Positions 1 through 64,000 of a stretch of DNA of 64,000 bases are shown here, piece after piece. Positions within the stretch are counted from its first letter, which is position 1; the number at the start of each line of letters is the position of its first letter. The position numbers and the translations under genes are program-made. The notes beneath the pieces are model-generated. The model was not told the origin of the DNA and made no database searches. It worked only from the letters and a program-made list of their open reading frames with translations. This DNA comes from Actinomycetota bacterium (GTDB taxonomy: Bacteria; Actinomycetota; Actinomycetes; Actinomycetales; Dermatophilaceae): assembly GCA_020161845.1 (NCBI GenBank), contig JAIUNK010000007.1, forward strand, positions 81,266 to 145,265, read 5' to 3'.

Positions 1-115
1 CTCCCGGGAGCTGCGCGGCGCCGCGTTCGCGTTCGAGACCGTGGCGTTCGTGGACGGGTACGACGTGCCGCCGCTGCTCCTCGGCGTACCGCACCATCCG
101 GGATCGGTGCCGTGA
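1..115 (+). CDS. C-terminal end of an unidentified protein (partial)
   Basis: Only the last 37 codons are present, in the frame beginning at base 2 and ending with TGA at 113-115. The visible end is hydrophobic and proline-rich and finishes LLLGVPHHPGSVP. I do not recognise the family. The stop overlaps the GTG start of the following RNase gene (GTGA overlap at 112-115), so the two are probably co-transcribed. A barstar-type RNase inhibitor would be a natural partner at this position, but the visible tail does not resemble barstar. Confidence 0.6.
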   Translation, partial: SRELRGAAFAFETVAFVDGYDVPPLLLGVPHHPGSVP

Positions 116-687
116 AGCCCGGCGCGAAGGGGGCGTTGGCCAAGACGTTCGGCTCCCCCTCGTTGTGGCCGCTGTGGGCGATCCTGCTGATCGGGGCCGT
201 GCTGCTGCTCGGCCGGGGCTGCGCCCCGGGAGCGGCCCAGCGGCCCTCGGCCGCGGCGACGACCACCGTGACCAAGACCGTGACCGTGCCGGCGACCGCC
301 CGCGGCGGCAGCTCGGCGGCCACGGCGCTGTCCGGCGAGCCCGCCCGCGGCCCGGCCGGCGCGCCGGTCACGGCCACCGAACGCAGCGTGGCCCGGTGCG
401 ACATCGACCGACTGCCCACCGAGGCCCGGCGTACGGTCGACCTCGTCACCGCGGGTGGCCCCTTCCCCTACCCGCGCAACGACGGCGTCGTCTTCCGCAA
501 CGCCGAGCGACTGCTGCCGGCGAAGCCGGCCAACTACTACCGGGAATACACGGTGGACACGCCTCAGGAGGACAGCCGCGGGGCCCGGCGGATCGTCACC
601 GGTGGGGGTTCGGCGCGGGCCCCCGAGCAGTGGTATTACACCAACGACCACTACCAGTCGTTCTGCCAGATCACCGGCCTGCCCTGA
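112..687 (+). CDS. Membrane-tethered barnase/T1-type ribonuclease
   Basis: 191 residues. A short cytoplasmic N-terminus is followed by one hydrophobic segment (about 19-34, WPLWAILLIGAVLLLG), an Ala/Thr/Val-rich linker, and from about residue 95 a guanyl-specific ribonuclease domain. The family's catalytic residues can be placed: Glu145 in YYREYTV, Arg156-160 in SRGARRI and His180 in YTNDHYQSF, corresponding to barnase Glu73, Arg87 and His102. Such enzymes cleave single-stranded RNA and act outside the cell; the signal anchor agrees. The GTG start at 112 overlaps the upstream stop by 4 nt. No inhibitor (barstar) gene is visible downstream. It could be a secreted nuclease for nutrient use or an anti-competitor toxin. 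Confidence 0.85.
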   Translation: MKPGAKGALAKTFGSPSLWPLWAILLIGAVLLLGRGCAPGAAQRPSAAATTTVTKTVTVPATARGGSSAATALSGEPARGPAGAPVTATERSVARCDIDRLPTEARRTVDLVTAGGPFPYPRNDGVVFRNAERLLPAKPANYYREYTVDTPQEDSRGARRIVTGGGSARAPEQWYYTNDHYQSFCQITGLP

Positions 688-740
688 CCCGGGCCCACCG
701 ATCGCTGAGCCCCGATCGCCCGGCCCCGATCGCCCGGCGC
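688..740. repeat. Convergent intergenic with 14-bp direct repeat
   Basis: The gap between the convergent RNase and VOC genes holds two adjacent identical 14-bp units (CCCCGATCGCCCGG) at 710-723 and 724-737, and a partial inverted repeat around GATCGCTGAG and CTCAGATC. It may act as a bidirectional terminator, but no T run is present. Confidence 0.4.
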
Positions 741-1382
741 TCAGATCGTGATCTGGCCCGTCGGCGTGTCGAAGGTGACTGACAGCAACCCGGCGTGCCC
801 CTTGGGGGCCAGGAACGTGAAGTCGATGACCGAGGAGGTCGCGTCGGCGGGGAGCCCGAGCCAATCGCAGACCCGCTGCGGATCGCCGGCGATCGTCAGC
901 CCCGAGATCGTCACCTTGGGCTCGATGTCGAGCGCTCCCGAGGGGTGCAGCTCGGGGTTGGTGAACTCCACGAAGAACGGCAGTTGTGGGTCGTTGAGCA
1001 GACCGTTCACGCCGACCTGGCGCCAGTCCAGGCGGCGACCGTCGGGGAAGACCCGGTGTCCCTCCGCGCACTCTCGGCCGAGCCGGCGCTCCACGGCGGC
1101 GATGTCGTCGACCCGGACCACCCACCCCAGCCAGCCGCCGCCCTCCCCGCAGGCCGCCTTGACGGCCTGGCCGAAGAGGGCCTTGTCGGTGGCGGGGTGT
1201 TCGAGCGGCTCGACCACTTCGACGTATCGCTCGTGCGCCATCGGCAGGATCATGTTGCGGGTGCCGAAGGGCGGATGCACCCCGCCGTTGACGGCCCGAA
1301 CGCCGAGCTGCTCGGCCAGTCGGTCCGCGGTCGCGCGCACCCCGTCCGGTTCCGCGGCGTAGGACACATGGTCGACTCGCAT
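741..1382 (-). CDS. VOC superfamily protein (glyoxalase-like domain)
   Basis: 213 residues starting MRVDHVSYAAEP; an upstream in-frame ATG at 1403 exists, but the chosen start opens directly on the first beta strand of the fold and has a CACGAT hexamer 6 nt before it. The N-terminal half (IRVDHVSY, RNMILPMAHERYVEVVEPL) matches the Glyoxalase_3-like subgroup with a His-Glu metal-site pattern; the C-terminal half repeats the fold with FVEFTNPELHPSG. VOC proteins bind a divalent metal and catalyse isomerisations, dioxygenations or drug modification; the substrate cannot be inferred. It stands alone, convergent with the RNase gene and 37 nt downstream of the trmH-like gene. Confidence 0.75.
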   Translation of the reverse strand: MRVDHVSYAAEPDGVRATADRLAEQLGVRAVNGGVHPPFGTRNMILPMAHERYVEVVEPLEHPATDKALFGQAVKAACGEGGGWLGWVVRVDDIAAVERRLGRECAEGHRVFPDGRRLDWRQVGVNGLLNDPQLPFFVEFTNPELHPSGALDIEPKVTISGLTIAGDPQRVCDWLGLPADATSSVIDFTFLAPKGHAGLLSVTFDTPTGQITI

Positions 1383-1419
1383 GCGGCCATCGTGGCACAT
1401 CACGGGGGTGACTCCAGAA

Positions 1420-2250
1420 TCACCCCGGGCTCGTGGCGGCGCGTGCCGCCAGCCGCTGGCGGACCGCCTCGTAGAGCACGATCGCGGCGGCGGTGGCCAC
1501 GTTGAGGGAGTCGGCGCGGCCGGCCATCGGGATGCGGACCCGGTGCGTCGCCGCGTCGAGCGCGACGGCGTCGAGGCCGGTCTGCTCGGTGCCGACGGCC
1601 ACGGCCACCGGGCCGGTCAGATCGACGTCGGTGTGCCGCAGATCGGTGTCGGGCGTGGTGGCGACCAGGGCGATGCCACGGTCGGCGAGCCACCCGAGCG
1701 TCTCGGCGGTGGTCGCGGCGGCGACCGGTACGGCGTAGACGGTGCCCTTGCTGGCCCGGATGACGTTCGGGTTGCCCCAGTCCGTGACCGGGTCGGCCGC
1801 GATCACGGCCGCGACCCCGGCCGCGTCGGCGGTGCGCAGCATCGCGCCGAGGTTGCCGGGCTTCTCCACCCCTTGACTGAGCAGCAGGAGCGGAGCGGCC
1901 GGCAGCGTCAGGTCGGCGAGGGCCCGCCCGGGCTGGGCCGCGACCGCCAGCACCCCGTCCGGCCCCTCCCGGTAGGCGACCTTGTCGAAGACCGCCCGGG
2001 AGAGCCGCACCACCTCGCCGCCGGCGGCCCGGACGGCGGCGGCCAGCGGTACGGCGTCCTGCGGCGCCGCCATCAGTTCCTCGCACAGGTAGAGGGCGTG
2101 CGGCCGCACCCCGGCGGCGACGGCCAGGCTCGTTTCGGCCAGCCCCTCGATCAGCGTGTGGCCGGCCGCGTCGCGGGCACGTCGCCGCCGCAGCGCGACC
2201 AGCGCCTTGACCCGGGGGTTGGCCAGGCTGGTGATCTGCAGATCCGTCAT
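1420..2250 (-). CDS. TrmH/SpoU family RNA 2'-O-methyltransferase
   Basis: 276 residues. The N-terminal 25 residues (TSLANPRVKALVALRRRR) and FIEG-like motif HTLIEGLAETSLAV are the substrate-binding domain typical of 23S rRNA methyltransferases of this class. The C-terminal SPOUT knot has motif 1 PGNLGAMLRTADAAG (131-145), motif 2 AVGTEQTGLD (218-227) and motif 3 IPMAGRADSLNVATAAAI (240-257), with the conserved Arg139 and Asn250. It transfers a methyl group from SAM to a ribose 2'-OH, most likely in 23S rRNA, though a tRNA target cannot be excluded. Length is normal for the family. A hairpin and tandem repeats lie upstream. Confidence 0.9.
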   Translation of the reverse strand: MTDLQITSLANPRVKALVALRRRRARDAAGHTLIEGLAETSLAVAAGVRPHALYLCEELMAAPQDAVPLAAAVRAAGGEVVRLSRAVFDKVAYREGPDGVLAVAAQPGRALADLTLPAAPLLLLSQGVEKPGNLGAMLRTADAAGVAAVIAADPVTDWGNPNVIRASKGTVYAVPVAAATTAETLGWLADRGIALVATTPDTDLRHTDVDLTGPVAVAVGTEQTGLDAVALDAATHRVRIPMAGRADSLNVATAAAIVLYEAVRQRLAARAATSPG

Positions 2251-2281
2251 GGTGCCCCCAGCATTCCATCTCCCCGGAGCG

Positions 2282-2321
2282 CCCGAACGCCCCCGACGCT
2301 GGGGCGTCGGGGGCGTTCGGG
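2282..2321. terminator. Perfect 18-bp-arm hairpin, probable terminator
   Basis: Arms 2282-2299 and 2304-2321 are perfectly complementary with a 4-nt loop (TGGG). It lies 205 nt downstream of the small minus-strand gene at 2527-2784 and 31 nt upstream of the trmH-like start. No T run follows on either strand, as is common for actinobacterial intrinsic terminators. It could equally protect or attenuate the methyltransferase transcript. Confidence 0.6.
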
Positions 2322-2378
2322 GCGTCTGGGGTCTGCAGGCCGCCGGAGTCGTCAGCGGGTGGGCGCTGCTCGGGCCGC

Positions 2379-2447
2379 TGGCCGTCGGGTGGGGTGCCGG
2401 TGGCCGTCGGGTGGGGTGCCGGTGGTGGCCGTCGGGTGGGGTGCCGG
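2379..2447. repeat. Three 22-bp tandem units
   Basis: The unit TGGCCGTCGGGTGGGGTGCC plus GG occurs exactly at 2379-2400, 2401-2422 and, after a 3-nt gap, 2426-2447. The surrounding 2322-2526 stretch is G/T-rich on this strand and carries no convincing gene. Confidence 0.85.
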
Positions 2448-2526
2448 TGGGGTGCGGGTGGGGCGTTCGAGCGGCGCTTTCGTGGGGCGGTGCGCCAGCG
2501 CTTGCTGGAGTTCGCGGCTGGTGGGA

Positions 2527-2784
2527 TCAGCGCTCGTGCGGGAAGAACATCCCGCCCGGGCACAGATCTCCGGCCACCAGCGCCTCGGACAGGTCGGACA
2601 TGGCCCGTGCGTAGCCGCGCAGGTATTCGTCGTCCGGCCCGGTGCCGTCGGTGTGCGTCTCGGCCAGGAGGCGCTGCGACAAGCTCGCGGCGAAATCGGC
2701 GATGCGCAGATGGTTGGCGAAGAGGGGATCGGCGGCGCTAGCCCCGTCCCAGCCCACGCCTCGGGTGTCGGCGGAAATCAGCAA
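2527..2784 (-). CDS. Hypothetical small protein
   Basis: 85 residues from the TTG at 2784. The start is decided by a strong ribosome binding site, AAAGGAGG, at about 2789-2796 on the minus strand: TTG (2784) lies 4 nt and CTG (2781) 7 nt after it, so either may be used. An ATG at 2829 would place the Shine-Dalgarno inside the coding region. The product is soluble and mostly helical (IADFAASLSQRLLAET, YLRGYARAMSDLSEALVAGD) and ends GGMFFPHER. I recognise no family. It stands alone; the hairpin at 2282-2321 is its likely terminator. Confidence 0.55.
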   Translation of the reverse strand: MLISADTRGVGWDGASAADPLFANHLRIADFAASLSQRLLAETHTDGTGPDDEYLRGYARAMSDLSEALVAGDLCPGGMFFPHER

Positions 2785-2829
2785 AGCTCCTCCTTTCGAG
2801 AAACTCGTCGTGACGAAGTGGTGTAGCAC

Positions 2830-3053
2830 TGGATCAATCGACCCATATTCCCCGCCGTCAAGGATTCCGCGGCCACGAATTCACAACTGGCATCTATCGC
2901 AGAAGTCGCAGGTCGGAGCAGGTGTCGCAGTCAGACGAGTGACCTTTCTAGGCGACATTGAGGGGCCCAAAGAATGCGGGTGCGTCCAATACGGACGGCC
3001 GTTCTGGACGCTGGTGAATTGCGGAGAATAGCGGCGGTCAGAGCCAATCGAGC
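2830..3053. other. Intergenic, no gene seen
   Basis: 224 nt, less G+C-rich than the rest of the window. It contains the upstream region of the 2527-2784 gene and the 3' side of the HAD gene. I looked for a tRNA or other structured RNA and saw none. Confidence 0.4.
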
Positions 3054-3959
3054 TCAGGCGCAACAGCTTCCGGAACACGCCGGCGGCAGCGCCCGGAGCA
3101 CGTCCGCGACACCGTCGGCCAGGACGTGTCCGGTGACCAGCTTCGCGACCGCCTTCACTTCGTCGGGTGCGTTGCCCATGGCCACCCCGCAGGCGGCCCA
3201 GGCGAGCATCTCGCAGTCGTTGCGCTGGTCCCCGACGGCGACCGTACGCCGCCGCGGGATCCGCTCCCACCGACGCACCCGCTCCAGCCCGGACGCCTTA
3301 CTGACGCCCTCCCCGGCGATGTCGAGCCAGGCCGTGAAGCCGACCGCGTAGTTCACGCCGGTCAGGCCGACCCGCTCGACCAGGTCCAGGAAGTCCTGCG
3401 CGGTGCCACTCGGGCTGCGGAAGGTCACCCGGGTCGCGGGCCCGGCGACCAGCTCCGCCCAGTCGACGACCCGGACCGTGCCGTCGAGTTCGCCGGGGTC
3501 GAATTCGGCGCTCACCTTGAACCCCAGACCGACCTCTTCGACCGCGACCCGCGCATCGGGCCAGGAGTCGCGCAGCACGGCGAGGGCCGGCGCGGGATCG
3601 AACGTGTGGGTGCGCAGCACCCGGGCGCCGTCGGGGGCGGCCGGGTCGAGCTCGGCCAGCACCGCGCCGTTGCTGGCCACGACGTACCCCTCGGTCATCC
3701 CGAGCGATTCCGCCACGGGCCGGGCGGCCACCAACGAGCGCCCGGTGGCGATGACGATCTCGTGCCCGGCAGCGCGGGCCGCGGTCACCGCGTCGGCCAC
3801 GACCGGGGACAGGGTGCCGTCGTGGTGCAGCAGGGTGCCGTCGATGTCCAGGGCGACGAGGTGCCGGCCGTGGGCCGTGGGCAGCGTGACGCCGGCGGCG
3901 GGCCACGACGGCGCCCCGCGCCGCGCGCCGGCCGCCTGAGGCAGCGTCTCCACGCGCAT
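3054..3959 (-). CDS. HAD superfamily hydrolase, Cof-type sugar phosphatase
   Basis: 301 residues as annotated. HAD motif I is LVALDIDGTLLHHDG with nucleophile Asp38 and Asp40; motif II Thr/Ser lies in IVIATGRS; motif IV is VAVGDQRNDCEML, where GDxxND is the usual GDxxND of subclass IIB (Cof) enzymes, which remove phosphate from sugar phosphates and nucleotides in the cytoplasm. About 30 extra residues precede the core, so a GTG at 3890 (VTLPTAHGRHLVALD) is an alternative start. The C-terminus is cysteine-rich (CSGSCCA), unusual for the family. Monocistronic by spacing. Confidence 0.8.
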   Translation of the reverse strand: MRVETLPQAAGARRGAPSWPAAGVTLPTAHGRHLVALDIDGTLLHHDGTLSPVVADAVTAARAAGHEIVIATGRSLVAARPVAESLGMTEGYVVASNGAVLAELDPAAPDGARVLRTHTFDPAPALAVLRDSWPDARVAVEEVGLGFKVSAEFDPGELDGTVRVVDWAELVAGPATRVTFRSPSGTAQDFLDLVERVGLTGVNYAVGFTAWLDIAGEGVSKASGLERVRRWERIPRRRTVAVGDQRNDCEMLAWAACGVAMGNAPDEVKAVAKLVTGHVLADGVADVLRALPPACSGSCCA

Positions 3960-4096
3960 CGGCCCCCCTTGCTGAACCTCGTGGTGTGCGGACCGAACGG
4001 CAGGTCGCCGATCAGCCCTCCCCGATCGACGGGTCGCCGATCAGTGCTCCTCCTATCGGCGGGTGACGACCGGTCGTGCACGGGATGTGCCGGCCA

Positions 4097-4165
4097 CGCC
4101 ACGCAGCCCGACGCCCCCGCCAGCACAGGACCGCCGGACCCGCCACGCAGCCCGACGCCCCCGCC
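4097..4165. repeat. 25-bp direct repeat pair
   Basis: Identical 25-bp copies lie at 4097-4121 and 4141-4165 (core CCACGCAGCCCGACGCC). The second runs into an inverted repeat (CGCCCCCGCC / GGCGGGGGCG around 4153-4174) just beyond the stop of the minus-strand permease gene and may be its terminator. A second small direct repeat, GGTCGCCGATCAG, occurs near 4003 and 4032. Confidence 0.7.
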
Positions 4166-4213
4166 GGGGCGGGGGCGCCAGTTTTCCGGTGGCTCGCCGT
4201 GTCGTCAAGAGCC

Positions 4214-5506
4214 TTAGTCGGCGCTGCGCATCGCCTGCCGCCAGGACACCCGGCCGCCGCCGGCGAGGATGCTGCGCCGGTAGACCTTTTCGCCGAGCAG
4301 GATGGCCAGCGCCGCGAAGACGAGGGTGATCGCCAGCGCCGCGAGCGTCTGCCACAGCGGCACGCCCCCGCCCAGCATCCGCATCGGCATCGCGACCCCC
4401 GAGACGACCGGCACGAACGACAGCACCTGCTGCACGCTGCCCTGGGCGAACGTGCCGCCCATGAACGCCACGAGCAGCAGCAGCTGCATCGGCTGGGTCG
4501 TCGTGGACAGGTCCTCCTGCCGGCTGGACAGCGACCCGGCCACGGCCCACAGGCAGGCCAGCGCGATGAACCCGACGACGAAGAACGCGACGAACCAGCC
4601 GACGGGTCCGCTGACCGCGGTGACGAACTCCTTGTACGGCGTGAACTGGAGCCCGATCAGCCCGGCCGCGACGAAGAGGACCATCTGGCCGAACGCCAGC
4701 ACCGTGTTGCCGAGCACCTTGCCGGTGAGCAACTGCCGCAGCGGGATGGCGCTGGCGATGATCTCCACGATCCGGGACTGCTTCTCCTCGACCACGCTCT
4801 GCGCGATCGCTAGCCCGAACATCAAGCTGACCATGTAGAACATGACGCCGAGCACCAGACCGGTGATCATGCGCACGATCATCTCGGTGCCGCTGCCCTC
4901 CAACTGGTCGGTGCGCAGGGCGGTGCCCTGGTTCAGCGCCTCGAGCGTCGTCCCGGCGGCCTGGGCGTTGCTGGCCAGCGCCTCGGCCCGGACCGTCTGC
5001 GCCGCGACGGCCTGCAGCGCGCTGGGCGGGGTGTCGTTCTTGGTGGTCAGCGTCCACGCTCCGTCGCGCTGATGCAGGTAGACATCCGCGGATCCGTCGC
5101 GCAGCTGGGCCCGGGCGGCCTCGTCACCGGCGGCACGACGGACCTGCACCGAGTTCTTGTCGTCCGCGGCGTGCGCGGCGGTGCCGATGCGCCCGGCCAG
5201 GTCCTGCGCCGACTGGGTGGTCGTCACGACGTTCCATTGCGCGCCCTTGCCGAGGATGAAGCCCTGCACGGCGAAGATCGCCAGCATGATGACCATCGTC
5301 ATCAGCGTGGAGACCAGGAAGTTCTTGTCGGTGATGCGGACCTGGATCTCGCGGACGGCCACCACCGGCCAGGCGCGGATGCCCCGCGTCGGCGACTCGA
5401 CCGCGCCGGCGTCGGGCCGGGATGCGCGCTCGGCCGCGGCGACCGTCGGGTCGCCCGTCGAGCCGGCCGAGTGGTCGGTGTGGCGGTGTTCGGTCGTGCT
5501 GCTCAT
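4214..5506 (-). CDS. ABC-2 type transporter permease (NatB-like)
   Basis: 430 residues. About 45 polar residues precede WPVVAVREIQVRITDKNF, the amphipathic helix typical of NatB/YhaP permeases, and the first membrane helix (LVSTLMTMVIMLAIFAVQGF). A large extracytoplasmic loop (about 85-185) follows and then five more hydrophobic segments at the C-terminal end (for example MITGLVLGVMFYMVSLMFGL and FVVGFIALACLWAVAGSLSS). It forms the membrane channel for the ATPase encoded immediately upstream, overlapping it by 4 nt (5503-5506). By family the pair exports Na+, peptides or antibiotics, or takes part in stress resistance; the substrate is not evident. Confidence 0.85.
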   Translation of the reverse strand: MSSTTEHRHTDHSAGSTGDPTVAAAERASRPDAGAVESPTRGIRAWPVVAVREIQVRITDKNFLVSTLMTMVIMLAIFAVQGFILGKGAQWNVVTTTQSAQDLAGRIGTAAHAADDKNSVQVRRAAGDEAARAQLRDGSADVYLHQRDGAWTLTTKNDTPPSALQAVAAQTVRAEALASNAQAAGTTLEALNQGTALRTDQLEGSGTEMIVRMITGLVLGVMFYMVSLMFGLAIAQSVVEEKQSRIVEIIASAIPLRQLLTGKVLGNTVLAFGQMVLFVAAGLIGLQFTPYKEFVTAVSGPVGWFVAFFVVGFIALACLWAVAGSLSSRQEDLSTTTQPMQLLLLVAFMGGTFAQGSVQQVLSFVPVVSGVAMPMRMLGGGVPLWQTLAALAITLVFAALAILLGEKVYRRSILAGGGRVSWRQAMRSAD

Positions 5507-6384
5507 GCCGTCACCTCGCGGTAGATCTCGGACAGGGTGGGGATCAGCGGCCCGAACTCGACCACGTCGCCCCTGCGCAGGGCCTCGGTCAGCAGGGCCC
5601 GGTCGGCACCGGCGGCGACCAGCTCGAGCACCGCCGTCCGACCGTCCACGTCGATCACGCTCACCCCGGCGATGTCGCGGGTCCAGCCGGCATCCCCGGA
5701 GAGCACCAGCCGGTGCCGGCTGCTCCCGGCGCCGCGCAGCTCCGCGACGGTGCCGCGCGCCGCGACCCGCCCGTGCGCGAGCACCACCAGCCGGTCGCAG
5801 AGCCGCTCGACGAGGTCGAGCTGGTGGCTGGAGAAGAGCACCGGCACCCCCTCCCTGGTGCGTTCCCGCAGCAGGCCGACCATCGCGTCGACGGCCATCG
5901 GGTCGAGCCCGGAGAACGGCTCGTCGAGGACGAGCGCCTGGGGGCTGCCGAGCAGCGCCGCGATGATCTGCACGCGCTGCTGGTTGCCCAGCGAGAGCTT
6001 CTCGACCTTGTCCTTGGCTCGGTCGGCGAGGCCGAACCGCTCCAGCGCGTCGGTGGCCTCGCGCCGCGCCGCCTGCGCCTCCACGCCGTGCAACCGGCCC
6101 AGATAGACGAGCTGGTCCAGCACGGGCTGCTTCGGATAGAGGCCGCGCTCCTCGGGCATGTAGCCGAACCGGCGCCGGTCCAGCGCCGTGATCGGTCGCC
6201 CGTCCCAGCGGACCTCGCCGTGGTGGATGCCGAGCACCCCCATGATCATCCGCATCGTGGTGGTCTTGCCCGCGCCGTTGCCTCCGACGAAGCCCACCAG
6301 TTCCCCGGCGGGAACCGTGAAGCTCACCTGGTCGACGGCCGTCAGGTCGCCGTACCGTCGGGTCAGTTCGTGCACGTCCAGCAT
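5503..6384 (-). CDS. ABC transporter ATP-binding protein (NatA-like)
   Basis: 293 residues. Walker A GGNGAGKTTT (34-43), Q-loop region in RRFGYMPEERGLYPKQ, signature LSLGNQQRVQ (a variant of LSGGQ with Asn), Walker B ALVLDEPFSGLDP and switch SSHQLD are all present. The tail after about residue 215 is the DUF4162-type extension found in Nat/YhaQ ATPases. It hydrolyses ATP to drive the permease whose start overlaps its stop. The ATG is preceded on the minus strand by GAAAGGGGCGCCAGAC, a usable ribosome binding site. First gene of a two-gene operon. Confidence 0.92.
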   Translation of the reverse strand: MLDVHELTRRYGDLTAVDQVSFTVPAGELVGFVGGNGAGKTTTMRMIMGVLGIHHGEVRWDGRPITALDRRRFGYMPEERGLYPKQPVLDQLVYLGRLHGVEAQAARREATDALERFGLADRAKDKVEKLSLGNQQRVQIIAALLGSPQALVLDEPFSGLDPMAVDAMVGLLRERTREGVPVLFSSHQLDLVERLCDRLVVLAHGRVAARGTVAELRGAGSSRHRLVLSGDAGWTRDIAGVSVIDVDGRTAVLELVAAGADRALLTEALRRGDVVEFGPLIPTLSEIYREVTA

Positions 6385-6469
6385 GTCTGGCGCCCCTTTC
6401 CGTCCGGTGCTGGGTTCACCGTACGGCGGGTGCTGCGGGCACCGGATCCCCGTCAGGGCGGAACCGGCA

Positions 6470-6506
6470 GGCGGAGGGCGGGTGGTTTGCGCGCAAACCC
6501 TCCGCC
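6470..6506. terminator. Compound hairpin terminator
   Basis: GGCGGAG (6470-6476) pairs with CTCCGCC (6500-6506), enclosing the perfect 16-bp palindrome GGTTTGCGCGCAAACC at 6484-6499. It lies 80 nt beyond the DUF6489-like stop and 85 nt upstream of the ATPase start, so it probably terminates the former. Confidence 0.65.
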
Positions 6507-6530
6507 GAAAGGATGAGTCAGGCGCTCCCC

Positions 6531-6594
6531 GACGTCAGGCGCCAAGCCGACGTCAGGCGCCAAGCCGACGTCAGGCGCCAAGCCGACGTCAGGC
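6531..6594. repeat. 18-bp tandem repeat, 3.5 units
   Basis: The unit GACGTCAGGCGCCAAGCC is repeated exactly at 6531-6548, 6549-6566 and 6567-6584, with a fourth partial copy from 6585. Each unit holds two 6-bp palindromes, GACGTC and GGCGCC. The array is flanked on both sides by GTCAGGCGCTCCCCGA and begins at the stop codon of the DUF6489-like gene, so its last unit overlaps the coding end. Confidence 0.9.
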
Positions 6595-6915
6595 GCTCCC
6601 CGAGCCGTCGCCCTCCGCGGACTCCCCGCCCTCGGCGTCGGCGCGCCGCTTGCTGCTGCTCCCGCGACTGCCGCGCGCAGTCCGGGCCGCCGCGCTGGCC
6701 CCCTGCGTGAACGCCCCGAACAGCGCCTGCTGCGCGGCCCCCATCGGCGTGAGCCATTCCTTCATGATCGCGGTCGGCGACATGAGATCCATCGCGCTGA
6801 TCATGCGGCGCTGCATCTCGGTGAGCACCGCCTGCTGCATCGGTTCGAGGTCCGGCAACCCCATGAACGTGCGCAGTTCCTTCGGCGTGCAGTCGATGTC
6901 GAGCGAGATCTTCAT
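6589..6915 (-). CDS. DUF6489-like protein
   Basis: 108 residues. The N-terminal 65 residues (MKISLDIDCTPKELRTFMGL, PMQQAVLTEMQRRM, MKEWLTPMGAAQQALFGAF) follow the pattern I know as DUF6489, a small family of unknown function with the motif D-x-D-C-T-P near the start and a proline-rich GLPD turn. The last 35 residues are low-complexity Ser/Arg/Glu/Gly. A strong ribosome binding site, AAGGAGG, precedes the ATG by 6 nt. It stands between the Nat exporter and the downstream two-component pair. Function unknown; the family association is from memory of its N-terminal motif. Confidence 0.7.
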   Translation of the reverse strand: MKISLDIDCTPKELRTFMGLPDLEPMQQAVLTEMQRRMISAMDLMSPTAIMKEWLTPMGAAQQALFGAFTQGASAAARTARGSRGSSSKRRADAEGGESAEGDGSGSA

Positions 6916-6960
6916 GGGGCCTCCTTGCCGTCGCGGCCCACAGTAGCCGGGTCTGCGGCC

Positions 6961-7758
6961 TCAGTCGCCCGGGGCGACCAGGCCCCCCTCGTACGCCGTG
7001 ACGACGGCCTGCACCCGGTCCCGCACCCGCAGCTTGGACAGGCAGCTGCTGACATGCGTCTTGACGGTGGCCTCGCCCAGGAACAGGGTCTTGGCGATCT
7101 CCGCATTGCTCAGGCCCTTGGCCACGAGCACCAGGACCTCCCGCTCGCGCTCGGTGAGCAGGCCCAGGCGTGCGGCGGCGGAGGGGTCGGTGGGGTCGCC
7201 ACCGACACTCGACGTACCGGCACCCGAGGCACCCGCACCCGACGTACCCGCGGCCGACCCGGCGCCGCGCGCCGCCGAGCTGCCGGCCGGGCCGCCCGCC
7301 ACCAGCTGCGCGATCACGCGCCGGGTGACCTCCGGGGCCAGCAGGGCGTGGCCGTGCCCGACGGCCCGGACGGCCTCGACCAGATGCTCGGGGTCGGCGT
7401 TCTTCAGCAGGAAGCCGCTGGCGCCGGCCCGCAGCGCGTCGAACAGGTAGTCGTCCCGGTCGAACGTGGTCAGCACGATGACCTTGGCGAGGTTCTCGGC
7501 GACGACCTGGGCGGTGGCGGCGATGCCGTCGAGCACCGGCATCTGCACGTCCATGAGGATGACGTCGGGGCGCAGCTCGCGGGCCAGGACCAGCGCGGCC
7601 GCCCCGTCCGCGGCCTGCCCCACGACGGTGATGTCCTCCTCCACCGACAGGATCAGCGAGAAGCCCGACCGGACCAGCTGCTGGTCGTCGACGAGCAGGA
7701 CCCGCAGCGGGGCCTCCCGGCCGTCCGGCGGGGGCGTCTCCCCGATCGTCACGGTCAT
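6961..7758 (-). CDS. NarL/LuxR-family response regulator (pair 1)
   Basis: 265 residues. Receiver domain with acidic Asp24/25, phospho-acceptor Asp70 in [11 protein letters not shown] and the conserved Lys in [10 protein letters not shown]-terminal LuxR helix-turn-helix from [19 protein letters not shown]. Between the two (about 155-200) is an unusually long Gly/Ala/Ser-rich linker. Its start overlaps the stop of the histidine kinase by 4 nt, so this is its partner. It should bind DNA when phosphorylated. Target genes are unknown; the adjacent Nat-type exporter is the obvious candidate. Confidence 0.9.
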
Positions 7759-9218
7759 CCTCTCGATCCGCTCGGGGCCGTCCCCGAGGTCTGCATCGCG
7801 GCGTCGGCCGCCCGGCTGGTCGACGCCACCACGGCCGGCCGGCCGTCGGGCGCGGCGACGGTCCTGTCCAGCGGGAACCGCACCCGCACCCGGTAGCCGC
7901 CGGTCAGGCGCGGGCCCACGTCCAGTTGCCCGCCGTGCGAGGCGATCCGCTCGCGCATCCCCAGCATCCCCAGCCCGGTGCCCGACGTGGCCCCCAACGG
8001 CCGGCCGTCGTCGACGACCTCAGCCTCGACATACCGGTCGCGCTGCGTCTCCACCCGCACCACCACGCTGACCCGGGTGGCGCTGGAGTGCTTGCGCACG
8101 TTGGACAGGGCCTCCTGGACGATGCGGTAGGTGGACAGCGCGAGTGGCGCCGGGACGCGCGCGGCGGCGTCGGGAACGTCCTCGACCAGCTCGTACGTCG
8201 GGAGGAAGCCCACCCCGGCCGCGGCGGCGACCAGGGCGGCCAGGTCGCCGAGGCCGGGGTCTGGGGCGCGATGCACCGGCCCCTCGCCCGCGGGATCCGA
8301 CGCCGTCGCGGGCTCGCGCAGGGTGCCGAGCAGGGCCCGCTTCTCCCCCACGGCCGATCGGGACGACTCCTCGACCGAGGCCAACGCTTCGGCCGCCGCA
8401 GCCGGATCCCGCGTCAGCACGCGTCGGGCGGCGGCCGCCTGGACACCCATGACGGAGACGTGATGGGCGACCACGTCGTGCAGCTCGCGGGCGATCCGCA
8501 GCCGTTCCTGCACCACCGCCTGGTCGCGCAGCCCGGCCGCCTGCGCCGCGATGGTGCCGGCCTGATCCTGCAGCTCGGCCATCTGATGGGCGGACCGCCA
8601 CGAGCTGCGGCCCCACAGCAGGGCGCCCCCGAAGTAGGCGGCGTTGATCAGGAAGGCGTAGCTCACGCTGGCGGCGAAGCGCCCGATCAGGCCCTGACCG
8701 TCCGGATAGTCCTGCGCCATGATCGAGTCGTAGGCGTTGCCCAGGGCGTAGGACCAGACGAACCAGCCGAACATCAGCACCAGCACCCCGCCCACGGCGT
8801 ACACCGCCGCGCGGCGATCCCGCGCCCAGGCGACCCCGGAGTACAGCGCGAAGAAATACACGACCTGCATCGTGAACTGGTAGGCGACGGCGTCGAGCCA
8901 GATGCCGGCGGCGAACAGGTGCGCCTGCAGCAGCAGCATCACGCTGATCGGATAGCGCCGCCGCCAGATCAGCGGGGCGGTGCCCAGCGCGAGCACGAGA
9001 TATTGCGCCAGGATCGGGGATTGCGCCTCGTGCAGCAGGCCCATGCTGCGGGTGAGCTCCAGACCGATGGCGCCGAAGACGAAGAACGCCAGGGCGATCC
9101 CGGCGTCGGCGCGCATCCCGGCCGGCCCGGGGTCGGGGCGGGTCCAGTCGGCGTCGACGTCGAAGATCGACCACACCAGGTCCCCGATGCGGCGCCGCAG
9201 CGTCCCCGATTCCGCCAT
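7755..9218 (-). CDS. Sensor histidine kinase, HisKA_3 type (pair 1)
   Basis: 487 residues. Several N-terminal hydrophobic segments (from about 35 to 200, including [20 protein letters not shown]) form a membrane sensor without an obvious extracytoplasmic domain. A coiled linker leads to the dimerisation/phospho-acceptor motif [17 protein letters not shown], and the C-terminus has the HATPase_c domain with [13 protein letters not shown]. After the catalytic domain there is a disordered tail ending in Ser/Arg/Gly. The start has a TAGGCT hexamer 6 nt upstream, suggesting a leaderless message. Confidence 0.92.
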
Positions 9219-9224
9219 GGGACC

Positions 9225-9230
9225 AGCCTA
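9225..9230 (-). promoter_or_regulatory. -10 hexamer, leaderless start of kinase 1
   Basis: TAGGCT on the minus strand, with 6 nt between it and the ATG at 9218. There is no Shine-Dalgarno sequence, so transcription probably begins at or next to the start codon. Confidence 0.6.
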
Positions 9231-9303
9231 AGGGAGGCGCCGCGGGCTCCCCCGGCCCCCAACGTCGTGGCCGGCCGGCGGCCGCCGCCCCCGACGGGCG
9301 GGC

Positions 9304-9447
9304 CGGCGGCACGTTGTAGCCCGTGGTCTTGTGCGTGCCCGAGTAGAGCTCCGGGTGATTGCGCCATGCCCAGCACGGAAGCAGGGTCCCGTCGAGGATG
9401 TGGACCGCTTGGGGGTGCAGCTCTTCGGGCAGGGGGAATCGCGGCTG
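9304..9447 (-). pseudogene. Relic of an IS5/IS4-type DDE transposase
   Basis: On the minus strand one frame reads PRFPLPEELHPQAVHILDG, then TLLPCWAWRNHPELYSG and THKTTGYNV. This is the conserved block around the first catalytic Asp of DDE_Tnp_4-type transposases (usual form LDGTLLPCW...HPELYSGKHKTTG.NVQ). Similarity stops abruptly at about 9303 after YNV, and upstream sequence to about 9560 shows no continuous matching frame, so only an internal fragment survives. No terminal inverted repeats or target-site duplication are visible. Inactive. Confidence 0.75.
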
Positions 9448-9874
9448 ACAGCACGGTTTGCAGGCTGGTGGTCACCGCGTTGATGACCCGGCCGCCCTTT
9501 ATCGTCGCGACACGAGCAGGGAAAGCCCCGCATTTCCCCTGTTCGGTTATTCCGGATCACGCCGCTGAATGAGCCTCTATGTACATCGCACCGCTGAACA
9601 CCTTCGCCCCTACCTGGCCCTTCTTGACCGTTACCACCGGCTGACAGGCAGGATCGCGCGACCCCGTGGGTGAGGCTCAACGACCTTTTGCGCCCCAACG
9701 CGGAGCAGACGGTCCAGCGGGGTTTCTGCCCCTCGCCGGATCGGTTATTTTCGTGCTCAAAGCCACCGTCAGGCAACCTGAACGACGTCTCAGGACTCTT
9801 ACTAGTGGGCGCAGGCTACATCTGCGTCCCCACTCCAACGCCCCAAGGAAACCGTCGACCCTGGAGGAGATCGT
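9448..9874. other. Intergenic with leader hairpin of the surface-protein gene
   Basis: Lower G+C than its surroundings. It includes possible further transposase debris to about 9560. Nearer the downstream gene lie the motif AGGCAACCTGAA (9771-9782) and an imperfect hairpin AGTGGGCGCAG / CTGCGTCCCCACT around 9804-9833. The latter two belong to the 5' region of the frameshifted LPXTG gene. Confidence 0.4.
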
Positions 9875-10516
9875 ATGCGTAACGCCGAATCCGAACAGCC
9901 GTTCAATATTGACCCCAAAACGCCATCCGTCGGCCATGTATGCGGGGCCGACGGTTGGCCCTCGTTGCCGTTTTGGGGGGCTCGCTGATTCCGGCCGCCG
10001 CGCCGACCGCCTCGGCCTATGGCCTGCTGGAAGACACTTCTTCCGTTCCCATGGCGTGGATGCACGTGCAGACGGCTACCTCCGCGGCGGCCACGATCAC
10101 GCTGCCACCCGACGCCAACGGCACGACCAAGCCCCCGCCATGCCCTACCCCCGCCTACCCGGGCGGCCCCGTCGCCGACATCGGGCGGCTGCCTGCCTGC
10201 CCCGGCGAACACCCCTACAGCGGCCACGATCACGCTGCCACCCGACGCCAACGGCACGACCAAACCCCCGCCATGCCCTACCCCCGCCTACCCGGGCGGC
10301 CCCGTCGCCGACATCGGCGGCTGCCTGCCTGCCCCCAGGACCACGCGCGTAGCGACCAGCCCCGCAGCGACCACACCTGCCGCCCAGTTGCCCTATACGG
10401 GGCATCCAGGAAGTGTGCTTCTCCTTTCTGGCGGAGCGCTCATCGCGGGGGGGACCGCACTCCTAGCGGCTGGACGGAGGATGCGCAGCAGGCAGTCCTG
10501 CAAAGCCGATAAATAG
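9875..10516 (+). pseudogene. LPXTG-anchored surface protein, frameshifted
   Basis: A ribosome binding site (GGAGGAGA) precedes an ATG at 9875 (MRNAESEQPFN). That frame stops near 9988, but a second frame, entered before 9940, reads a signal peptide (RRLALVAVLGGSLIPAAAP then TASA). It continues through a Pro/Thr-rich repeat (ATITLPPDANGTTKPPPCP, TPAYPGGPVADIG). At 10183-10185 a GGG, where the second copy of the repeat has GG, shifts the frame back, giving a second repeat and a sorting signal: LPYTG, a hydrophobic segment (SVLLLSGGALIAGGTALLAAG) and RRMRSRQ. The repeat DNA is duplicated at 10088-10203 and 10221-10335. Repairing both lesions restores one wall-anchored protein of about 210 residues. 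Either decay, slippage-based switching or sequence error. Confidence 0.75.
10088..10335 (+). repeat. Duplicated ~116-bp segment inside the surface-protein gene
   Basis: Copies at 10088-10203 and 10221-10335 are nearly identical; the offset is 133 nt rather than a multiple of three because the first copy carries one extra G at 10183-10185. Each copy encodes one TLPPDANGTTKPPPCPTPAY-type unit with a Cys pair. Confidence 0.85.
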
Positions 10517-10621
10517 GCGGTTTGGATTTGAGTGGGCGATCCGGCGCTGCCTGCTCGATGCTCTGCACGCGTCGTGATGAACCGGCCCGGCTGCCGCCTT
10601 AGCAGGACGGTCAGAGCCCGG

Positions 10622-11578
10622 TCAGAGCCGGGGCATCCGGCCCTGCGGCAGCAGCAGCTTGGCCTGGGCGGTGACGACCCCTTGCGCCTCGGCGATCGGG
10701 CTCTCGGGCAGCCGCACGGTGTAGATCGCCACGGCGTACCGCCCGCGATCGACGTAGCCCACACTCGGCGTACCGACCACGTCGGACGGATCGGAATCGC
10801 CGCCCCACCCCTGCTTGACGACCGCCATCGAGTCGGCGGCGCGCAGCCCGAACATCTGAGAGGTGCCGTCGAGCGCGTTCGGCTCCATCTGGATCATCGT
10901 GTCGATCAGCCACGTGCCCACCCGGGGCTCGTGGTAGGCGGCAGCCAGGAAGGTCACCATCGCCAGCGGGGTGACCTGCGTGCTGCCCCACTGGCCGGCG
11001 CCGCGCACCGGCGGCGTCCCGGGATCGGAGAGGCGGTAGTGGGCACCGATCCAGGCGATCAGTCCGTCGCCGCCGACCGAGGCGTAGAGGGAGCTGGCCG
11101 CCGCGTCGTCGGAGAGGGTGAGCATCCGGCGCGCGACGGGCTCGGTCGCCCCGGTCAGCCTCCCCTCGGCGAGCAGGCGGGCCGCGATGAACAGCTTGAC
11201 CGTGGACTCGGTGCGGAAATAGCCCTCGGCGTCCCCGGCCACCGTGACCTCACCGGTGACCAGGTCCTTGATGGCGATCCCGGAGCGCCACCCCTGGGCC
11301 TGGGCGTAGTAGACGGCCCGGTCCGCGGCGCGCTGCCGGGCCCCCGGGGAGGCATCGATGGCGGTCGTGGTGGCCGGCGACGTGGGCGCCGCCCCAGTGC
11401 CGCCCTTGGTGGGGACCCCGGCGCCGCCGGTCGTCGCGCGTGTCGCGCCCGTCGCGGCCGGCTGGGTCAGCGGCGCGGCGAAGGAACCCACCTCGGGCAG
11501 GCGGTCGGGGGCATAGACAGCCAGGCCCATTCCGGCGACGGCAGCCAAGCCCCACGTCACCAGGGCCGAACACCACAT
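10622..11578 (-). CDS. Class A beta-lactamase-fold serine hydrolase, exported
   Basis: 318 residues. A hydrophobic N-terminus (ALVTWGLAAVAGMGLAVYA) acts as signal peptide or anchor, followed by a Thr/Ala/Gly-rich linker to about 75. The catalytic Ser-x-x-Lys is Ser125-Thr-Val-Lys128 (TESTVKLFIA), the SDN-like motif is Ser156-Asp-Asp158, and KTG is replaced by Lys255-Gln-Gly257 (VVKQGWG). No clear omega-loop glutamate is seen at the position expected for penicillin hydrolysis. It is more likely a cell-wall-related serine hydrolase than a true beta-lactamase. It sits between the surface-protein gene and the acetyltransferase as a single gene. Confidence 0.8.
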   Translation of the reverse strand: MWCSALVTWGLAAVAGMGLAVYAPDRLPEVGSFAAPLTQPAATGATRATTGGAGVPTKGGTGAAPTSPATTTAIDASPGARQRAADRAVYYAQAQGWRSGIAIKDLVTGEVTVAGDAEGYFRTESTVKLFIAARLLAEGRLTGATEPVARRMLTLSDDAAASSLYASVGGDGLIAWIGAHYRLSDPGTPPVRGAGQWGSTQVTPLAMVTFLAAAYHEPRVGTWLIDTMIQMEPNALDGTSQMFGLRAADSMAVVKQGWGGDSDPSDVVGTPSVGYVDRGRYAVAIYTVRLPESPIAEAQGVVTAQAKLLLPQGRMPRL

Positions 11579-11668
11579 GCGTGCGGTCCTGCTCAGGTTG
11601 CCTCCCCCTCTCCCTACCCCTCTCGTCCGGGCGGACCGAACTCTGAGAGGTTGGCCGGGGCAGCCCGT

Positions 11669-12889
11669 TCAGAAGTAGTCGCGCACGGCGAAGCCCCGCC
11701 CGGCCGTCGCCGTGGCGATCGCGTCGAGCGCGTCGGGAGCGGGCTCCGCGCTCAGCTGCCCGGCGAGGCGGAGCAGCCGCGGTGGGCAACCGGCGTACAG
11801 CATCCCGAGACCCGCCGCGGTCAGCCGCGGCGTCCCCTCGGCGGCACCCGCTGTCCCCTCAGCCACGTCGCCGAGCCGCTCGACGTGGGCCCGGCCGTCG
11901 GCGATCTCGAGGCGGTAGCGGCCGTCCTGGCCGGGCACGACCAGCCCCTCGACCGCGACGGTGGCGGCGGCGCGCACGGTCGGCGCCCAGCCGCGGGCCG
12001 CCAGGGCGCCGGCCACGTCGAGGATCGCGAGCTGATAGGGCCGCTGGTCGATCGGGGTGACGTCCTTGGTGGGCAGGAACCACGGCAGCAGATCCTCGCC
12101 CGCGCCGAGCAGGTGGGTCTGCGGGGCGGCGCTTGCCTGCGAGCCCAGACTGCGCAGCAGGGCGCGCGCAGCATCGGCCGTCGTGGCGACGAGATCGCGC
12201 ACCTCCAGGAGTCCCTGCTCGCCGAGCCCGCCGGTTCGGGTCCACGCCGCATAACCGACCGCGCTCCCGGAGGCGTCGCGGGCCAGCGTGATGCGGTGCG
12301 ACGCGATGTCGACCGACGGGGTCGGGTAGCCGTCGTCGTCGCGGGACAACGGGCCGTCGTGGTCGCGCGCCCACGCCGTATAACAGGCCAGCAGCTCCGG
12401 CCAGGCGTGCTCGTCGACCCGCTCCAGCAGTACGTCGTGGGCCGGCGGCCGCACCGCCGCCAGCGCCGCGGTGGGCACCCGGACCCAGGTGTAGGTCCCG
12501 ACGACACCGAAGCCGAGACCCCGGTAGATGGCCGGCGCCGTCGGATAGAGCGTCGAGATCACGGCGCCACGCGCGTGGGCCTGCTGCAGGGTGTGCCGCA
12601 GCAGGGACTTCGCCACCCCGCGACCGCGCACCTCCGGCTGGACGGCCACGCTGGCGATGCCGCTGGTGGGCACGCGCCGCCCGCCGTACCAGCTCTCGTA
12701 CGGCCGGTCGCACGCCTTGCCCACCACTCGCCCGCCCAGCTCGGCGAACCAGGTCGGCTTGTGGGCGGCCGTGGGGTCGGGGGGCTGCTCGGGAAGCACC
12801 TGCGGCGCCCCGAACGCCTCCTGGCTGAGCAGCGCCGACACCCGGGCCTCGTCGGGGCGGGCCGGCCGGATCGTGAGCTGGTCGGGCAT
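11669..12889 (-). CDS. Eis-like GNAT family N-acetyltransferase
   Basis: 406 residues, the usual length for Eis proteins. The N-terminal GNAT domain contains the acetyl-CoA pyrophosphate loop VQPEVRGRGVAKSLLRHTL; a second GNAT-like domain and a C-terminal sterol-carrier-like domain follow, and the chain ends VRDYF, whose terminal Phe carboxylate is the catalytic acid in Eis. Such enzymes acetylate amines, including aminoglycosides at several positions or host and cellular protein lysines. A TAGGGT hexamer 7 nt before the ATG indicates a leaderless transcript. Monocistronic. Confidence 0.85.
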   Translation of the reverse strand: MPDQLTIRPARPDEARVSALLSQEAFGAPQVLPEQPPDPTAAHKPTWFAELGGRVVGKACDRPYESWYGGRRVPTSGIASVAVQPEVRGRGVAKSLLRHTLQQAHARGAVISTLYPTAPAIYRGLGFGVVGTYTWVRVPTAALAAVRPPAHDVLLERVDEHAWPELLACYTAWARDHDGPLSRDDDGYPTPSVDIASHRITLARDASGSAVGYAAWTRTGGLGEQGLLEVRDLVATTADAARALLRSLGSQASAAPQTHLLGAGEDLLPWFLPTKDVTPIDQRPYQLAILDVAGALAARGWAPTVRAAATVAVEGLVVPGQDGRYRLEIADGRAHVERLGDVAEGTAGAAEGTPRLTAAGLGMLYAGCPPRLLRLAGQLSAEPAPDALDAIATATAGRGFAVRDYF

Positions 12890-12896
12890 GCCCCCG

Positions 12897-12902
12897 ACCC
12901 TA
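12897..12902 (-). promoter_or_regulatory. -10 hexamer, leaderless start of the Eis-like gene
   Basis: TAGGGT on the minus strand, 7 nt before the ATG at 12889, with no Shine-Dalgarno sequence in between. It lies in the 36-nt gap after the stop of the upstream membrane-protein gene. Confidence 0.5.
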
Positions 12903-12925
12903 GAGCGTGCACTCAGCCGCGGCGC

Positions 12926-13819
12926 TCAGCTCTCGGCCGACCACGGCGGGTCCGCGGGCCGACCTGGCTCGATGACGAACGGCGTACCGTCTCGCTGCCC
13001 CACGATCAGCACCCGAGCCCCGGCCGTGACGGGCGTGGCCCAGACCCGGTCGCCGGGGGCGGGCATCGCCGCGTGGGCCATCGCGGTGAGCGTGCTCGTC
13101 GACCTCGCCGGCCAGCTGTAGAGCAGGCCGTCGGGACCGCGGACGCGCAGACCGTACGGGGTGGCCGGCCCGATCTCGACGACGGCGAGCGGCCCCTGCG
13201 CGGCGTCGTCGTACAGCCCGATCCGCCGCCGCAGCGACCACCAGGCCAACCCGAGCGTCCCCAGCAGGAGGCCCACGCGGCGCCGCCGCAGCCCGGCCGC
13301 CCGCTGCCGCAGGATCAGCCGCACCTCGTCCTCGGTCAGCCCGGTCCCCGCCGTCACATCGACGGGAGCGATGACCGCGGCGTCCAGGATCGGGCGACGC
13401 CCGCCGGGGTGCGCGCCGCGGACCAGCTCCACGCTGCCCTCCTTGGCCCAGATCACCTCGATCCCGCCCGGCTCGACGTGCTGGCGGGCGATCGCGCAAC
13501 CGACCTGTCGGTCCGAGGCGGGGTCGGTGCACCAGATGACCGACCCCTTGGGCACCCAGACCGGGCCCTGCCAGTCCCACGAGTAGACCGAGCCGTCCGG
13601 GAGCGTGAACTCGTGGTGGTCGACCCACCGGTCGTAGACCGCCTCCCCACTGGGGTGCCGGATCGTGCGCACCTCGAATGCCGTGGTCACCGGCAGGATC
13701 GGCTCGGTGGGGTCGATGGCCCGACCGGCCGCGAACGGGCCCCGCGGGCGGTAGCCGCGCAGCAGCCGCTCGGCGTCCTCGCGGGGCGGCGCGGGTCGGT
13801 GGGTCGGCGGCTCGCTCAC
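12926..13819 (-). CDS. Uncharacterised membrane protein, paralogue 1 of 3
   Basis: 297 residues from GTG at 13819, which overlaps the stop of paralogue 2 by 4 nt (GTGA). Residues 1-150 are soluble and contain FTLPDGSVYSWDWQGPVWVP; one hydrophobic segment (VGLLLGTLGLAWWSL, about 188-202) follows; then comes the shared module RGPDGLLYSWPA... DRVWATPVTAGARVLIV. The same module, x-DG-x-x-[FYL]-[ST]-WP then VWAT or AWAT, occurs in paralogues 2 and 3, and here it also seems partly duplicated in the N-terminal half. I do not recognise the family. Its beta-rich character suggests a small SH3/NfeD-like barrel on a membrane anchor, which is inference only. Confidence 0.75.
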   Translation of the reverse strand: MSEPPTHRPAPPREDAERLLRGYRPRGPFAAGRAIDPTEPILPVTTAFEVRTIRHPSGEAVYDRWVDHHEFTLPDGSVYSWDWQGPVWVPKGSVIWCTDPASDRQVGCAIARQHVEPGGIEVIWAKEGSVELVRGAHPGGRRPILDAAVIAPVDVTAGTGLTEDEVRLILRQRAAGLRRRRVGLLLGTLGLAWWSLRRRIGLYDDAAQGPLAVVEIGPATPYGLRVRGPDGLLYSWPARSTSTLTAMAHAAMPAPGDRVWATPVTAGARVLIVGQRDGTPFVIEPGRPADPPWSAES

Positions 13820-14868
13820 GCGGGCGGCTCGTTGGACGCCGCCCGCGATGTCGGCGCCTGCGAGGTCGGCGCCTGCGACGCCGGCGCGAGAGGGTCGATC
13901 ACCACGACGTCGCCGGCCGAGGTGGGGGCGACCAGGCGGATCGACTCGCCCGCTTCGCCGCGGGTGGCCCAGGCCGTGCTGCCGCGGTCCGGCCAGCGTT
14001 CCATCGTGACCGGCCAGGTCAGCCGGGTGCCGTCGGCGCGCCGGATCGTGATGTCCGCGCGGCGCGGCGCGTACGCCGACGGCGGCGGGGAGTCGATCGT
14101 GACGATCTCCAACGGTACGTCGGGTGGGGTGACCGCCCGGCGCCCGTCGGCGGATCGCAGCGCGGCCCGGGCTTGGGACTCGTCGATGCCGTCGGGGCAG
14201 GGCATGGGCGGTGGCCCGAGCGGTCGGATGGCCAGGGGCCGGGGCGGTTGGCCGGGTCGCGCCCCCGCGACTGACCCGGGCGGTGACCCGGCACCCGACC
14301 CGGCGACAGACCCAGGCCGTGACCCGGCACCGGACCCCAACGCGTCCTGCACGACATCCGGACCGAACACGCTGGGCACGGCGCCCGCCGGCACCACCAG
14401 CCGGGCGGGGGTCACGCTCACCACCGGTTCGCCGCGCTGCTGGAACCGATCCCACGCGACCCCGATCAGCCGCTGGCCCGGCCGGGGGTTCGCGAACCAG
14501 ACCTGGTCGCCCGCGTTGAGCACGGCACCCTTGTCGTCCGCGAGGGACGCGTCGAGCAGGGCCCCGTCGGGCAGCCGGATGCGCAGGCCGCGCCCGCCCA
14601 CGCCGTACGGGTGCACGACCCGGCAGACGACCAAGGCGCCCGAGGCATCCATGCGTCGGGTGATCCGCCACATCAGCAGAAACATCGCGCCGTAGATGAG
14701 CGGCAGCAGCTGTTCGCCGCGGAAGGCGCCCTCCTGGGCGTAGCTCACGCCGGCGGCGATCATGCTGCCGAGGAACACGACGCCGAGCAGCCCCAGGGCG
14801 AACCGTTGCTGCAGCCGGCGGCGCTTCAGCGCGGCGCGCAACTCCCGCCTGGCCTGCTGCTCGTCCAT
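13816..14868 (-). CDS. Uncharacterised membrane protein, paralogue 2 of 3
   Basis: 350 residues. A basic N-terminal helix (RRELRAALKRRRLQQR) is followed by two membrane helices (FALGLLGVVFLGSMIAAGVS and LPLIYGAMFLLMWRI). Then come a module with RIRLPDGALLDASLADD...DQVWFANP, a repeated Gly/Ser/Ala/Pro linker (GSGAGSRPGSVA repeats, about 178-208), the shared C-terminal module ITIRRADGTRLTWPV...STAWATRGEAG, and a tail of ASQAPTSQAPTS repeats. Leaderless by the TAGGCT hexamer 6 nt before the ATG. It overlaps paralogue 1. Function unknown. Confidence 0.75.
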   Translation of the reverse strand: MDEQQARRELRAALKRRRLQQRFALGLLGVVFLGSMIAAGVSYAQEGAFRGEQLLPLIYGAMFLLMWRITRRMDASGALVVCRVVHPYGVGGRGLRIRLPDGALLDASLADDKGAVLNAGDQVWFANPRPGQRLIGVAWDRFQQRGEPVVSVTPARLVVPAGAVPSVFGPDVVQDALGSGAGSRPGSVAGSGAGSPPGSVAGARPGQPPRPLAIRPLGPPPMPCPDGIDESQARAALRSADGRRAVTPPDVPLEIVTIDSPPPSAYAPRRADITIRRADGTRLTWPVTMERWPDRGSTAWATRGEAGESIRLVAPTSAGDVVVIDPLAPASQAPTSQAPTSRAASNEPPA

Positions 14869-14874
14869 CCCACC

Positions 14875-14880
14875 AGCCTA
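14875..14880 (-). promoter_or_regulatory. -10 hexamer, leaderless start of paralogue 2
   Basis: TAGGCT on the minus strand, 6 nt before the ATG at 14868. This is the same hexamer and spacing as upstream of kinase 1 and peptidase E. Confidence 0.6.
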
Positions 14881-14938
14881 GATCGGACCGGCCGGGCCCG
14901 CGCCGCTCGGAGCGCGAATCGCCCGGCCCGGCGCCGAT

Positions 14939-14992
14939 GCTCCGACCGGTCTGTTGAGGTGGCTGGGACCCCAACAACGCACCGATCGGAGC
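14939..14992. repeat. Palindromic repeat family A, copy 1 (54 nt)
   Basis: Left arm 14939-14956 and right arm 14975-14992 pair at 15 of 18 positions; the arms begin and end GCTCCGA...TCGGAGC. A second copy of the same length, with clear sequence similarity, is at 42030-42083. It lies between paralogue 3 and paralogue 2. Confidence 0.8.
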
Positions 14993-15033
14993 GCTGGCGA
15001 GCCGCCACCGTGTATGGGCGGGTGGTGCGGGTC

Positions 15034-15081
15034 GCAGGTGGGGCGGCGGGCAGGTGGGGCGGCCGGCAGGTGGGGCGGTTG
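15034..15081. repeat. 16-bp tandem repeat, three units
   Basis: The unit GCAGGTGGGGCGGCGG recurs with one or two changes at 15034-15049, 15050-15065 and 15066-15081, between copy 1 of repeat family A and the stop of paralogue 3. No coding role is seen. Confidence 0.8.
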
Positions 15082-15112
15082 GGCGGGCCGCGGGGCGGTG
15101 CACCGTGCGCGA

Positions 15113-15997
15113 TCAGTCCTCCGGGGCCGCGCCGGGAGTGTTGCCGACCGCGGGGCCGGCGGGCCAGATCAGCTCGGCCCGCCGACCCTCGTCCAGGGTC
15201 GCCACGAGGACGACGTACAGCCCCTCCTCCACCCGCGTCGCCCACACCCGGCGGCCCTGCCCCAGCAGCACCGCGTCCTTGGCGACCGGCCAGGAGAAGC
15301 GACGACCATCGGTACGGCGGATGACGGCGCGGCGCCGGACGTACTCGGCCACCTCGACGACGTCCAGCACCGGCTCGGTCCCGATGTCGGCGAGCGCGGC
15401 CCGCCGCCGCGGGGACAGTTTGCGCGGCCCGGAGAGCAGTCCGACCTCGTGGGCGAGAAAGGCCTGCGCCTGGCCCAGGGACAGCTCGGTCGTTTCGGGG
15501 GCAGCCACGGCGGCGAGAGGCGCCACGAACGAGGTCGGCGCCGGCCGGTAAAGGCGGCAGTCGGACCCGGCCAGCGGCTCCCAGGCCTCGGTCACGGGGT
15601 TGCGTCGGGCCGCCACGACCGACCCGGGGGCGGGCATCGGCAGCGTCAGCTCCTCCCCCCGGCGCAGCCGTCCCACGGCTTGCAGGGCGGCCACGAAGCC
15701 CCACAGCGCTCCGTCGTCCAGCCGGATGATCACCTCCCCGGCGACCACCCGCTCGACGGTGGCGACGCGCAGGGGGCCGCGCAGGTCCTGCGGCATGCGG
15801 CGGCGTTGCGTCACGATCAGCAGGGCGAGGAAGCAGCAGGCCAGCAGCAGGGTCACCGGGCGGGGCCACGGCAGGCCGGCCACGAGGATCGCCGGCAGGA
15901 CATAGACCAACACCCAGGTCCGGCCCTCCGCGCGAGCGGACCTGCGGGCCTGGCGCAGCGCGCGGCGTACCTGCGCTTCCTCCCCCGGGTCCAGCAC
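15113..15997 (-). CDS. Uncharacterised membrane protein, paralogue 3 of 3
   Basis: 294 residues. The basic helix EEAQVRRALRQARRSARAEG resembles the N-terminus of paralogue 2. Two membrane helices follow (WVLVYVLPAILVAGLPWP and VTLLLACCFLALLIV), then a first module (VIIRLDDGALWGFV...EELTLPMPAPGSVVAARR) and the shared C-terminal module VIRRTDGRRFSWPVAKD...RRVWATRVEEG, ending LVATLDEGR. The N-terminal half and both modules match the order in paralogue 2, so the three genes arose by duplication. It begins 33 nt after serS and may be co-transcribed with it. Function unknown. Confidence 0.75.
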   Translation of the reverse strand: MLDPGEEAQVRRALRQARRSARAEGRTWVLVYVLPAILVAGLPWPRPVTLLLACCFLALLIVTQRRRMPQDLRGPLRVATVERVVAGEVIIRLDDGALWGFVAALQAVGRLRRGEELTLPMPAPGSVVAARRNPVTEAWEPLAGSDCRLYRPAPTSFVAPLAAVAAPETTELSLGQAQAFLAHEVGLLSGPRKLSPRRRAALADIGTEPVLDVVEVAEYVRRRAVIRRTDGRRFSWPVAKDAVLLGQGRRVWATRVEEGLYVVLVATLDEGRRAELIWPAGPAVGNTPGAAPED

Positions 15998-16030
15998 GTG
16001 CGCCCCCTCATCCGCCGGGATGGCCGGCGG

Positions 16031-17362
16031 TCAGCGGCCCCCCGCCACCAGCTTCTCCACGCCGAGATAGGGCTGCAGCGCCGCGGGCACCGTCACCGAC
16101 CCGTCGGCGTTCTGGTGATTCTCCACCAGCGCGACCAGCCAGCGCGGCGAGGTCGCCAGGGTCCCGTTCAGGGTCGCGACGATCTCGGTGCGCCCGTCGC
16201 GCTTCTCCCGGGTGCCCAGCCGGCGTGCCTGGAACGTCGTGCAGTTCGACGTCGAGGTGACCTCCCGGTACTTCTCCTGCGTCGGCACCCACGCCTCGCA
16301 GTCGAATTTGCGCGCCGCCGGCCCGCCGAGGTCGCCGGCCGCGACGTCGATGACCCGATAGGGCACCTCCATCAGATCCAGCATCGCCTTCTCGAAGCCG
16401 AGCAGCCGGGCGTGTTCGGCCTCCGCATCCTCGGGGCGGCAGTAGACGAACATCTCCACCTTCTGGAACTGGTGGACCCGGATGATGCCGCGGGTGTCCT
16501 TGCCGTAGCTGCCCGCCTCGCGCCGGTAGCAGGTCGACTGCGCGCAATACCGCTTCGGCCCGCCGCTCAGGTCGAGGATCTCGTCCGCGTGGAAACCGGC
16601 CAGCGCCACCTCCGACGTACCGGTCAGGAACAGGTCGTCCGCGTCGAGGTGGTAGACCTCCTCCTCGTGGGCGTCGATGAAGCCCGCGCCGGCCATCGTG
16701 GGGCGGTTGACGAGCGTGGGTACGGCGAGTTGGGTGAACCCGTTGTCGTACGCCGTGGCCAGCGCCAGGTTCATCAGGGCCGACTCCAGGCGCGCGCCCT
16801 GTCCGACCAGGTAATAGAACCGCGACTCGGCGACCTTAACGCCGCGGGCCATGTCGACCGCGCCGAGGCCCTCCAGGATCTCCAGGTGGTCCCTCGGGGC
16901 GAAGCCGTCGGCTGCGAAGTCCCGGGGCGTCCCGCGCGTCTCCAGCACGACGAAGTCGTCCTCGCCCCCGGCGGGCACCCCGTCGATGATGACATTCCCG
17001 ACCCGACGCATCAGCGCGCCCAGCTGCGTGTCCGCCTCTGCCGCCTGCGCCTCCAGCGACTTCACCCGGTCCGACAGCTCCCCCGCGAACCGGCGGGCGG
17101 CGTTGGCCGTGCCCTCCAGCCGGGCCAGCACGTCGGCCGGCTCGCCGGCCTTCTTGGCCGCCTGGAATTGGCCCATCGCCGCGCCGACGTCCCGGCTGGT
17201 GGCCTTCTGTTCGGCGCGCCGCTGTTCGAACTCGGCCAACGATTCCCGGCGCCGCTTGTCGGCATCAAGGATCGCATCGACGAGTCCGGCGTCCTCCCCC
17301 CGCGCCACCTGCGAGGCGCGCACCGCGTCCGGATGGTCCCGCAACCACTTGATGTCGATCAC
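16031..17362 (-). CDS. serS: Seryl-tRNA synthetase
   Basis: 443 residues from GTG at 17362 ([12 protein letters not shown]). The N-terminal 110 residues are the long antiparallel coiled coil that recognises the tRNA-Ser variable arm. The class II catalytic core has [10 protein letters not shown] (serine/ATP site), motif 2 [20 protein letters not shown] and motif 3 at [19 protein letters not shown]. It charges tRNA-Ser and also provides Ser-tRNA(Sec) where selenocysteine is used. The open frame continues far upstream, but the family-typical start and the divergent gene at 17469 fix this one. It transcribes toward paralogue 3. Confidence 0.95.
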
Positions 17363-17456
17363 GCCCGCCAGCGTATCGGCGCCGCCCCACCTGACACGAA
17401 TAGGTATGCCGGCCAACGCCGCCCGGGAGGCACGATTGAAACGCCCCTGTTCAGGG

Positions 17457-17462
17457 TAGTTT
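17457..17462 (+). promoter_or_regulatory. -10 hexamer, leaderless start of the diacylglycerol-kinase-like gene
   Basis: TAGTTT, 6 nt before the GTG at 17469. The region between serS and this gene (17363-17468) must also hold the serS promoter in the other direction. Confidence 0.5.
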
Positions 17463-17468
17463 CGGAGA

Positions 17469-18611
17469 GTGAATGACCCCAGCGGCCTGATCGCCATCGC
17501 CGTGCTCGTCATCGTGGTGATCGTCGTGGCCCTCGTGAGCACCCGCTCCGGAAGGCAGGTACCGGTGCCCATCAACACCCCGCCCCAAGAGCAGGCGCCC
17601 GGCGACGGCAAACTCGTCGCCGTCGTCGTCAACCCGACGAAGTTCGAGGACATGGACCAGGTCCGCCGGACCCTGGAGCGCGTCTGCGAGGAGCGCGGCT
17701 GGCAGCCGCCGCTGCTCATCGAGACCACCGAGGAGGACAACGGCACCGGCCAGGCGAAGGAGGCCATGGACAAGGGCGCCGACCTGGTCTGCGCCCTTGG
17801 TGGCGATGGCACGGTGCGGGCGGTGGCGGCCTCGCTGGTGAACTCCGGCACCCCGCTGGGGCTGTTGCCCGGCGGCACCGGCAACCTGCTGGCCCGCAAC
17901 CTGGACCTGCCCATCGACGACATCGCCGAGGCGTTCCGGGTGGCCCTCGACGGCGATGATCGGGCCGTGGACGTGGGGCTCATCAACGTCGTCGTGCCGG
18001 GCAGCACCCAGGACCAGCCGAAGGACTACATTTTCCTGGTCATGGCGGGGGTCGGATTCGACGCCGACGTGATGGCGGAGGCGCCCGAGGACCTCAAGGC
18101 CCAGGTGGGCTGGGCGGCCTATCTGGTGTCCGGGGCCAAGAACCTCAGCGGGAAGCGGTTCGGGGCGCAGTTGTCCTTCGACGGCAAGCCGGCCACCCAC
18201 CGCCGGATCCGTTCGATCATCGTCGGCAACTGCGGCCGGTTGCAGGGCGGGGTCGAGCTGCTGCCCGACGCGGAGATCGACGACGGCTCGCTGGACACGG
18301 TCGTGCTCTCCCCCAAGGGCGTCGTGGGGTGGGCGGGCGTGAGCGCCAGCATCCTGACAAAGCAGCGGCGCGGTCACCGGCAGGTCGAACACCACCGCTG
18401 CGAGAAGCTGACGGTGCGGTTGGGCGAGGGGCAGGAGGTCCAGCTGGACGGCGACCACATCGGTCCCGGCCTGGTCCTCACGTTCGCCGTGGCCCGGCAC
18501 GCCCTCGTCGTCCGGGTCCTGCCCGCGGCGCCGGAGGCGACCAAGGCCGAGGCGCCGGAGGCGGCCGACGCGACCCAGGCCGCGGCAGAGGCGGCGGAGA
18601 CCGACCGGTGA
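17469..18611 (+). CDS. Diacylglycerol kinase family lipid kinase
   Basis: 380 residues. An N-terminal membrane anchor ([18 protein letters not shown], 7-24) is followed by a DAGK catalytic domain. The nucleotide-binding signature is [12 protein letters not shown], with [14 protein letters not shown] as the second conserved block, and [20 protein letters not shown] is the C-terminal lobe motif. The last 30 residues are an Ala/Glu-rich tail. Enzymes of this class phosphorylate diacylglycerol, sphingosine or other membrane lipids at the inner face. It overlaps the following PAP2 phosphatase gene by 4 nt, placing a kinase and two lipid phosphatases together. Confidence 0.88.
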
Positions 18612-19429
18612 CGGCGGAGGGTTTCGACGCCGGCGCCCGCGGTCCCGAGGAGATCCGGCGGGCCGCGGCCGAGCCGACCGAGACCGCCCATTCCGTCGCC
18701 GCCCCGACCCGCGGGGCGCGCTGGCGCTCGCTGGTGGTGGCGGCCGCACCTCGGCTCGGCCGGGGCCTGGTCACCGCGGCGATCACCTGCCTGCCGGTGG
18801 GGGTGCTCGCGGCGATCGTCACGCGCCAATGGGATCCGCTGATCGCCCTGGACAACGACTTGATCCGGCAGGCCACCGATGTCACCCGCACCAGCGACGG
18901 CTTCCGGTCGGCGCTGATCGCGTGGCAGGAGGCCTTCGTGCCGCAGCATGTCTACCTGCTGGCGGTGCCCGCCGTGATCTGGACCTGGCGCAGCGGTCTG
19001 CGCGCCCGGGCGCTGTGGGGCCTGGTCACGATGCTCATCGGGTGGAACCTCGGCCTGCAGGTCAAGCTGATCGTGGAGCGGGCGCGGCCCGTGTATGACG
19101 ACCCGGTCAGCTCCGCGCCCGGGTTCAGCTTCCCCTCCGGGCATGCGTTCAACGCGGCCATGGCGACCTGCACGGTTCTGGTGATGCTGTGGCCCCTGCT
19201 CGCGCGGCAGCCGAGCGTGGTGCGCGCCGTGGCCATCGGCAGTGGCGCCACGTTCGTGGTGCTCACCGCCCTGGACCGGGTCTTCCTCGGCGTCCACTTC
19301 CCCTCCGACGTGACCGCCGGGATCCTGCTCGCGGCCGGCCTGGTCACGGCGTCGTACGCCGGGTTCGCCCACCGTCCCTCGCCCGCACCCGCGCCGGAGC
19401 CCTCCCCCCGGCCCGCACCCACCGCCTGA
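18608..19429 (+). CDS. PAP2 family membrane phosphatase (first)
   Basis: 273 residues from GTG at 18608 (GTGA overlap with the kinase). The soluble 45-residue N-terminus is followed by about six membrane helices. PAP2 motifs: KLIVERARP, PSGHAFNAAMA and DRVFLGVHFPSD; in the third, the usual Ser-Arg begins Asp-Arg while the catalytic His and Asp are kept. The enzyme should remove phosphate from phosphatidate, undecaprenyl pyrophosphate or a related lipid at the outer face. A Pro-rich tail closes the chain. It lies in an operon with the kinase and the second PAP2 gene. Confidence 0.88.
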   Translation: MTAEGFDAGARGPEEIRRAAAEPTETAHSVAAPTRGARWRSLVVAAAPRLGRGLVTAAITCLPVGVLAAIVTRQWDPLIALDNDLIRQATDVTRTSDGFRSALIAWQEAFVPQHVYLLAVPAVIWTWRSGLRARALWGLVTMLIGWNLGLQVKLIVERARPVYDDPVSSAPGFSFPSGHAFNAAMATCTVLVMLWPLLARQPSVVRAVAIGSGATFVVLTALDRVFLGVHFPSDVTAGILLAAGLVTASYAGFAHRPSPAPAPEPSPRPAPTA

Positions 19430-19472
19430 CGGCATCGCCGGGCCCGTCGAGGGACCGGGAGAAGGAGACCCC

Positions 19473-20222
19473 ATGCAGTCGAGCCCATCGCACGATCCGC
19501 ACGGCGCCACCGAGCCGCATCCCACGATCGGGGACGTGGCTCGGTCCCTGCTCCGGCGGGCGGTCCTGCCCGGCCTGATCGCGGCGGTGGTGCTGTTCGT
19601 GATCGGCCTGCTCATCGTTCAGGTGCTGGACGGGTTGCCCGCCGAGGACGAGTTCAGCCGTCAGGTGGCGGCAGGGCGTACGCCCCTGATGGACCAGGTC
19701 ACGCACGTCTGGTCCACCTCGACGGACACCTTCGTCGCGATCGGCTTGGGCATCACCTACTCCCTGCTCGTCTGGGTGCTGACGAAGAAGTGGTGGATCG
19801 CGCTCGCGCCGATCTCCGCACTGACGCTGGAGTCCTCGATCTTCGTGCCGGTCACCAACCTCACCGGTCGGCCGCGCCCGCCGAAGGAGCTGCACATGGA
19901 CGCGGCACCGCCCACGTCCAGCTACCCGAGCGGGCACACCGCCGCGGCGTTCGCCCTCTATTGGACCCTGGCGCTGCTGGCCCAACGGATCCCCCATCGG
20001 GGGCTGCGGATCGGCGTGCAGACGGTGTGCCTGATCTGGCCGTTCCTGGTGGCGTATGCGCGGGAGTACCGCGCGATGCACCACGTCTCCGACATCGTCA
20101 TCGGCGCGCTGCTGGGCATCTGGTGCGCCTGGACGATCGCGCATGCGATCCCCGGTGCGTGGCCGTTCGGCCGCACCAAGGCCGACGAGCAGATCCTGAC
20201 CGGGTCGACCGCGAGCCGCTGA
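19473..20222 (+). CDS. PAP2 family membrane phosphatase (second)
   Basis: 249 residues; the ATG has a ribosome binding site (GGAGAAGGAG, about 7 nt upstream). Membrane helices include VLPGLIAAVVLFVIGLLIVQV. Motifs are VTNLTGRPRPP, YPSGHTAAAFA and REYRAMHHVSDIVIG, all catalytic residues present. It is only distantly similar to the preceding PAP2 gene, so the two probably act on different lipids. The gene starts 43 nt after it and is the last of the kinase-phosphatase group; the long inverted repeat at 20264-20348 follows. Confidence 0.85.
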   Translation: MQSSPSHDPHGATEPHPTIGDVARSLLRRAVLPGLIAAVVLFVIGLLIVQVLDGLPAEDEFSRQVAAGRTPLMDQVTHVWSTSTDTFVAIGLGITYSLLVWVLTKKWWIALAPISALTLESSIFVPVTNLTGRPRPPKELHMDAAPPTSSYPSGHTAAAFALYWTLALLAQRIPHRGLRIGVQTVCLIWPFLVAYAREYRAMHHVSDIVIGALLGIWCAWTIAHAIPGAWPFGRTKADEQILTGSTASR

Positions 20223-20263
20223 CGGTTGCTGGACACGGCGTTGATCACCGGCCGGTAGACCGG

Positions 20264-20348
20264 CCCAAACCGATATCGCAATGACTCGCCAGCAGAAGGC
20301 GACCAGGCCGAATACCGAGAGCAACGGTCATTGCGATATCGGTTCGGG
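20264..20348. repeat. Long inverted repeat with nested hairpin
   Basis: Arms 20268-20285 and 20327-20344 are perfectly complementary over 18 bp (AACCGATATCGCAATGAC) and extend to 22 bp with one mismatch (20264, 20348). The 41-nt loop holds a second hairpin, TCGCC / GGCGA at 20286-20302. It lies between the convergent PAP2 and hcp genes, so it may act as a two-way terminator, but it is much longer than needed and has no T run. Confidence 0.85.
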
Positions 20349-20381
20349 CGTCCCTCTCGGCAGCCCGAGGCACGGGGGAGC

Positions 20382-21974
20382 TCAGCCCGCGGCGATCGTG
20401 GCCAGGTCGGCCTCCGGGGTGGAGATCGGCCGGATCCCGAACTGCTGCACCAGCACATCGAGCACGTCCGGGGAGACGAACGCCGGCAGCGACGGGCCGA
20501 GGTAGATGTTCTTCACCCCCAGCGACAACAGGGACAGCAGGACGCAGACGGCCTTCTGCTCATACCAGCTCAGCACCAGCGTGAGCGGCAGGTCGTTGAT
20601 GCCACAGCCGAAGACGTCTGCGAGGGCGCCAGCCACCTTCACGGCGGAATAGGCGTCGTTGCACTGGCCCATGTCCATGATCCGCGGGAACGGACCGATC
20701 TGGCCGAGGTCGAGGTCGTTGAACCGGTACTTGCCGCAGGCCAGCGTCAGCACCAGGGAATCGGCCGGGGTCTGCTCGACGAGGTTGGTGTAGTAGTCGC
20801 GCCCGTGCTCGCGGCCGTCGCAGCCGCCCACCAGGTAGAGGTGCTTGACCAGACCGTCCTTGATGGCGGCGACGACCTGGTCGGCGACGCTGAGCACGGC
20901 CGCGTGGCCGAACCCGGTCATCAGCTGCGAGCCGCCGTTGAGGCCGGTGAAGGACGTCGTCTCGGCGTAGCCGCCCAGCTCCTTGGCCCGCGCGATCACC
21001 GGTCCGAAGTCCTTGTGCCCGGAGGCGTCGGCGGGGATGTGCGCCAGGCCCGGGTATTCGACGACCGAGGTGGTGAAGACGTTGCTGGCGTAACTGTGCT
21101 TCGGCGGCATGAGGCAGTTCGTCGTGAACAGGAACGCGCCGGGGACGCCCTTGAACTCCTTCTGCTGGTTCTGCCAGGCCGTGCCGAAGTTGCCCTTGAG
21201 CATCGAGTACTTCTTCAGCTCCGGGTAGGCGTGCCCCGGCAGCATCTCGCCGTGGGTGTAGATGGCGACACCCTCCGGCTCGCACTGCTCCAGCAGCATC
21301 TTCAGATCGTGCAGGTCGTGGCCGGTGACGACGATGAACGGGCCGGGCTCGACGGCCATGCCGACGGCGGTGGGCACCGGGTGGCCGTAGCTGCCCGTGT
21401 TGGCCCGGTCGAGCAGTTCCATGCAGGCGAAGTTGTCCATGCCGAAGTCGTGCACGAGGCCGAGCCACTCTTCGACCGAGTGGTGCTTGCCGGCCTCGGC
21501 GAGGTGCCGCACCAGCGCCTTCTCGACGAGCGCGTCGCGGTAGCCGAGCACGTAGGCGTGGTGCGCGTACGCCGCCATCCCGCGCAGGCCCAGCACGATC
21601 AGGCTGCGGCAGGAGCCCTCGACGTCGGCCTTGCCGAAGATGTCGCCGGGGCCGGGGACGGCCTCCAGGGTCAGCGCGGCGGCGGCCGCCGATCCACCGA
21701 TCGCGAGCCGGGCCGCCTCGACGCGGGCCGCGAGCTCGGCCGAGTTCTCGGCGCCGAAGCTGACGTTGGTGACGGTGGTGAACAGGCCCTCCATGATGAG
21801 CACGACCTGATCGGTGGTGGGCTCGGCGCCGGTGGCGGCAATGGCCGTGGCCAGGCGCATCACTTCGTAGGTCAGCTCGTCCTGGGCCGCCGCGGTGGCG
21901 GGCAGCTTGCCGCAGGTGCCCTTGGTCACGCAGCCGGTCCCGTGGGCGGTCTGCTCGCACTGATAACAGAACAT
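20382..21974 (-). CDS. hcp: Hydroxylamine reductase (hybrid cluster protein)
   Basis: 530 residues starting MFCYQCEQTAHGTGC, the characteristic N-terminal cysteine motif that binds the Fe-S cubane; a well-placed ribosome binding site (AAGGAG) precedes this ATG, whereas the ATG at 22019 lacks one. Later cysteines for the hybrid cluster are in VEGSCRSLIVLG, FTTNCLMPP, VGGCDGRE and TLACGKYRF, with GQCNDAYSAVKVAGAL near the C-terminus. The enzyme reduces hydroxylamine and, physiologically, nitric oxide in nitrosative stress under low oxygen. No partner reductase (Hcr) or NsrR-type regulator is next to it. Confidence 0.95.
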   Translation of the reverse strand: MFCYQCEQTAHGTGCVTKGTCGKLPATAAAQDELTYEVMRLATAIAATGAEPTTDQVVLIMEGLFTTVTNVSFGAENSAELAARVEAARLAIGGSAAAAALTLEAVPGPGDIFGKADVEGSCRSLIVLGLRGMAAYAHHAYVLGYRDALVEKALVRHLAEAGKHHSVEEWLGLVHDFGMDNFACMELLDRANTGSYGHPVPTAVGMAVEPGPFIVVTGHDLHDLKMLLEQCEPEGVAIYTHGEMLPGHAYPELKKYSMLKGNFGTAWQNQQKEFKGVPGAFLFTTNCLMPPKHSYASNVFTTSVVEYPGLAHIPADASGHKDFGPVIARAKELGGYAETTSFTGLNGGSQLMTGFGHAAVLSVADQVVAAIKDGLVKHLYLVGGCDGREHGRDYYTNLVEQTPADSLVLTLACGKYRFNDLDLGQIGPFPRIMDMGQCNDAYSAVKVAGALADVFGCGINDLPLTLVLSWYEQKAVCVLLSLLSLGVKNIYLGPSLPAFVSPDVLDVLVQQFGIRPISTPEADLATIAAG

Positions 21975-22195
21975 GCGCGTGCGCTCCTTCATGGCGTTGA
22001 TCCCGTGTTCACCCCACACCCTAGCCCGTATTCGGACTATTTAGAGGACGTCTGGATGCGACCTGCGGCACAGCCTGGCGCGCGTCGCCGCGGGGGCACC
22101 TCCGCCGCATCACCGCAGCATGGAGGCGCTATTACCAGGACACGGGCGGCATCGCCAGGCCCAAGGTCCTGTCCTGGCCGGCGAATAAAAAGGAA

Positions 22196-23143
22196 CTACC
22201 GCAACGTGAGCTGGCGACTCAGCAGACCGTTCTTCGCGCGGCGCTCCTGCGAGGTCAGCGGCGCGTCGGTGAGTGCGGCGGTCAGGGCCGCGGCGAGGGT
22301 GGCCAGCGGGTCCTCGTAGTCTCCCGCCGTCCGCGCCGGGTCCAGATCCCAGACCGGGCACAGCAGGCCGCCGGCACGGAACGCGCCCAGGAGCCGGGTG
22401 TGCTCGCCGAGGGAGTCGGTGCCCGCGGCGTGCAGCCGGGCCAGCGCGTCGATGGCGGCGTCCTCGTCGTGCGGCAGGATCCACCGCAGGTGGGTGCGCT
22501 CACCGACGCGACACCAGTACGCCGAGTCGGCTGCGGCCATCTTCGTCGTCGGGATGATCGCCGCGTTGGCCTCCTCCAGCGAAGCCTTCGCCTCGCCCTC
22601 CAGGGTGGTGTCCGGGGCGATCCAGAAGCCGAAGTCGTCGTGCACGGTGACGGCGAGGTCGCCGTCCGGGGCGATGAGGTCCTGCAGCCGCGGGGTCTGC
22701 GCGGTCGCGGGAGGCAGTCCGGCGACGGGGGTTCCGGGCTCGGCAGCCAGCACCGCGAGCAGGGCCTGCGCGACGTCGCGGGACGGGTCGCCTCCCGACT
22801 GCACGGTCTGCAGGGCGACGAGGGCGGCCCCGTCGGCTCGCCGCATCCCCGGCCAGGCCATCGGCAGCACGGTGGCGACGGTCACCTCGGCGGGCGCGTC
22901 GGCGGGCACGCCGGGCGCGTCCGGTCGGATCGCCAGGGTCGCGGTCGCGGCGGGGACGATCTCGCGCATCGCGACCCAGTCGCTCTCCGCGGGCAGACCG
23001 TGGAACGGGCGCGCGACGTACGGCGCCGGGATCGCCTTGGTGCCGCGCGTGCCGCGCGTGCCCTGCGCGCCCTGCGCGCCAAGCGCAACCTGCGTGTCTT
23101 GCGCGACCTGCGCCTGGCGTTTCCTGCGGGATGCCTTGCCCAT
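22196..23143 (-). CDS. DUF5926 family protein
   Basis: 315 residues starting MGKASRRKRQAQVAQDTQ. The basic N-terminus is followed by a repetitive Ala/Gln/Gly/Thr segment (about 12-34) and a conserved FHGLPAESDWVAMREIVPAA block, then WRMP-like MAWPGMRRADG. The second half contains DDFGFWI and HLRWILPHDED. This is the pattern of DUF5926, an actinobacterial family of unknown function. A TAGGGT hexamer 7 nt before the ATG suggests a leaderless message. Monocistronic. Confidence 0.75.
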   Translation of the reverse strand: MGKASRRKRQAQVAQDTQVALGAQGAQGTRGTRGTKAIPAPYVARPFHGLPAESDWVAMREIVPAATATLAIRPDAPGVPADAPAEVTVATVLPMAWPGMRRADGAALVALQTVQSGGDPSRDVAQALLAVLAAEPGTPVAGLPPATAQTPRLQDLIAPDGDLAVTVHDDFGFWIAPDTTLEGEAKASLEEANAAIIPTTKMAAADSAYWCRVGERTHLRWILPHDEDAAIDALARLHAAGTDSLGEHTRLLGAFRAGGLLCPVWDLDPARTAGDYEDPLATLAAALTAALTDAPLTSQERRAKNGLLSRQLTLR

Positions 23144-23150
23144 GCGCGCC

Positions 23151-23156
23151 ACCCTA
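23151..23156 (-). promoter_or_regulatory. -10 hexamer, leaderless start of the DUF5926 gene
   Basis: TAGGGT on the minus strand, 7 nt before the ATG at 23143, in the 29-nt gap after the stop of response regulator 2. Confidence 0.5.
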
Positions 23157-23172
23157 ACGGGCGCAGTCCTGG

Positions 23173-23820
23173 TCAGACTCGTCTGGAGTGGTAGGCCCAC
23201 ATCGCGATCTCGACTCGGTTGCGGACCCCGAGCTTGGCCATCAGCGAGGCGACATGGCTCTTGACGGTGCTCAGCCCGATGAAGAGCTCCGCAGCGATCT
23301 CGGCATTGGTACGGCCTCGGGCGAGCAGAGCAAGCACCTCCTCCTCACGCTCGGTCAGGGGATCGACGGGCTGAGCAGGGGTCTCGGGCGCGTGGTCGAC
23401 CAAGGTCGCCAGCAGCCGTCGCGTCACATTGGGCGCGATCAGCGCGTCCCCGTTCGCGGCGGCGTGCACGGCCTGGACCAGCAGGTCCGGTCCTGCGTCC
23501 TTGAGCAGGAATCCGCGAGCGCCGGCGCGCAGGGCACCGAGGACGTACTCATCCAGGTCGAAGGTGGTGATGACCACGACCGCCATCGGGTCCGCCACGT
23601 CCGGACCCGCGAGTCGGCGCGTCACTTCGATCCCGTCGAGCCCGGGCATGCGGATGTCGACGAGCACGACGTCCGGACGCAGCCGGGTGACCACGTCGAT
23701 GGCCTGTCGGCCGTCCACGGCCTCCCCGATGACGTCGATATCGGGTTGGGCGCTGAGGATCATCACGAGCCCGATTCGCACCAGGTCCTGGTCGTCAGCG
23801 ACGACGACACGGATGCTCAT
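23173..23820 (-). CDS. NarL/LuxR-family response regulator (pair 2)
   Basis: 215 residues starting MSIRVVVADDQDLVRIG. Phospho-acceptor Asp55 in PDVVLVDIRMP, switch Thr in VVITTFDLDEYV, Lys in GFLLKDAGP; C-terminal LuxR domain LTEREEEVLALLARGRTNAEIA. The start overlaps the kinase stop by 4 nt. It is the last gene of the DUF6326 - kinase - regulator operon. Confidence 0.92.
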   Translation of the reverse strand: MSIRVVVADDQDLVRIGLVMILSAQPDIDVIGEAVDGRQAIDVVTRLRPDVVLVDIRMPGLDGIEVTRRLAGPDVADPMAVVVITTFDLDEYVLGALRAGARGFLLKDAGPDLLVQAVHAAANGDALIAPNVTRRLLATLVDHAPETPAQPVDPLTEREEEVLALLARGRTNAEIAAELFIGLSTVKSHVASLMAKLGVRNRVEIAMWAYHSRRV

Positions 23821-24956
23821 CGCGAAACCCGAACGGGGAGAACAGCCTCCACGACCCAACCACCGTGCAGCGCCGGGCCGGCGTGGAAGGAACCGCCCAG
23901 CAGGTGGACGCGCTCGGCCATGCCGGTCAATCCGAATCCAGCGGGTGCCCCCGGCCCCGCTGGGGTGAGGCCATCGTCGGTCACGCGCAGCCTGACGTCG
24001 TCGGCCACGCGGCAGACGTCGATTCCGACATGAGTCGCACGGCGCGCGTGGCGGACCGCATTGGTCAGTGCCTCCTGCGCGATCCGGTAGACCGCAGCGT
24101 CCACGGGTCCGGGCAGCCCCGTGACGGCCTCGTCGACCGAGACGTCCACCACCGGGGTGGCGTCCGCGCGCGCCAGCGTGCGGAGGTCGGCGACCCCTGG
24201 CCGCGGCGCGTAGGCGTCCCAACCCTCCTCCCGGAGCACGCGCACCATGGCTCGCATCTCCGCGAGGGTGCGCACCGCCTCGGCCTCGATCGTGGCAAGC
24301 ACCACCGCCGCCTGCGCGGGCTGGGCGCGGACGACCACGCCGCCGGCCTGGGCCTGAACGGCGATGGCGGAGATGTGGTGAGCGACCGTGTCGTGCAACT
24401 CGCGCGCGAGAGCGAGCCGCTCCGCATTGCGGATCTCGCGCCGCTGACGCTGCCAGAGGTCGGCGCGGGCGCGGAATATCGCTGCGAGAGAGACGACGAG
24501 CAGCAGCAAGAGGCTGCCGCCGATGATCTCCGCCAGGTCCGCTGCCGCCGCATCCATGCCGAGCGCCACCACGGCGGCAACGCACGGCAGGCCCACGGCG
24601 ATCTCTCGGCCCGAGCCCCAGCGGGCCAAGGAGTACAGCAGGATCAGGACGACCATCATTGAGGAGGGACCGAGGTCCGCGGCGTCGGTGACCAGCTGGA
24701 TCACGGAGAGCAGCCCCGCGACGCCGAAGCCGAGCAGACAGGTCGTGAGCGGGTGCTGCCGGCGCCACAGGAGGACCGGCATCACGATCATGGCCAGCAG
24801 GGTGACGTAGGGCTGTCCGGCGAAACCCGGGCGGGCGATACCCTCCAGCACTGCGGCAGCCTCGAACCCGCCGACGAGAACCCAGTCCGCACGGCCCACC
24901 GGCGGGACGCCGACGGGCCGTGGCTCGCGCCAGATGGCGCGCCAGAGGGCTCTCAC
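23817..24956 (-). CDS. Sensor histidine kinase, HisKA_3 type (pair 2)
   Basis: 379 residues. The N-terminal half holds membrane helices (about 25-165, for example VLVGGFEAAAVLEGI and TCLLGFGVAGLLSVIQL). The phospho-acceptor motif is LALARELHDTVAHHISAIAVQ and the ATP-binding domain ends GFGLTGMAERVHLLGGSF. It overlaps both neighbours by 4 nt: the regulator downstream and the DUF6326 gene upstream. The membrane protein encoded first may therefore be part of the sensing unit or a regulated product. Confidence 0.92.
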   Translation of the reverse strand: MRALWRAIWREPRPVGVPPVGRADWVLVGGFEAAAVLEGIARPGFAGQPYVTLLAMIVMPVLLWRRQHPLTTCLLGFGVAGLLSVIQLVTDAADLGPSSMMVVLILLYSLARWGSGREIAVGLPCVAAVVALGMDAAAADLAEIIGGSLLLLLVVSLAAIFRARADLWQRQRREIRNAERLALARELHDTVAHHISAIAVQAQAGGVVVRAQPAQAAVVLATIEAEAVRTLAEMRAMVRVLREEGWDAYAPRPGVADLRTLARADATPVVDVSVDEAVTGLPGPVDAAVYRIAQEALTNAVRHARRATHVGIDVCRVADDVRLRVTDDGLTPAGPGAPAGFGLTGMAERVHLLGGSFHAGPALHGGWVVEAVLPVRVSR

Positions 24957-25408
24957 ATCTTCAGGCTAGGGATCGCCCGTGTGCGGGGCCAGGTCCAGGC
25001 CGAGCGAAGGATCCACGCCAGGATCACCAGCTCGAGCGCGAGTCCCAGACCGTAGTAGAACGGCCACTCGCCGCCGGCCAGGTTGAACGACATCCAGGGA
25101 ATGAGCAGGGCCGCTACCGCGAGGTTGGTGGTGCGGTTGGCGCCCGCGGGCAGCGTCGCCGAGAGCAGGATCATCATGGTCGGGACTGCCGACGCTGCCA
25201 GCGCGATGACGAAGAAGACCTGGCTGATGTCGAACGTGTGGACCTTCCCCGCGAGGATGCCCTCGACGGCGCCCGGCTTGTAGAAGCCGAGCACGTCGAC
25301 ATAGATGTAGAGGCACATGAAGCTGATCCAGGCCGCGGAGAGCTTCAACGGGAGCGGGACCTTCTGGTCCGGGTGGGTCGTCGGGACAGCTGCTGTCTGC
25401 GTGGTCAT
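24953..25408 (-). CDS. DUF6326 family four-helix membrane protein
   Basis: 151 residues from ATG at 25408 (MTTQTAAVP); an in-frame ATG at 25477 lies inside the hairpin region and is less likely. Four hydrophobic segments are visible: AAWISFMCLYIYVDVLGFY, VFFVIALAASAVPTMMIL, NLAVAALLIPWMSFNLAG and YGLGLALELVILAWILR. YIYVDVLGFYKPG and FDISQVFFV are the features I associate with DUF6326. Function unknown. It is the first gene of the pair 2 operon and its stop overlaps the kinase start. Confidence 0.75.
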   Translation of the reverse strand: MTTQTAAVPTTHPDQKVPLPLKLSAAWISFMCLYIYVDVLGFYKPGAVEGILAGKVHTFDISQVFFVIALAASAVPTMMILLSATLPAGANRTTNLAVAALLIPWMSFNLAGGEWPFYYGLGLALELVILAWILRSAWTWPRTRAIPSLKM

Positions 25409-25462
25409 CAGGCGAATCCTTCGTGAGGCGAGGAACGGGTGTTCCACCACGATGACCGACAT

Positions 25463-25486
25463 CAGCTGCGGGCTCATCAGCCCGCA
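25463..25486. promoter_or_regulatory. 10-bp-arm hairpin in the leader of the DUF6326 operon
   Basis: GCTGCGGGCT and AGCCCGCAGC are separated by the 4-nt loop CATC. It lies 55 nt upstream of the DUF6326 start. It may terminate read-through from the upstream minus-strand gene or fold in the leader of the operon. Confidence 0.55.
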
Positions 25487-25501
25487 GCCTCCACCTGAAC
25501 C

Positions 25502-25535
25502 CGCCGAAAGGACGTCCGCAGGGTCATCCTTTCGG
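25502..25535. terminator. Hairpin terminator of the RsbW-like gene
   Basis: GCCGAAAGGA and TCCTTTCGGC pair over 10 bp around a 14-nt loop, 16 nt beyond the stop of the minus-strand ATPase gene at 25551. Confidence 0.6.
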
Positions 25536-25550
25536 CTCTGCCCGAACGGG

Positions 25551-26006
25551 TCAGAGGCGGCGGCGGCGCGACGGGCCGCCGAGGGCCGCCCAGACGGTGC
25601 GGCCGTTCTTGTCGTCCTGCGCGCCCCATTCGTGGGCCAGGCTGCGCACGATCCGCAGGCCCCGGCCGCTGTTGGCCCAGGGCGTGGGCGGGACCGGCCG
25701 GACGGTGGTGGGTCCGCCGCCGTCGCTGACTTCGACCTCGACCGTGCCGGACTTGACCTTCCAGCGAACCCGGACGCAGCCGTCGCCGAGCGCCTTGGCG
25801 TGCTTGACCGCGTTCGCGACCAGCTCGGAAGCCACCGTCTCGGCCTCGCCGATGATGACGGGGTCGATGCCGCGGGCGATCAGATCCTCATGCAGGATCT
25901 GCCGGACCAACGGCACGGACTCCACCGCGTGCGGGATCCGCACGCTGCGCTGCCCCTCGGACTCCAGCTGGCGCCTCGCGCCCGGCGCCGCAATGGTCGC
26001 ATCCAC
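25551..26006 (-). CDS. RsbW-like ATP-binding protein (HATPase_c_2)
   Basis: 151 residues. The GHKL N box is ETVASELVANAVKHAK, the G1 box VSDGGG and the G2 box SGRGLRIVRSLA. No phospho-acceptor or receiver domain is present. Such small proteins act as anti-sigma factors or serine kinases controlling partner-switching modules. No sigma factor or anti-anti-sigma gene is next to it. Single gene. Confidence 0.85.
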   Translation of the reverse strand: MDATIAAPGARRQLESEGQRSVRIPHAVESVPLVRQILHEDLIARGIDPVIIGEAETVASELVANAVKHAKALGDGCVRVRWKVKSGTVEVEVSDGGGPTTVRPVPPTPWANSGRGLRIVRSLAHEWGAQDDKNGRTVWAALGGPSRRRRL

Positions 26007-26086
26007 GTCCGTCTCCTCCCGCCGAGTGCACTGCGTTCACGCTAGCGAAACCTCGCGGCTTGCGCACACCCCGTTCGTCACACCCC

Positions 26087-26092
26087 TACGCT
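26087..26092 (+). promoter_or_regulatory. -10 hexamer, leaderless start of the methyltransferase-VOC operon
   Basis: TACGCT, 6 nt before the ATG at 26099. A TTGCGC at about 26060-26065 is at roughly the distance expected for a -35 element. Confidence 0.6.
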
Positions 26093-26098
26093 GGCGAC

Positions 26099-26755
26099 AT
26101 GGAGCTTGCCGCGGGGCGCCCGGATATCGGGCCATTGCCGGGCAGCCGGTCGCGCCATCGGGCGGCGTTGGACTTCGAGGGCATCTACCGCGCGGATCCG
26201 GATCCGTGGGAGGTGGGCACGAGCTGGTACGAGCGCCGCAAGATCGCCTTGGTCCTGGGTTGCCTGCGGCGGGAGCGGTACGCCGTGTGCTGGGACGCCG
26301 GCTGCGGCACGGGACACCTCACGGCCGCCCTGGCGCCGCGCTGTGACGCGGTGCTGGCCACCGACGTGGCTCCGGAGGCGGTCCGGTTGACGCAGGCCCG
26401 CACGGCCGAATGGCCGGGCGTTCGCTGTGCGGTGAGTGCGCTGCCGGCGGCGCCGGCACTCGACGTACGGCCCGATCTCGTGCTGCTGTCCGAAGTCCTG
26501 TATTACCTGGAGGCGGCCGACCGCCAGGCAACTTATGACCTGGTCACGGATCTGACCTGCCCCGATGCCGACGTGGTGGGGGTGCACTGGCGGGCGCAGG
26601 CCGAGGGTTATCGCCAACCTGGTGCGCGCACCCAGCGCGAGCTCGGCGATGCCTTGGCCGAGCGCGGCTGGACCCGGGTCGTCACGCTGACCGACGAGGA
26701 GTTCCTGGTCGGGGTCTGGTCGCGGGACCTGCCGGACTGCGTGGGGCGTCGATGA
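26099..26755 (+). CDS. NodS-like SAM-dependent methyltransferase
   Basis: 218 residues from the ATG at 26099, chosen over an in-frame ATG at 26060 because of the -10 hexamer 6 nt before it. FEGIYRADPDPWEVGTSWYE followed by RKIALVLGCL is the typical opening of the NodS/SAM-methyltransferase family; motif I is WDAGCGTGHLTAAL, motif II VLATDVAPEAV and motif IV VLLSEVLYYL. Family members methylate small amines or oligosaccharides; the real substrate is unknown. It overlaps the following VOC gene by 4 nt. Confidence 0.85.
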   Translation: MELAAGRPDIGPLPGSRSRHRAALDFEGIYRADPDPWEVGTSWYERRKIALVLGCLRRERYAVCWDAGCGTGHLTAALAPRCDAVLATDVAPEAVRLTQARTAEWPGVRCAVSALPAAPALDVRPDLVLLSEVLYYLEAADRQATYDLVTDLTCPDADVVGVHWRAQAEGYRQPGARTQRELGDALAERGWTRVVTLTDEEFLVGVWSRDLPDCVGRR

Positions 26756-27459
26756 CCCACGCTGCCGCACGCTTCCTCGACCTGTGGCTGGACGCCCACG
26801 ACGTACCGTCCGTGGCGCGGTTCTGGGCGGCGGCCCTGGACATGCGGATGGCGTCGCCGATCGAGGGAGCGGTCCGCCTGGCGGGCCAGCACCCGTGGGA
26901 CTCCCTGTGGATCCGCCAGGCGCCGGAGCACGCGCTGGGCTGCGCGATCCATGTCGATGTGTCCGCGGAGCACATCACGCGATTCCTGGAGCTGGGCGCG
27001 CAGGTGGTGGACGCGTCGTCGTACCCCTGGGTGGTCCTGGCCGGGCCCGAGGACAGTGAGATCTGCGCGTTCCCGACCGAGGCGGGCACGCGGAGCGCCG
27101 GTCGGCGCATCCTCGACCTCGTCATCGACACCCCGGACCCGGCGGACGCGGCGGCCTGGTGGGCCGACGTGCTCGGGACGGGTTATCACGCCTCCGCCGA
27201 CGACGCGTACGCCTGGGTCGAGCCCGTGCCGGGAGCGGTGATCGACTCGATCGTGTTCGCCGGGCAGGAGGTGCCGCTGACGTCGGCGACCTGCCGGCTA
27301 CGGCCGCGGGTGGCCACCCACGATCTGGGCGCGCTGTTCGCGCGTGGGGCCACGCGGGCTCCCGACGCCGGGCCCGGCGAGACGATGCTGGTCGACCCCT
27401 CCGGCAACGAGTTCCTGGTGCAGGTCGCCGACCTCGTGGTGCGCGCCGACGACGAGTGA
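26752..27459 (+). CDS. VOC superfamily protein, two-domain
   Basis: 235 residues. Two tandem VOC half-domains: the first opens FLDLWLDAHDVPSVARFWAA, the second IDLVIDTPDPADAAAWWADV, each followed by the beta strands and a Glu-containing end (TMLVDPSGNEFLVQ). Glyoxalase-like enzymes of this kind bind a metal between the two halves. Substrate unknown. It is co-transcribed with the NodS-like methyltransferase, with a 4-nt overlap. Confidence 0.82.
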   Translation: MTHAAARFLDLWLDAHDVPSVARFWAAALDMRMASPIEGAVRLAGQHPWDSLWIRQAPEHALGCAIHVDVSAEHITRFLELGAQVVDASSYPWVVLAGPEDSEICAFPTEAGTRSAGRRILDLVIDTPDPADAAAWWADVLGTGYHASADDAYAWVEPVPGAVIDSIVFAGQEVPLTSATCRLRPRVATHDLGALFARGATRAPDAGPGETMLVDPSGNEFLVQVADLVVRADDE

Positions 27460-27512
27460 GCCGGGTCGGCGCTGGGACGCCGCGACCGACGGCGGAGAGC
27501 ACCGTACGGCGA

Positions 27513-27586
27513 GCGGCCCAGCCCATCCGCTCGGCGAGCCGCCCAGCCCATCCGCTCGGCGAGCCGCCCAGCCCATCCGCTCGGCA
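27513..27586. repeat. 25-bp tandem repeat, three units
   Basis: Units at 27513-27537, 27538-27562 and 27563-27586 (last one base short) share CCCAGCCCATCCGCTCGGC. Part of the 320-nt gap between the VOC gene and xdhC, which holds no gene. Confidence 0.9.
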
Positions 27587-27602
27587 GGGATGACCCTGGC
27601 GC

Positions 27603-27664
27603 GGCAGGGCTCGAGACAGGGTTGCTGCTTCGTCCGCAACAGCGATCCTGTCTCGAGACCTGCC
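27603..27664. repeat. Long inverted repeat, 25-bp arms
   Basis: Arms 27603-27627 and 27640-27664 match at 22 of 25 positions around a 12-nt loop; the central block CTCGAGACAGG / CCTGTCTCGAG is perfect. It follows the 25-bp tandem repeat directly. It may terminate the VOC gene transcript. Confidence 0.85.
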
Positions 27665-27780
27665 ACGCGCGAGGGCGCGGCGGGCCGGGTGGGACCTGAG
27701 CGGACATCGCCTCCGGTGGCCTCGCCGCCCTCCCCGCAGACGTGAAGCGCCTGGCCCGGGGCGCGTGCGAAGATCGCGTC

Positions 27781-28605
27781 ATGTCGTGGCTGACCGGGGT
27801 GACCGAGCTACGCCGCCGTGGGGTGCCGGGCGTGCTGGTCACAGTCGTGCAGGCGCGCGGCCACGCACCGCGTACGGCGGGCGCCAAGATGGTCGTCTCC
27901 GCCGACGCGACCTGGGGCACGATCGGCGGCGGGAATCTGGAGTCCGTGGCGATCGAGCGGGCCCGGGCCCTGCTCACGACGGACGCCGCGCACGTGCCCA
28001 CCGTGACCACCGAATCGTTCGAGCTGTCCGACAAGGCGCCCCTGCAGCACGGCGTCCAATGCTGCGGAGGTGCCGTGACCGTGCTCCTGGAGACCCTGCC
28101 CCCATCCCCGACCGTGGCGATCTTCGGCGTGGGCCACGTGGGGCTCGAACTGGCCCGGATCCTGGCCCGGCACGACCTCGACCTGCACCTGGTCGACTCC
28201 CGACCGGAGCGGCTCACTCCCGCCATGCTTGCGCCGCTGGCCGACGCCGAGGCACAGGTGCACGTGCACGCCCTGCCGATCCTGCCCGAGGCCGCGCTGG
28301 CCGAGCTGCCGCGCGGCGCGCACATCCTCGTGATGACGCACGATCACGCCGAGGACGCGGCGATCGTCGACGCCGCGCTGCGCACCGACGGCATCGGCTC
28401 GATCGGGCTGATCGGGTCGGCGGGCAAGTGGGCCCGGTTCCGGGCTCGGCTGCTGGCCGAGGGCGGATTCGGCGAAGCCGACGTCGACCGCGTCACCACC
28501 CCGATCGGACTCGCCGACCTGGTCGGCAAAGAACCCGCCGTCATCGCGGTCAGCGTGGCCGCCGACCTGCTGCTGAGACTGCAGACCACCCACGCCGAGG
28601 GCTGA
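27781..28605 (+). CDS. xdhC: XdhC family molybdenum-cofactor insertion protein
   Basis: 274 residues starting MSWLTGVTELRRRGVPGVLV. The N-terminal XdhC_CoxI domain contains TWGTIGGGNLE and the conserved cysteine pair in HGVQCCGGAVTV; the C-terminal Rossmann domain has VAIFGVGHVGLELA and ILVMTHDHAEDAAIV, and ends LIGSAGKWARFR. By family it binds molybdenum cofactor and helps insert the sulfurated form into xanthine dehydrogenase-type enzymes. No xanthine dehydrogenase gene is in this window, so its client is elsewhere. GAAGAT lies 6 nt before the ATG, again suggesting a leaderless start. Confidence 0.88.
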   Translation: MSWLTGVTELRRRGVPGVLVTVVQARGHAPRTAGAKMVVSADATWGTIGGGNLESVAIERARALLTTDAAHVPTVTTESFELSDKAPLQHGVQCCGGAVTVLLETLPPSPTVAIFGVGHVGLELARILARHDLDLHLVDSRPERLTPAMLAPLADAEAQVHVHALPILPEAALAELPRGAHILVMTHDHAEDAAIVDAALRTDGIGSIGLIGSAGKWARFRARLLAEGGFGEADVDRVTTPIGLADLVGKEPAVIAVSVAADLLLRLQTTHAEG

Positions 28606-28649
28606 CCCCGATCACTGGCGACATCGTTGCCACGACTCGGAGTGTCAGG

Positions 28650-28661
28650 TATAGTCGACAT
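28650..28661 (+). promoter_or_regulatory. Promoter/operator of the toxin-antitoxin operon
   Basis: TATAGT (28650-28655) is 6 nt before the toxin ATG at 28662. It overlaps the near-palindrome ATAGTCGACATAT centred on GTCGAC, a plausible autorepression site for the antitoxin. Confidence 0.5.
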
Positions 28662-28985
28662 ATGGTCGAGGTGATCAGCACCGTGATCTTCGACCTGTGG
28701 CTACGCAAACTCAAGGACCGACAAGCCAGGCTGCGGATCGTTGACCGCATTGAACGGCTGGCACAGGGGAACCCGGGCGATGTCAAGTCTGTGGGGCACG
28801 GGGTTTCCGAGCTGCGATTGACCTACGGGCCTGGCTACCGGGTCTACTTCCTCCTGGCGAGAAGCCAACTGGTGCTATTGCTGTGCGGCGGCGACAAGTC
28901 CTCACAGCGGAAGGATGTTGCCCAAGCGCATCAACTCGCCGACGAGTGGCGATCAGAGGAGGGCCACGATGACGCTGAACCCTGA
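28662..28985 (+). CDS. RelE/HigB-type toxin, phage-derived Gp49-like
   Basis: 107 residues. The compact fold signature is present: TVIFDLWLRKLKDRQARLRI, RIERLAQGNPGDVKSVGHGV then SELRLTYGPGYRVYFLL. The ending (VLLLCGGDKSSQRKDVAQAH) is that of the RelE/ParE-superfamily addiction toxins that pair with a downstream antidote protein. Such toxins cleave mRNA at the ribosome. It overlaps the antitoxin gene by 17 nt; toxin-first order is typical of HigBA-like modules. Its G+C content is visibly lower than its neighbours, suggesting acquisition by transfer. Confidence 0.88.
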   Translation: MVEVISTVIFDLWLRKLKDRQARLRIVDRIERLAQGNPGDVKSVGHGVSELRLTYGPGYRVYFLLARSQLVLLLCGGDKSSQRKDVAQAHQLADEWRSEEGHDDAEP

Positions 28986-29271
28986 GAAGTACCGACGGTT
29001 TGATCCTGCCGACTATCTGAAGGACATCGACGACGTCGCTGCCTACCTGCAGATCGCCCTCGATGACTCACACGAGGATCCGAGCGCGGTACCTCGCGCC
29101 CTGGGTGTCATCGCTCGCTCACGGAATATGAGCGAGCTCGCTCGTCGTGTCGGCATGAGCCGCGACGGCCTCTACAAGGCGCTCTCGGACACCGGGAACC
29201 CGACGTGGTCGACGATCCTGAAGGTCACCAGCGCGCTCGGCCTGAGATTCTCGCTGCATACCGTCGCTTGA
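28969..29271 (+). CDS. Addiction module antidote protein (HigA-like)
   Basis: 100 residues from ATG at 28969, with a ribosome binding site (GAGGAGG) 8 nt upstream inside the toxin gene. N-terminal FDPADYLKDIDDVAAYLQIA and C-terminal helix-turn-helix SELARRVGMSRDGLYKAL then SDTGNPTWSTILKVTSALG define the putative addiction-module antidote family. It should neutralise the adjacent toxin and repress the operon. Lower G+C than the window average, like the toxin. Confidence 0.9.
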   Translation: MTLNPEKYRRFDPADYLKDIDDVAAYLQIALDDSHEDPSAVPRALGVIARSRNMSELARRVGMSRDGLYKALSDTGNPTWSTILKVTSALGLRFSLHTVA

Positions 29272-29405
29272 CGCCGTCCTCGAAGCCGCAACGGGTTCTC
29301 GGACGCTGGCCTTCGCCGAATCTGACTGACCGCCACCACGGTCTCGCCGGATCACGCGACGCCCATGGTCAGCACGGCCGGCCCCACCCCCGGGGTTGAC
29401 CCAGC

Positions 29406-32400
29406 TCACGGTGTCGGGTGGCTGCCCGCCTTCGTGCCCGGCACGTGCCCAAACCGGTGCCTCGTGCGGCTCACCGCCTGCTCGCGCAGCATGATGAGCA
29501 GCTCCCGCCGGCCGGTGGCCAGCACCGGCCCGGCGAACACTGTCACACCATCGCCGGCGCCGCCGAGTTCGCGCAGCAGCTCGGGATCCTCGCCGATCAG
29601 CCGGATCCGACCGGCCACCTCGTCGCGGTCGACCCGAGCCACGAACTGCTCGGCCGTCTCGGCCCGGTCGACGTACGGTCCCAGCACCCGCAGGGCCGCG
29701 CTCGTGTCGTCGTCCCGGCCGTCGAGCCCCTTGAGCCAGGCCGACGTCTGCGGGTCCAGGCTGACCCGCACCGGCGTACCGGTCGCCACGCCGGCCAGCA
29801 CCATCCGCAGCAGCTCGACCACCCGCGCCCCGGGCGCGGTCCGCAGCCAGACCCGCGGGAAGTTCCGGTACCGGAACACATTGGACTCCACGACCAGCCC
29901 CGACTCGTCGACCGACCGGCCGAACTCGGTCTCGATCGCGTGCGCGTCCGAGCCGACGGCCGCCCGCAGCCACGTGCGGTCGGCGCGCTCGGCCAACAGC
30001 GGCAGCATCCCCTTGAGGGCCTGGCGGGTCGGCACGTCGGCGTCGCCGAGACGCTGGGGCATCCCCGTCGGCCGCCACGCGCCGAACTGGGCGACATAAT
30101 TCGGGCCGCCCGCCTTCGCCCCCGGCCCCATGACCGAGGCCTTCCAGCCGCCGAAGCTCTGCCGCCGGACGATCGCGCCGGTGGTGTGCCGGTTGACATA
30201 GGCGTTGCCGACCTCAACCTGCTCCAGCCAGCTCTCGATCTCGCGCTCGTCCAGGCTGTGCAGGCCGCCGGTGAGGCCGTACGCCGTGGCGTTCTGCAGC
30301 TCGATGGCCTCGCCCAGGGTGCGGGCCGTCATCAGGCCGAGAACCGGCCCGAACACCTCGGTGAGGTGGAAGAACGACCCCGGCTGCACGCCCTCCTTCA
30401 GACCCGGCGACCAGAGCCGGCCGGAGTCGTCGAGGCGACGCGGCTCGACGAGCCACCGTTCGCCGGGCTCCAAGGTCGTCAGCGCCCGGAGCAGCTTGCC
30501 CTCCGGCGGCTCGATCACCGGCCCCATCGTCACGCCGAGATCCTGCGGCCAGCCGACCCGCAGCGAGCTGACCGCGTCGATCAGCTGCCGACGGAACCGC
30601 TCCGAGGTGCCCACCGAGCCGACCAGAATCCCCAGCGACGCGGCCGAGCACTTCTGCCCGGCATGCCCGAACGCCGACCGGACCAGGTCGGCCACGGCCA
30701 GATCCAGATCCGCCGCGGGGGTGATGACCAGGGCGTTCTTGCCGGAGGTCTCGCCATACACGCGAGGCCCCCGCGGCAGCTGAGCACGCCATGAGGTGAA
30801 CATCGCCCCGGTCTCGCTCGACCCGGTGAGGATCACGGTCTCGACGTCGGGGTGGGCGATCAGCTCGCGGCCCACGTCCCGGCTGCCGACCCGCACGACC
30901 TGCAGCGCCTCGCGCGGCACCCCCGCGGCGTACAGCGCCTCCGCCCCGACCTCGACGCACCCGACGGTGGGGTGCGCGGGCTTGATGACCACCGCGGAAC
31001 CGGCGGCCAGCGCCGCCAGCACCCCGCCCAACGGGATCGCCACCGGGAAGTTCCACGGCGGCGTGACCAGCACGACCATGTCGGGAGTGAACGCCGCCCC
31101 GTCGCAGGACGGACCCTGCGCCAGCTCCAGGGCGCGGTCGGCGTAATAGGTGGCGAAGTCGATCGCCTCCGAGACCTCGGGGTCGCCCTCGGCGACGGTC
31201 TTGCCGCCCTCGTGGGCCATGATCGTCAGCAGCTCCGCGCGCCGAGCCTCCAGCTGTCGGCCGGCCTCGCGCAGGATCTCGGCCCGCTCGGTCGCCGGGC
31301 GGGCGGCCCAGCCGGCGTGCGCCTCGACGGCCGTCGCGATCGTCCGCTGCACCTCCTCGCTGGTGGCGAGCACCGGGCTGGCCAGCTGGTGCGGCGCCGC
31401 GTCGAGCGCGGCGCGGGCCCAGGCCCGGGTGGCCGGCAACGCCGGGTCGGAGTCGGGGGTGTTCGCGAACGTGTTGGTGATCGGTGGGCGCTGCGGGCTG
31501 CGACGGGCGCCGATCGGTACGTCGAGCGCCCGCGCCACACTGTCCCGGAAGCGGCGCTCCTGATCCGCCATGGCCGACCCTGACGCGCCACCGGCCTGCT
31601 CCGACGCGCCACCGGCCGACGACGGGTCCCCGCCCGGCCCGGCGAACAGCGCGTGCAGGAAGTTCTCCGGCGTGGCGTTTTCCTCCAACCGACGGATCAG
31701 ATAGGCGACGGCCACGTCGAAATCCTCGGGCGCGACGACGGGGGTGTAGAGCAGGACCGTCCCGACATCGGCCATCACGGCCCGGGACTGCGAGGGCGCC
31801 ATGCCCTGCAACATCTCGACGTCCAGGGCGTGCGCCACGCCGCGCTGCGTGCTCAGCAGGTGCGCCATGGCGATGTCGAACAGGTTGTGGCTGGCTACGC
31901 CGAGCCGGACCGCGTCAACGACGTCGGGGCGCAGGCATCGTTCGACACAGTTCAGGTAGTTCGCATCGACGTCGTTCTTGGTCGGATAGGGCGCCTGCCG
32001 CCAGCCGTGGACCACCGCCTCGACCTGCTCCATCGCGAGGTTGGCGCCCTTGACCAGGCGAATCTTGATGCCCGCCCCGCCCCGAGCCCGACGCTGCTGC
32101 GCCCACGCGATCAGCCGCTCCATGGCCGGCAGCGCGTCGGGCAAATAGGCCTGCAGGACGATCCCCGCCTCCAGGCCCAGGAATTCTTCCTCGTCCAGGA
32201 GCCGCATGAACAGCTCCATCGTCAGGTCGAGATCCCGGTATTCCTCCATGTCGAGGTTGACGAAGGACTTCGGCGACTTGCTGTTGGCCACCCGATAGAG
32301 CGGCCGCAGCCGCTCGATGCACCGCTGCACGGTGCCCTCGGTGTCCCACGTGGAGATCTGGCTGACGAGGGAGCTGACCTTGATCGAGACGTAATCGATG

Positions 32401-32951
32401 TCGGCGCGTTCCAACAAGGCCGTGGTACGTCGGGTGCGGCGGGCCGCCTCGGCCTCGCCGAGCACCGCCTCCCCGAGCAGGTTGACGTTCTGCCGGAAAC
32501 CCTGCGCGCGCGCCGCGGCGAGATGCTCGCCCAACGCCGGGTCGCGGGCGTCCACCACGAGGTGTCCGATGATCTGGCGCAGCCGCCACCGGGCGAGGGG
32601 CACCACCAGCGGGGGGGCCAGCGGCGCCACGACCGAGCCCACCGCGAGCAGGCCCAGGTCGAGCTTGGGCAGGAACGATTTGGCGTTCTTCGCCGAGATG
32701 CGGGACAGGTCGCGGGCGGCCACCCGACGGTCTTCGGGGCGGGCCACCCGGTCGACGAAGGTGACGGCGAGGTCCAATCCGGTCTCGTCGCGCACCAGGG
32801 CGGCCAGCTGGCTGCTGGTGGCCCGCTCGGCCGGGGTCTGGCCGGACTCGGTCGCGGAGTACCAGCGGTGCGCCAGCGCCACCGACTCCTCGACGAGGGG
32901 GGCCAGGGACTGCGGACCGGTCGGGAGGGCGGCGACAGACGCGTCGATCAT
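29406..32951 (-). CDS. putA: Bifunctional proline dehydrogenase / L-glutamate gamma-semialdehyde dehydrogenase
   Basis: 1181 residues from ATG at 32951, which has a GATACT hexamer 7 nt upstream; an in-frame ATG at 32999 is less likely. Residues about 1-480 are the FAD-dependent proline dehydrogenase barrel (IKVSSLVSQISTWD, IKIRLVKGANLAME). Residues about 530-1000 are the NAD-dependent aldehyde dehydrogenase with VTPPWNFPVAIPLGG, ILTGSSETG, and catalytic Cys in FGHAGQKCSAAS. A further C-terminal domain follows. The protein oxidises proline to glutamate in two steps. It lacks the N-terminal ribbon-helix-helix of enterobacterial PutA. Stands alone. Confidence 0.93.
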   Translation of the reverse strand: MIDASVAALPTGPQSLAPLVEESVALAHRWYSATESGQTPAERATSSQLAALVRDETGLDLAVTFVDRVARPEDRRVAARDLSRISAKNAKSFLPKLDLGLLAVGSVVAPLAPPLVVPLARWRLRQIIGHLVVDARDPALGEHLAAARAQGFRQNVNLLGEAVLGEAEAARRTRRTTALLERADIDYVSIKVSSLVSQISTWDTEGTVQRCIERLRPLYRVANSKSPKSFVNLDMEEYRDLDLTMELFMRLLDEEEFLGLEAGIVLQAYLPDALPAMERLIAWAQQRRARGGAGIKIRLVKGANLAMEQVEAVVHGWRQAPYPTKNDVDANYLNCVERCLRPDVVDAVRLGVASHNLFDIAMAHLLSTQRGVAHALDVEMLQGMAPSQSRAVMADVGTVLLYTPVVAPEDFDVAVAYLIRRLEENATPENFLHALFAGPGGDPSSAGGASEQAGGASGSAMADQERRFRDSVARALDVPIGARRSPQRPPITNTFANTPDSDPALPATRAWARAALDAAPHQLASPVLATSEEVQRTIATAVEAHAGWAARPATERAEILREAGRQLEARRAELLTIMAHEGGKTVAEGDPEVSEAIDFATYYADRALELAQGPSCDGAAFTPDMVVLVTPPWNFPVAIPLGGVLAALAAGSAVVIKPAHPTVGCVEVGAEALYAAGVPREALQVVRVGSRDVGRELIAHPDVETVILTGSSETGAMFTSWRAQLPRGPRVYGETSGKNALVITPAADLDLAVADLVRSAFGHAGQKCSAASLGILVGSVGTSERFRRQLIDAVSSLRVGWPQDLGVTMGPVIEPPEGKLLRALTTLEPGERWLVEPRRLDDSGRLWSPGLKEGVQPGSFFHLTEVFGPVLGLMTARTLGEAIELQNATAYGLTGGLHSLDEREIESWLEQVEVGNAYVNRHTTGAIVRRQSFGGWKASVMGPGAKAGGPNYVAQFGAWRPTGMPQRLGDADVPTRQALKGMLPLLAERADRTWLRAAVGSDAHAIETEFGRSVDESGLVVESNVFRYRNFPRVWLRTAPGARVVELLRMVLAGVATGTPVRVSLDPQTSAWLKGLDGRDDDTSAALRVLGPYVDRAETAEQFVARVDRDEVAGRIRLIGEDPELLRELGGAGDGVTVFAGPVLATGRRELLIMLREQAVSRTRHRFGHVPGTKAGSHPTP

Positions 32952-32958
32952 GGGCCCC

Positions 32959-32964
32959 AGTATC
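32959..32964 (-). promoter_or_regulatory. -10 hexamer, leaderless start of putA
   Basis: GATACT on the minus strand, 7 nt before the ATG at 32951, and no Shine-Dalgarno sequence. Confidence 0.45.
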
Positions 32965-33026
32965 GTGCGGTCCCGGCGTCCGTGCGCGGCCAGGGCCACA
33001 GATCGGGCCGAAGGTCACAGCCTTCG

Positions 33027-34124
33027 TCAGAGCGACGCCCGGACCAGTCCGACCATCGCCTCGATGCCGGCCGCGTTGGGGTGCACCCCGTCGGAGAGCA
33101 GTTCGTCGACCTTGCGTCCGTCGCCGCGGAACACCGCATCCCAGCCCACGATCCGCAGCTGCGGTGTGCGGGCCGCCCTGGCCTGGAGCACCTCGTTGAT
33201 CCAGGCCGTATTCCGTTCGTCCGCCGCGGACTGCACGGACGCCGGTCGGCGCGAGTCGAACGTGTTCACCCACAAGATCGTGTGCTGCGGGCCGATCCCG
33301 TCGACGATCCGGTTCATCTGCGGTTCGAACAGCGGGGGATTGAAGATGTCGTTGGTCCCGCTCATCACGATGATCCGGGGCGGCAAGCCGTGCCGCGCCT
33401 TGATGTCGAGGAGGGCGTTGGCGGTGCCCTCGGTGGCCCGCCCCGGCCAGGTGTCATAGACGCACACCTCCCCCGACGTACGGCGCAACTCCGCGACCAG
33501 CTCCGTGACCACGTACGTCGCGATGGAGTCGCCGATGATCAGGCATCCGTTGGTCGCGCTCGCCGCCGCGCGCAGCTCGTCCGCCGGGGAGGTCTCGCGC
33601 TGGTAGAGGCCGTAGTCGCCGTGGTAGCCGCTGCCATAGTCGCGCTCGGGGGCCCGGATGATGACCGCATCGGGGTCGCCGACCTGGTCGGTGCCGCTCG
33701 GCGGCGGGGGTTCGCTGGTGCGCGCCGCCCCGACGGGGCCGGCCGGCCCGACGGGACGGTCCGTGGCGTAGGTCGGGTCGCGTCCGTCGCCGGCCCGCAG
33801 CGATCCGGCCGCCGGCCCGGCGCCGGACGCGCTGGCCGTGGCGGACGCGCTGGCCGTGGCGGCCGGCGATGGCGGTGCCGCGGTGGGTACCCCGGTGGCG
33901 GCGAGCCCGCCGGCGGCAATGGCCGCGACGGCCAGACCCGATCCGAGCGCCAGGAGCAGCCCAGCACCGCCCGCGGCCCAGCGCGCGCGCCCGATCAACT
34001 GCTCCTCCGGCTCCTCGAATGTCGTTCTCTCCCAATGAAGATAGCCGGTTTTCCGGGGGCTTTGAAGAGGCCCGGGAAAGGGGTACGTCGACGCTGGCGG
34101 GCGATCGGACGGATAGCGCCGCAT
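33027..34124 (-). CDS. SGNH/GDSL-family hydrolase, membrane-anchored
   Basis: 365 residues from ATG at 34124, preceded by the ribosome binding site AGGTGGAG. A 48-residue cytoplasmic region precedes one membrane helix (WAAGGAGLLLALGSGLAVAAI, about 49-70), an Ala/Ser/Thr-Gly-Pro linker (80-130) and the extracytoplasmic SGNH domain. Block I is CLIIGDSIATYV with nucleophile Ser, block III is VMSGTNDIFNPP and block V is LSDGVHPNAAG with catalytic Asp and His. Such enzymes are esterases or O-acetyltransferase partners acting on cell-wall or surface glycans; substrate unknown. Confidence 0.85.
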   Translation of the reverse strand: MRRYPSDRPPASTYPFPGPLQSPRKTGYLHWERTTFEEPEEQLIGRARWAAGGAGLLLALGSGLAVAAIAAGGLAATGVPTAAPPSPAATASASATASASGAGPAAGSLRAGDGRDPTYATDRPVGPAGPVGAARTSEPPPPSGTDQVGDPDAVIIRAPERDYGSGYHGDYGLYQRETSPADELRAAASATNGCLIIGDSIATYVVTELVAELRRTSGEVCVYDTWPGRATEGTANALLDIKARHGLPPRIIVMSGTNDIFNPPLFEPQMNRIVDGIGPQHTILWVNTFDSRRPASVQSAADERNTAWINEVLQARAARTPQLRIVGWDAVFRGDGRKVDELLSDGVHPNAAGIEAMVGLVRASL

Positions 34125-34315
34125 CAGGCGTCTCCACCTGCGACGATGGTTCTCGATGGGTCGTCTGGTCGCCATTCTCGCGGCATTTCAGGACATTCGT
34201 CTAAGACAATGGTCCGGCAGGCCGATAGGGGATTCGGACGCACCGGGAATGCGTCCTGTGAATGGGGATGCGTCGCGCGGCGGGGGTCGTGGGCGCCTGG
34301 GGTAAGGGAATCACC
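34125..34315. promoter_or_regulatory. Divergent intergenic between SGNH hydrolase and zinc-ribbon genes
   Basis: 190 nt that must carry promoters for both directions. A 7-bp-arm hairpin, GGACGCA / TGCGTCC, lies at 34236-34256. TAAGAC at about 34202-34207 is a possible -10 for the plus strand. The zinc-ribbon gene start has a ribosome binding site AAGGGA. Confidence 0.35.
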
Positions 34316-34609
34316 ATGGACTCGCACAGCGCGATGATCGGGCCGCGGACCGCGGTCTCCGCCTTGCAGACACTCCGCGACGCGGAGACGCTCGCGGCCT
34401 ATATCGGCGTCTGCCCGACCTGCCTCGGCTGGGACGACCCCGCCGCGGCGACGAGCGAGCGCACCGCGACCGCCGACCGCCCGGTCTGCCCGACCTGCGG
34501 GCTGTGCTCGGTCGAGTGGGACGTGGCCGTCGCCATCGACGCACAGCTGGCCCGGATGCGGGGCGTGGCGGCGCTGGACGCGGCTCTTCGCGACGACGAG
34601 AACGCCTGA
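34316..34609 (+). CDS. Small zinc-ribbon-like protein (first of pair)
   Basis: 97 residues. Two Cys-x2-Cys knuckles, CPTC at 33-36 and CPTC at 58-61, enclose a 21-residue loop; a third feature is Cys64. The part after the second knuckle, SVEWDVAVAIDAQLARMRGV then AALDAALRD, matches the second protein (SIEFGLVVAIDDVLGEMVGL, DRLAAALDE). The pair therefore shares one architecture: a helical N-terminus, a zinc ribbon and a C-terminal helix. Family unknown to me; a nucleic-acid- or protein-binding adaptor is possible. Confidence 0.65.
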   Translation: MDSHSAMIGPRTAVSALQTLRDAETLAAYIGVCPTCLGWDDPAAATSERTATADRPVCPTCGLCSVEWDVAVAIDAQLARMRGVAALDAALRDDENA

Positions 34610-34821
34610 GTCGCAGCGGCGCCCGGCCGCCGCCGCCGCCCCGCGGAGGGGTCAGGGGGCCCGTTTCCCCATGGGAAGTCAAGGGGGAAGCCAAGACGAC
34701 GGTAAACAACGTCAAGAGTTGTTAAAGCCGCGGTTTTCCTGCTTAGCCAACCGAATTCGGGGCCGACTTGCTCGGCGTGAGGCAACCTGAAGCCTCGTCC
34801 GCCAGCAGGGGAGAAGACACC
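34610..34821. promoter_or_regulatory. 5' region of the second zinc-ribbon gene
   Basis: 212 nt with an A/T-richer patch (AACAACGTCAAGAGTTGTT, 34707-34725, itself a small inverted repeat), a nested GAGGC / GCCTC hairpin at 34779-34796, and the motif AGGCAACCTGAA at 34780-34791. That motif also occurs before the surface-protein gene (9771-9782). It looks like a promoter plus structured leader; I could not match a known riboswitch. Confidence 0.4.
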
Positions 34822-35154
34822 ATGACCCGCACGAGTGCCACGATCAGCCGGTCGACCTCCGAGCACGGCATGCGCAACGCCGCCGTCCGGTCCGGGATCA
34901 GGTGCGAGTCCCCGGCGGTCGACACCTTGGCGGCCGCCGCCACCTGCCCGACCTGCCTGGCCGCGCCGCAGGGAATCCTCGACCCGCTGCCCGGGGCGAC
35001 TCACCCTGGCGTGCGGCCCGCGGCCTGCCCGACCTGCGGCGTCACCTCGATCGAATTCGGCCTCGTCGTGGCCATCGACGACGTCCTCGGCGAGATGGTC
35101 GGTTTGGACCGGCTCGCCGCGGCCCTCGACGAGCACATCCGCCCCGGCGGGTGA
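34822..35154 (+). CDS. Small zinc-ribbon-like protein (second of pair)
   Basis: 110 residues; ATG preceded by CAGGGGAGAAGACACC. Cys-x2-Cys knuckles CPTC at 42-45 and CPTC at 69-72 enclose a 23-residue loop rich in Pro and Gly. The C-terminal helix SIEFGLVVAIDDVLGEMVGL is clearly related to that of the first protein (SVEWDVAVAIDAQLARM), so the genes are a tandem duplication. Unknown function. The transcript ends at the strong hairpin 35208-35246. Confidence 0.7.
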   Translation: MTRTSATISRSTSEHGMRNAAVRSGIRCESPAVDTLAAAATCPTCLAAPQGILDPLPGATHPGVRPAACPTCGVTSIEFGLVVAIDDVLGEMVGLDRLAAALDEHIRPGG

Positions 35155-35207
35155 CTCCTCAGACGTTTTCTCGGCGCCGTCGTGCGGTCGGCACCATCAC
35201 CAGAAAG

Positions 35208-35246
35208 ACTGCGGCGGACCCATCGTGGGGGTGGGTCCGCCGCAGT
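35208..35246 (+). terminator. Strong 15-bp-arm hairpin terminator
   Basis: ACTGCGGCGGACCCA (35208-35222) pairs perfectly with TGGGTCCGCCGCAGT (35232-35246) around a 9-nt loop, followed by GTGTGT. It lies 54 nt past the zinc-ribbon stop. Confidence 0.85.
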
Positions 35247-35300
35247 GTGTGTCCGGTAGCCCTGGGTGCCTCGCGCCAACGGGAAGCGTTGCCGAAAACA

Positions 35301-35354
35301 CGAACAGACCCGGACGATCAGGAGCGCTGCTCCTGACGCATCCGGGCCTGTTCG
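35301..35354. repeat. Long imperfect inverted repeat
   Basis: Left arm 35301-35325 and right arm 35328-35354 pair over about 22 bases with a few mismatches and one bulge (outer CGAACAG / CTGTTCG, inner GGAGC / GCTCC). It lies between the convergent zinc-ribbon and kinase genes. Confidence 0.8.
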
Positions 35355-35545
35355 AGACCCGTCCCCCGTGGCGGGCGGTGACCCTTCGGTCGTGTCGAGA
35401 CCCCTGTCTCCCGACCCCCTCACTATGGGCGCGGCGGCACGACGGACACCAGCCGCGCGACCGGACATCCTACGTTCGACGGCATCTAGCGGTCGTGGAT
35501 CCGTCGAAAGTTGGATCGCACGTCCAAGTTGACCATCCGGTTCGC
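35355..35545. other. Intergenic, nothing further recognised
   Basis: The rest of the 390-nt gap between the zinc-ribbon gene and kinase 3, beyond the two hairpins. I see no gene or clear signal in it. Confidence 0.4.
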
Positions 35546-36793
35546 TCAGACGCGGGCGGCCGCGTCGCCGGCGGGACGGTAGGGGATGCGGGAGCGCACC
35601 ACCCAGCGCCCGTCCTCGCGACCGGCGCTGAATGAGCCGTCCAGCAGCGACAACCGCTCCTCGAGCCCGGACAGGCCCAGGTGCGTCGAGGAGATCTCGC
35701 CCCGCCGTCGACGGCCGACGTCCTCGTTCGCGACGACGATCGAGAGCGCGTCGCCATCGGCGGCGACGTCGACCCAGACCCGAGCGCCCTCCGGGGCGTG
35801 CTTGACGATATTGGTCGCCGACTCGCGCAACACCCGGTCCGCGGCCAGTTCGACGCTGCGCGGCATCGACTCGGCGTGACAACTGGACTCGACGGTGTAG
35901 CCCAGCGCCTTGAGCTGGTCGGCCACCGCGTCGACCACGACGGCGACCGAGGCCTGCTGGGCCGCGCCGACCTCCGGGACTCCGTCGCTGGTGCGCAGGA
36001 CCTGCAGGAGGCGCTTCAGCTCACCGAGCGCCCGGCGCGAGGTCTCCTCGATCACCCCTCGGGCGGCGGCGAGTTCCGTTTCGTCGGTGGTCAACCGCAT
36101 GAGGCTGGCCTGCATCGCAATGATGGTCAGCTCGTGCGCCACGACGTCGTGCAGCTCTCGGGCGAGCAGGGACCGCTCGCGCTCGCGGGCGAGTTGCGCC
36201 TGCTCGGCGAGTTCGGTGACCCGCGCCTCCGCGGCCTGCCGGCGCAGCACCGTGTTGCCCAATAGCCACGCGGCGACCACGACGAAGGCGACCATCGGAA
36301 ACTCGATCAGCAGGATGCTGCCGGTCTCATAGGGCGCGACGACCAGATACCAGGTCTTGACACTCACAAACAGCGCGAGGCAGATCATCGTGACGCGGCG
36401 GTCCCGACGGAACCCGCCCGCACCCGCGACGACGACCGCGACCAGCGTGAGCATGGGGGCCACTGACCCGAACCGCGCGCTGTCCAGGAAAGCCACGTCG
36501 AGGACGAAGAGGGCCGCAGCCACGGCCATGCCGGCCAGGCTCCACCACCGCCGGCCCAGCGCCACCGCGATGACCGCCATGGTGGGGCCGATGGACAGGG
36601 TGGCCACCACGATCCGCTCGGTGGTCGCCACATCGATCACGAGCGCCTTGCGGATGTCGGACATCGCCTGCAGCGACGCCCACACGATGAGACCCAAGGT
36701 GAGCCACCAACGCATCCCGCGCGCACCGCGCGCAGGGCTGATCTGGAGTCGTCGATTCTCGACGAGAAGGCCCGAGAGTTTCTCGTCCCTCAT
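35546..36793 (-). CDS. Sensor histidine kinase, HisKA_3 type (pair 3)
   Basis: 415 residues. Membrane part about 27-175 with helices WWLTLGLIVWASLQAM, VVATLSIGPTMAVIAVAL, MAVAAALFVLDVAFL and MVAFVVVAAWLLGN. The phospho-acceptor motif is [20 protein letters not shown] and the ATPase domain ends THLGLSGLEERLSLLDGSF. A CAGCCT hexamer 6 nt before the ATG suggests a leaderless start. It is transcribed away from a small secreted-peptide gene and its probable partner regulator at 37210. Confidence 0.9.
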   Translation of the reverse strand: MRDEKLSGLLVENRRLQISPARGARGMRWWLTLGLIVWASLQAMSDIRKALVIDVATTERIVVATLSIGPTMAVIAVALGRRWWSLAGMAVAAALFVLDVAFLDSARFGSVAPMLTLVAVVVAGAGGFRRDRRVTMICLALFVSVKTWYLVVAPYETGSILLIEFPMVAFVVVAAWLLGNTVLRRQAAEARVTELAEQAQLARERERSLLARELHDVVAHELTIIAMQASLMRLTTDETELAAARGVIEETSRRALGELKRLLQVLRTSDGVPEVGAAQQASVAVVVDAVADQLKALGYTVESSCHAESMPRSVELAADRVLRESATNIVKHAPEGARVWVDVAADGDALSIVVANEDVGRRRRGEISSTHLGLSGLEERLSLLDGSFSAGREDGRWVVRSRIPYRPAGDAAARV

Positions 36794-36799
36794 GGTGAC

Positions 36800-36805
36800 A
36801 GGCTG
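36800..36805 (-). promoter_or_regulatory. -10 hexamer, leaderless start of kinase 3
   Basis: CAGCCT on the minus strand, 6 nt before the ATG at 36793. It places the kinase promoter inside the 115-nt gap below the secreted-peptide gene. Confidence 0.4.
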
Positions 36806-36908
36806 GGACGATGCGGCGCCGTGGACACGGAACCTACCCGATCACCCCGAGCTGAGGAATGGCTCCCGACGGTCTGCGGAGCGGCACGATGCGGAGGCGG
36901 TGCCGTGC

Positions 36909-37112
36909 TCAACGGCAGCCGGGCCACCACGGAAAGGCGCTGCACCAGTCATCCCAGCCGTAGGGCTGGGCCACCCCGGAGCCGGCCAGCTGGGCGGCGG
37001 TGGTGACGGTGGCCGTGGCGGGCGCGGCGGTGGCCGCGGCTGCGGTGCCGGGCAGCGAGGTGCTGAAGAGCACGGCGACGACCGCTGCGGTGGTCAAGAG
37101 GCGAGTACGCAT
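36909..37112 (-). CDS. Small secreted two-cysteine peptide
   Basis: 67 residues with a strong ribosome binding site (CCAGGAGCATCG before the ATG). A classical signal peptide (MRTRLLTTAAVVAVLFSTSL, then PGTAAA) should be removed near residue 26, leaving about 40 residues: an Ala/Thr stretch and the aromatic C-terminus PYGWDDWCSAFPWWPGCR. The two cysteines are eight residues apart, suitable for a disulfide loop closed at the chain end. I know no family. Its position between kinase 3 and the divergent regulator makes a secreted signal or a regulated product plausible. Confidence 0.7.
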   Translation of the reverse strand: MRTRLLTTAAVVAVLFSTSLPGTAAAATAAPATATVTTAAQLAGSGVAQPYGWDDWCSAFPWWPGCR

Positions 37113-37154
37113 CGATGCTCCTGGTGGGGCGAAGCACTGTGGGGTGGGCGAAGC

Positions 37155-37169
37155 GACGACAATGTCGTC
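37155..37169. promoter_or_regulatory. Candidate operator between peptide and regulator genes
   Basis: GACGAC-AAT-GTCGTC is a perfect 6-bp inverted repeat with a 3-nt spacer. It is preceded by a direct repeat of GGCGAAGC (37127 and 37146 region). It lies centrally in the 97-nt divergent gap and could bind the NarL-type regulator encoded at 37210. Confidence 0.4.
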
Positions 37170-37209
37170 TCAACGAGGTTAACCCAGCGAAGCAGGAACG
37201 GATATACCC

Positions 37210-37920
37210 ATGTCCCCGACCAGGGTCGTCATCGTGGACGACCAACAGCTCATGCTGCAGGCCCTCAAGGTCTTCGTCTCCCAGGCGCCCGACATGACCG
37301 TCGTCGGCACCGCGCACAACGGTGTCGCGGCCATCGAGGTGTGTGCGCAGCTCGACCCCGACGTGGTCCTCATGGACCTGCAGATGCCGGTCCTCAACGG
37401 GATCGATGCGACGCGACGCATCACCACGTTCAAACCGCACGTCAAGGTCATCGCGGTCACGACCTTCGCCGGGCCCGAGGCCGTCGTCCCCGCCCTGCGC
37501 GCCGGCGCGGCCGGCTACCTGCTCAAGGACAGCGAGCCGGAGGTGCTGGTGCAGTCGATCCGGGACGTGCTGGAGGGGCGCAACGTCCTCTCCCCCGCGG
37601 TCACCGCCGCTCTGGTCGCCTCGGTCCGGTCAACCCCCGGGCCGCCGGGCGCGGTGCCGCTGGAGGTAGCGCCCGAGTCGCTGGTCGCCAACTTGACCGA
37701 CCGCGAGGTGCAGGTGCTGGAGCTGCTCGCCGAGGGCTTGTCCAACGGTGAAATGGCGGTGGAGCTGGGCCTGACGGAGTCGGCCGTGAAGTCCCGCGTC
37801 AGCCAACTCACCCAGAAGCTCGGCGTCGAGAGCCGGGTGCAGGTGCTCGTGCGCGCCTGCGAACTGGGGCTGGTCCGGCCACGGCTGCGTCGGCCCCCAG
37901 CCGACAACCCACCCACGTGA
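37210..37920 (+). CDS. NarL/LuxR-family response regulator (pair 3)
   Basis: 236 residues. Phospho-acceptor Asp56 in PDVVLMDLQMP, Thr in IAVTTFAGPEAV, Lys in GYLLKDSEP; C-terminal LuxR domain LTDREVQVLELLAEGLSNGE with recognition helix ESAVKSRVSQL, followed by a Pro/Arg tail. It is transcribed divergently from the secreted peptide and kinase 3. The receiver resembles that of DesR-type regulators. Pairing with kinase 3 is inferred from position. Confidence 0.9.
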   Translation: MSPTRVVIVDDQQLMLQALKVFVSQAPDMTVVGTAHNGVAAIEVCAQLDPDVVLMDLQMPVLNGIDATRRITTFKPHVKVIAVTTFAGPEAVVPALRAGAAGYLLKDSEPEVLVQSIRDVLEGRNVLSPAVTAALVASVRSTPGPPGAVPLEVAPESLVANLTDREVQVLELLAEGLSNGEMAVELGLTESAVKSRVSQLTQKLGVESRVQVLVRACELGLVRPRLRRPPADNPPT

Positions 37921-37988
37921 CGGATGTCAGGGGTACGTCGTGACAACCGCACCGGGCGCCCCAGGTCGCTGACCGACAAGCTCGAGGC

Positions 37989-38927
37989 ATGACGATCAGC
38001 CCGACCGACACCCCGTCGGCCACCCCCGACGCGCTCAGCCTGACCGGGCTGACCCGCAGTTTTGGGGCCGTCCGCGCGGTCGCCGGCCTCGATCTGAGCG
38101 TCCGGCCCGGCGAGGTGGTCGCCTTCCTCGGCCCCAACGGTGCCGGCAAGACCACGACCATCGACATGATCCTGGGCCTGGGGCGACCCGACGCCGGCTC
38201 CGTGCGGGTCTTCGGCATGACGCCCCGTCAGGCCGTCGACCGCGGGCTCGTCGCGGCCGTGCTGCAGACCGGCGGCCTGCTGCCGGACCTGTCCGTCCTG
38301 GAGACGGTGCAGCTGACCGCGAGCCTGTTCCCCGCCGCGATCCCCGCCACCGCGGCGTTGCAGCGGGCCGGCATCGCCGAGCTGAGCTCCCGCACGGTCA
38401 GTAGGTGTTCCGGCGGCGAACAACAGCGGCTCCGCTTCGCCATGGCGCTGGTCAGCGAGCCGGCGCTGCTGATCCTGGATGAGCCCACGACCGGACTCGA
38501 CGTCGAAGGGCGGCGCCGGTTCTGGTCGGCCATCCACGCCGACGCCGAACGCGGCCGAACGGTCCTGTTCGCGACCCACTACCTGGAGGAGGCCGACGAA
38601 TACGCCGACCGGATCGTCCTGATGGCGCGCGGCCGGGTCGTCGCCGACGGGACAGTCGCGCAGATCCGCGCCGCCGTGGGGGGCCGGACCGTTCGAGCCA
38701 CCCTGGGCTCACCGGACCTGACGCCGGACCTGACGCCAGTGCGCACCGCGCTGAGCGGGCTGGACGTGAGCGGACTCGACGTACGCGGCCGCACCCTCAC
38801 CATCACCACCGGCGACTCCGACGCCGTCGCCCACGCTCTGCTGCGCGACCGGCTCGCCCACGATCTCGAGATCACCACGCGCGGTCTCGACGACGCCTTC
38901 CTCGCCCTGACCGGAGACCCCCGATGA
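37989..38927 (+). CDS. ABC transporter ATP-binding protein
   Basis: 312 residues. Walker A GPNGAGKTTT, Q-loop VLQTGGLLPDLSV, signature SRCSGGEQQRLRFAMAL, Walker B LLILDEPTTGLD and switch FATHYLEEADEYADR are all intact. A C-terminal extension of about 80 residues follows, as in Nat/DrrA-type ATPases of drug exporters. It overlaps the permease gene by 4 nt and leads an operon-like run of permease, kinase and regulator (pair 4), the usual arrangement for a stress-responsive exporter. Confidence 0.92.
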   Translation: MTISPTDTPSATPDALSLTGLTRSFGAVRAVAGLDLSVRPGEVVAFLGPNGAGKTTTIDMILGLGRPDAGSVRVFGMTPRQAVDRGLVAAVLQTGGLLPDLSVLETVQLTASLFPAAIPATAALQRAGIAELSSRTVSRCSGGEQQRLRFAMALVSEPALLILDEPTTGLDVEGRRRFWSAIHADAERGRTVLFATHYLEEADEYADRIVLMARGRVVADGTVAQIRAAVGGRTVRATLGSPDLTPDLTPVRTALSGLDVSGLDVRGRTLTITTGDSDAVAHALLRDRLAHDLEITTRGLDDAFLALTGDPR

Positions 38928-39760
38928 ACGCCCTCGCCGCCGCCGACCCGGCGCACGCACGCCCCGACGTCCCGCACCTCCTCGACACCACCGCGGTGAC
39001 CAGCCGCCCCGCCGGCCGGCACGGCCTCAACCCGACCCTGCTACGGATCGAGGCGCGCCGGGCCCTGCGCAACCGCAGCGGGCTGATCTTCGCCGTCATC
39101 ATGCCGGTGGCGTTCTTCCTGATGTGGGGGCGCAACCCGCAGTACGCCGACATCGGCTACGGCCGCGGCACGGTCAGCGCGACGATCATGACCGGAATGG
39201 CCCTCTACGGCGCCCTGATCGCCACGATCTCGGCCGGGGCCGCCGTCTCGCTGGAGCGTTCCACCGGCTGGAGTCGCCAGCTGCGGCTGACGCCGCTGTC
39301 GCCGACGGCGTACATCGCCCTGAAAGGGGCCGCCGGGATGCTCACCGGCGCGCTCGCGGTGGCGGCCGTGTACGCCGTGGCGGCCGGCACCGGAGTGCGC
39401 CTGCCGGCGGACCTGTGGCTGGCGACGGGCCTGGTCACGTGGCTGGGATCGGCGGTCTTCGCGGCGTTCGGGCTGTTCCTGGGCTACCTCTTCACCTCCG
39501 AGAACGCGATGCGGATCGTCGGGCCCGCGATGGCGCTGCTGGCCTTCCTCGGTGGGCTGTTCATGCCGCTGGACCAGATGGCCGACATCATCCAGTCGAT
39601 CGCGCCGTACACCCCGATGTACGGGATTCACCAGCTGGCGCTCGCTCCCTATGGCGCCGGGGACTTCAGTTGGGCTGCCGTCGCCAATGTCACGGCGTGG
39701 TTGGCGGTCTTCGGCAGCGGCGCCGCATGGCTGATGAGCAGGGACACCGAGCGGGTCTGA
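38924..39760 (+). CDS. ABC-2 type transporter permease
   Basis: 278 residues. After a polar N-terminus, six hydrophobic segments are visible (SGLIFAVIMPVAFFLMW, TIMTGMALYGALIATISAGA, MLTGALAVAAVYAVAAGTG, LVTWLGSAVFAAFGLFLGYL, AMALLAFLGGLFMP, VTAWLAVFGSGAAWLMS). This is the DrrB/YvfS type. It pairs with the overlapping ATPase. Substrate unknown. Confidence 0.9.
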   Translation: MNALAAADPAHARPDVPHLLDTTAVTSRPAGRHGLNPTLLRIEARRALRNRSGLIFAVIMPVAFFLMWGRNPQYADIGYGRGTVSATIMTGMALYGALIATISAGAAVSLERSTGWSRQLRLTPLSPTAYIALKGAAGMLTGALAVAAVYAVAAGTGVRLPADLWLATGLVTWLGSAVFAAFGLFLGYLFTSENAMRIVGPAMALLAFLGGLFMPLDQMADIIQSIAPYTPMYGIHQLALAPYGAGDFSWAAVANVTAWLAVFGSGAAWLMSRDTERV

Positions 39761-39862
39761 CGGGCCGGACCGGCGGTGGGCGATGATCGAGGCCGAACGA
39801 GAAGCCCTACCCAGAAGCCGAACTCCAGCCCAGGACCCCAGCACAGGAGCGTGACGCCGCCG

Positions 39863-41110
39863 ATGGCCCTTCCCGGAGCAGAGCCCGCCCCCGGCACCGC
39901 GCCGCGCGCGCGGGTGGCCCGCGGGACGACGTGGGGCCCGGTGATCGGCGTCGTCTGGATCATCTTCTGGCTGGTCATGCTGATGCAGTCGGTCACCGCG
40001 GCGGTCGCCCGCGGCGACGACCGGGGGTGGCTGGCGACGGGCGCGTACGTCGTGGGGGCTGCGGCGTACAGCGTGGCCTGCTTTCACGGCTTCGTCCGCC
40101 GCCGCCACGGCGAGACGGTCCGCTCGGCCGTGGTCGCCGCCGGGGTCGGCGCTGTCGCGACCGCGGTGGCTGTCGCGGCCATCGGGGCGCCGGGCTACGA
40201 CCTGGTGCCCTATGTCGCGGTGGCCCTGGTGGCGGCGCTGCCGCTGCGCTACAGCCTGCCGTTCACCGGCACAGCGCTGATCGGCCTGTGGGTGGTGCTG
40301 CTGCGGGTGGACCAGCTGGAGGACACCAGCGGCATGTTCATCGGCGCCGTGATCGCGACGCTCGGCACCGGGATGGGCCGGTTCTCTGTGGAGCGGGGGC
40401 TGGCGGCGCAGCGGTACGCGGAGGAGGCCCACGAACTGCAACTCCAGGACGAACGCAACCGGATGGCCCGCGACCTGCACGACATCCTGGGGCACTCGTT
40501 GACCGTGATCGCCCTCAAGGCCGACCTGGCCGGCAAGCTCGTCGACCGGGATCCGGGTGGGGCGAAGCGCGAGCTCGGCGAGCTGCAGGGGCTGGCCCGT
40601 TCGGCGCTCGCCGACGTGCGGGCCACCGTGCACAACTACCGGGAGATGTCGCTGTCGGCCGAGCTGGTGCGGGCCCGGCAGGCGCTGACCGACGCCTCGA
40701 TCCGGGCGGAGCTGCCGGGCACTGTCGACGACGTGAACCCGGAGCTGCGGGAGCTGTTCGCCTGGGCGGTCCGCGAGGCGACCACGAACGTCGTGCGGCA
40801 TTCCGGCGCCACCCGCTGCCGGATCACCCTGGCTCGGGACCGGTTGGAGGTGACCGACGACGGGCGTGGCCCCATCGGGCCGGCCGACGGACATGGCGAG
40901 GGACACGTCGGGGGCCATGGGCTGGCCGGGCTGCGGGACCGGGCCGCTCGGGTCGGGGCCCTGGTCGAGACCGGGCCGGCGGACCCGGCGGGGCAGGCGG
41001 ACCGGTCGGGGCCGGCGGGCCGGTCGGGGCCGGCGGGCCGGGTGGGGCCGGCGGGCAGCGGCGGGCCGGCCCGGCCCGGATTCCGGCTGGTCGTGCGGGA
41101 GGGACTGTGA
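39863..41110 (+). CDS. DesK-like sensor histidine kinase (pair 4)
   Basis: 415 residues from ATG at 39863; a GTG at 39851 is an alternative, since the ribosome binding site (CAGGAGC) is oddly placed for both. Membrane helices fill about 20-165. The phospho-acceptor motif is MARDLHDILGHSLTVIALKA, the DesK form with HD-x-L-GH. The ATPase domain has VTDDGRGP and HGLAGLRDR. Near the C-terminus is a collagen-like insert of GPAGRS repeats (about 380-405), low complexity and at high G+C. It follows the exporter genes and precedes its regulator. Confidence 0.88.
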   Translation: MALPGAEPAPGTAPRARVARGTTWGPVIGVVWIIFWLVMLMQSVTAAVARGDDRGWLATGAYVVGAAAYSVACFHGFVRRRHGETVRSAVVAAGVGAVATAVAVAAIGAPGYDLVPYVAVALVAALPLRYSLPFTGTALIGLWVVLLRVDQLEDTSGMFIGAVIATLGTGMGRFSVERGLAAQRYAEEAHELQLQDERNRMARDLHDILGHSLTVIALKADLAGKLVDRDPGGAKRELGELQGLARSALADVRATVHNYREMSLSAELVRARQALTDASIRAELPGTVDDVNPELRELFAWAVREATTNVVRHSGATRCRITLARDRLEVTDDGRGPIGPADGHGEGHVGGHGLAGLRDRAARVGALVETGPADPAGQADRSGPAGRSGPAGRVGPAGSGGPARPGFRLVVREGL

Positions 41111-41117
41111 CACGAGG

Positions 41118-41123
41118 CAGGCT
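41118..41123 (+). promoter_or_regulatory. -10-like hexamer before regulator 4
   Basis: CAGGCT, 6 nt before the ATG at 41130. The 19-nt gap after the kinase could therefore carry an internal promoter, although co-transcription with the kinase is also likely. Confidence 0.35.
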
Positions 41124-41129
41124 GGGCCC

Positions 41130-41753
41130 ATGACGATCCGGGTACTCCTGGCCGACGACCAGGCGTTGGTCCGTGGGGCGCTGGCGGCGTTGCTGACGTT
41201 GGAGTCCGACCTGGAGGTGGTCGGGCAGGTGGGGCGCGGCGACGAGGTGGTCGCGGCCTGCCGGGCCTGCACCCCGCCGCCGGACGTCGTCCTGATGGAC
41301 GTCGAGATGCCGGGGATGGACGGGCTCGCCGCGACCGCCGAGCTGCGCCGGGCGATGCCCGCGGTCAAGGTGCTGATCGTCACGACGTTCGGTCGGCCGG
41401 GCTTCCTGAAGCGCGCGATGAGCAGCGGGGCCGCGGGGTTCGTCGTGAAGGACACCCCGGCGGACGAGCTGGCGGCGGCGGTCCGGCGGGTGGCGGCCGG
41501 GCTGCGGGTGGTGGACCCGGCGCTGGCAGCGGACTCGCTGGTGCTCGGGGACTCGCCGCTGACTCCGCGCGAGGCCGAGGTGCTGCAGGCCGCGGCGGAC
41601 GGCGCGACGGTCGCGGTGATCGCCGGCCGGGTACATCTGTCGGAAGGGACGGTGCGCAACCACCTCTCGGCGGTGATGGGCAAGACCGGCGCCGGGACGC
41701 GCGCGGAGGCCGTGCGGGTCGCGATCGCCAACGGCTGGATCGTCGCCACCTGA
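41130..41753 (+). CDS. DesR/NarL-family response regulator (pair 4)
   Basis: 207 residues. Phospho-acceptor Asp57 in PDVVLMDVEMP, Thr in LIVTTFGRPGFL, Lys in GFVVKDTPADEL (the DesR form of this block); LuxR domain LTPREAEVLQAAADGATVA with recognition helix SEGTVRNHLSAV. Encoded 19 nt after kinase 4. Likely controls the upstream ABC exporter. Confidence 0.92.
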   Translation: MTIRVLLADDQALVRGALAALLTLESDLEVVGQVGRGDEVVAACRACTPPPDVVLMDVEMPGMDGLAATAELRRAMPAVKVLIVTTFGRPGFLKRAMSSGAAGFVVKDTPADELAAAVRRVAAGLRVVDPALAADSLVLGDSPLTPREAEVLQAAADGATVAVIAGRVHLSEGTVRNHLSAVMGKTGAGTRAEAVRVAIANGWIVAT

Positions 41754-41804
41754 CGAGTCCCCCGCCCGCAGCGAGCCGCCCCCGTGACCCCCGGTTGCCC
41801 CCGT

Positions 41805-41864
41805 GACCGCTCACGACCTGCACTTATAGCACCATGGTGCCAAAGGGGCAGGTCGTGAACGGTC
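41805..41864. repeat. Palindromic repeat family B, copy 1 (60 nt)
   Basis: Arms 41805-41821 and 41848-41864 pair at 16 of 17 positions; the loop holds the perfect 12-bp palindrome GCACCATGGTGC (41829-41840). A second 60-nt copy is at 56347-56406. The two copies share the outer GACCG/CGGTC ends, the core TAGCACCATGGTGCCAAA and, beyond the right arm, CCTG-GGA-AAC spacing for about 20 nt more. Confidence 0.88.
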
Positions 41865-41888
41865 GCCCTGGGGATAACTCCCCGGGAC

Positions 41889-41948
41889 ACGGCTTCGCTC
41901 ACGGCTTTGCTCACGGCTTCGCTCACGGCTTCGCTCACGGCTTCGCTC
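41889..41948. repeat. 12-bp tandem repeat, five units
   Basis: ACGGCTTCGCTC is repeated five times at 41889-41948, the second unit with one change (T for C). It lies immediately after palindromic repeat B and before repeat A in the 434-nt gap between pair 4 and pair 5. Confidence 0.92.
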
Positions 41949-42029
41949 ACGGCGGGCGCCACCCGCGGGTTGGTTCCACACGCGGGCCGGCTCCTCGGTG
42001 CCACCCAAGAGGTCGAGCGGACCCCCCAG

Positions 42030-42083
42030 GCTCCGATCGGTGCCTGGTGGGGGTCCCGGCCCCACCAACGCTCCGATCGGAGC
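42030..42083. repeat. Palindromic repeat family A, copy 2 (54 nt)
   Basis: Starts GCTCCGATCGGTGC (42030) and ends with the perfect 14-bp palindrome GCTCCGATCGGAGC (42070-42083); GGTGGGG and CCCCACC pair inside. Same length and layout as 14939-14992. Confidence 0.85.
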
Positions 42084-42175
42084 CCCGGGCGCCGCTGCGC
42101 CGCTGCGCCGCGTCGTACCGTCGGTGGACCCCGCGCTCCGACCTGGGGTGGACGCGCTCCGCCGCCACCGCGGCC

Positions 42176-42181
42176 TAGCCT
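42176..42181 (+). promoter_or_regulatory. -10 hexamer, leaderless start of kinase 5
   Basis: TAGCCT, 6 nt before the GTG at 42188, with no Shine-Dalgarno sequence. Confidence 0.55.
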
Positions 42182-42187
42182 GACGGA

Positions 42188-43495
42188 GTGAGGATCCGCG
42201 ACGCCCCTGGTTGGTGGGCCGCCCACCCGATGGCGGGCGACGCGTTCTGGGCGCTGGTCGTCATGCCGATCGTGCTGATCTCCGCCACCGACGCCACGGT
42301 CGGCGGGCTGCGCGGCGCGCAGGGTCTGGTGCTGGGCGCGATGATCCTGGTCCCGATGCTGTGGCGGCGTACCCACCCCGACCTCTTCGCGGGATCCGTC
42401 GTGGCGGCCCACCTGGTGATCCTCGTCGCCAGCGACCGGTTCAGCCCGCTGTCCATCGCGGTGCCGATCGTGCTGTATGCGGTGGCGGCGTACAGTCCGC
42501 ACCGCTGGTACCGGGCCTGGCTCCTCGTCGCGGTCCTCGGCTCGCTCGCGGCCGGTCTGCGGTGGGCGGTCCCCGAACCGGGAACCCCGCAGCGCGTCTT
42601 CGCCTTCCTGGTCGTGACGGTCTTCTGCCTCGCGGTGGTGGCGGCCTCCTGGGTCGCCGGGGAGCTGGCGCGGCAGCGGCGCGACAACCTCACGGCGCTG
42701 CGGGAGCGCGCGGAGGCCCTCGAACGCGAGCGCGACCAGCGCATCCGCCTCGCCGCCGAGGAGGAACGCTCCCGGATCGCCCGCGAGATGCACGACGTGG
42801 TCGCGCACAATCTCTCGGTGATCGTGGTGCAGGCGGACGGGGCGCGGTACGCCGCCACCCACGGCGCGGACCCGGCGGCCCGGGCCGAGATCGCCGCGCG
42901 CGCCCTGGACACGATCGGGGCGACGGCCCGCGAGGCGCTCGCCGAGACGCGGCGCCTCGTGGGGGTGCTGCGCAGCGACGCCGAGGCGGCGGACTACGCG
43001 CCCCGGGCCACCCTGGAGCAGATCGGGGAGTTGGTGGCCCGGATGGCGGCGGCGGGCGTGCCCGCGACGTACGCCGTGACCGGCGAGCCCGCCGCCCATC
43101 CCGTGCTGACAGCCGGCGCCGAGATGACCGCCTATCGGGTCGTGCAGGAGTCGTTGACCAATGTGGTCAAGCACGGTGGACCGGGCGCGTCGGTGCACGT
43201 CCAGGTCGACCACCGCCCGGAGGCCCTGGTCGTCGCGATCGCCGACACGGGCCGGGGATCGTTCGGCGGCGCCGCGGACGACGGGGCCGGGCATGGGCTG
43301 ATCGGGATGCGCGAGCGGGTCACGGCGTACGGCGGGACGCTGCTGGCCCAGGACCGGATGGCCGGCGGCTTCGAGGTGATCGCGACGATGCCGACGGGTA
43401 CCCGCCGTGAGGCGACCCGGGCCGACATGAATCTTCGGGACACGACTCTTCAGGACACGACTCTGCACGACACGAATCGGGAGGCTGAGGGATGA
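42188..43495 (+). CDS. Sensor histidine kinase, HisKA_3 type (pair 5)
   Basis: 435 residues from GTG. Membrane helices about 18-165 (FWALVVMPIVLISATDATVG, LVAVLGSLAAGLRW, FAFLVVTVFCLAVVAASWVA), then a long coiled linker (LTALRERAEALERERDQRIR), phospho-acceptor motif IAREMHDVVAHNLSVIVVQA and ATPase domain with GHGLIGMRERVTAYGG. The last 25 residues are an odd tail of pentapeptide-like units (NLRDT, TLQDT, TLHDT), encoded by a 15-bp DNA repeat. Overlaps its regulator by 4 nt. Confidence 0.92.
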   Translation: MRIRDAPGWWAAHPMAGDAFWALVVMPIVLISATDATVGGLRGAQGLVLGAMILVPMLWRRTHPDLFAGSVVAAHLVILVASDRFSPLSIAVPIVLYAVAAYSPHRWYRAWLLVAVLGSLAAGLRWAVPEPGTPQRVFAFLVVTVFCLAVVAASWVAGELARQRRDNLTALRERAEALERERDQRIRLAAEEERSRIAREMHDVVAHNLSVIVVQADGARYAATHGADPAARAEIAARALDTIGATAREALAETRRLVGVLRSDAEAADYAPRATLEQIGELVARMAAAGVPATYAVTGEPAAHPVLTAGAEMTAYRVVQESLTNVVKHGGPGASVHVQVDHRPEALVVAIADTGRGSFGGAADDGAGHGLIGMRERVTAYGGTLLAQDRMAGGFEVIATMPTGTRREATRADMNLRDTTLQDTTLHDTNREAEG

Positions 43496-44196
43496 TCCGG
43501 CTGCTGTTGGCCGACGACCAGGCGCTGGTGCGGGCGGGGTTTCGGATGGTGCTGGACGCCCAGCCCGACATGAGCGTGGTCGGGGAGGTCGGCGACGGTC
43601 AGGCGGCCGTCGACGCGGTGAGCGCCGCGGCCGCCGCCGTGGCGGCCGGCGCCTGCGGAGCGGCGCTGCCCGATGTCGTCCTGATGGACATCCGGATGCC
43701 GGGGCTCGACGGCGTGGCGGCCACCCAGCGCATCGTCGACTCCGGGGTCGCCACGAAGATCCTGGTGCTGACGACGTTCGACCTGGACGAATACGTGTTC
43801 GCCTCGCTGCGGGCCGGCGCCTCCGGCTTCCTGCTCAAGGACGCCGGCCCGGAAGAACTGCTCACCGCCATCCGCGCCGTACACTCCGGCGACGCCGTCG
43901 TGGCGCCGAGCGCGACCCGGCGACTGCTGGACCGATTCGTCCCCACGCTGCCCGCCACCGTCGAGGAGATGCGTTCTCCCGACGAGCGGCTCGCGGCGCT
44001 GACCGAGCGGGAGCGCGAGGTCTTGGCCGCGGTCGGGCGGGGGCTGACGAACGCCGAGATCGCCGCGGACCTGTTCCTGGCCGAGGCCACCGTGAAGACG
44101 CACATCGGGCACATCCTGGCCAAACTCCAGCTGCGCGACCGGGTGCAGATGGTGGTGCTGGCGTACGACACCGGCCTGGTCCACCCCGCCCGCTGA
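43492..44196 (+). CDS. NarL/LuxR-family response regulator (pair 5)
   Basis: 234 residues. The receiver has an Ala-rich insertion (about 44-58) before the phospho-acceptor Asp66 in PDVVLMDIRMP; Thr in LVLTTFDLDEYV, Lys in GFLLKDAGPEE; C-terminal LuxR domain [20 protein letters not shown]. It overlaps kinase 5 by 4 nt and is followed by a hairpin and then the MacB/FtsX-type transporter, its most likely target. Confidence 0.92.
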   Translation: MIRLLLADDQALVRAGFRMVLDAQPDMSVVGEVGDGQAAVDAVSAAAAAVAAGACGAALPDVVLMDIRMPGLDGVAATQRIVDSGVATKILVLTTFDLDEYVFASLRAGASGFLLKDAGPEELLTAIRAVHSGDAVVAPSATRRLLDRFVPTLPATVEEMRSPDERLAALTEREREVLAAVGRGLTNAEIAADLFLAEATVKTHIGHILAKLQLRDRVQMVVLAYDTGLVHPAR

Positions 44197-44211
44197 CCGC
44201 GCCACCCGGCC

Positions 44212-44237
44212 CGGCGTACGACCGCAGTCGTACGCCG
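44212..44237. terminator. 11-bp-arm hairpin terminator of pair 5
   Basis: CGGCGTACGAC and GTCGTACGCCG pair perfectly around the 4-nt loop CGCA, 16 nt after the regulator stop. No T run. Confidence 0.65.
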
Positions 44238-44329
44238 CGGATCCACCCGCCGCCCGATCCGCCGGTAGTCCCCGCCTTCGTAACGTCGTGAGCAGCACAG
44301 ATCCGACTCCACGACACCGAGCAGGGGAC

Positions 44330-45109
44330 ATGAAACCCATCGCACCGGCGGCCACGCCGAGCAGCGCCGCGGCACCAGGCACCCAGATCCGCCCCGCGAT
44401 CCGCACCCACGACCTGACCAAGACCTACGGCGTCGGCCCCACCGCCGTCACGGCCCTCGACGCGGTCAGCGTCGACATCGCCGCCGGCGCGTTCACCGCC
44501 ATCATGGGCCCGTCGGGCTCGGGCAAGTCCACGCTGATGCACGTCGCGGCCGGGCTCGACGAGGCCACCGCCGGCCGGGCCTGGATCGGCGACGTCGAGA
44601 TCACCGCGCTGTCGGACGACGACCTCACCAGGCTGCGCCGCGACCGGGTCGGCTTCGTCTTTCAGACGTTCAACCTCATGCCGACGCTGGACGCCCGCGC
44701 CAACATCCTGCTGCCGACCAAGCTGGCGGGTCGCCGTCCGGACATCGCCTGGTTCGAGCAGGTGGTGGGGGTCCTCGGGATCGGCGACCGGCTGACCCAT
44801 CGGCCGGCGGAGCTCTCCGGCGGCCAGCAGCAGCGGGTCGCGATCGCCCGCGCCCTGGTGGCGCGCCCGGACGTCATCTTCGCCGACGAGCCCACCGGGG
44901 CACTGGACTCGGCCTCCGGCCAGGCGATCCTGGACTTCCTCGCCCGCAGCGTCGCCGAACTGGGCCAGACCGTCGTCATGGTCACCCACGACCGGACCGC
45001 CGCCTCGTACGCCGACCGCGTCATCACCCTCGCCGATGGCCGGGTGGTCGCCGATGGCCCACTGCTCGACGCCGGACCGGCGCTCCCCGCCGGCCGGATC
45101 GGGGGCTGA
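44330..45109 (+). CDS. MacB/LolD-type ABC transporter ATP-binding protein
   Basis: 259 residues from ATG at 44330; a GTG at 44288 is an alternative in-frame start. Walker A MGPSGSGKSTLMH, signature ELSGGQQQRVAIARAL, Walker B VIFADEPTGALDSAS and switch VMVTHDRTAAS are all intact and of the MacB class, which powers mechanotransmission rather than classical transport. The gene ends 4 nt before the FtsX-like permease. Probably exports or extracts a peptide, lipoprotein or antibiotic. Confidence 0.92.
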   Translation: MKPIAPAATPSSAAAPGTQIRPAIRTHDLTKTYGVGPTAVTALDAVSVDIAAGAFTAIMGPSGSGKSTLMHVAAGLDEATAGRAWIGDVEITALSDDDLTRLRRDRVGFVFQTFNLMPTLDARANILLPTKLAGRRPDIAWFEQVVGVLGIGDRLTHRPAELSGGQQQRVAIARALVARPDVIFADEPTGALDSASGQAILDFLARSVAELGQTVVMVTHDRTAASYADRVITLADGRVVADGPLLDAGPALPAGRIGG

Positions 45110-45113
45110 CGCC

Positions 45114-47642
45114 ATGCTCACCCAGCCACGCCGGCTCATCTCGGCCGCGATCGCCATCCTTCTCGGGGTCGCGTTCGTCGCGGCCGCCCTCGGCCTCGGC
45201 AGCGCCCTGCGCGGCACCGTCGAACGGGCGGCCGCCGCGAGCATCGGCGATGCCGCCGTCGTCGTCACCCCACGACAGGTTCGCGGGATGCCGTCGGAGC
45301 CGGTGACCGGGGCGTACGTGGCCGCGCTGCGCACGATCCCCGGCGTCACCGGGGTCCGCCCGCTCGTCAACACCGTGCTCACCCAGGGGATCTCGGGTCA
45401 GCCGGCGCCCGTTGCCGCGCAGACCCTGCCCCTGACAGCACCCCTGACCCCGACGCCGACAGAGCCGCCGGGCGACCGCGCCGCCCTGCAGTCCGGGCGA
45501 CTCCCCAGTGCCCCCGGCGAGGTCGCCATCAACCCCGCGATGGCGCAGACGCGGCGGGTGCAGGTCGGCGACGAGATCCGGTTCGTCGCCTCCGCGAGTG
45601 CCCCGACGGACAGTCCGGGGGCCATGGCCGCCCGCGTCGTGGGGATCCTCGTGCCGGGTCCCGGGGCGGACCGCGGGGGGATGCCGGCCGTGTACGCCGC
45701 GAGCGGTGACCTGCTCACCTGGGCCGGACGCCCGGCGTCGGGCGGGTACGACGACGTCATGGTCACGGCGGCCCCGGGCGCCGATCCGGCCGCCATCGTC
45801 GCCGCCGCCCAGGCCCTGCCCGGCGCGCCGGCCGTCACGGTCCGGACCGCGCCCGACGAGGTCGCCGTCCGGGTGGCCGCGATGGACCGGGACAGCGGCG
45901 TCTTCACCGGCCTGCTGTTGGCGTTCGCGGCGATCTCGGTGCTGGTCAGCTCGATCGTCATCGCCAACACGTTCGCGATCGTCGTGGCCCAGCAGGTCCG
46001 GGCGCTGGCGCTGCTGCGCTGCGTCGGCGCGACCCGACGGCAGGTGTTCCGCCGGGTCCTGCGCGACGCGCTCGTCGTCGCCGGCGTCGCCAGCCTCGCG
46101 GGGCTGGCCCTCGGGATCGCCGTGGTGGCCGTGCTCGTCCGGCTGTCCCAGGGGTCGCCGATGGCGCTCGCCGGGATCGGGCTGACGCCCACCGGCGTCG
46201 TCGTACCGCTCCTCGTCGGCCTCGTCGTCACCCTCGCCGCCGCGATCGTCCCGGCGCTCCGGGCGACCCGCGTCGCGCCGCTCGCGGCGCTGCGCCCGGA
46301 GGTGGGCCTGGGTCAGACGCGGCGCGGCGGTCGCCTCCGGACGGCCGCGGGGCTGACGCTCGCGGTGATCGGGGCCGCGGGTCTGGTGCTGGGCGCCACC
46401 CGCCACGATGTGCTGATCGGGCTGGCGAGCGGGGCCGCCTCCGTGCTGGGCGTCGTGCTGGTCGGCCAGGTCATCACGCCGCCGTTGGCCCGCGCCCTGG
46501 GCGCGATCCCGGCCCGCCTCGCCGGGCTCCCCGGCCAGCTGGCGGTCGACAACTCCCGCCGCAATCCGGCCCGGGCTGCGGCGACCGTGAGCGCACTGTT
46601 CGTCGGGGTCACGCTCATCACGTTGATGAGCGTCGGCGCGGCCACCGCGCAGCGGTCGGTCGGTGCCGAGCTGGACCGGCATATGCCGATCGATGCCGTG
46701 GTCAGCGCCACGCCGGACCTCTCCGAGGGCGACCGGACGGCGCTGGCCCGGGTGCCTGGCGTGCTCGCGGTCGTCCGGACGCAGTCGGCGTCGGCGATGC
46801 TGCAGGTCGAGGGCGAGGAACCCCAACCGACGACCCTCCTCGGACTCGGCGCGGACGCGGCCTCCGTCGTCCGGTCCGACGCCTTCGCCGGGGTCCGCGA
46901 CGCCACCGTCCTGCTCGGCACGCAGCTGGGCATCGCGGACGGCGCACCGGTACGGCTGACCATCGGGGACCACGCCGTCACCGCGCGGGCCCTCGTCCGC
47001 GGCCAACACTCCCCCACCGTGCCGCTGGCGACACTGCAGCGCCTGCTCGGGGAGGGCGCGCCGACCACGGTCCCGCCCACCGGCTCGGGCGCCGCGATGA
47101 CCCAGTACTGGGTGCGCTTCGCCGGCGGCGTCGACGGGGTCGCCGGCACCGAGCGACTGCGCGAGGTCGTCGCCGGCCGGCCGGGCGTCGTGGTCGACAG
47201 CGCCGCGGCGCAGCGCGCCGAGCTGGATTCGGTGCTGGCGATGCTGCTGTACGTCGTCACCGGCATGCTCGCCGTCGCCGTCGTGATCGCGCTGGTCGGC
47301 GTCGGCAACACGCTCGGACTGTCCGTGTTGGAGCGCACCCGCGAGAACGGGCTGCTGCGCGCGCTCGGGGTCACCCGGCGCCAGGTCCGCGGGATGCTCG
47401 GCATCGAAGCGCTGGTCCTGGCCGGCGTCGGGACCGTGCTGGGGATCGTGCTGGGGATCGGGTACGGCGTCGCCGGCTCGCACGCGTTGATCGGCCGCAC
47501 CGTCGATGTCGTGGTGACGGTGCCCTGGCCGCGGCTGGCGCTGATCGCCGGGATCGCCCTCGCGGCGGGCTGGCTGGCATCGGTGCTGCCCGGCCGGCGG
47601 GCCGCCCACGTCCCCCCGAGCGCCGCCCTGGCCACCGAATAA
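45114..47642 (+). CDS. FtsX-like permease, two-domain
   Basis: 842 residues. An N-terminal membrane helix (LISAAIAILLGVAFVAAALG) is followed by a MacB-type extracytoplasmic domain (about 40-260) and the first FtsX core (FTGLLLAFAAISVLVSSIVIA). Two middle helices come next, then a second periplasmic-like domain and a second FtsX core (MLLYVVTGMLAVAVVIALVGV), ending AGWLASVLPGRRAAHVPP. This duplicated form is typical of Gram-positive peptide-detoxifying permeases. It pairs with the ATPase at 44330. Confidence 0.92.
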   Translation: MLTQPRRLISAAIAILLGVAFVAAALGLGSALRGTVERAAAASIGDAAVVVTPRQVRGMPSEPVTGAYVAALRTIPGVTGVRPLVNTVLTQGISGQPAPVAAQTLPLTAPLTPTPTEPPGDRAALQSGRLPSAPGEVAINPAMAQTRRVQVGDEIRFVASASAPTDSPGAMAARVVGILVPGPGADRGGMPAVYAASGDLLTWAGRPASGGYDDVMVTAAPGADPAAIVAAAQALPGAPAVTVRTAPDEVAVRVAAMDRDSGVFTGLLLAFAAISVLVSSIVIANTFAIVVAQQVRALALLRCVGATRRQVFRRVLRDALVVAGVASLAGLALGIAVVAVLVRLSQGSPMALAGIGLTPTGVVVPLLVGLVVTLAAAIVPALRATRVAPLAALRPEVGLGQTRRGGRLRTAAGLTLAVIGAAGLVLGATRHDVLIGLASGAASVLGVVLVGQVITPPLARALGAIPARLAGLPGQLAVDNSRRNPARAAATVSALFVGVTLITLMSVGAATAQRSVGAELDRHMPIDAVVSATPDLSEGDRTALARVPGVLAVVRTQSASAMLQVEGEEPQPTTLLGLGADAASVVRSDAFAGVRDATVLLGTQLGIADGAPVRLTIGDHAVTARALVRGQHSPTVPLATLQRLLGEGAPTTVPPTGSGAAMTQYWVRFAGGVDGVAGTERLREVVAGRPGVVVDSAAAQRAELDSVLAMLLYVVTGMLAVAVVIALVGVGNTLGLSVLERTRENGLLRALGVTRRQVRGMLGIEALVLAGVGTVLGIVLGIGYGVAGSHALIGRTVDVVVTVPWPRLALIAGIALAAGWLASVLPGRRAAHVPPSAALATE

Positions 47643-47658
47643 GACGGGACCGGCTCGG

Positions 47659-48747
47659 TCAGCCGCGCTCGGCTCGGATGTGGCCGACGAGTCGGCCGAG
47701 CACGTCCTCCAAGGTGACGATCCCCACCAGCACGCCACGGTCCGGCGGCACGAGTCCCGCGTCGCCCTGCGCCGAATCTGCCGGCCCCACCCGGCGTACC
47801 TGCGCGATGTGCACCTGGGTGGACTGCATCGCCTCCAGAAGCGTGCGCAGGCTGGCGGCGTCGCAGACCGCCGGCAGCGGCCGGACGACGTCCCGGCGCA
47901 GCTCATCGCCGAGTGCGGCCGGGTCGACGGTGATCACGTCCTTGAGGTGCACATAGCCGAGGTACGCCGCCTCCGCATCGGACGCCACGACCGGGAGTCG
48001 GGAGTAGCCGGTCTGGGCGGCCAACGCCTCGATCTCGCCGCGGGGCTGGCCGAGCCGGGCCGTGGCGACCTTGGCCAGCGGGATCAGCGCGTCGGCGACG
48101 GTGTCCTCGTCGAACGACAGCGCCCCCGCGAGCAGCGCCTTCTCCTTCGCATCGAGCAGCCCCTCGTCGGCGGCCTCCTCGACCATGGCCTGGACCTGCT
48201 CGCGCGTGAAGGCGCTGGCCACCTCGTCCTTGGGCTGCACGCGGATCAGCCGCAAGATGCCGTTGGCCAGCGCGTTCAGAGCGATGACGAACGGTCCGAG
48301 CAGCTTGGCACACAGCACCAGCGCCGGTACCAGCCACAACGCCGTGCGGTCGGGCCCCGCCAGCGCGATGTTCTTCGGGATCATCTCGCCGAGCACGACG
48401 TGCAGGTAGACCACGATGAGCAGGGCGAGGGCGAAGGCGATGGGGTGCAGCAGGTGGTCCGGGACGCCGACCGCCGCGAACGGGACCTCGAGCAGGTGCG
48501 CGAGGGCGGGCTCGCCGACGGCGCCCAGCCCGAGGGAGGCCAGCGTGATGCCGAGCTGGGCTGTGGCCAGCATCAGCGAGACTCGTTCCATCGCCGAGAT
48601 GACGATCTTCGCCGGCTTGGAGCCGGCGTGGGCGAGGGGCTCGATGGCACTGCGCCGAGCCGAGATCACGGCGAACTCGGCGCCCACGAAGAAGGCGTTG
48701 AGCAGCAGCAGCACCAGCGCGATCAGGAGGAAGCCGCCGTCGTTCAT
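47659..48747 (-). CDS. CNNM/DUF21 and CBS-domain membrane protein (short form)
   Basis: 362 residues. The N-terminal CNNM (DUF21) transmembrane domain has helices LLIALVLLLLNAFFVGAEFA and FALALLIVVYLHVVLGEMIP, followed by a CBS pair (SRLPVVASDAEAAYLGYV, LVGIVTLEDVLGRLVGHI). It lacks the CorC/HlyC C-terminal domain present in the overlapping upstream gene. By family it may transport Mg2+ or Co2+ or regulate such transport; the hemolysin label is historical. It is the second gene of a pair, sharing 4 nt. Confidence 0.88.
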   Translation of the reverse strand: MNDGGFLLIALVLLLLNAFFVGAEFAVISARRSAIEPLAHAGSKPAKIVISAMERVSLMLATAQLGITLASLGLGAVGEPALAHLLEVPFAAVGVPDHLLHPIAFALALLIVVYLHVVLGEMIPKNIALAGPDRTALWLVPALVLCAKLLGPFVIALNALANGILRLIRVQPKDEVASAFTREQVQAMVEEAADEGLLDAKEKALLAGALSFDEDTVADALIPLAKVATARLGQPRGEIEALAAQTGYSRLPVVASDAEAAYLGYVHLKDVITVDPAALGDELRRDVVRPLPAVCDAASLRTLLEAMQSTQVHIAQVRRVGPADSAQGDAGLVPPDRGVLVGIVTLEDVLGRLVGHIRAERG

Positions 48748-50192
48748 CGGCCCGCCTCCGCTGCCTGGTCGGCTGCGTCTGCCGTGTGGTTGTCGGCGTC
48801 GGCCTTGCCGGCGGCGGCGTCCGAGTTCTCGGCCTCGGCCTCGGCCTCGGCCTCGGCGTCATCGTCCGCGATGGGCTCGCCCACCTCGACCCTGATCCGG
48901 TCGACCCGCAGGCCGTCCAGCGCCGTCACCGTCAACGTCACCGGATAGCGCCGCCGGGTTTCGTCGTGACCCTCGACCTCGACGACGTCCCCTTCGGCGG
49001 CGAGGCGGTTGAGCCGGTCGAGGAGCAGGCCGGCGACGGTCTCGTACTCCTCGTCCTCCGGCAGGAGGACGCCCGTGACCTCCTCGACCTCGTCGGGGCG
49101 CAGCAGGCCGGAGACCTCCCAGGAGCCGGGCTCGGTCTCGGCGACCGCGACCGGGGTGTCGTGTTCATCCTCGAGTTCGCCGATGATCTCCTCGACCAGG
49201 TCCTCCAGCGTGACGATGCCGTCCACGCCGCCGTACTCATCGATCACCACCGCCAGCTGCTGCCGACCGTCGCGCAGCACTTCCAGCAGGGCATCGAGGT
49301 CGATGGAGGCCGGGACGAGCACCGGGGGCTCCATGACGGCGGTGACGGCGGTGCTGCGACGATCCGCGGCCGGGACGGCGAGCACCTGCCGGGTCGCGAC
49401 GACGCCCACCACCCGGTCGGCGTCGCCGTCGAGCACCGGGATCCGGGCGTGGCCGGTCGCGTGCACCTGGGCCACCACGTCGGCGACGGTGTCCTGGGCG
49501 TGCACGAACGCGATCCGGGTCCGCGGCGTCATCACATCGCTCGCCCGGCGCTCGCCGAACTCGATGCTGCGCTGCACCAGTTCGGCGGTGTCCTCCGCCA
49601 GGGTGCCCTCCACGGCCGACCGGGCCACCAGGAAGTGCAGCTCCTGCGGGCCGCGGGCGCCCTCGAGCTCCTCGGTCGGCTCGATGCCCATCGCCCGCAA
49701 CGCCCGGTTCGCGGACCCGTTGAGCACGGAGATCATCGGGCGCATGGCCGTGGTGAAGCCGCGCATCGGGGCCTGGATCGCGCGCGCCGTACGCTCCGGC
49801 ACCGCGATCGCGAGGTTCTTCGGCACGAGTTCCCCGAAGATCATCGTCAGCGCCGTGGACGCCAGCATGGCCAGCGTCAGGGATACCGCGCGGGCGCCCG
49901 TGCCCTCCAGGCCCAGACCGCCGAGCGCCGGGGCGATGAGCACGGCCAGCGCCGGCTCGGCGAGGAAGCCGATGGCGAGGTTCGTGATCGTGATGCCGAG
50001 CTGCGCGCCGGACAGCTGGGTGGACAGGCTCTTCAGCGCGGCGAGGATGCCCTTGGCGCCGCCGTCGCCCGCCGCCGCCCGGCGTTCGATGTGGCCGCGG
50101 TCGACGGTGAGGAAGGCGAACTCCGCGGCGACGAACAGTCCGCACGCGGCGATCAGCAGCAGAGACAGCAGCAGGAGCAGCAGCTCGGTCAT
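48744..50192 (-). CDS. CNNM/DUF21, CBS and CorC_HlyC membrane protein (long form)
   Basis: 482 residues from ATG at 50192 (MTELLLLLLSLLLIAACGLF). CNNM transmembrane domain with LSGAQLGITITNLAIGFLAE and TMIFGELVPKNLA, CBS pair containing VIDEYGGVDGIVTLEDLVEE, and the CorC_HlyC domain (VSGLLRPDEVEEVTGVLLPE, VAGLLLDRLNRLAAEG), with a 45-residue Ala/Glu/Asp-rich acidic tail. The two genes overlap by 4 nt; their products could form a heterodimer, as CNNM proteins are dimers. Confidence 0.9.
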   Translation of the reverse strand: MTELLLLLLSLLLIAACGLFVAAEFAFLTVDRGHIERRAAAGDGGAKGILAALKSLSTQLSGAQLGITITNLAIGFLAEPALAVLIAPALGGLGLEGTGARAVSLTLAMLASTALTMIFGELVPKNLAIAVPERTARAIQAPMRGFTTAMRPMISVLNGSANRALRAMGIEPTEELEGARGPQELHFLVARSAVEGTLAEDTAELVQRSIEFGERRASDVMTPRTRIAFVHAQDTVADVVAQVHATGHARIPVLDGDADRVVGVVATRQVLAVPAADRRSTAVTAVMEPPVLVPASIDLDALLEVLRDGRQQLAVVIDEYGGVDGIVTLEDLVEEIIGELEDEHDTPVAVAETEPGSWEVSGLLRPDEVEEVTGVLLPEDEEYETVAGLLLDRLNRLAAEGDVVEVEGHDETRRRYPVTLTVTALDGLRVDRIRVEVGEPIADDDAEAEAEAEAENSDAAAGKADADNHTADAADQAAEAGR

Positions 50193-50353
50193 GGCTCCGG
50201 GGGGGTCGGGTGGCCCGGTGCCGGGGTGAGTGGCGTCGGGTCGATCGTGGGGTGCAACGCGCGCGGGCGGCGTGGGAGTTCCGCTGGCGCGCACGGATGT
50301 GCAGGTGTCCCGAGCGTACGGCGTACGTCGCAGCACGTGCGACCATGCTCGCC

Positions 50354-51134
50354 ATGAGCCGGCCCCTGCCCTGGATGACGGTCTTCCTCGACGTACCCGC
50401 CGCCAGTCAGGCCGAGACCGAGCGGTTCTGGACCGCGGTGACCGGCACCCACCTGTCGCCGCGACGCGGCCCGGACGGCACGTTCGTCACCCTGCGGCCC
50501 CCGCGGGGGGATGCCTACCTGCGCGTTCAGCGTGTCGCCTCGGGGCCCGGCGGGATCCATCTCGATCTGCACAGCGAGGATCCACATGCGCTGGCGGAGG
50601 CGGCGGTGGCCGCGGGCGCGGTGCTGATGTACGCCGAACCCGGCCTGGTCGTCCTGCGCAGCCCCGGGGGTCTGGCGCTGTGCGCCGTCGAACTGCACGA
50701 GTCCGGAGTCGTGCCCGAACCCCTCGGGTGGCCGGCGTCCGAGGGCACGACGACGCGGCTCGACCAGGTCTGCCTCGACTGCCCGCCGGGCCTGCTCGAG
50801 CCGGAGCTGGCCTTCTGGGCCGGGCTGACGGGCTGGGACGAAATCCCTTGTACGGCAGAGGAGTTCGAGTTGCTCCGACCGCCGGAGGGGACCTCGCGTC
50901 CGCTGCAGCTGCTCTTCCAACGGCTGGAGACGGCCACCCCCGGTCTGGGCGTCACCGCGCATCTGGGATGTCGCGTCCGGGCTCGATCCGGCGGGCCGTC
51001 CGGCGGTGGTGGCGGCGCATCGGGCGCTGGGCGCTCGACGCCTCAGCGAGGGGCGGGCCTGGACCGTGCTGCAGGCGCCGGGCGGTACGACGTACTGCCT
51101 CACCGACCGCGACCCGGCCACCGGACTGTGCTGA
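50354..51134 (+). pseudogene. VOC superfamily gene, single-base frameshift
   Basis: Starts MSRPLPWMTVFLDVPAASQA (an ATG at 50345 is also possible). The frame is clean through two VOC half-domains to residue about 205 (LETATPGLGVTAHL). There, an extra G in GGG at 50965-50967 shifts the frame. Removing one G restores DVASGLDPAGRPAVVAAHR... and APGGTTYCLTDRDPATGLC, a normal VOC C-terminus ending at TGA 51132-51134. So the gene is either recently inactivated or mis-sequenced. Without repair, the frame runs into 51189-51247. Confidence 0.8.
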
Positions 51135-51176
51135 CAACCGGCGGCGCACTCCGGGACGGGGGCGGGCGCGCGGGGC

Positions 51177-51182
51177 TACTCT
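51177..51182 (+). promoter_or_regulatory. -10 hexamer, leaderless start of the monoacylglycerol-lipase-like gene
   Basis: TACTCT, 6 nt before the ATG at 51189. Confidence 0.55.
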
Positions 51183-51188
51183 GCCGCC

Positions 51189-52151
51189 ATGCGTACCACC
51201 GACCTCTCCGTCACAGCCGTCGACGATCTGACCCTGCGTGGATATGAGTGGCTGCCCGACGCGGGCGACCCCAAGGGCGTGGTCCTGATCGCCCACGGCA
51301 TGGCCGAGCATTGCCTGCGTTACGAGCGGCTGGCGACGGCGCTGACCGGGGCCGGGTACGCGGTCTACGCCTACGACCACCGCGGCCACGGCCGGACCGC
51401 GACGGAGAATCCCGGCCAGATGCTGGGCCACTTCGCCGACTCCGACGGCTGGCGCCTGGTGCTGTCCGACCTGCACACGATGCGTGATCACGTCGCTCGG
51501 GAACACCCGGGCCGGCCGCTCTTCCTGCTCGGGCACAGCATGGGCAGCTTCATCGTGCGGGCCTACCTACAGCGGCACGGCGCGGACCTGGCCGGCGTCG
51601 TGCTGTCGGGCACCGCGGGCGACCCGGGACCGCTGCGGCTGGGGGGGCTGGCGGTGGCCAAGGCGGAGGCGCGGCTGCGCGGTCGGCGTACCCTCTCCCC
51701 CACGCTCGACAAGCTCACCTTCGGTGCTTACAACAAGCCGTTCACGGAGAACGGGACGGCGCGCACCGACTTCGAGTGGCTGTCGCGGGACCCGGTTGAG
51801 GTGGACAAGTACGTGGCCGACCCCTGGTGCGGGTTCGTCTGCACGACGCAGTTCTACGGCGACCTGTTCGCCGGCCTCGCGACCATCCACGACCCGAAGC
51901 GGGTCGCCACCGTGCCGAAGGATGTGCCGCTGCTGCTCATCGCCGGATCCGCCGACCCGGTCGGGGACGAATGGAAGGGCGTACTGAAGGCGAAGCGTCA
52001 ATTCCAGGCGGCCGGCGTCCGGGACGTCCGGTCCCAGCTTTATCGGGACGCCCGGCACGAGGTCTTCAACGAGACCTGCCGCGACGAGGTGACCACCGAC
52101 GTGATCGCCTGGCTGGACGAACACCTGGCCCCCGCGCCGACCAACGCCTGA
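51189..52151 (+). CDS. Alpha/beta hydrolase, monoacylglycerol lipase-like
   Basis: 320 residues. Motifs of the lysophospholipase/monoacylglycerol lipase group are intact: VVLIAHGMAEHCLRYERLA, VYAYDHRGHGRTA and the nucleophile elbow FLLGHSMGSFIVRAY, with catalytic Asp in LLIAGSADPVGDE and His in YRDARHEVFNE. No signal peptide. It hydrolyses carboxyl esters, most likely of glycerides. Leaderless by the hexamer at 51177. Confidence 0.9.
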   Translation: MRTTDLSVTAVDDLTLRGYEWLPDAGDPKGVVLIAHGMAEHCLRYERLATALTGAGYAVYAYDHRGHGRTATENPGQMLGHFADSDGWRLVLSDLHTMRDHVAREHPGRPLFLLGHSMGSFIVRAYLQRHGADLAGVVLSGTAGDPGPLRLGGLAVAKAEARLRGRRTLSPTLDKLTFGAYNKPFTENGTARTDFEWLSRDPVEVDKYVADPWCGFVCTTQFYGDLFAGLATIHDPKRVATVPKDVPLLLIAGSADPVGDEWKGVLKAKRQFQAAGVRDVRSQLYRDARHEVFNETCRDEVTTDVIAWLDEHLAPAPTNA

Positions 52152-52169
52152 CCCCGCCCCCGACACCGG

Positions 52170-53240
52170 TCAGCGGGGCCGATAGACCTCGGTCGCTCGC
52201 AGCCGTTCCACGTCGTCGGCCGTCGGTAGTCCGGCCTCCCGAACGAACGCCCCCAACGCCCGCGCATAGCTCGCCGCGGTCGTGTCCGCGCTGGCATGCG
52301 AGCCGCCAACGATCGCGTAGCTGGCCAGCTTGCGGGGTGCGACCAGCGCGGCGTACGTCGCGGTCGCCCGCATCACGTCCACCGTCGTGTCGGCCCCGGG
52401 GTCCGACGCGCGCAGGTAGGCGAACGAGGCGTAGGGCAGCGCGTTCGGGTCCGCGTTGGGATAGAAGGTCTCGATGTATTGCAGCTGGTTGGCCACCCCG
52501 TCGCTGGTGACGCGGGTGGCCTTGTACCAGGCGAAGGTCACGTCCTGCTCGGACAGCGGCCAGCGCCCGGCGCGGACGTTGGCCACCAGGGATTCGCCGG
52601 TGTGCACGACGAAGCGGCTCAGCGGCCCGCCCTTGAGCGGGTTCGGGATGCCGCCCGGCAGGTCGGGGAGCCGGTTGATCTGGGCGCCAGCCTTGACGGC
52701 GTACTTCTTGGCGCCCGACACGCTCTCCGGACCGGCGGGGCTGGAGTCGAAGACCAGCGCACGCACGGTGATGCCGCCGTGGCCGTCGAGCTGGCGGGCC
52801 ACGTCGTACGCGATCATGCCGCCCATGCTGATCCCATAGAGATACAGCGTCACGGGCTCCTGCTGGCCGCGGTCGGCGTCGACGCGGGCGCGGACGGCGC
52901 GCGCGATCTCGGCCGGGTCGAGTCCGGCGGGGGACGGGGCAACGCAGAACGAGCGGCCGTAGTTCGTGGTCAACGGCACCAGGGCGCGCTCCACGTCCGG
53001 GCAGAAGTCGATGCCGAATCCCGGGAAGAACACCCAATAGGTATGCGGCAGTAGCGCGCTGACCCGGTCGGAATGGACCACCCCGGTGGTCGTCGTGGTC
53101 GGGAAGGCGGCCCGGTTGACGCCCTCCAGGGCGGTGTTCGCGACGACGAAGGCGGCCGTGGCCACCGCGGCGTACGCCAGGAGACGGCGGCGCGTACGGC
53201 GGCGCGTACGGCGGCTCCGTAGCGCGCGACTGCGGATCAC
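52170..53240 (-). CDS. Secreted/anchored alpha/beta hydrolase-like protein
   Basis: 356 residues. A very basic start (RSRALRSRRTRRRTRRRLL) leads into one hydrophobic segment (AYAAVATAAFVVANTAL, about 22-38). The extracytoplasmic part has the nucleophile elbow YLYGISMGGMIAYDVARQL, and the C-terminal His in IVGGSHASADTTAA. The Arg-rich n-region is consistent with an exported protein. Substrate unknown. Convergent with the lipase-like gene, 18 nt apart. Confidence 0.8.
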   Translation of the reverse strand: MIRSRALRSRRTRRRTRRRLLAYAAVATAAFVVANTALEGVNRAAFPTTTTTGVVHSDRVSALLPHTYWVFFPGFGIDFCPDVERALVPLTTNYGRSFCVAPSPAGLDPAEIARAVRARVDADRGQQEPVTLYLYGISMGGMIAYDVARQLDGHGGITVRALVFDSSPAGPESVSGAKKYAVKAGAQINRLPDLPGGIPNPLKGGPLSRFVVHTGESLVANVRAGRWPLSEQDVTFAWYKATRVTSDGVANQLQYIETFYPNADPNALPYASFAYLRASDPGADTTVDVMRATATYAALVAPRKLASYAIVGGSHASADTTAASYARALGAFVREAGLPTADDVERLRATEVYRPR

Positions 53241-53379
53241 GGGACCCCCTTCCGGGCCTACTCCTCGTGGGCTTCATCGACGCTCCCGCGATGGGATCAA
53301 GCTCCATCATGGGCCGAGGCGCCGACCCGCACGAAAGTCACCCCCTGTTTCATTTAGTGAGATTCCGGTCTTGCCATAT

Positions 53380-54084
53380 AGACTCCCCGGCGGTGCCGGG
53401 TGGTGGGGTCGACGCGGCACCGGCGGCGGTGCAGGCGGCGCGGGCGGAAGCGGTACGCCGTGCGGGAGCCGACCACCACGCCGGATCTGAACGTCGAGCG
53501 CAGCCGGTCCCCGAGTTCACCGTGGCCGACGCCTATGCGTTGCCGTTCGCCGATGGCTCGTACGACGTGGCGCACGCGCTTCAGCTGCTTCAGCACCTGG
53601 GCGATCCGGTCGCGGCGCTGCGCGAGATGGCTCGGGTGACCCGCCCTGGCGGGCTGATCGCCGTGCGCGACGTCGATTTCGCGGCGATGACCTGGTATCC
53701 GGCCTCGGAACCGCTGACGCGATGGCTCACGGCGTACCGCGCGTTGGCCCGCTCCAACGGCGGTGAGCCGGACGCGGGGCGGCAGCTGCGGGCGTGGGCC
53801 CGGGCGGCGGGGTTGACCGACGTGACCGCGACGGCGAGCGCGTGGAGCTATGGCATCGCGGCGGAAATGTCCTGGTGGGCGGGGTGTGGGCGGAGCGGGT
53901 GACGGACTCGGCGTTTGCGGAGCAGGCCGTCGCGGCCGGCCTGCTGGCACCCCAGGAGCTGGGCGAGATCACCACGGCCTGGCGGTTATGGGGTGAGCAC
54001 CCCGACGCCTGGTTCGGCATGCTGCACGGCGAAATCCTGGCCCGAGTCCCCTCACACCCGGGACAGCCCAACGATGCCCGCTAG
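53380..54084 (+). pseudogene. Degenerate SAM-dependent methyltransferase
   Basis: The reading frame shows PGGGVDAAPAAVQAARAEAV, then FTVADAYALPFADGSYDVAH, LQHLGDPVAALREMARVTRP and GGLIAVRDVDFAAMTWYP, all conserved in class I methyltransferases. SAM motif I (normally DxGCGxG, about 40 residues further upstream) is missing: sequence before 53380 is unrelated. At 53881-53884 a run of four G, where five would be expected, shifts the frame after EMSWWAG; the other frame continues VWAERVTDSAFAEQAVAAGL to the TAG at 54082-54084. About 18 bp between the two conserved blocks also look inserted. Clearly non-functional. Confidence 0.75.
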
Positions 54085-55310
54085 CTACGGGGAAGGCCCG
54101 AGGCGAGTCGCCGCAGGATCTCCGCCAGCAGCGCCGTCTGCGCCGGCACGCTCTCGCTGCGGATGTGCTCGTGCCGCGCGTGCGGCCCCGCACCGACCGC
54201 CCCGAGTCCGCAGATCACCGGCTTGCCCAGCGCGCACACGAAGTTCGCGTCGCTGGCTCCGCCCACCGACACGTGCCCGATCTCCCGGCCGAGCGCCCGC
54301 CCGGCGGACTCCACCACGGCCAGCAGCGGCCGGGTCGCCTCGGTGAGCAACATCGGCGGCCGGGACCAGTCGGTGTCGATCTCCAGGAGTACCCGGTCGT
54401 CGCGGGGTCGCACCGCCGCGAACGCGGCGTCGATGCGGGCCGGCTCCTCGGGCCGGGTCACCCGGATGTCCACCAGCGCCTCGGCGTGCCCGGCCACCAC
54501 GTTGGCTCCGCTGCCGCCGCTGATCACGCCGACATTCACCGTCGTCCCCAGGTCGGGCCGCGCCGCCGCCACGAACTGCCCGACCGCCTCGGCGAGGGCA
54601 TGCACCGCGCTCGCCCCCCGCTCCGGTTCCAGCCCGGAATGCGCCTCGACCCCGCTCACCCGGACCCGCGCCAAACCGGTGCCCTTGCGACCGGTCTTGA
54701 CCTGGCCGTCGGCGCTGGGCTCCAGCACCAGGGTGGCGTCCGCGGCGGAGCAGACGCGCTCCACGGTGGGCCGTGAGGCGAACGAGCCGATCTCCTCATC
54801 CCCCGTCATCACGTAGCTCACCGTCGGGGCCGCCAAGCCCGCCCGGCGCAGCGCGGCCAACGCCCAAAACCCCTGCACGACACCGGCCTTCATGTCGAAG
54901 ATCCCCGGACCGGTGAGCGTCGCGCGGCCCAGCGGGTCGAGGCCATCGGGTCCCGTCCCGGCCGGCCAGTCGGCCAGCGTGCCGGTCGGCCACACCGTGT
55001 CGTAATGGCCCAGCACGACCACGTGCCCCGGCCCGCTCCCGGCGTACCGCAGCACCAGCACCTCCCCCGGACCCGTCGCGGTGCCGGCGACCCGCTCCTG
55101 CGCGTCGGGCTCGCTGAGGAGGCGTACGGCGAGCGCGCGCACCGCCTCGGCGCACCGCGCCAACCCGATCGCGTCGAGGCTGTGCGACTCGATCCGGACC
55201 AGGTCCAGGATGTCGCGGTGCATCGCCGCCGCATCGGCCGTCAGCGCGTCGAGCAGCGCGGCGGCCGGACCGGTCTCGGTCGGCTCCGGTCGGGCGCTGT
55301 TGGACTGCAT
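54081..55310 (-). CDS. M20-family metallopeptidase (CPG2-like)
   Basis: 409 residues from ATG at 55310. Zn-binding motifs: VVVLGHYDTVWPTG (His and bridging Asp), VMTGDEEIGS (catalytic Glu then Glu), LVLEPSADG, and HARHEHIRSESV near the end. The lid domain with GVEAHSGLEPERGASAVHAL is also of this group. These enzymes remove terminal residues such as glutamate from folates or peptides. No signal peptide. It overlaps the end of the degenerate methyltransferase gene on the other strand. Confidence 0.9.
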   Translation of the reverse strand: MQSNSARPEPTETGPAAALLDALTADAAAMHRDILDLVRIESHSLDAIGLARCAEAVRALAVRLLSEPDAQERVAGTATGPGEVLVLRYAGSGPGHVVVLGHYDTVWPTGTLADWPAGTGPDGLDPLGRATLTGPGIFDMKAGVVQGFWALAALRRAGLAAPTVSYVMTGDEEIGSFASRPTVERVCSAADATLVLEPSADGQVKTGRKGTGLARVRVSGVEAHSGLEPERGASAVHALAEAVGQFVAAARPDLGTTVNVGVISGGSGANVVAGHAEALVDIRVTRPEEPARIDAAFAAVRPRDDRVLLEIDTDWSRPPMLLTEATRPLLAVVESAGRALGREIGHVSVGGASDANFVCALGKPVICGLGAVGAGPHARHEHIRSESVPAQTALLAEILRRLASGLPRS

Positions 55311-55385
55311 GGCTCGTCGCCCCCACATCTCGGCGGTGTTGCGCGATTTCGGACGGTCTCGGAAGGCCGGCGGCGCGGATGCCGC

Positions 55386-55391
55386 CAGGAT
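55386..55391 (+). promoter_or_regulatory. -10-like hexamer, leaderless start of the PP2C-GNAT gene
   Basis: CAGGAT, 6 nt before the GTG at 55398. A weak Shine-Dalgarno reading (AGGA) overlaps the same bases. Confidence 0.35.
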
Positions 55392-55397
55392 AGGCCC

Positions 55398-56915
55398 GTG
55401 GAACTGTTGATCTCGACCCACCCGATGCCCGGCGCCGCCAGCGAGGACGCGTTCGCCGTCGCGCCCGACGGCAGCGCGGCGGTGCTCGTCGACGGCGCGG
55501 GCCTGCCCGCGGAGCTGCGCGCCGGGTGCGGGCATTCGGTGCGTTGGTACGCCGGCACGCTCGCCCAGGCCATGCTTGATCGACTCATCGCGCGCACCGG
55601 GACGCCCTCGCAGGCCCTCGCGGCGGCGATCGGCGACGTCCTGGCGGCCCACGGGCCGGGCTGCCGGCCCGAGGCGGGGTCACCGAGCGGGACCGTGGCG
55701 GCGTGGCGGATCAGCCCCGGCACGGTACCGGGTTCAACGCCGGGTTCGCCGCCGGGTTCGCCGCCGAACGCGCAGGGGGGACAGGGTGATTCGGGACTGC
55801 TGGAGTACGTCGTGCTGGCCGACTCCACGCTCTTCCTGCGGGACGTGGATGGTCTCGTCACCGAGATCGTCGACGAGTCGGTCGACGATCTGACCGGCGT
55901 CGAGCGGGCGCGCATCGCCGCCGAGCTCATCGCGTCCGGCTCTTCCGAATCGGCCGCCCGGCTGGCGGCGCATCGCCGGACGACCGAACGGCTGCGCAAT
56001 GTCGACGGCGGATTCTGGTGTGCCCACGTCGATCCCGGCGCGGCGGCCCATGCGTTGACCGGTGCCGTGCCGCTCGATCGCCTCGACGCGGTGGTCCTGG
56101 CCAGCGACCGCGTGACGCGTCTGATCCGCCCGTTCGGCCGGTACACGCCGAGCCAACTCCTGCACCGGATCCTGACGGGTGCCGCGGCGGACCTCGTCGC
56201 CGAGCTTCGGGCCACGGAGGTCGAGGAGGTCGCGCTGACGCGACGGATCGCCGTGAAGCCACACGACGACGCGACGATCGTCGCGGCCGTGCTGCCGCGC
56301 GGCGGCCCGCCGGAGCACGGCCCAGCACCCGCCGACTCATCGAATCGACCGTTGGTGACCAGCCCGTTTAGCACCATGGTGCCAAAAGGGCTGGTCACGA
56401 ACGGTCAACCTGTGGACAACCAGGGGCACGCGGCGTGGCGCGCGGCGTTGCCGGGCACCCCCGGGTACGCCGTGCGCCCCGCTCACCGCACCGACGTCCC
56501 GGCGATCCTGGCGCTCATCGTCGCCGATCAGATCGGCGCAGCGCGCGAGAGCGATGTGGATCACCCGGGCTATCTGGCCGCCTTCGAGGCCATCGACGCC
56601 GACCCCGGCGAACTGCTCGTGGTGATCGTCGACGACGCCGACGCGGTCTGCGGATCGTTCCAGCTGTCCCTGCTGCCCGGCCTGGCCCGCCGCGGGTCGC
56701 TGCGCTGCCAGATCGAGGCGGTCCGGGTCGCCGCCTCGCTGCGGGGTTCGGGGATCGGCGCGGCCGCCATGCGCTGGGCGATCGAGTGGGCGCGCGGCCA
56801 GGGCTGTTCGCTCGTGCAGCTGACCACCGACAAGTCCCGCGGCGACGCCCATCGGTTCTACGGACGGTTGGGCTTCGTGGCCAGCCACGAAGGGATGAAA
56901 CTCAGGCTCACCTGA
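55398..56915 (+). CDS. PP2C-like phosphatase domain joined to a GNAT domain through a palindromic repeat
   Basis: 505 residues from GTG at 55398. Residues 1-315 are a PP2C-like domain: SEDAFAVAPDGSAAVLVDGA near the start, YVVLADSTLFL, LDAVVLASDRVTRLIRPFG and VKPHDDATIVAAVLP at the end carry the metal-binding aspartates of that fold. Residues about 350-505 are a GNAT acetyltransferase (YAVRPAHRTDVPAILAL, VRVAASLRGSGIGAAAMRWA, HRFYGRLGFVASHEGM). Between them, bases 56347-56406 are copy 2 of palindromic repeat B, translated as RPLVTSPFSTMVPKGLVTNG. The repeat copy at 41805 is intergenic, so this frame is probably two former genes bridged by a repeat, or a single gene with an insertion. Confidence 0.75.
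   Translation: MELLISTHPMPGAASEDAFAVAPDGSAAVLVDGAGLPAELRAGCGHSVRWYAGTLAQAMLDRLIARTGTPSQALAAAIGDVLAAHGPGCRPEAGSPSGTVAAWRISPGTVPGSTPGSPPGSPPNAQGGQGDSGLLEYVVLADSTLFLRDVDGLVTEIVDESVDDLTGVERARIAAELIASGSSESAARLAAHRRTTERLRNVDGGFWCAHVDPGAAAHALTGAVPLDRLDAVVLASDRVTRLIRPFGRYTPSQLLHRILTGAAADLVAELRATEVEEVALTRRIAVKPHDDATIVAAVLPRGGPPEHGPAPADSSNRPLVTSPFSTMVPKGLVTNGQPVDNQGHAAWRAALPGTPGYAVRPAHRTDVPAILALIVADQIGAARESDVDHPGYLAAFEAIDADPGELLVVIVDDADAVCGSFQLSLLPGLARRGSLRCQIEAVRVAASLRGSGIGAAAMRWAIEWARGQGCSLVQLTTDKSRGDAHRFYGRLGFVASHEGMKLRLT
56347..56406. repeat. Palindromic repeat family B, copy 2 (60 nt, in frame in a gene)
   Basis: Arms 56347-56365 and 56388-56406 pair at 18 of 19 positions; the 12-bp palindrome GCACCATGGTGC is at 56371-56382. 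Length is the same 60 nt as copy 1, a multiple of three, and no stop codon arises in the frame of the surrounding gene. Confidence 0.9.
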
Positions 56916-56929
56916 TCTTGAGCGAGCCA

Positions 56930-56935
56930 TAGGCT
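56930..56935 (+). promoter_or_regulatory. -10 hexamer, leaderless start of peptidase E
   Basis: TAGGCT, 6 nt before the ATG at 56942. Same hexamer and spacing as for paralogue 2 and kinase 1. Confidence 0.6.
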
Positions 56936-56941
56936 AAGGCC

Positions 56942-57667
56942 ATGTCGGCAGACCAACCCACCATCCTCGCCACGTCCGGCGGGTACCGCGACCACCCCCG
57001 CCTCCAGCTCGCCTTCGGCCCCCTGTTCCACGAGGCCATCGACCTCTCCGGCGCGCCCGGAACACCGCGGGTCTGCAACATCCCGACCGCCAGCGGCGAC
57101 CAGGAGACCTTCGCCTTCCGCATGGACGAGGCGGCCCGCGACGCCGGCGTACGGCTCAGCCACCTCCACCTCTTCCCCATGCCCAACGTCGACGACATCG
57201 CCGACCACCTGCTCGCGCAAGACGTCATCTGGGTCAACGGCGGCTCGGTCGCCAACCTGTTGGCGGTCTGGCCAGTTCACGGACTTCCCGCGATCCTGCG
57301 TCGCTGTTGGGAATCCGGCGTCGTTCTCGCGGGCGTTTCGGCCGGGTCGATCTGCTGGCACGTCGGTGGGACGACGGACAGTTTCGGCCACCCGGTCCGG
57401 CCCGTCACCAACGGACTGGGCTTCCTGCCCTATGGCAATGGCGTCCACTACGACTCGGAGGCCGACCGCCGGCCCGCCGTGCACGCCGCCGTGGCCTCCG
57501 GGACCCTGCCCACGACCTACTGCACCGATGACGGCGTCGGCCTGCTCTACCGCGGCACGGAGTTCGTCGAGGCGATCACGGAGAAGGACGGGGCGGGAGC
57601 GTACGTCGTGCGCCGCGACGGCGACCGCGCCGTCGAGGACCGCCTGGATGTACGCCGCATCGGCTGA
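56942..57667 (+). CDS. pepE: Peptidase E (S51 family, aspartyl dipeptidase)
   Basis: 241 residues. The nucleophile serine is Ser133 in AGVSAGSICWHVG, preceded by WVNGGSVANLLAVW (99-110), both hallmarks of the S51 family. The LPYGNGVHYDSE block is also conserved, with its His and acidic residues. Enzymes of this type cut Asp-X dipeptides or cyanophycin-derived peptides in the cytoplasm. Monocistronic and leaderless. Confidence 0.9.
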   Translation: MSADQPTILATSGGYRDHPRLQLAFGPLFHEAIDLSGAPGTPRVCNIPTASGDQETFAFRMDEAARDAGVRLSHLHLFPMPNVDDIADHLLAQDVIWVNGGSVANLLAVWPVHGLPAILRRCWESGVVLAGVSAGSICWHVGGTTDSFGHPVRPVTNGLGFLPYGNGVHYDSEADRRPAVHAAVASGTLPTTYCTDDGVGLLYRGTEFVEAITEKDGAGAYVVRRDGDRAVEDRLDVRRIG

Positions 57668-57692
57668 CCAGCGGTCCGGTGGCGTGGCGGCC

Positions 57693-58598
57693 CTAGCGCG
57701 CGGAGCGGCAGGCCAGCACGGCATACAGGACGTCGTGCCGCGGCGTCGGCACCCCCAGCTCCTTGCCGAGCCGCACGATGACCCCGATCTGCCCGTCCAG
57801 CTCGTTCGGCCGACCCTCGGTCAGGTCGCGCTGCATGGACGTGGTCGACTCGGCGGGCATCCCGTCGGTGAAGGCGAGCATCCGGTCCACCGCGTCCGCC
57901 GGCAGCGCCACCCCGCGGGCTCGCGCGACCGCCACCTGCTCGGCCACCACGGCGGCCAATTCGTCCCGCAACCGGGTGCGGACGACGCCCAGCGGCGCGT
58001 CCGCCGCGGCGCCGAGGAGACCCAGCGGCGCCACATAGATCGCCTTCGACCATAGCTCGACCTGGATGTCCTGTGGCGCCTCGACGGGGACTCCGGCCTG
58101 CGCGAACGCCGCGCGCAGCGCCCCCACCCGTGCCGACACCGACCCGTCCGGCTCGGCGAACGACACCGAGCCGGGGCCGCCCATGTGCTCGATGACGCCC
58201 GGCTCGACGATCTTGGTGAAGATGCGCACGATGCACGGCAGCACGTGCCCCGCCCCGACCACGCCTGCCACCACCTCCGGGGTACCGACCCCGTTCTGCA
58301 TCGTCAGCACGGCGGTGTCGGGGCCGACGAGCGCGGGCAGCGCGCCCAGCACGCCGTCCAGGTGGTTGGTCTTCACGGTCAACAGCACGGCGTCCACCGG
58401 ACCGATCGCGGCCGCGTCCTGCTCGGCGCGCACCGCGGCGACGTGCAGCTCCTCGACGCCGGTGACCCGCACGCCGTGGTCACGCAGCGCGGCCAGCGTC
58501 GCGCCCCGAGCCAGGAACACCACGTCGTGGCCCGCCGCCGCCAGCTTGGCGCCGAAATATCCGCCGAGCCCACCCGCACCGATCACCGCGAACCGCAT
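57693..58598 (-). CDS. panE: 2-dehydropantoate 2-reductase
   Basis: 301 residues. The NADPH-binding Rossmann motif is VIGAGGLGGYFGAKLAAAGH (4-23); NGVGTPEVVAG, conserved LWSKAIYVAPLG (Lys) and the C-terminal ketopantoate domain (ESTTSMQRDLTEGRPNELDG) follow. It reduces 2-dehydropantoate to pantoate in coenzyme A synthesis, though many paralogues act on other 2-keto acids. No other pantothenate gene is nearby. Convergent with peptidase E. Confidence 0.85.
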   Translation of the reverse strand: MRFAVIGAGGLGGYFGAKLAAAGHDVVFLARGATLAALRDHGVRVTGVEELHVAAVRAEQDAAAIGPVDAVLLTVKTNHLDGVLGALPALVGPDTAVLTMQNGVGTPEVVAGVVGAGHVLPCIVRIFTKIVEPGVIEHMGGPGSVSFAEPDGSVSARVGALRAAFAQAGVPVEAPQDIQVELWSKAIYVAPLGLLGAAADAPLGVVRTRLRDELAAVVAEQVAVARARGVALPADAVDRMLAFTDGMPAESTTSMQRDLTEGRPNELDGQIGVIVRLGKELGVPTPRHDVLYAVLACRSAR

Positions 58599-58654
58599 GT
58601 CGCCACCTCACCATCGCCGACGCCGGCCGTTGCCCCTCGTCGGCGAGCCTACGG

Positions 58655-58733
58655 CGTCCCCCGTGACGATCAATACCCGGGTTTCGAGCCCGAAATGGCC
58701 CGGATCGGAGGGTATTGATCGTCACGGGGGACG
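58655..58733. repeat. Perfect 24-bp-arm inverted repeat
   Basis: Arms 58655-58678 and 58710-58733 are perfectly complementary over 24 bp (core CGTGACGATCAATACCC), enclosing a 31-nt loop that itself holds CGGG...CCCG pairs. It lies between the divergent panE (start 58598) and the small membrane-protein gene (start 58837), so termination is an unlikely role here. Confidence 0.92.
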
Positions 58734-58836
58734 GAGAACCGCTTGGTCGACTACGACCGGGGTCGTAGGGGCCCGCCGGCCAGGACCAGTCCACGGTCCG
58801 ATGTGGTGGATGCCGCGGCCGAACAGACTTAACGAC

Positions 58837-59043
58837 ATGGAGATCACCCAGCTGCTGAGCACCGCCGCCACCGTCCTGTTCCTCGCTCTCGGGGTGGCCC
58901 TGATGGTCGTTCTCGCGGTGGTACCCGCCTGGCTGCGCCACGACGCCGAGCGCGTCGAGCGCGTCGAGCACGCCGACGTCACCGAGATGACCGGGCGCCG
59001 CAACCGCGCCCAGCGCGGCGCGGACCACGTCCTGGCCGCCTGA
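58837..59043 (+). CDS. Small single-pass membrane protein
   Basis: 68 residues. One membrane helix (TVLFLALGVALMVVLAVVPA, 13-32) followed by a charged tail with two RVE repeats (ERVERVEHADVTEM). I recognise no family. It lies 73 nt before the thiolase-like gene in the same direction. ATG at 58837 lacks a good ribosome binding site. Confidence 0.5.
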   Translation: MEITQLLSTAATVLFLALGVALMVVLAVVPAWLRHDAERVERVEHADVTEMTGRRNRAQRGADHVLAA

Positions 59044-59116
59044 GGGTCACCGGTCCGCCCGTCCGACCTCCGGAGCCGGTCGCACCGGACGTGGCCGACC
59101 TGCCAGGATGGCCCCC

Positions 59117-60748
59117 GTGACCGCCCTCGCCCTGCACGACCTCGACCCGCGCACCCCGGTGCTCGTGGGCGTCGGCGAACACGCCGAGTTCGTCGGGGAC
59201 CCCGGCTACCGGGCGCTGTCCCCCGCCGACCTGGCCGGCGAGGCGGCCCGGGCGGCCGTTGCCGACGCGACCGCAGATGGGACCGCCGGCGCGACCGCCG
59301 GCGCATTCACCGCACGGGCCGGCCGCGCCCTGGCCGGCGCCATCGATGTCGTGGCCTGTGTCCGGCTGTTCGAGGACTCCGGCCTGGCGCAACCCACTCC
59401 CCTCGGCCGGTCCACGAACCTGCCGCGCTCGGTCGCGGCCCGCGTCGGCGCGCGGCCGACCCGCGCGATCCTGGAGATCGGCGGTGGCCAGTCCCCGCAG
59501 CACCTGATCACCGAGTTCGCCGCCGAGATCGCGGCCGGGCGCACGGACGCGGTGCTCATCGCGGGGGCCGAGGCGTTGTCCAGCGTCCGGCACTGGGCGG
59601 ACGCGCCCGCCGATCGCCGGCCGCGCTGGCAGGAGATGCCTGCCGGTGATCTGGAGGATCGCGGGCCGGGTCTGGAGGACATGACCTCCCGCGACAAGGT
59701 GGCGGTGGGCCTCGTCGGCGCCCCGGCCGCCTACGCGCTCTTCGAGAACGCCCGGCGCGCCCGCCTCGGTCTGAGCCGGGCCGACTACGCCCGCCGGATG
59801 GGCGAGCTGTTCGCCCCCTTCACCGAGATCGCCGCGGGCAACCCGCTTGCGGCAGCAAGCACCAAGCGAACCGCGGCCGAACTGTCCCAGGTCACGCCCC
59901 GGAACCGCCTCATCGCCGACCCCTACCCCCGCTTCCTCGTCGCCCGCGACACCGTCAATCAGGGCGCCGCCTCCGTGCTGACTTCCCTGGGCCGGGCCCG
60001 CGAGCTGGGGCTGCCCTCCCGTCGGTACGTCTTCCTCGCCGGGCACGCCGACGCCGTCGAGCAGGACCTGCTGCGCCGGCCCGACCTTGCCTCCTCACCA
60101 GCGTCGATGGCAGCACTCCGGTTGGCCCTCGAAGTGGCCGGGATCACCGCCGACGAGCTCGCCACGATCGACCTCTACAGCTGCTTCCCCATCGCCGTGA
60201 CCAACGCCGCGGACGGGCTGCGCCTGGACTATGACGATCCGCGCGGGCTGACCGTCACCGGCGGCTTGCCCTATTTCGGGGGGGCCGGCAACAACTACGC
60301 CCTGCACGCCGTCGTGCAGACGGCCCACCGACTCAGGGCGCTGCGGGACGCCCAGGACGGGACCGCCACGCCCCTCCCGCCGTACGGCCTGGTCACCGCC
60401 AACGGCGGCATCATGAGCAAGTACTCGGTGGGCGTCTACACCACCGCCCCGACCCCCTGGCACCCCGGGCGCTCGGCGCGTCTGCAGGCGGAGATCCGCG
60501 GCTGGGCCAACGCGCCGACCACGACCACGCCGGAGGGCGACTGCACGATCGCGACGTACACGGTCGTCCCCCAGCCTGACGGCGGCCGGCTCGGGATCGT
60601 GCTCGCCGAGACGTACGACGGGGAACGCTTCCTCGCCCGTACGTCGGATGACGCGGCCACCTGGGCCCTGCTGGCCACCGAGCAACCGGTCGGTGCGCAG
60701 GTCGGGGTGCGGTTCGAGGACGGCGTCCCGGTGGTTTTCGCACCCTGA
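59117..60748 (+). CDS. Thiolase-like acetyl-CoA acetyltransferase family protein
   Basis: 543 residues from GTG at 59117, with AGGA 8 nt upstream (or a CAGGAT -10 hexamer 7 nt before); an ATG at 59108 is possible. Blocks typical of the group are EIGGGQSPQHLITEFAAEI, VLIAGAEALSSVRHW, ELATIDLYSCFPIAV and the C-terminal AGNNYALHAVVQTAH, with GLVTANGGIMSKYSVGVY. In classical thiolases the first block carries the nucleophile Cys; here it reads GGQS and no Cys is seen, so this is a non-condensing thiolase-like protein or uses another residue. A C-terminal DUF/OB-like extension follows. Confidence 0.78.
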   Translation: MTALALHDLDPRTPVLVGVGEHAEFVGDPGYRALSPADLAGEAARAAVADATADGTAGATAGAFTARAGRALAGAIDVVACVRLFEDSGLAQPTPLGRSTNLPRSVAARVGARPTRAILEIGGGQSPQHLITEFAAEIAAGRTDAVLIAGAEALSSVRHWADAPADRRPRWQEMPAGDLEDRGPGLEDMTSRDKVAVGLVGAPAAYALFENARRARLGLSRADYARRMGELFAPFTEIAAGNPLAAASTKRTAAELSQVTPRNRLIADPYPRFLVARDTVNQGAASVLTSLGRARELGLPSRRYVFLAGHADAVEQDLLRRPDLASSPASMAALRLALEVAGITADELATIDLYSCFPIAVTNAADGLRLDYDDPRGLTVTGGLPYFGGAGNNYALHAVVQTAHRLRALRDAQDGTATPLPPYGLVTANGGIMSKYSVGVYTTAPTPWHPGRSARLQAEIRGWANAPTTTTPEGDCTIATYTVVPQPDGGRLGIVLAETYDGERFLARTSDDAATWALLATEQPVGAQVGVRFEDGVPVVFAP

Positions 60749-60788
60749 ACCACACCCTGAACCACACCCTGAGCCGCACCCCGAGCCG
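60741..60788. repeat. 12-bp tandem repeat over the thiolase-like stop
   Basis: Units CACCCTGAACCA at 60741-60752 and 60753-60764, then CACCCTGAGCCG (60765) and CACCCCGAGCCG (60777). The TGA of the gene is inside the first unit, and each of the next two adds another TGA in the same frame. Confidence 0.85.
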
Positions 60789-60868
60789 CGGGCAGACCCA
60801 CCGCGCGAAGCAGTGGCCCATGTCACGCCCGACGCGGGCCGGATGGGACCGAAGTCACCGCGGGGGCG

Positions 60869-60885
60869 ATACCCCCAGGGGCATA
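60869..60885 (+). promoter_or_regulatory. CsoR/CstR-type operator before the sulfur operon
   Basis: ATACCCCCAGGGGCATA is a near-palindrome of the kind bound by CsoR-family repressors (general form ATACCCC-AGGGG-TAT). It overlaps a possible -10 (CATACT, 60882-60887) and lies 60 nt before the first gene. Within that family, CstR repressors sense persulfides and control sulfide-oxidation genes, which matches the operon. No CsoR/CstR gene is seen in the window. Confidence 0.6.
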
Positions 60886-60944
60886 CTAGGGAGTGACACC
60901 ACTCCGTCCCGGGCGCCCCGGGCTCGGCGAAAGGCAGATTGACC

Positions 60945-62285
60945 ATGCGTCGGCTCGTCATCCTCGGCGGCGGCACCGCCGGCACCATGGCGGCGAACAA
61001 GCTGCGTCGCAAGCTCTCGGACCACGAGTGGTCGATCACGGTCGTGGACCGCGACGACAGCCACCACTATCAGCCCGGATATTTGTTCGTCCCGTTCGGC
61101 ACCTACACGGCCGACCAGGTCGTGCGGTCCCGACACGCCTTCATCGGCGACGGCATCGACCTCGTCTTCGCCGAGATCGATCGCGTCGACGCCGCGGAAC
61201 ACACGGTCCACCTGGAGGGCGGTCGTGAGCTGGCCTACGACCAGCTGATCGTCGCCACCGGCTGCGAGCCCCGCCCGGACATGACGCCGGGGCTGGCCGA
61301 GGCGATGGCCGCGGGTGCCGCCGGGTCGGTGCACCAGTTCTACACCCTCGACGGCGCCCTGGCGCTGCACGAGGCGCTGCGGCGGTTCACCGGCGGTCGA
61401 CTGGTCGTGCACCTCAACGAACTGCCGATCAAGTGCCCGGTGGCCCCGCTGGAGTTCGCCTTCCTGGCCGACGAATACCTCACCAAGCGCGGCCTGCGGG
61501 AGGTGAGCGAGATCGTCTACGTCACGCCGCTGGACGGGGCGTTCACCAAGGCGACGTGCAGCAAGGCGCTCGGCTACCTGCTGGAGGAGCGGGGCGTCGA
61601 GATGGAGACCGACTTCGCCACCGAGCGCATCGACGTCGAGGCCACCCCAGGCGGGCCCGGCTCGGACAGCCTCGGCGGGCCCGGCTCGGTCGTCTCGTAC
61701 GACGAGCGCGAGGTGCCCTTCGACCTGCTCGTCACGGTGCCGATCAACATGGGGCAGGAGTGGGTGGCCCGCTCCGGCCTCGGCGACGACCTGAACTACA
61801 TCCCGACCGACAAGCACACCCTGCGCTCCGTGGCGCACCCGGACATCTGGGTCCTCGGCGACGCCGGCGACATCCCCACCTCCAAGGCGGGCTCGGTGGC
61901 GCACTTCGCGGTCGAGGTCTTCGAGCACAACTTCCTGGCCGCCATCGCGGGCCGGCCGCTGACCGGCAGCTTCGACGGGCACTCCAACTGCTTCATCGAA
62001 TCCGGCTATGGCAAGGCCCTGCTGATCGACTTCAATTACGACACCGAGCCGCTCGGTGGGACCTTCCCGCTGCCCCGCGTCGGCCCGATGAAGCTGCTCA
62101 CCGAAACCCGCGCGAACCACCTCGGCAAGCTGGCGTTCCGGCACATCTACTGGAACGTGCTGCTCCCCGGGCGCAAGATGCCGATCGCCTCGGCCATGTC
62201 GATGGCCGGCAAGGACCGCAGCACCGCGGTCACCCCGAAGGCCCCGCCGCTGCCCGGGGGCGGCCACCAGATCCCCACCTTCTGA
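60945..62285 (+). CDS. sqr: Sulfide:quinone oxidoreductase-like flavoprotein
   Basis: 446 residues. N-terminal FAD-binding motif VILGGGTAGTMAANKLR (5-21). Cysteines suited to sulfide oxidation are Cys164 (IKCPVAP) and Cys349 (HSNCFIESG), matching the spacing of the two redox cysteines of known enzymes, and Cys107 (TGCEPRP) may correspond to the third. IWVLGDAGDIPTSKAGSVAH is the second flavin-binding block. The C-terminal amphipathic tail could touch the membrane. It would oxidise sulfide and pass electrons to quinone, leaving persulfide or polysulfide for the two downstream relay proteins. A Gly/Pro insert (about 235-248) contains a duplicated GGPGS. Confidence 0.88.
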   Translation: MRRLVILGGGTAGTMAANKLRRKLSDHEWSITVVDRDDSHHYQPGYLFVPFGTYTADQVVRSRHAFIGDGIDLVFAEIDRVDAAEHTVHLEGGRELAYDQLIVATGCEPRPDMTPGLAEAMAAGAAGSVHQFYTLDGALALHEALRRFTGGRLVVHLNELPIKCPVAPLEFAFLADEYLTKRGLREVSEIVYVTPLDGAFTKATCSKALGYLLEERGVEMETDFATERIDVEATPGGPGSDSLGGPGSVVSYDEREVPFDLLVTVPINMGQEWVARSGLGDDLNYIPTDKHTLRSVAHPDIWVLGDAGDIPTSKAGSVAHFAVEVFEHNFLAAIAGRPLTGSFDGHSNCFIESGYGKALLIDFNYDTEPLGGTFPLPRVGPMKLLTETRANHLGKLAFRHIYWNVLLPGRKMPIASAMSMAGKDRSTAVTPKAPPLPGGGHQIPTF

Positions 62286-62314
62286 ACCCAGTCCCACCTC
62301 TGCAGGAGCGCACC

Positions 62315-62629
62315 ATGCCCACCACCACCATCGCCGGCCGCACCGTCGACATCAACGACGAGGGCTTCCTGACCAACCCCAGCCAGTGGGACGAGTCGCT
62401 GGGCGCCGAGCTGGCCACCCTGATCGGCGTCGAGATGAGCGACCGGCACTGGCAGGCGATCCGGTTCCTGCGCAGCGACTTCGCCGAGAAGGGCGAGACG
62501 CCCACCCTGCGCCGGGTCGCCACGGTCGGCAACTTCCCCACCAAGGAACTGTTCGACCTGTTCCCGAAGAAGCCGGCCAAGAAGATGGCCTATGTCGCCG
62601 GCCTGCCCAAGCCCAAGGGCTGCGTCTAG
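62315..62629 (+). CDS. TusE/DsrC-family sulfur relay protein
   Basis: 104 residues; ribosome binding site CAGGAG before the ATG. INDEGFLTNPSQWDESLG, MSDRHWQAIRFLR and the C-terminal arm MAYVAGLPKPKGCV are clearly of the DsrC/TusE family. The penultimate cysteine (Cys103) is present, but the second cysteine of true DsrC, 11 residues earlier, is Ala92. It therefore resembles TusE, which carries a persulfide on a single cysteine, rather than DsrC of sulfite reductase systems. It sits between the flavoprotein and the DsrE-like gene, 29 nt from the former. Confidence 0.92.
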   Translation: MPTTTIAGRTVDINDEGFLTNPSQWDESLGAELATLIGVEMSDRHWQAIRFLRSDFAEKGETPTLRRVATVGNFPTKELFDLFPKKPAKKMAYVAGLPKPKGCV

Positions 62630-62697
62630 CCATCCAGCCCCAGGCCGACTCTCGGCCAACCCTTGGTCAACCAGCACTTGCCCACCAGGAGTACTCC

Positions 62698-63252
62698 ATG
62701 AGCGACACCCCATTTGTCCCCAACTTCGGCGGCTCCGACGACGACGCCGCGCCCCGCAAGATGTGCTTCATCTGCAGCAAGGGCAACCTGGATATGGCCT
62801 ATCCCGCCCTGATCATGGGCAACGCCGCGCTCGGTGAGGGCTGCGAGGTGCACATCTTCTTCACGTTCTGGGGCTTCGACATCGTCAACAAGGCGACGAT
62901 GGGCCAGCTCAAGTTCACCTTCGCCGGCAACACGGCGATGCACATGGCCGACCTGGACAAGCTGCGTCCCGGCCTCGGCTCCCTGTCGATGCCGCAGGCC
63001 CTCGGCGTGCTGCCGGGCATGACCGGCATCGCCACCAAGATGATGAACAAGCAGCTCCAGGACCTGGACATCCCCACCGTGCCGGAGATGCTCGAGCAGA
63101 TCCACGCCTCCGGGGGACACCTGTGGGGCTGCCAGCTGTCGGCGGACATGATGAAGCTGACGATGGAGGACCTGTACGACGGGGTCGAGGGCATCATCAG
63201 CGCGGCCGACTTCATCGAGCTGTCCGAGGGCGCACAGATCGTCTTCGTCTAG
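62698..63252 (+). CDS. DsrE/DsrF/DrsH-like protein
   Basis: 184 residues; ribosome binding site AGGAG 7 nt before the ATG. After a polar start, MCFICSKGNLDMAYPALIMG and HIFFTFWGFDIVNK are typical of the long DsrE family. The conserved reactive cysteine is Cys145 in HLWGCQLSADMM; further cysteines are Cys23 and Cys26 (CFIC) and Cys49. Such proteins carry persulfide to or from TusE/DsrC and thiosulfate or rhodanese partners. Last gene of the operon. Confidence 0.9.
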   Translation: MSDTPFVPNFGGSDDDAAPRKMCFICSKGNLDMAYPALIMGNAALGEGCEVHIFFTFWGFDIVNKATMGQLKFTFAGNTAMHMADLDKLRPGLGSLSMPQALGVLPGMTGIATKMMNKQLQDLDIPTVPEMLEQIHASGGHLWGCQLSADMMKLTMEDLYDGVEGIISAADFIELSEGAQIVFV

Positions 63253-63338
63253 GCGAGGCCGGGGCTAGCCCCCTCTGGCCCCGTTCGCGACCACACACGG
63301 CGTACGGGTTCCACCCGAGCAGCCGCGGCGCCGCCGAA

Positions 63339-63770
63339 TCAGCCGCGCAGCGCCGCCTTCACTCGCGCGGGCGGCGGATTGGTGTGCGCGGTCCCGTCGA
63401 TCACCACCGTGGGAACGGTCTCGTTGCCGTCGTTGACGGAGCGCACGTACGCCGCAGCCTGCGGGTCTTTCCAGATGTCGACCCACACAGCCTGCTCCCG
63501 TCCGGTGCGGCCCAGCGCCGCGGTCAGCCGCGCGCAGAACGGGCAGCCCGGTCGCTGGTAGATGACCACGCGGCCCTGCGCGGCCGCCGCGACGGCGTCT
63601 GCGTGCGCGGCGAGCCGGAGCCGACGCGGCCGGAAGAAGGCGCCCAAGGCCAGCAGGGCGACCGCGAACGCCGCCGTGACCAGCCGGGTCGCGCCGCTGC
63701 TGCGCACAGCAAGCGCGACTTGAGTCGCGGCCATCACGACGTACGCGATCGGCACCAGCCATCCCTTCAC
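63339..63770 (-). CDS. Membrane-anchored glutaredoxin-like protein
   Basis: 143 residues from GTG at 63770 (63779 is also possible). Two hydrophobic segments (WLVPIAYVVMAATQVALAV and LVTAAFAVALLALGAFF) precede a basic linker and a glutaredoxin fold: VVIYQRPGCPFCARL with redox Cys-Pro-Phe-Cys, and the cis-Pro block TVPTVVIDG. The domain would face the cytoplasm. It lies convergently beside the sulfur operon; a role in reducing disulfides or persulfides at the membrane is suggested by context only. Confidence 0.82.
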   Translation of the reverse strand: MKGWLVPIAYVVMAATQVALAVRSSGATRLVTAAFAVALLALGAFFRPRRLRLAAHADAVAAAAQGRVVIYQRPGCPFCARLTAALGRTGREQAVWVDIWKDPQAAAYVRSVNDGNETVPTVVIDGTAHTNPPPARVKAALRG

Positions 63771-63832
63771 GCGCCCCACGGTACGCCGGGCCGGCTGCCG
63801 CCCGAGCTCGTCGGGCGCATGACTCGTTCGCT

Positions 63833-63868
63833 GTGGCGAAAGGCGATGCCGGCACCGCCTTTCGCCAC
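63833..63868. repeat. Near-perfect 36-nt palindrome
   Basis: GTGGCGAAAGGCG (63833-63845) and CGCCTTTCGCCAC (63856-63868) pair perfectly; the inner 10 nt (ATGCCGGCAC) is also nearly self-complementary, so 34 of 36 positions obey the symmetry. It follows the partial gene at the right edge on the minus strand and could end its transcript. Confidence 0.9.
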
Positions 63869-63890
63869 ACCTAAGGCGCGTTGTGTGGGT

Positions 63891-64000
63891 TAGTCGCCGG
63901 TCAGGATGGCGGTTCTGAGCGTGTGGGCCGCGATGGTGCTGGCCGTGCGGGTGAGCAGGCCCCATAGGGTGTGCGCGCCGTGGCGGGCGAGTTCCATCTG
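63891..64000 (-). CDS. C-terminal end of an unidentified protein (partial)
   Basis: The last 36 codons are visible on the minus strand, ending at TAA 63891-63893: MELARHGAHTLWGLLTRTA then STIAAHTLRTAILTGD. The helical, His- and Arg-containing ending resembles the C-terminus of some actinobacterial transposases, but I cannot confirm this. Confidence 0.5.

Follow-up and report, generated by a model that had tools for sequence, protein, structure and literature searches.

An in-frame palindromic repeat between a phosphatase-like and an acetyltransferase domain, and the dispersed repeat family of its genome

The locus and its predicted protein

The window, a stretch of 64,000 nucleotides from an actinobacterial draft genome, contains a frame at 55398-56915 (GTG start, 505 aa) in which a phosphatase-like domain and an acetyltransferase domain lie on either side of a palindromic repeat. 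A second copy of the palindrome is found in a non-coding gap of the same window. The features are as follows.

55398..56306, + strand: PP2C/PPM-like phosphatase domain, the N-terminal half of the protein (AlphaFold model m37374046541f, Foldseek; homologous frames end nearby)
56346..56420, + strand: 75-nt repeat unit, palindrome plus asymmetric tail, in-frame reading RPLVTSPFSTMVPKGLVTNGQPVDN (41-copy alignment, translation)
56347..56406, no strand assigned: 60-nt palindrome; RNA hairpin of -45.2 kcal/mol, z -6.95
56371..56382, no strand assigned: invariant 12-bp core GCACCATGGTGC (41 of 41 copies and a core-blind search)
56411..56419, + strand: tail nonamer TGTGGACAA, reverse complement TTGTCCACA
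56466..56915, + strand: GNAT acetyltransferase domain and stop codon (PF00583, E 8e-16)
41805..41864, no strand assigned: second palindrome copy, intergenic, 52 nt 3' of the stop of the upstream gene
41865..41878, + strand: tail of the second copy, CCTGGGGATAAC, with one substitution relative to the consensus

The original prediction described two related 60-nt palindromes, at 56347-56406 and 41805-41864, the first lying in frame between two unrelated domains, and these elements are borne out. Both palindromes are present and align as members of one family of 41 copies; translation of 55398-56915 meets no stop across the repeat, and GLVTNGQPVDNQGHAAWR is one of the peptides predicted from the 505-aa product; the repeat does fall between two domains, the GNAT domain being recognized by Pfam and the PP2C domain by fold rather than by Pfam. 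A length that is a multiple of three and the lack of a stop are weak evidence alone, because the same frame is open in 31 of the 41 palindromes. The copy at 41805-41864, folded as RNA, gives a hairpin of -37.8 kcal/mol (z -5.38), and a short tandem repeat of cacggcttcgct units occupies window positions 41890-41950, directly 3' of this second palindrome.

Assignment of the N-terminal half relied on structure prediction. A Pfam search of 55398-56345 returned no families at E 0.01 and did not reach the PP2C family cut-off, and one N-terminal homologue matches PP2C_2 below the cut-off. The AlphaFold model of this part (pLDDT 84.9, pTM 0.84) has PPM/PP2C phosphatases as its best Foldseek matches in the PDB (2jfs, E 4.9e-9; 1txo_A, E 1.3e-7; TM-scores 0.45-0.6), and residues D32, D142, D290 and D291 are invariant across 9 aligned sequences. 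The predicted fold supports a putative PPM-fold domain. This domain carries SDRVTR at window 56103-56111 in place of the SDG found in five of eight aligned homologues, and phosphatase activity is therefore uncertain.

Two readings would deny that the long frame represents a single protein. The locus could be an assembly artefact in which two loci were joined at the repeat, as might be feared in an 82-contig draft with a dispersed repeat, but the longest exact match between the 56347-56406 copy and any other copy is 30 nt, which makes misassembly unlikely, and the frame is kept across the junction; we regard an artefact as highly improbable. Alternatively, ribosomes could restart for the GNAT domain, so that the long frame would not be the sole or main product. 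In-frame starts do lie in or after the repeat (ATG 56376, GTG 56412, GTG 56472), and GTG 56472 is close to the start of the GNAT domain in homologues. However, inspection found no good Shine-Dalgarno-like sequence upstream of the three starts, and the halves are not separated by a stop, so that two proteins appear rather improbable.

The repeat family and its invariant core

The genome containing the window (G000) is a draft of 4,392,256 bases in 82 contigs. The repeat used as a query gave 82 matches with both strands counted, and a profile search of stretches of this genome gave 82 hits that represent 41 distinct places. The consensus of the aligned copies, CGACCGTTCGTGACCTGCCCTTTTGGCACCATGGTGCTAAAAGGGCAGGTGACGAACGGTCGnCCTGTGGATAAC, consists of the palindrome and a one-sided tail, giving a unit of ~75 nt (25 codons) whose size is approximate at both ends. 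The tail, scored at 9 or more of 12 letters, is on one side in 34 of the 41 copies and on the opposite side in 2. The arms are genuinely complementary, as pairing falls to 28-44% when partners are slid. Compensatory stem evolution was rejected, as arm pairing is 85.6% in the 41 copies versus 86.2% in shuffles, with no covariation. L031 and L059, two of the four coding copies read in sense, share a 1-nt insertion at the same left-arm position and both stay open; the mirror-image 1-nt insertion is found in the right arm of the intergenic copies L046 and L061, and such insertions are therefore not confined to genes.

Outside this genome the repeat could scarcely be traced. A covariance-model search of 186 family genomes, including the own genome, identified 7 with a match at E 0.01 or better, and the six others reached 25-32 bits (maximum 32.4), whereas the listed copies of the own genome, 25 in number, scored 86-102 bits. 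These searches scored the top 25 or 12 candidates in each genome and can therefore lose weak copies; within that limit, the covariance model found no convincing copy in the 185 other family genomes and no match in the three congeners (G001, G002 and G003). In an order sample of 396 genomes, which overlaps the family set, E 0.001 was reached by the own genome and by one 28.6-bit match. Weak matches elsewhere (25-32 bits) were in G136, G088, G143, G174, G092, G108 and G535. Neither genome_contigs nor viral_contigs, where records near the window's genome may be absent, contained an exact match to the pattern around the core, and plasmid and phage collections gave no repeat match. An Rfam identity was considered and dismissed, the only hits being sub-threshold (three miRNA hairpins and one sRNA) and judged to be chance. 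As far as searched, comparison of these genomes points to a repeat restricted to its own lineage, and no description of this palindrome family, core sequence included, was found in the open-licence PMC literature.

The most conspicuous property of the family is the contrast between its core and its arms. The 12-bp core is identical in all 41 copies (492 of 492 letters), whereas 290 of 1,968 arm letters differ from the consensus, or 220 of 1,728 (13%) when the 5 indel copies are set aside. If the core changed at the arm rate, the 36 indel-free copies should show 55 core changes, a rough figure given that the copies are related by descent, and 0 are seen. A core-blind pattern, with the core left free and 3 mismatches allowed, gave 36 matches per strand, and every listed match had an intact core; the invariance is thus not due to the search. 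The genome contains 42 sites with the core sequence, of which 41 are the repeat copies and the 42nd has no arms and appears coding-like by eye. The five copies inside genes read the core in three ways (STMV or GTMV, QHHGA and WHHGA), which argues for a constraint on DNA, and an unchanged core beside variable arms suggests that something reads the core as DNA.

The tail has a recurrent motif of its own. On its reverse strand it includes the nonamer TTRTCCACA, exact in 23 of the 41 copies, and TGTGGACAA/TTRTCCACA appears to resemble a DnaA box. In 329 kb of own DNA chosen around the copies, this nonamer occurs at 5 sites outside them where 0.85 would be expected by composition, and for four of the five the distance to the centre of a copy is 76-92 nt. 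Among 60 shuffled 9-mers that served as a control, one equalled TTATCCACA in frequency with 19 sites and may be the motif redrawn.

Gene calls from a purpose-made codon-usage caller place 5 of the 41 copies inside genes and 36 between them, 3 of the latter overlapping a gene end by at most 12 nt. For 30 of the 36 intergenic copies the nearest gene end is a 3' end. The gaps that contain copies are convergent in 16 cases, tandem in 17 and divergent in 3; in 134 control gaps taken from these stretches the corresponding numbers are 9, 84 and 41 (Fisher P 4e-7 for enrichment of convergent gaps and 0.005 for depletion of divergent gaps). Two genes (L042 4050-5975 and L060 3056-4012) take their last residues and stop (DRS*) from the repeat, and in L052 the repeat overlaps the stop of the gene.

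The repeats might instead be retained because a regulator, DnaA or a nucleoid protein uses them as DNA sites or because they terminate transcription, the coding copies being by-products. The strict core beside diverged arms, its survival through three readings in the five coding copies, the recovery of only intact cores by the core-blind search, the excess of TTRTCCACA within copies and the surplus of convergent over divergent gaps relative to the control all favor this explanation. Against it, the repeat was not found in the three congeners, so that it is not an old housekeeping site, and inspection of the aligned copies revealed no T-run after the hairpin. We consider it unlikely that DNA-site or terminator function accounts for the family in this manner.

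In-frame copies and the possible origin of the fusion

All five coding copies are in frame and lie between recognized domains, as judged by open frame and Pfam. They are distributed among the following predicted proteins.

Window gene, frame 1: PP2C-GNAT protein
L031 and L058, frame 1: two different 2-oxoacid dehydrogenase E2 acyltransferases
L059: BadF/BcrAD-DUF2229 activase
L054, antisense: NadB-like FAD protein (Pfam FAD_binding_2 and Succ_DH_flav_C)

The L054 gene is presumably L-aspartate-oxidase-like, a name taken from its sequence. A comparison with congeners took in three of these genes, the two E2 and NadB. By alignment, the domains are matched in the congeneric homologues, whose linkers vary and do not include the repeat, and when nine congener loci were searched with the model, the only two matches were at chance level (13.7 and 11.9 bits). 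In the E2 homologues the net gain in linker length is below 25 residues, and hence either the old linker was partly lost or the ancestral linker was shorter. The family thereby displays what marks an in-frame palindromic element: 5 of its 41 copies apparently reside in unrelated conserved genes whose frames are unbroken, and the congeneric homologues of the E2 and NadB genes are free of it. In all three frame-1 coding copies (window, L031 and L058) a consensus Cys codon, TGC, is AGC (Ser), and A is present at that base in 3 of the 38 others (post hoc Fisher P 0.0019). This Ser codon, and the frames of L031 and L059 that stay open with a 1-nt insertion, may be signs of selection on the peptide.

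We propose that 56346-56420 probably belongs to a family of palindromic mobile repeats, ~75 nt long, non-autonomous and restricted to this lineage, whose in-frame copies are translated as a flexible linker; the mobility of the repeat and translation across it are what we infer. Under this proposal the repeat would have spread to 41 places in its own genome, with copies tolerated where they landed at the 3' ends of genes or in variable linkers between domains, and others lost. The unit spans 25 codons and has one open sense frame; copies landing in that frame would therefore be translated as linker peptide, and the window copy would form the middle of the PP2C-GNAT linker.

How the two domains came to be joined can be approached through their relatives. 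Of the matches listed in a search of 186 family genomes (best 8 candidates per genome), none but that of the window covers both domains, and a two-domain orthologue without the repeat, which would have spoken against the original prediction, did not appear among them. GNAT matches in G101 and G039 reach back to query residues 288-295, and the G101 locus has no PP2C. Seven genomes have both domains (G058, G044, G158, G034, G088, G085 and G069, with weak PP2C matches in the last three), where the two lie on separate contigs or are 90 kb or more from each other. No PP2C was found within 1.5 kb on each side, or less, of 37 GNAT loci, and no such GNAT within about 5 kb of 12 PP2C loci; at one of the latter (L179) the opposite strand shows a weak match to GNAT over 49 residues (E 2e-5). 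A genome_contigs protein scan, a narrow test, returned one relative, a PP2C homologue without GNAT in a Microbacterium MAG. Within the genomes searched, these matches indicate that the PP2C-GNAT pairing is probably confined to the own genome. Among the congeners, G001 gave a weak GNAT match (E 5e-5), G002 and G003 gave none, and no comparable PP2C match was seen. The expectation that relatives would have the domains as separate genes held for those in which the domains were seen, where they are also unlinked, but not for the congeners, which have neither domain at comparable similarity.

The subfamily of this GNAT has no coding N-terminal extension in most of the 37 loci. Such an extension is present in eight (L074, L075, L076, L082, L083, L086, L088 and L091), a count from which L003, with a long extension and a poor coding score, was excluded; it is NUDIX by Pfam in all three scanned (L074, L083 and L086). 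One further locus of the 37 (L011) has a Condensation domain fused to the same subfamily. A model search of these nine extended loci, the NUDIX/Condensation group, found no repeat, and fusion of this GNAT therefore happens without the palindrome. The L083 protein ends in DUF6855.

These observations bear on whether fusion came first, with PP2C and GNAT joined by rearrangement and the repeat then entering an existing linker. This order is quite possible. It is favored by the repeat-free extensions of the same GNAT subfamily and by the four other repeat genes, which are multidomain with the repeat between domains and of which three have repeat-free congeners of the same architecture. It is weakened by the lack of a repeat-free PP2C-GNAT both among the matches listed for the family genomes and in the narrow genome_contigs scan.

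The alternative, along the lines of the original prediction, is that insertion near the 3' end of the PP2C gene replaced or bypassed its stop and translation ran on into a downstream GNAT gene. The PP2C frame ends 5-22 residues past the DD motif in 11 of the 12 loci (in L182 it ends before the motif), and in the window the repeat starts 23 residues past it, which favors bridging. The preference of intergenic copies for gene 3' ends, the two genes that borrow their last residues and stop from the repeat, and the readthrough of frame 1 point the same way. However, because the domains are unlinked in the seven genomes that have both, bridging needs an extra rearrangement. We consider this route conceivable but unlikely. 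What stands of the earlier claim is a dispersed, probably mobile repeat and domains that are unlinked in the relatives where they were seen; the removal of a stop and bridging gained no such footing, as no relative examined has the two genes adjacent. The palindrome as a bridge from PP2C to GNAT is a plausible proposal. It is likewise doubtful, on present evidence, that a core-selected mobile palindrome served as a ready-made linker which joined two unlinked genes in one species and remodels at least four other proteins.

Probable mobility and relation to known palindromic systems

The proposed mobile repeat was compared with known families of small bacterial repeats and their mobilizing enzymes. 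The Y1 (RAYT) transposase, PF01797, has 0 matches in the own draft genome. DUF222/HNH genes, with 21 matches in the genome, were considered as the mobilizer and set aside, as none of the ten loci examined shares the repeat; one of the ten has an 18-nt match outside the repeat. Target-site duplications of 3-10 nt were not above the shuffled control in 35 of the 41 copies, six near-duplicates being excluded. Of the traits of a MITE, the family thus has the terminal inverted repeats, the 60-nt unit being itself an inverted repeat, and lacks the target-site duplication. It also differs from REP/BIME elements in having no RAYT and, by inspection, no GTAG/CGTC tag, its consensus being CGACC...CGGTCGnCCTGTGGATAAC.

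Several copies are associated with longer repeated sequences. Five (L033, L034, L037, L038 (8685) and L040) lie inside a longer repeat, in which pairs are 78-92% identical over 271-491 columns and AGGAAGCGCTGACTTTC-like inverted ends are seen in L033 and L040. This longer repeat may be a MITE-like element, the palindrome perhaps having been taken up before its spread. A second palindrome of ~37 nt is common to the longer repeat and two DUF222 loci (L066 2802-2843 and L067 689-728). Two pairs of copies appear as if locally duplicated: L045 3034/3184, 150 nt apart, and L049 4030/5202, with 247 bp of common sequence at 92.7% identity.

The closest parallel is with the RPE, which the passages cited here describe as dispersed stem-loop palindromes of ~100-150 bp in Rickettsia and Wolbachia, common to several species, found both intergenically and in frame in unrelated genes, and peptide-encoding (PMC3767692, PMC10969869, PMC2229807). 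The present repeat is likewise a dispersed palindrome located between genes and in frame inside unrelated genes. Compared by description, it differs in its length (~75 nt), in lying in a GC-rich genome, in having been seen in one species, and in possessing a 12-bp core that does not vary and a tail that is asymmetric. The enterobacterial repeats ERIC/RU-1 (127 bp), YPAL/RU-2 (168 bp) and RU-3 (103 bp) are described in the cited parts of two sources as small open-frame repeats fused to genes and proposed to create new proteins (PMC2759123, PMC2229807), and target duplications are marked for ERIC and YPAL in a table (PMC2229807). Our family resembles all three in being a small repeat with an open frame joined in frame to genes, and is unlike ERIC and YPAL in that no target duplication was seen in the 35 copies. 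REP elements are given, in the portion cited, as 20-40 bp long and tagged at one end by GTAG or CGTC, most of them intergenic and some intragenic, the CGTC families having no dedicated transposase (PMC3733652). The similarity to REP consists in a palindrome with a feature at one end, a mostly intergenic location and, for the CGTC families, the lack of a dedicated transposase; unlike REP, the present palindrome is 60 nt long and its consensus has no GTAG/CGTC tag. The palindromic repeat family is well supported and is probably mobile. By analogy, it would be a new family that works like RPE, set apart by its invariant core and asymmetric tail.

In the cited parts of earlier accounts, palindromes translated within genes so far come from Rickettsia and the enterobacteria (PMC3767692, PMC10969869, PMC2229807, PMC2759123). 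A lineage-restricted family in a GC-rich genome with congeneric empty sites provides a testbed for the entry of repeats into proteins via interdomain linkers. The same system could show how repeats stay open and whether gene fusions result. The invariant 12-bp core offers a concrete target, and a core-binding protein may be the mobilizer or a regulator.
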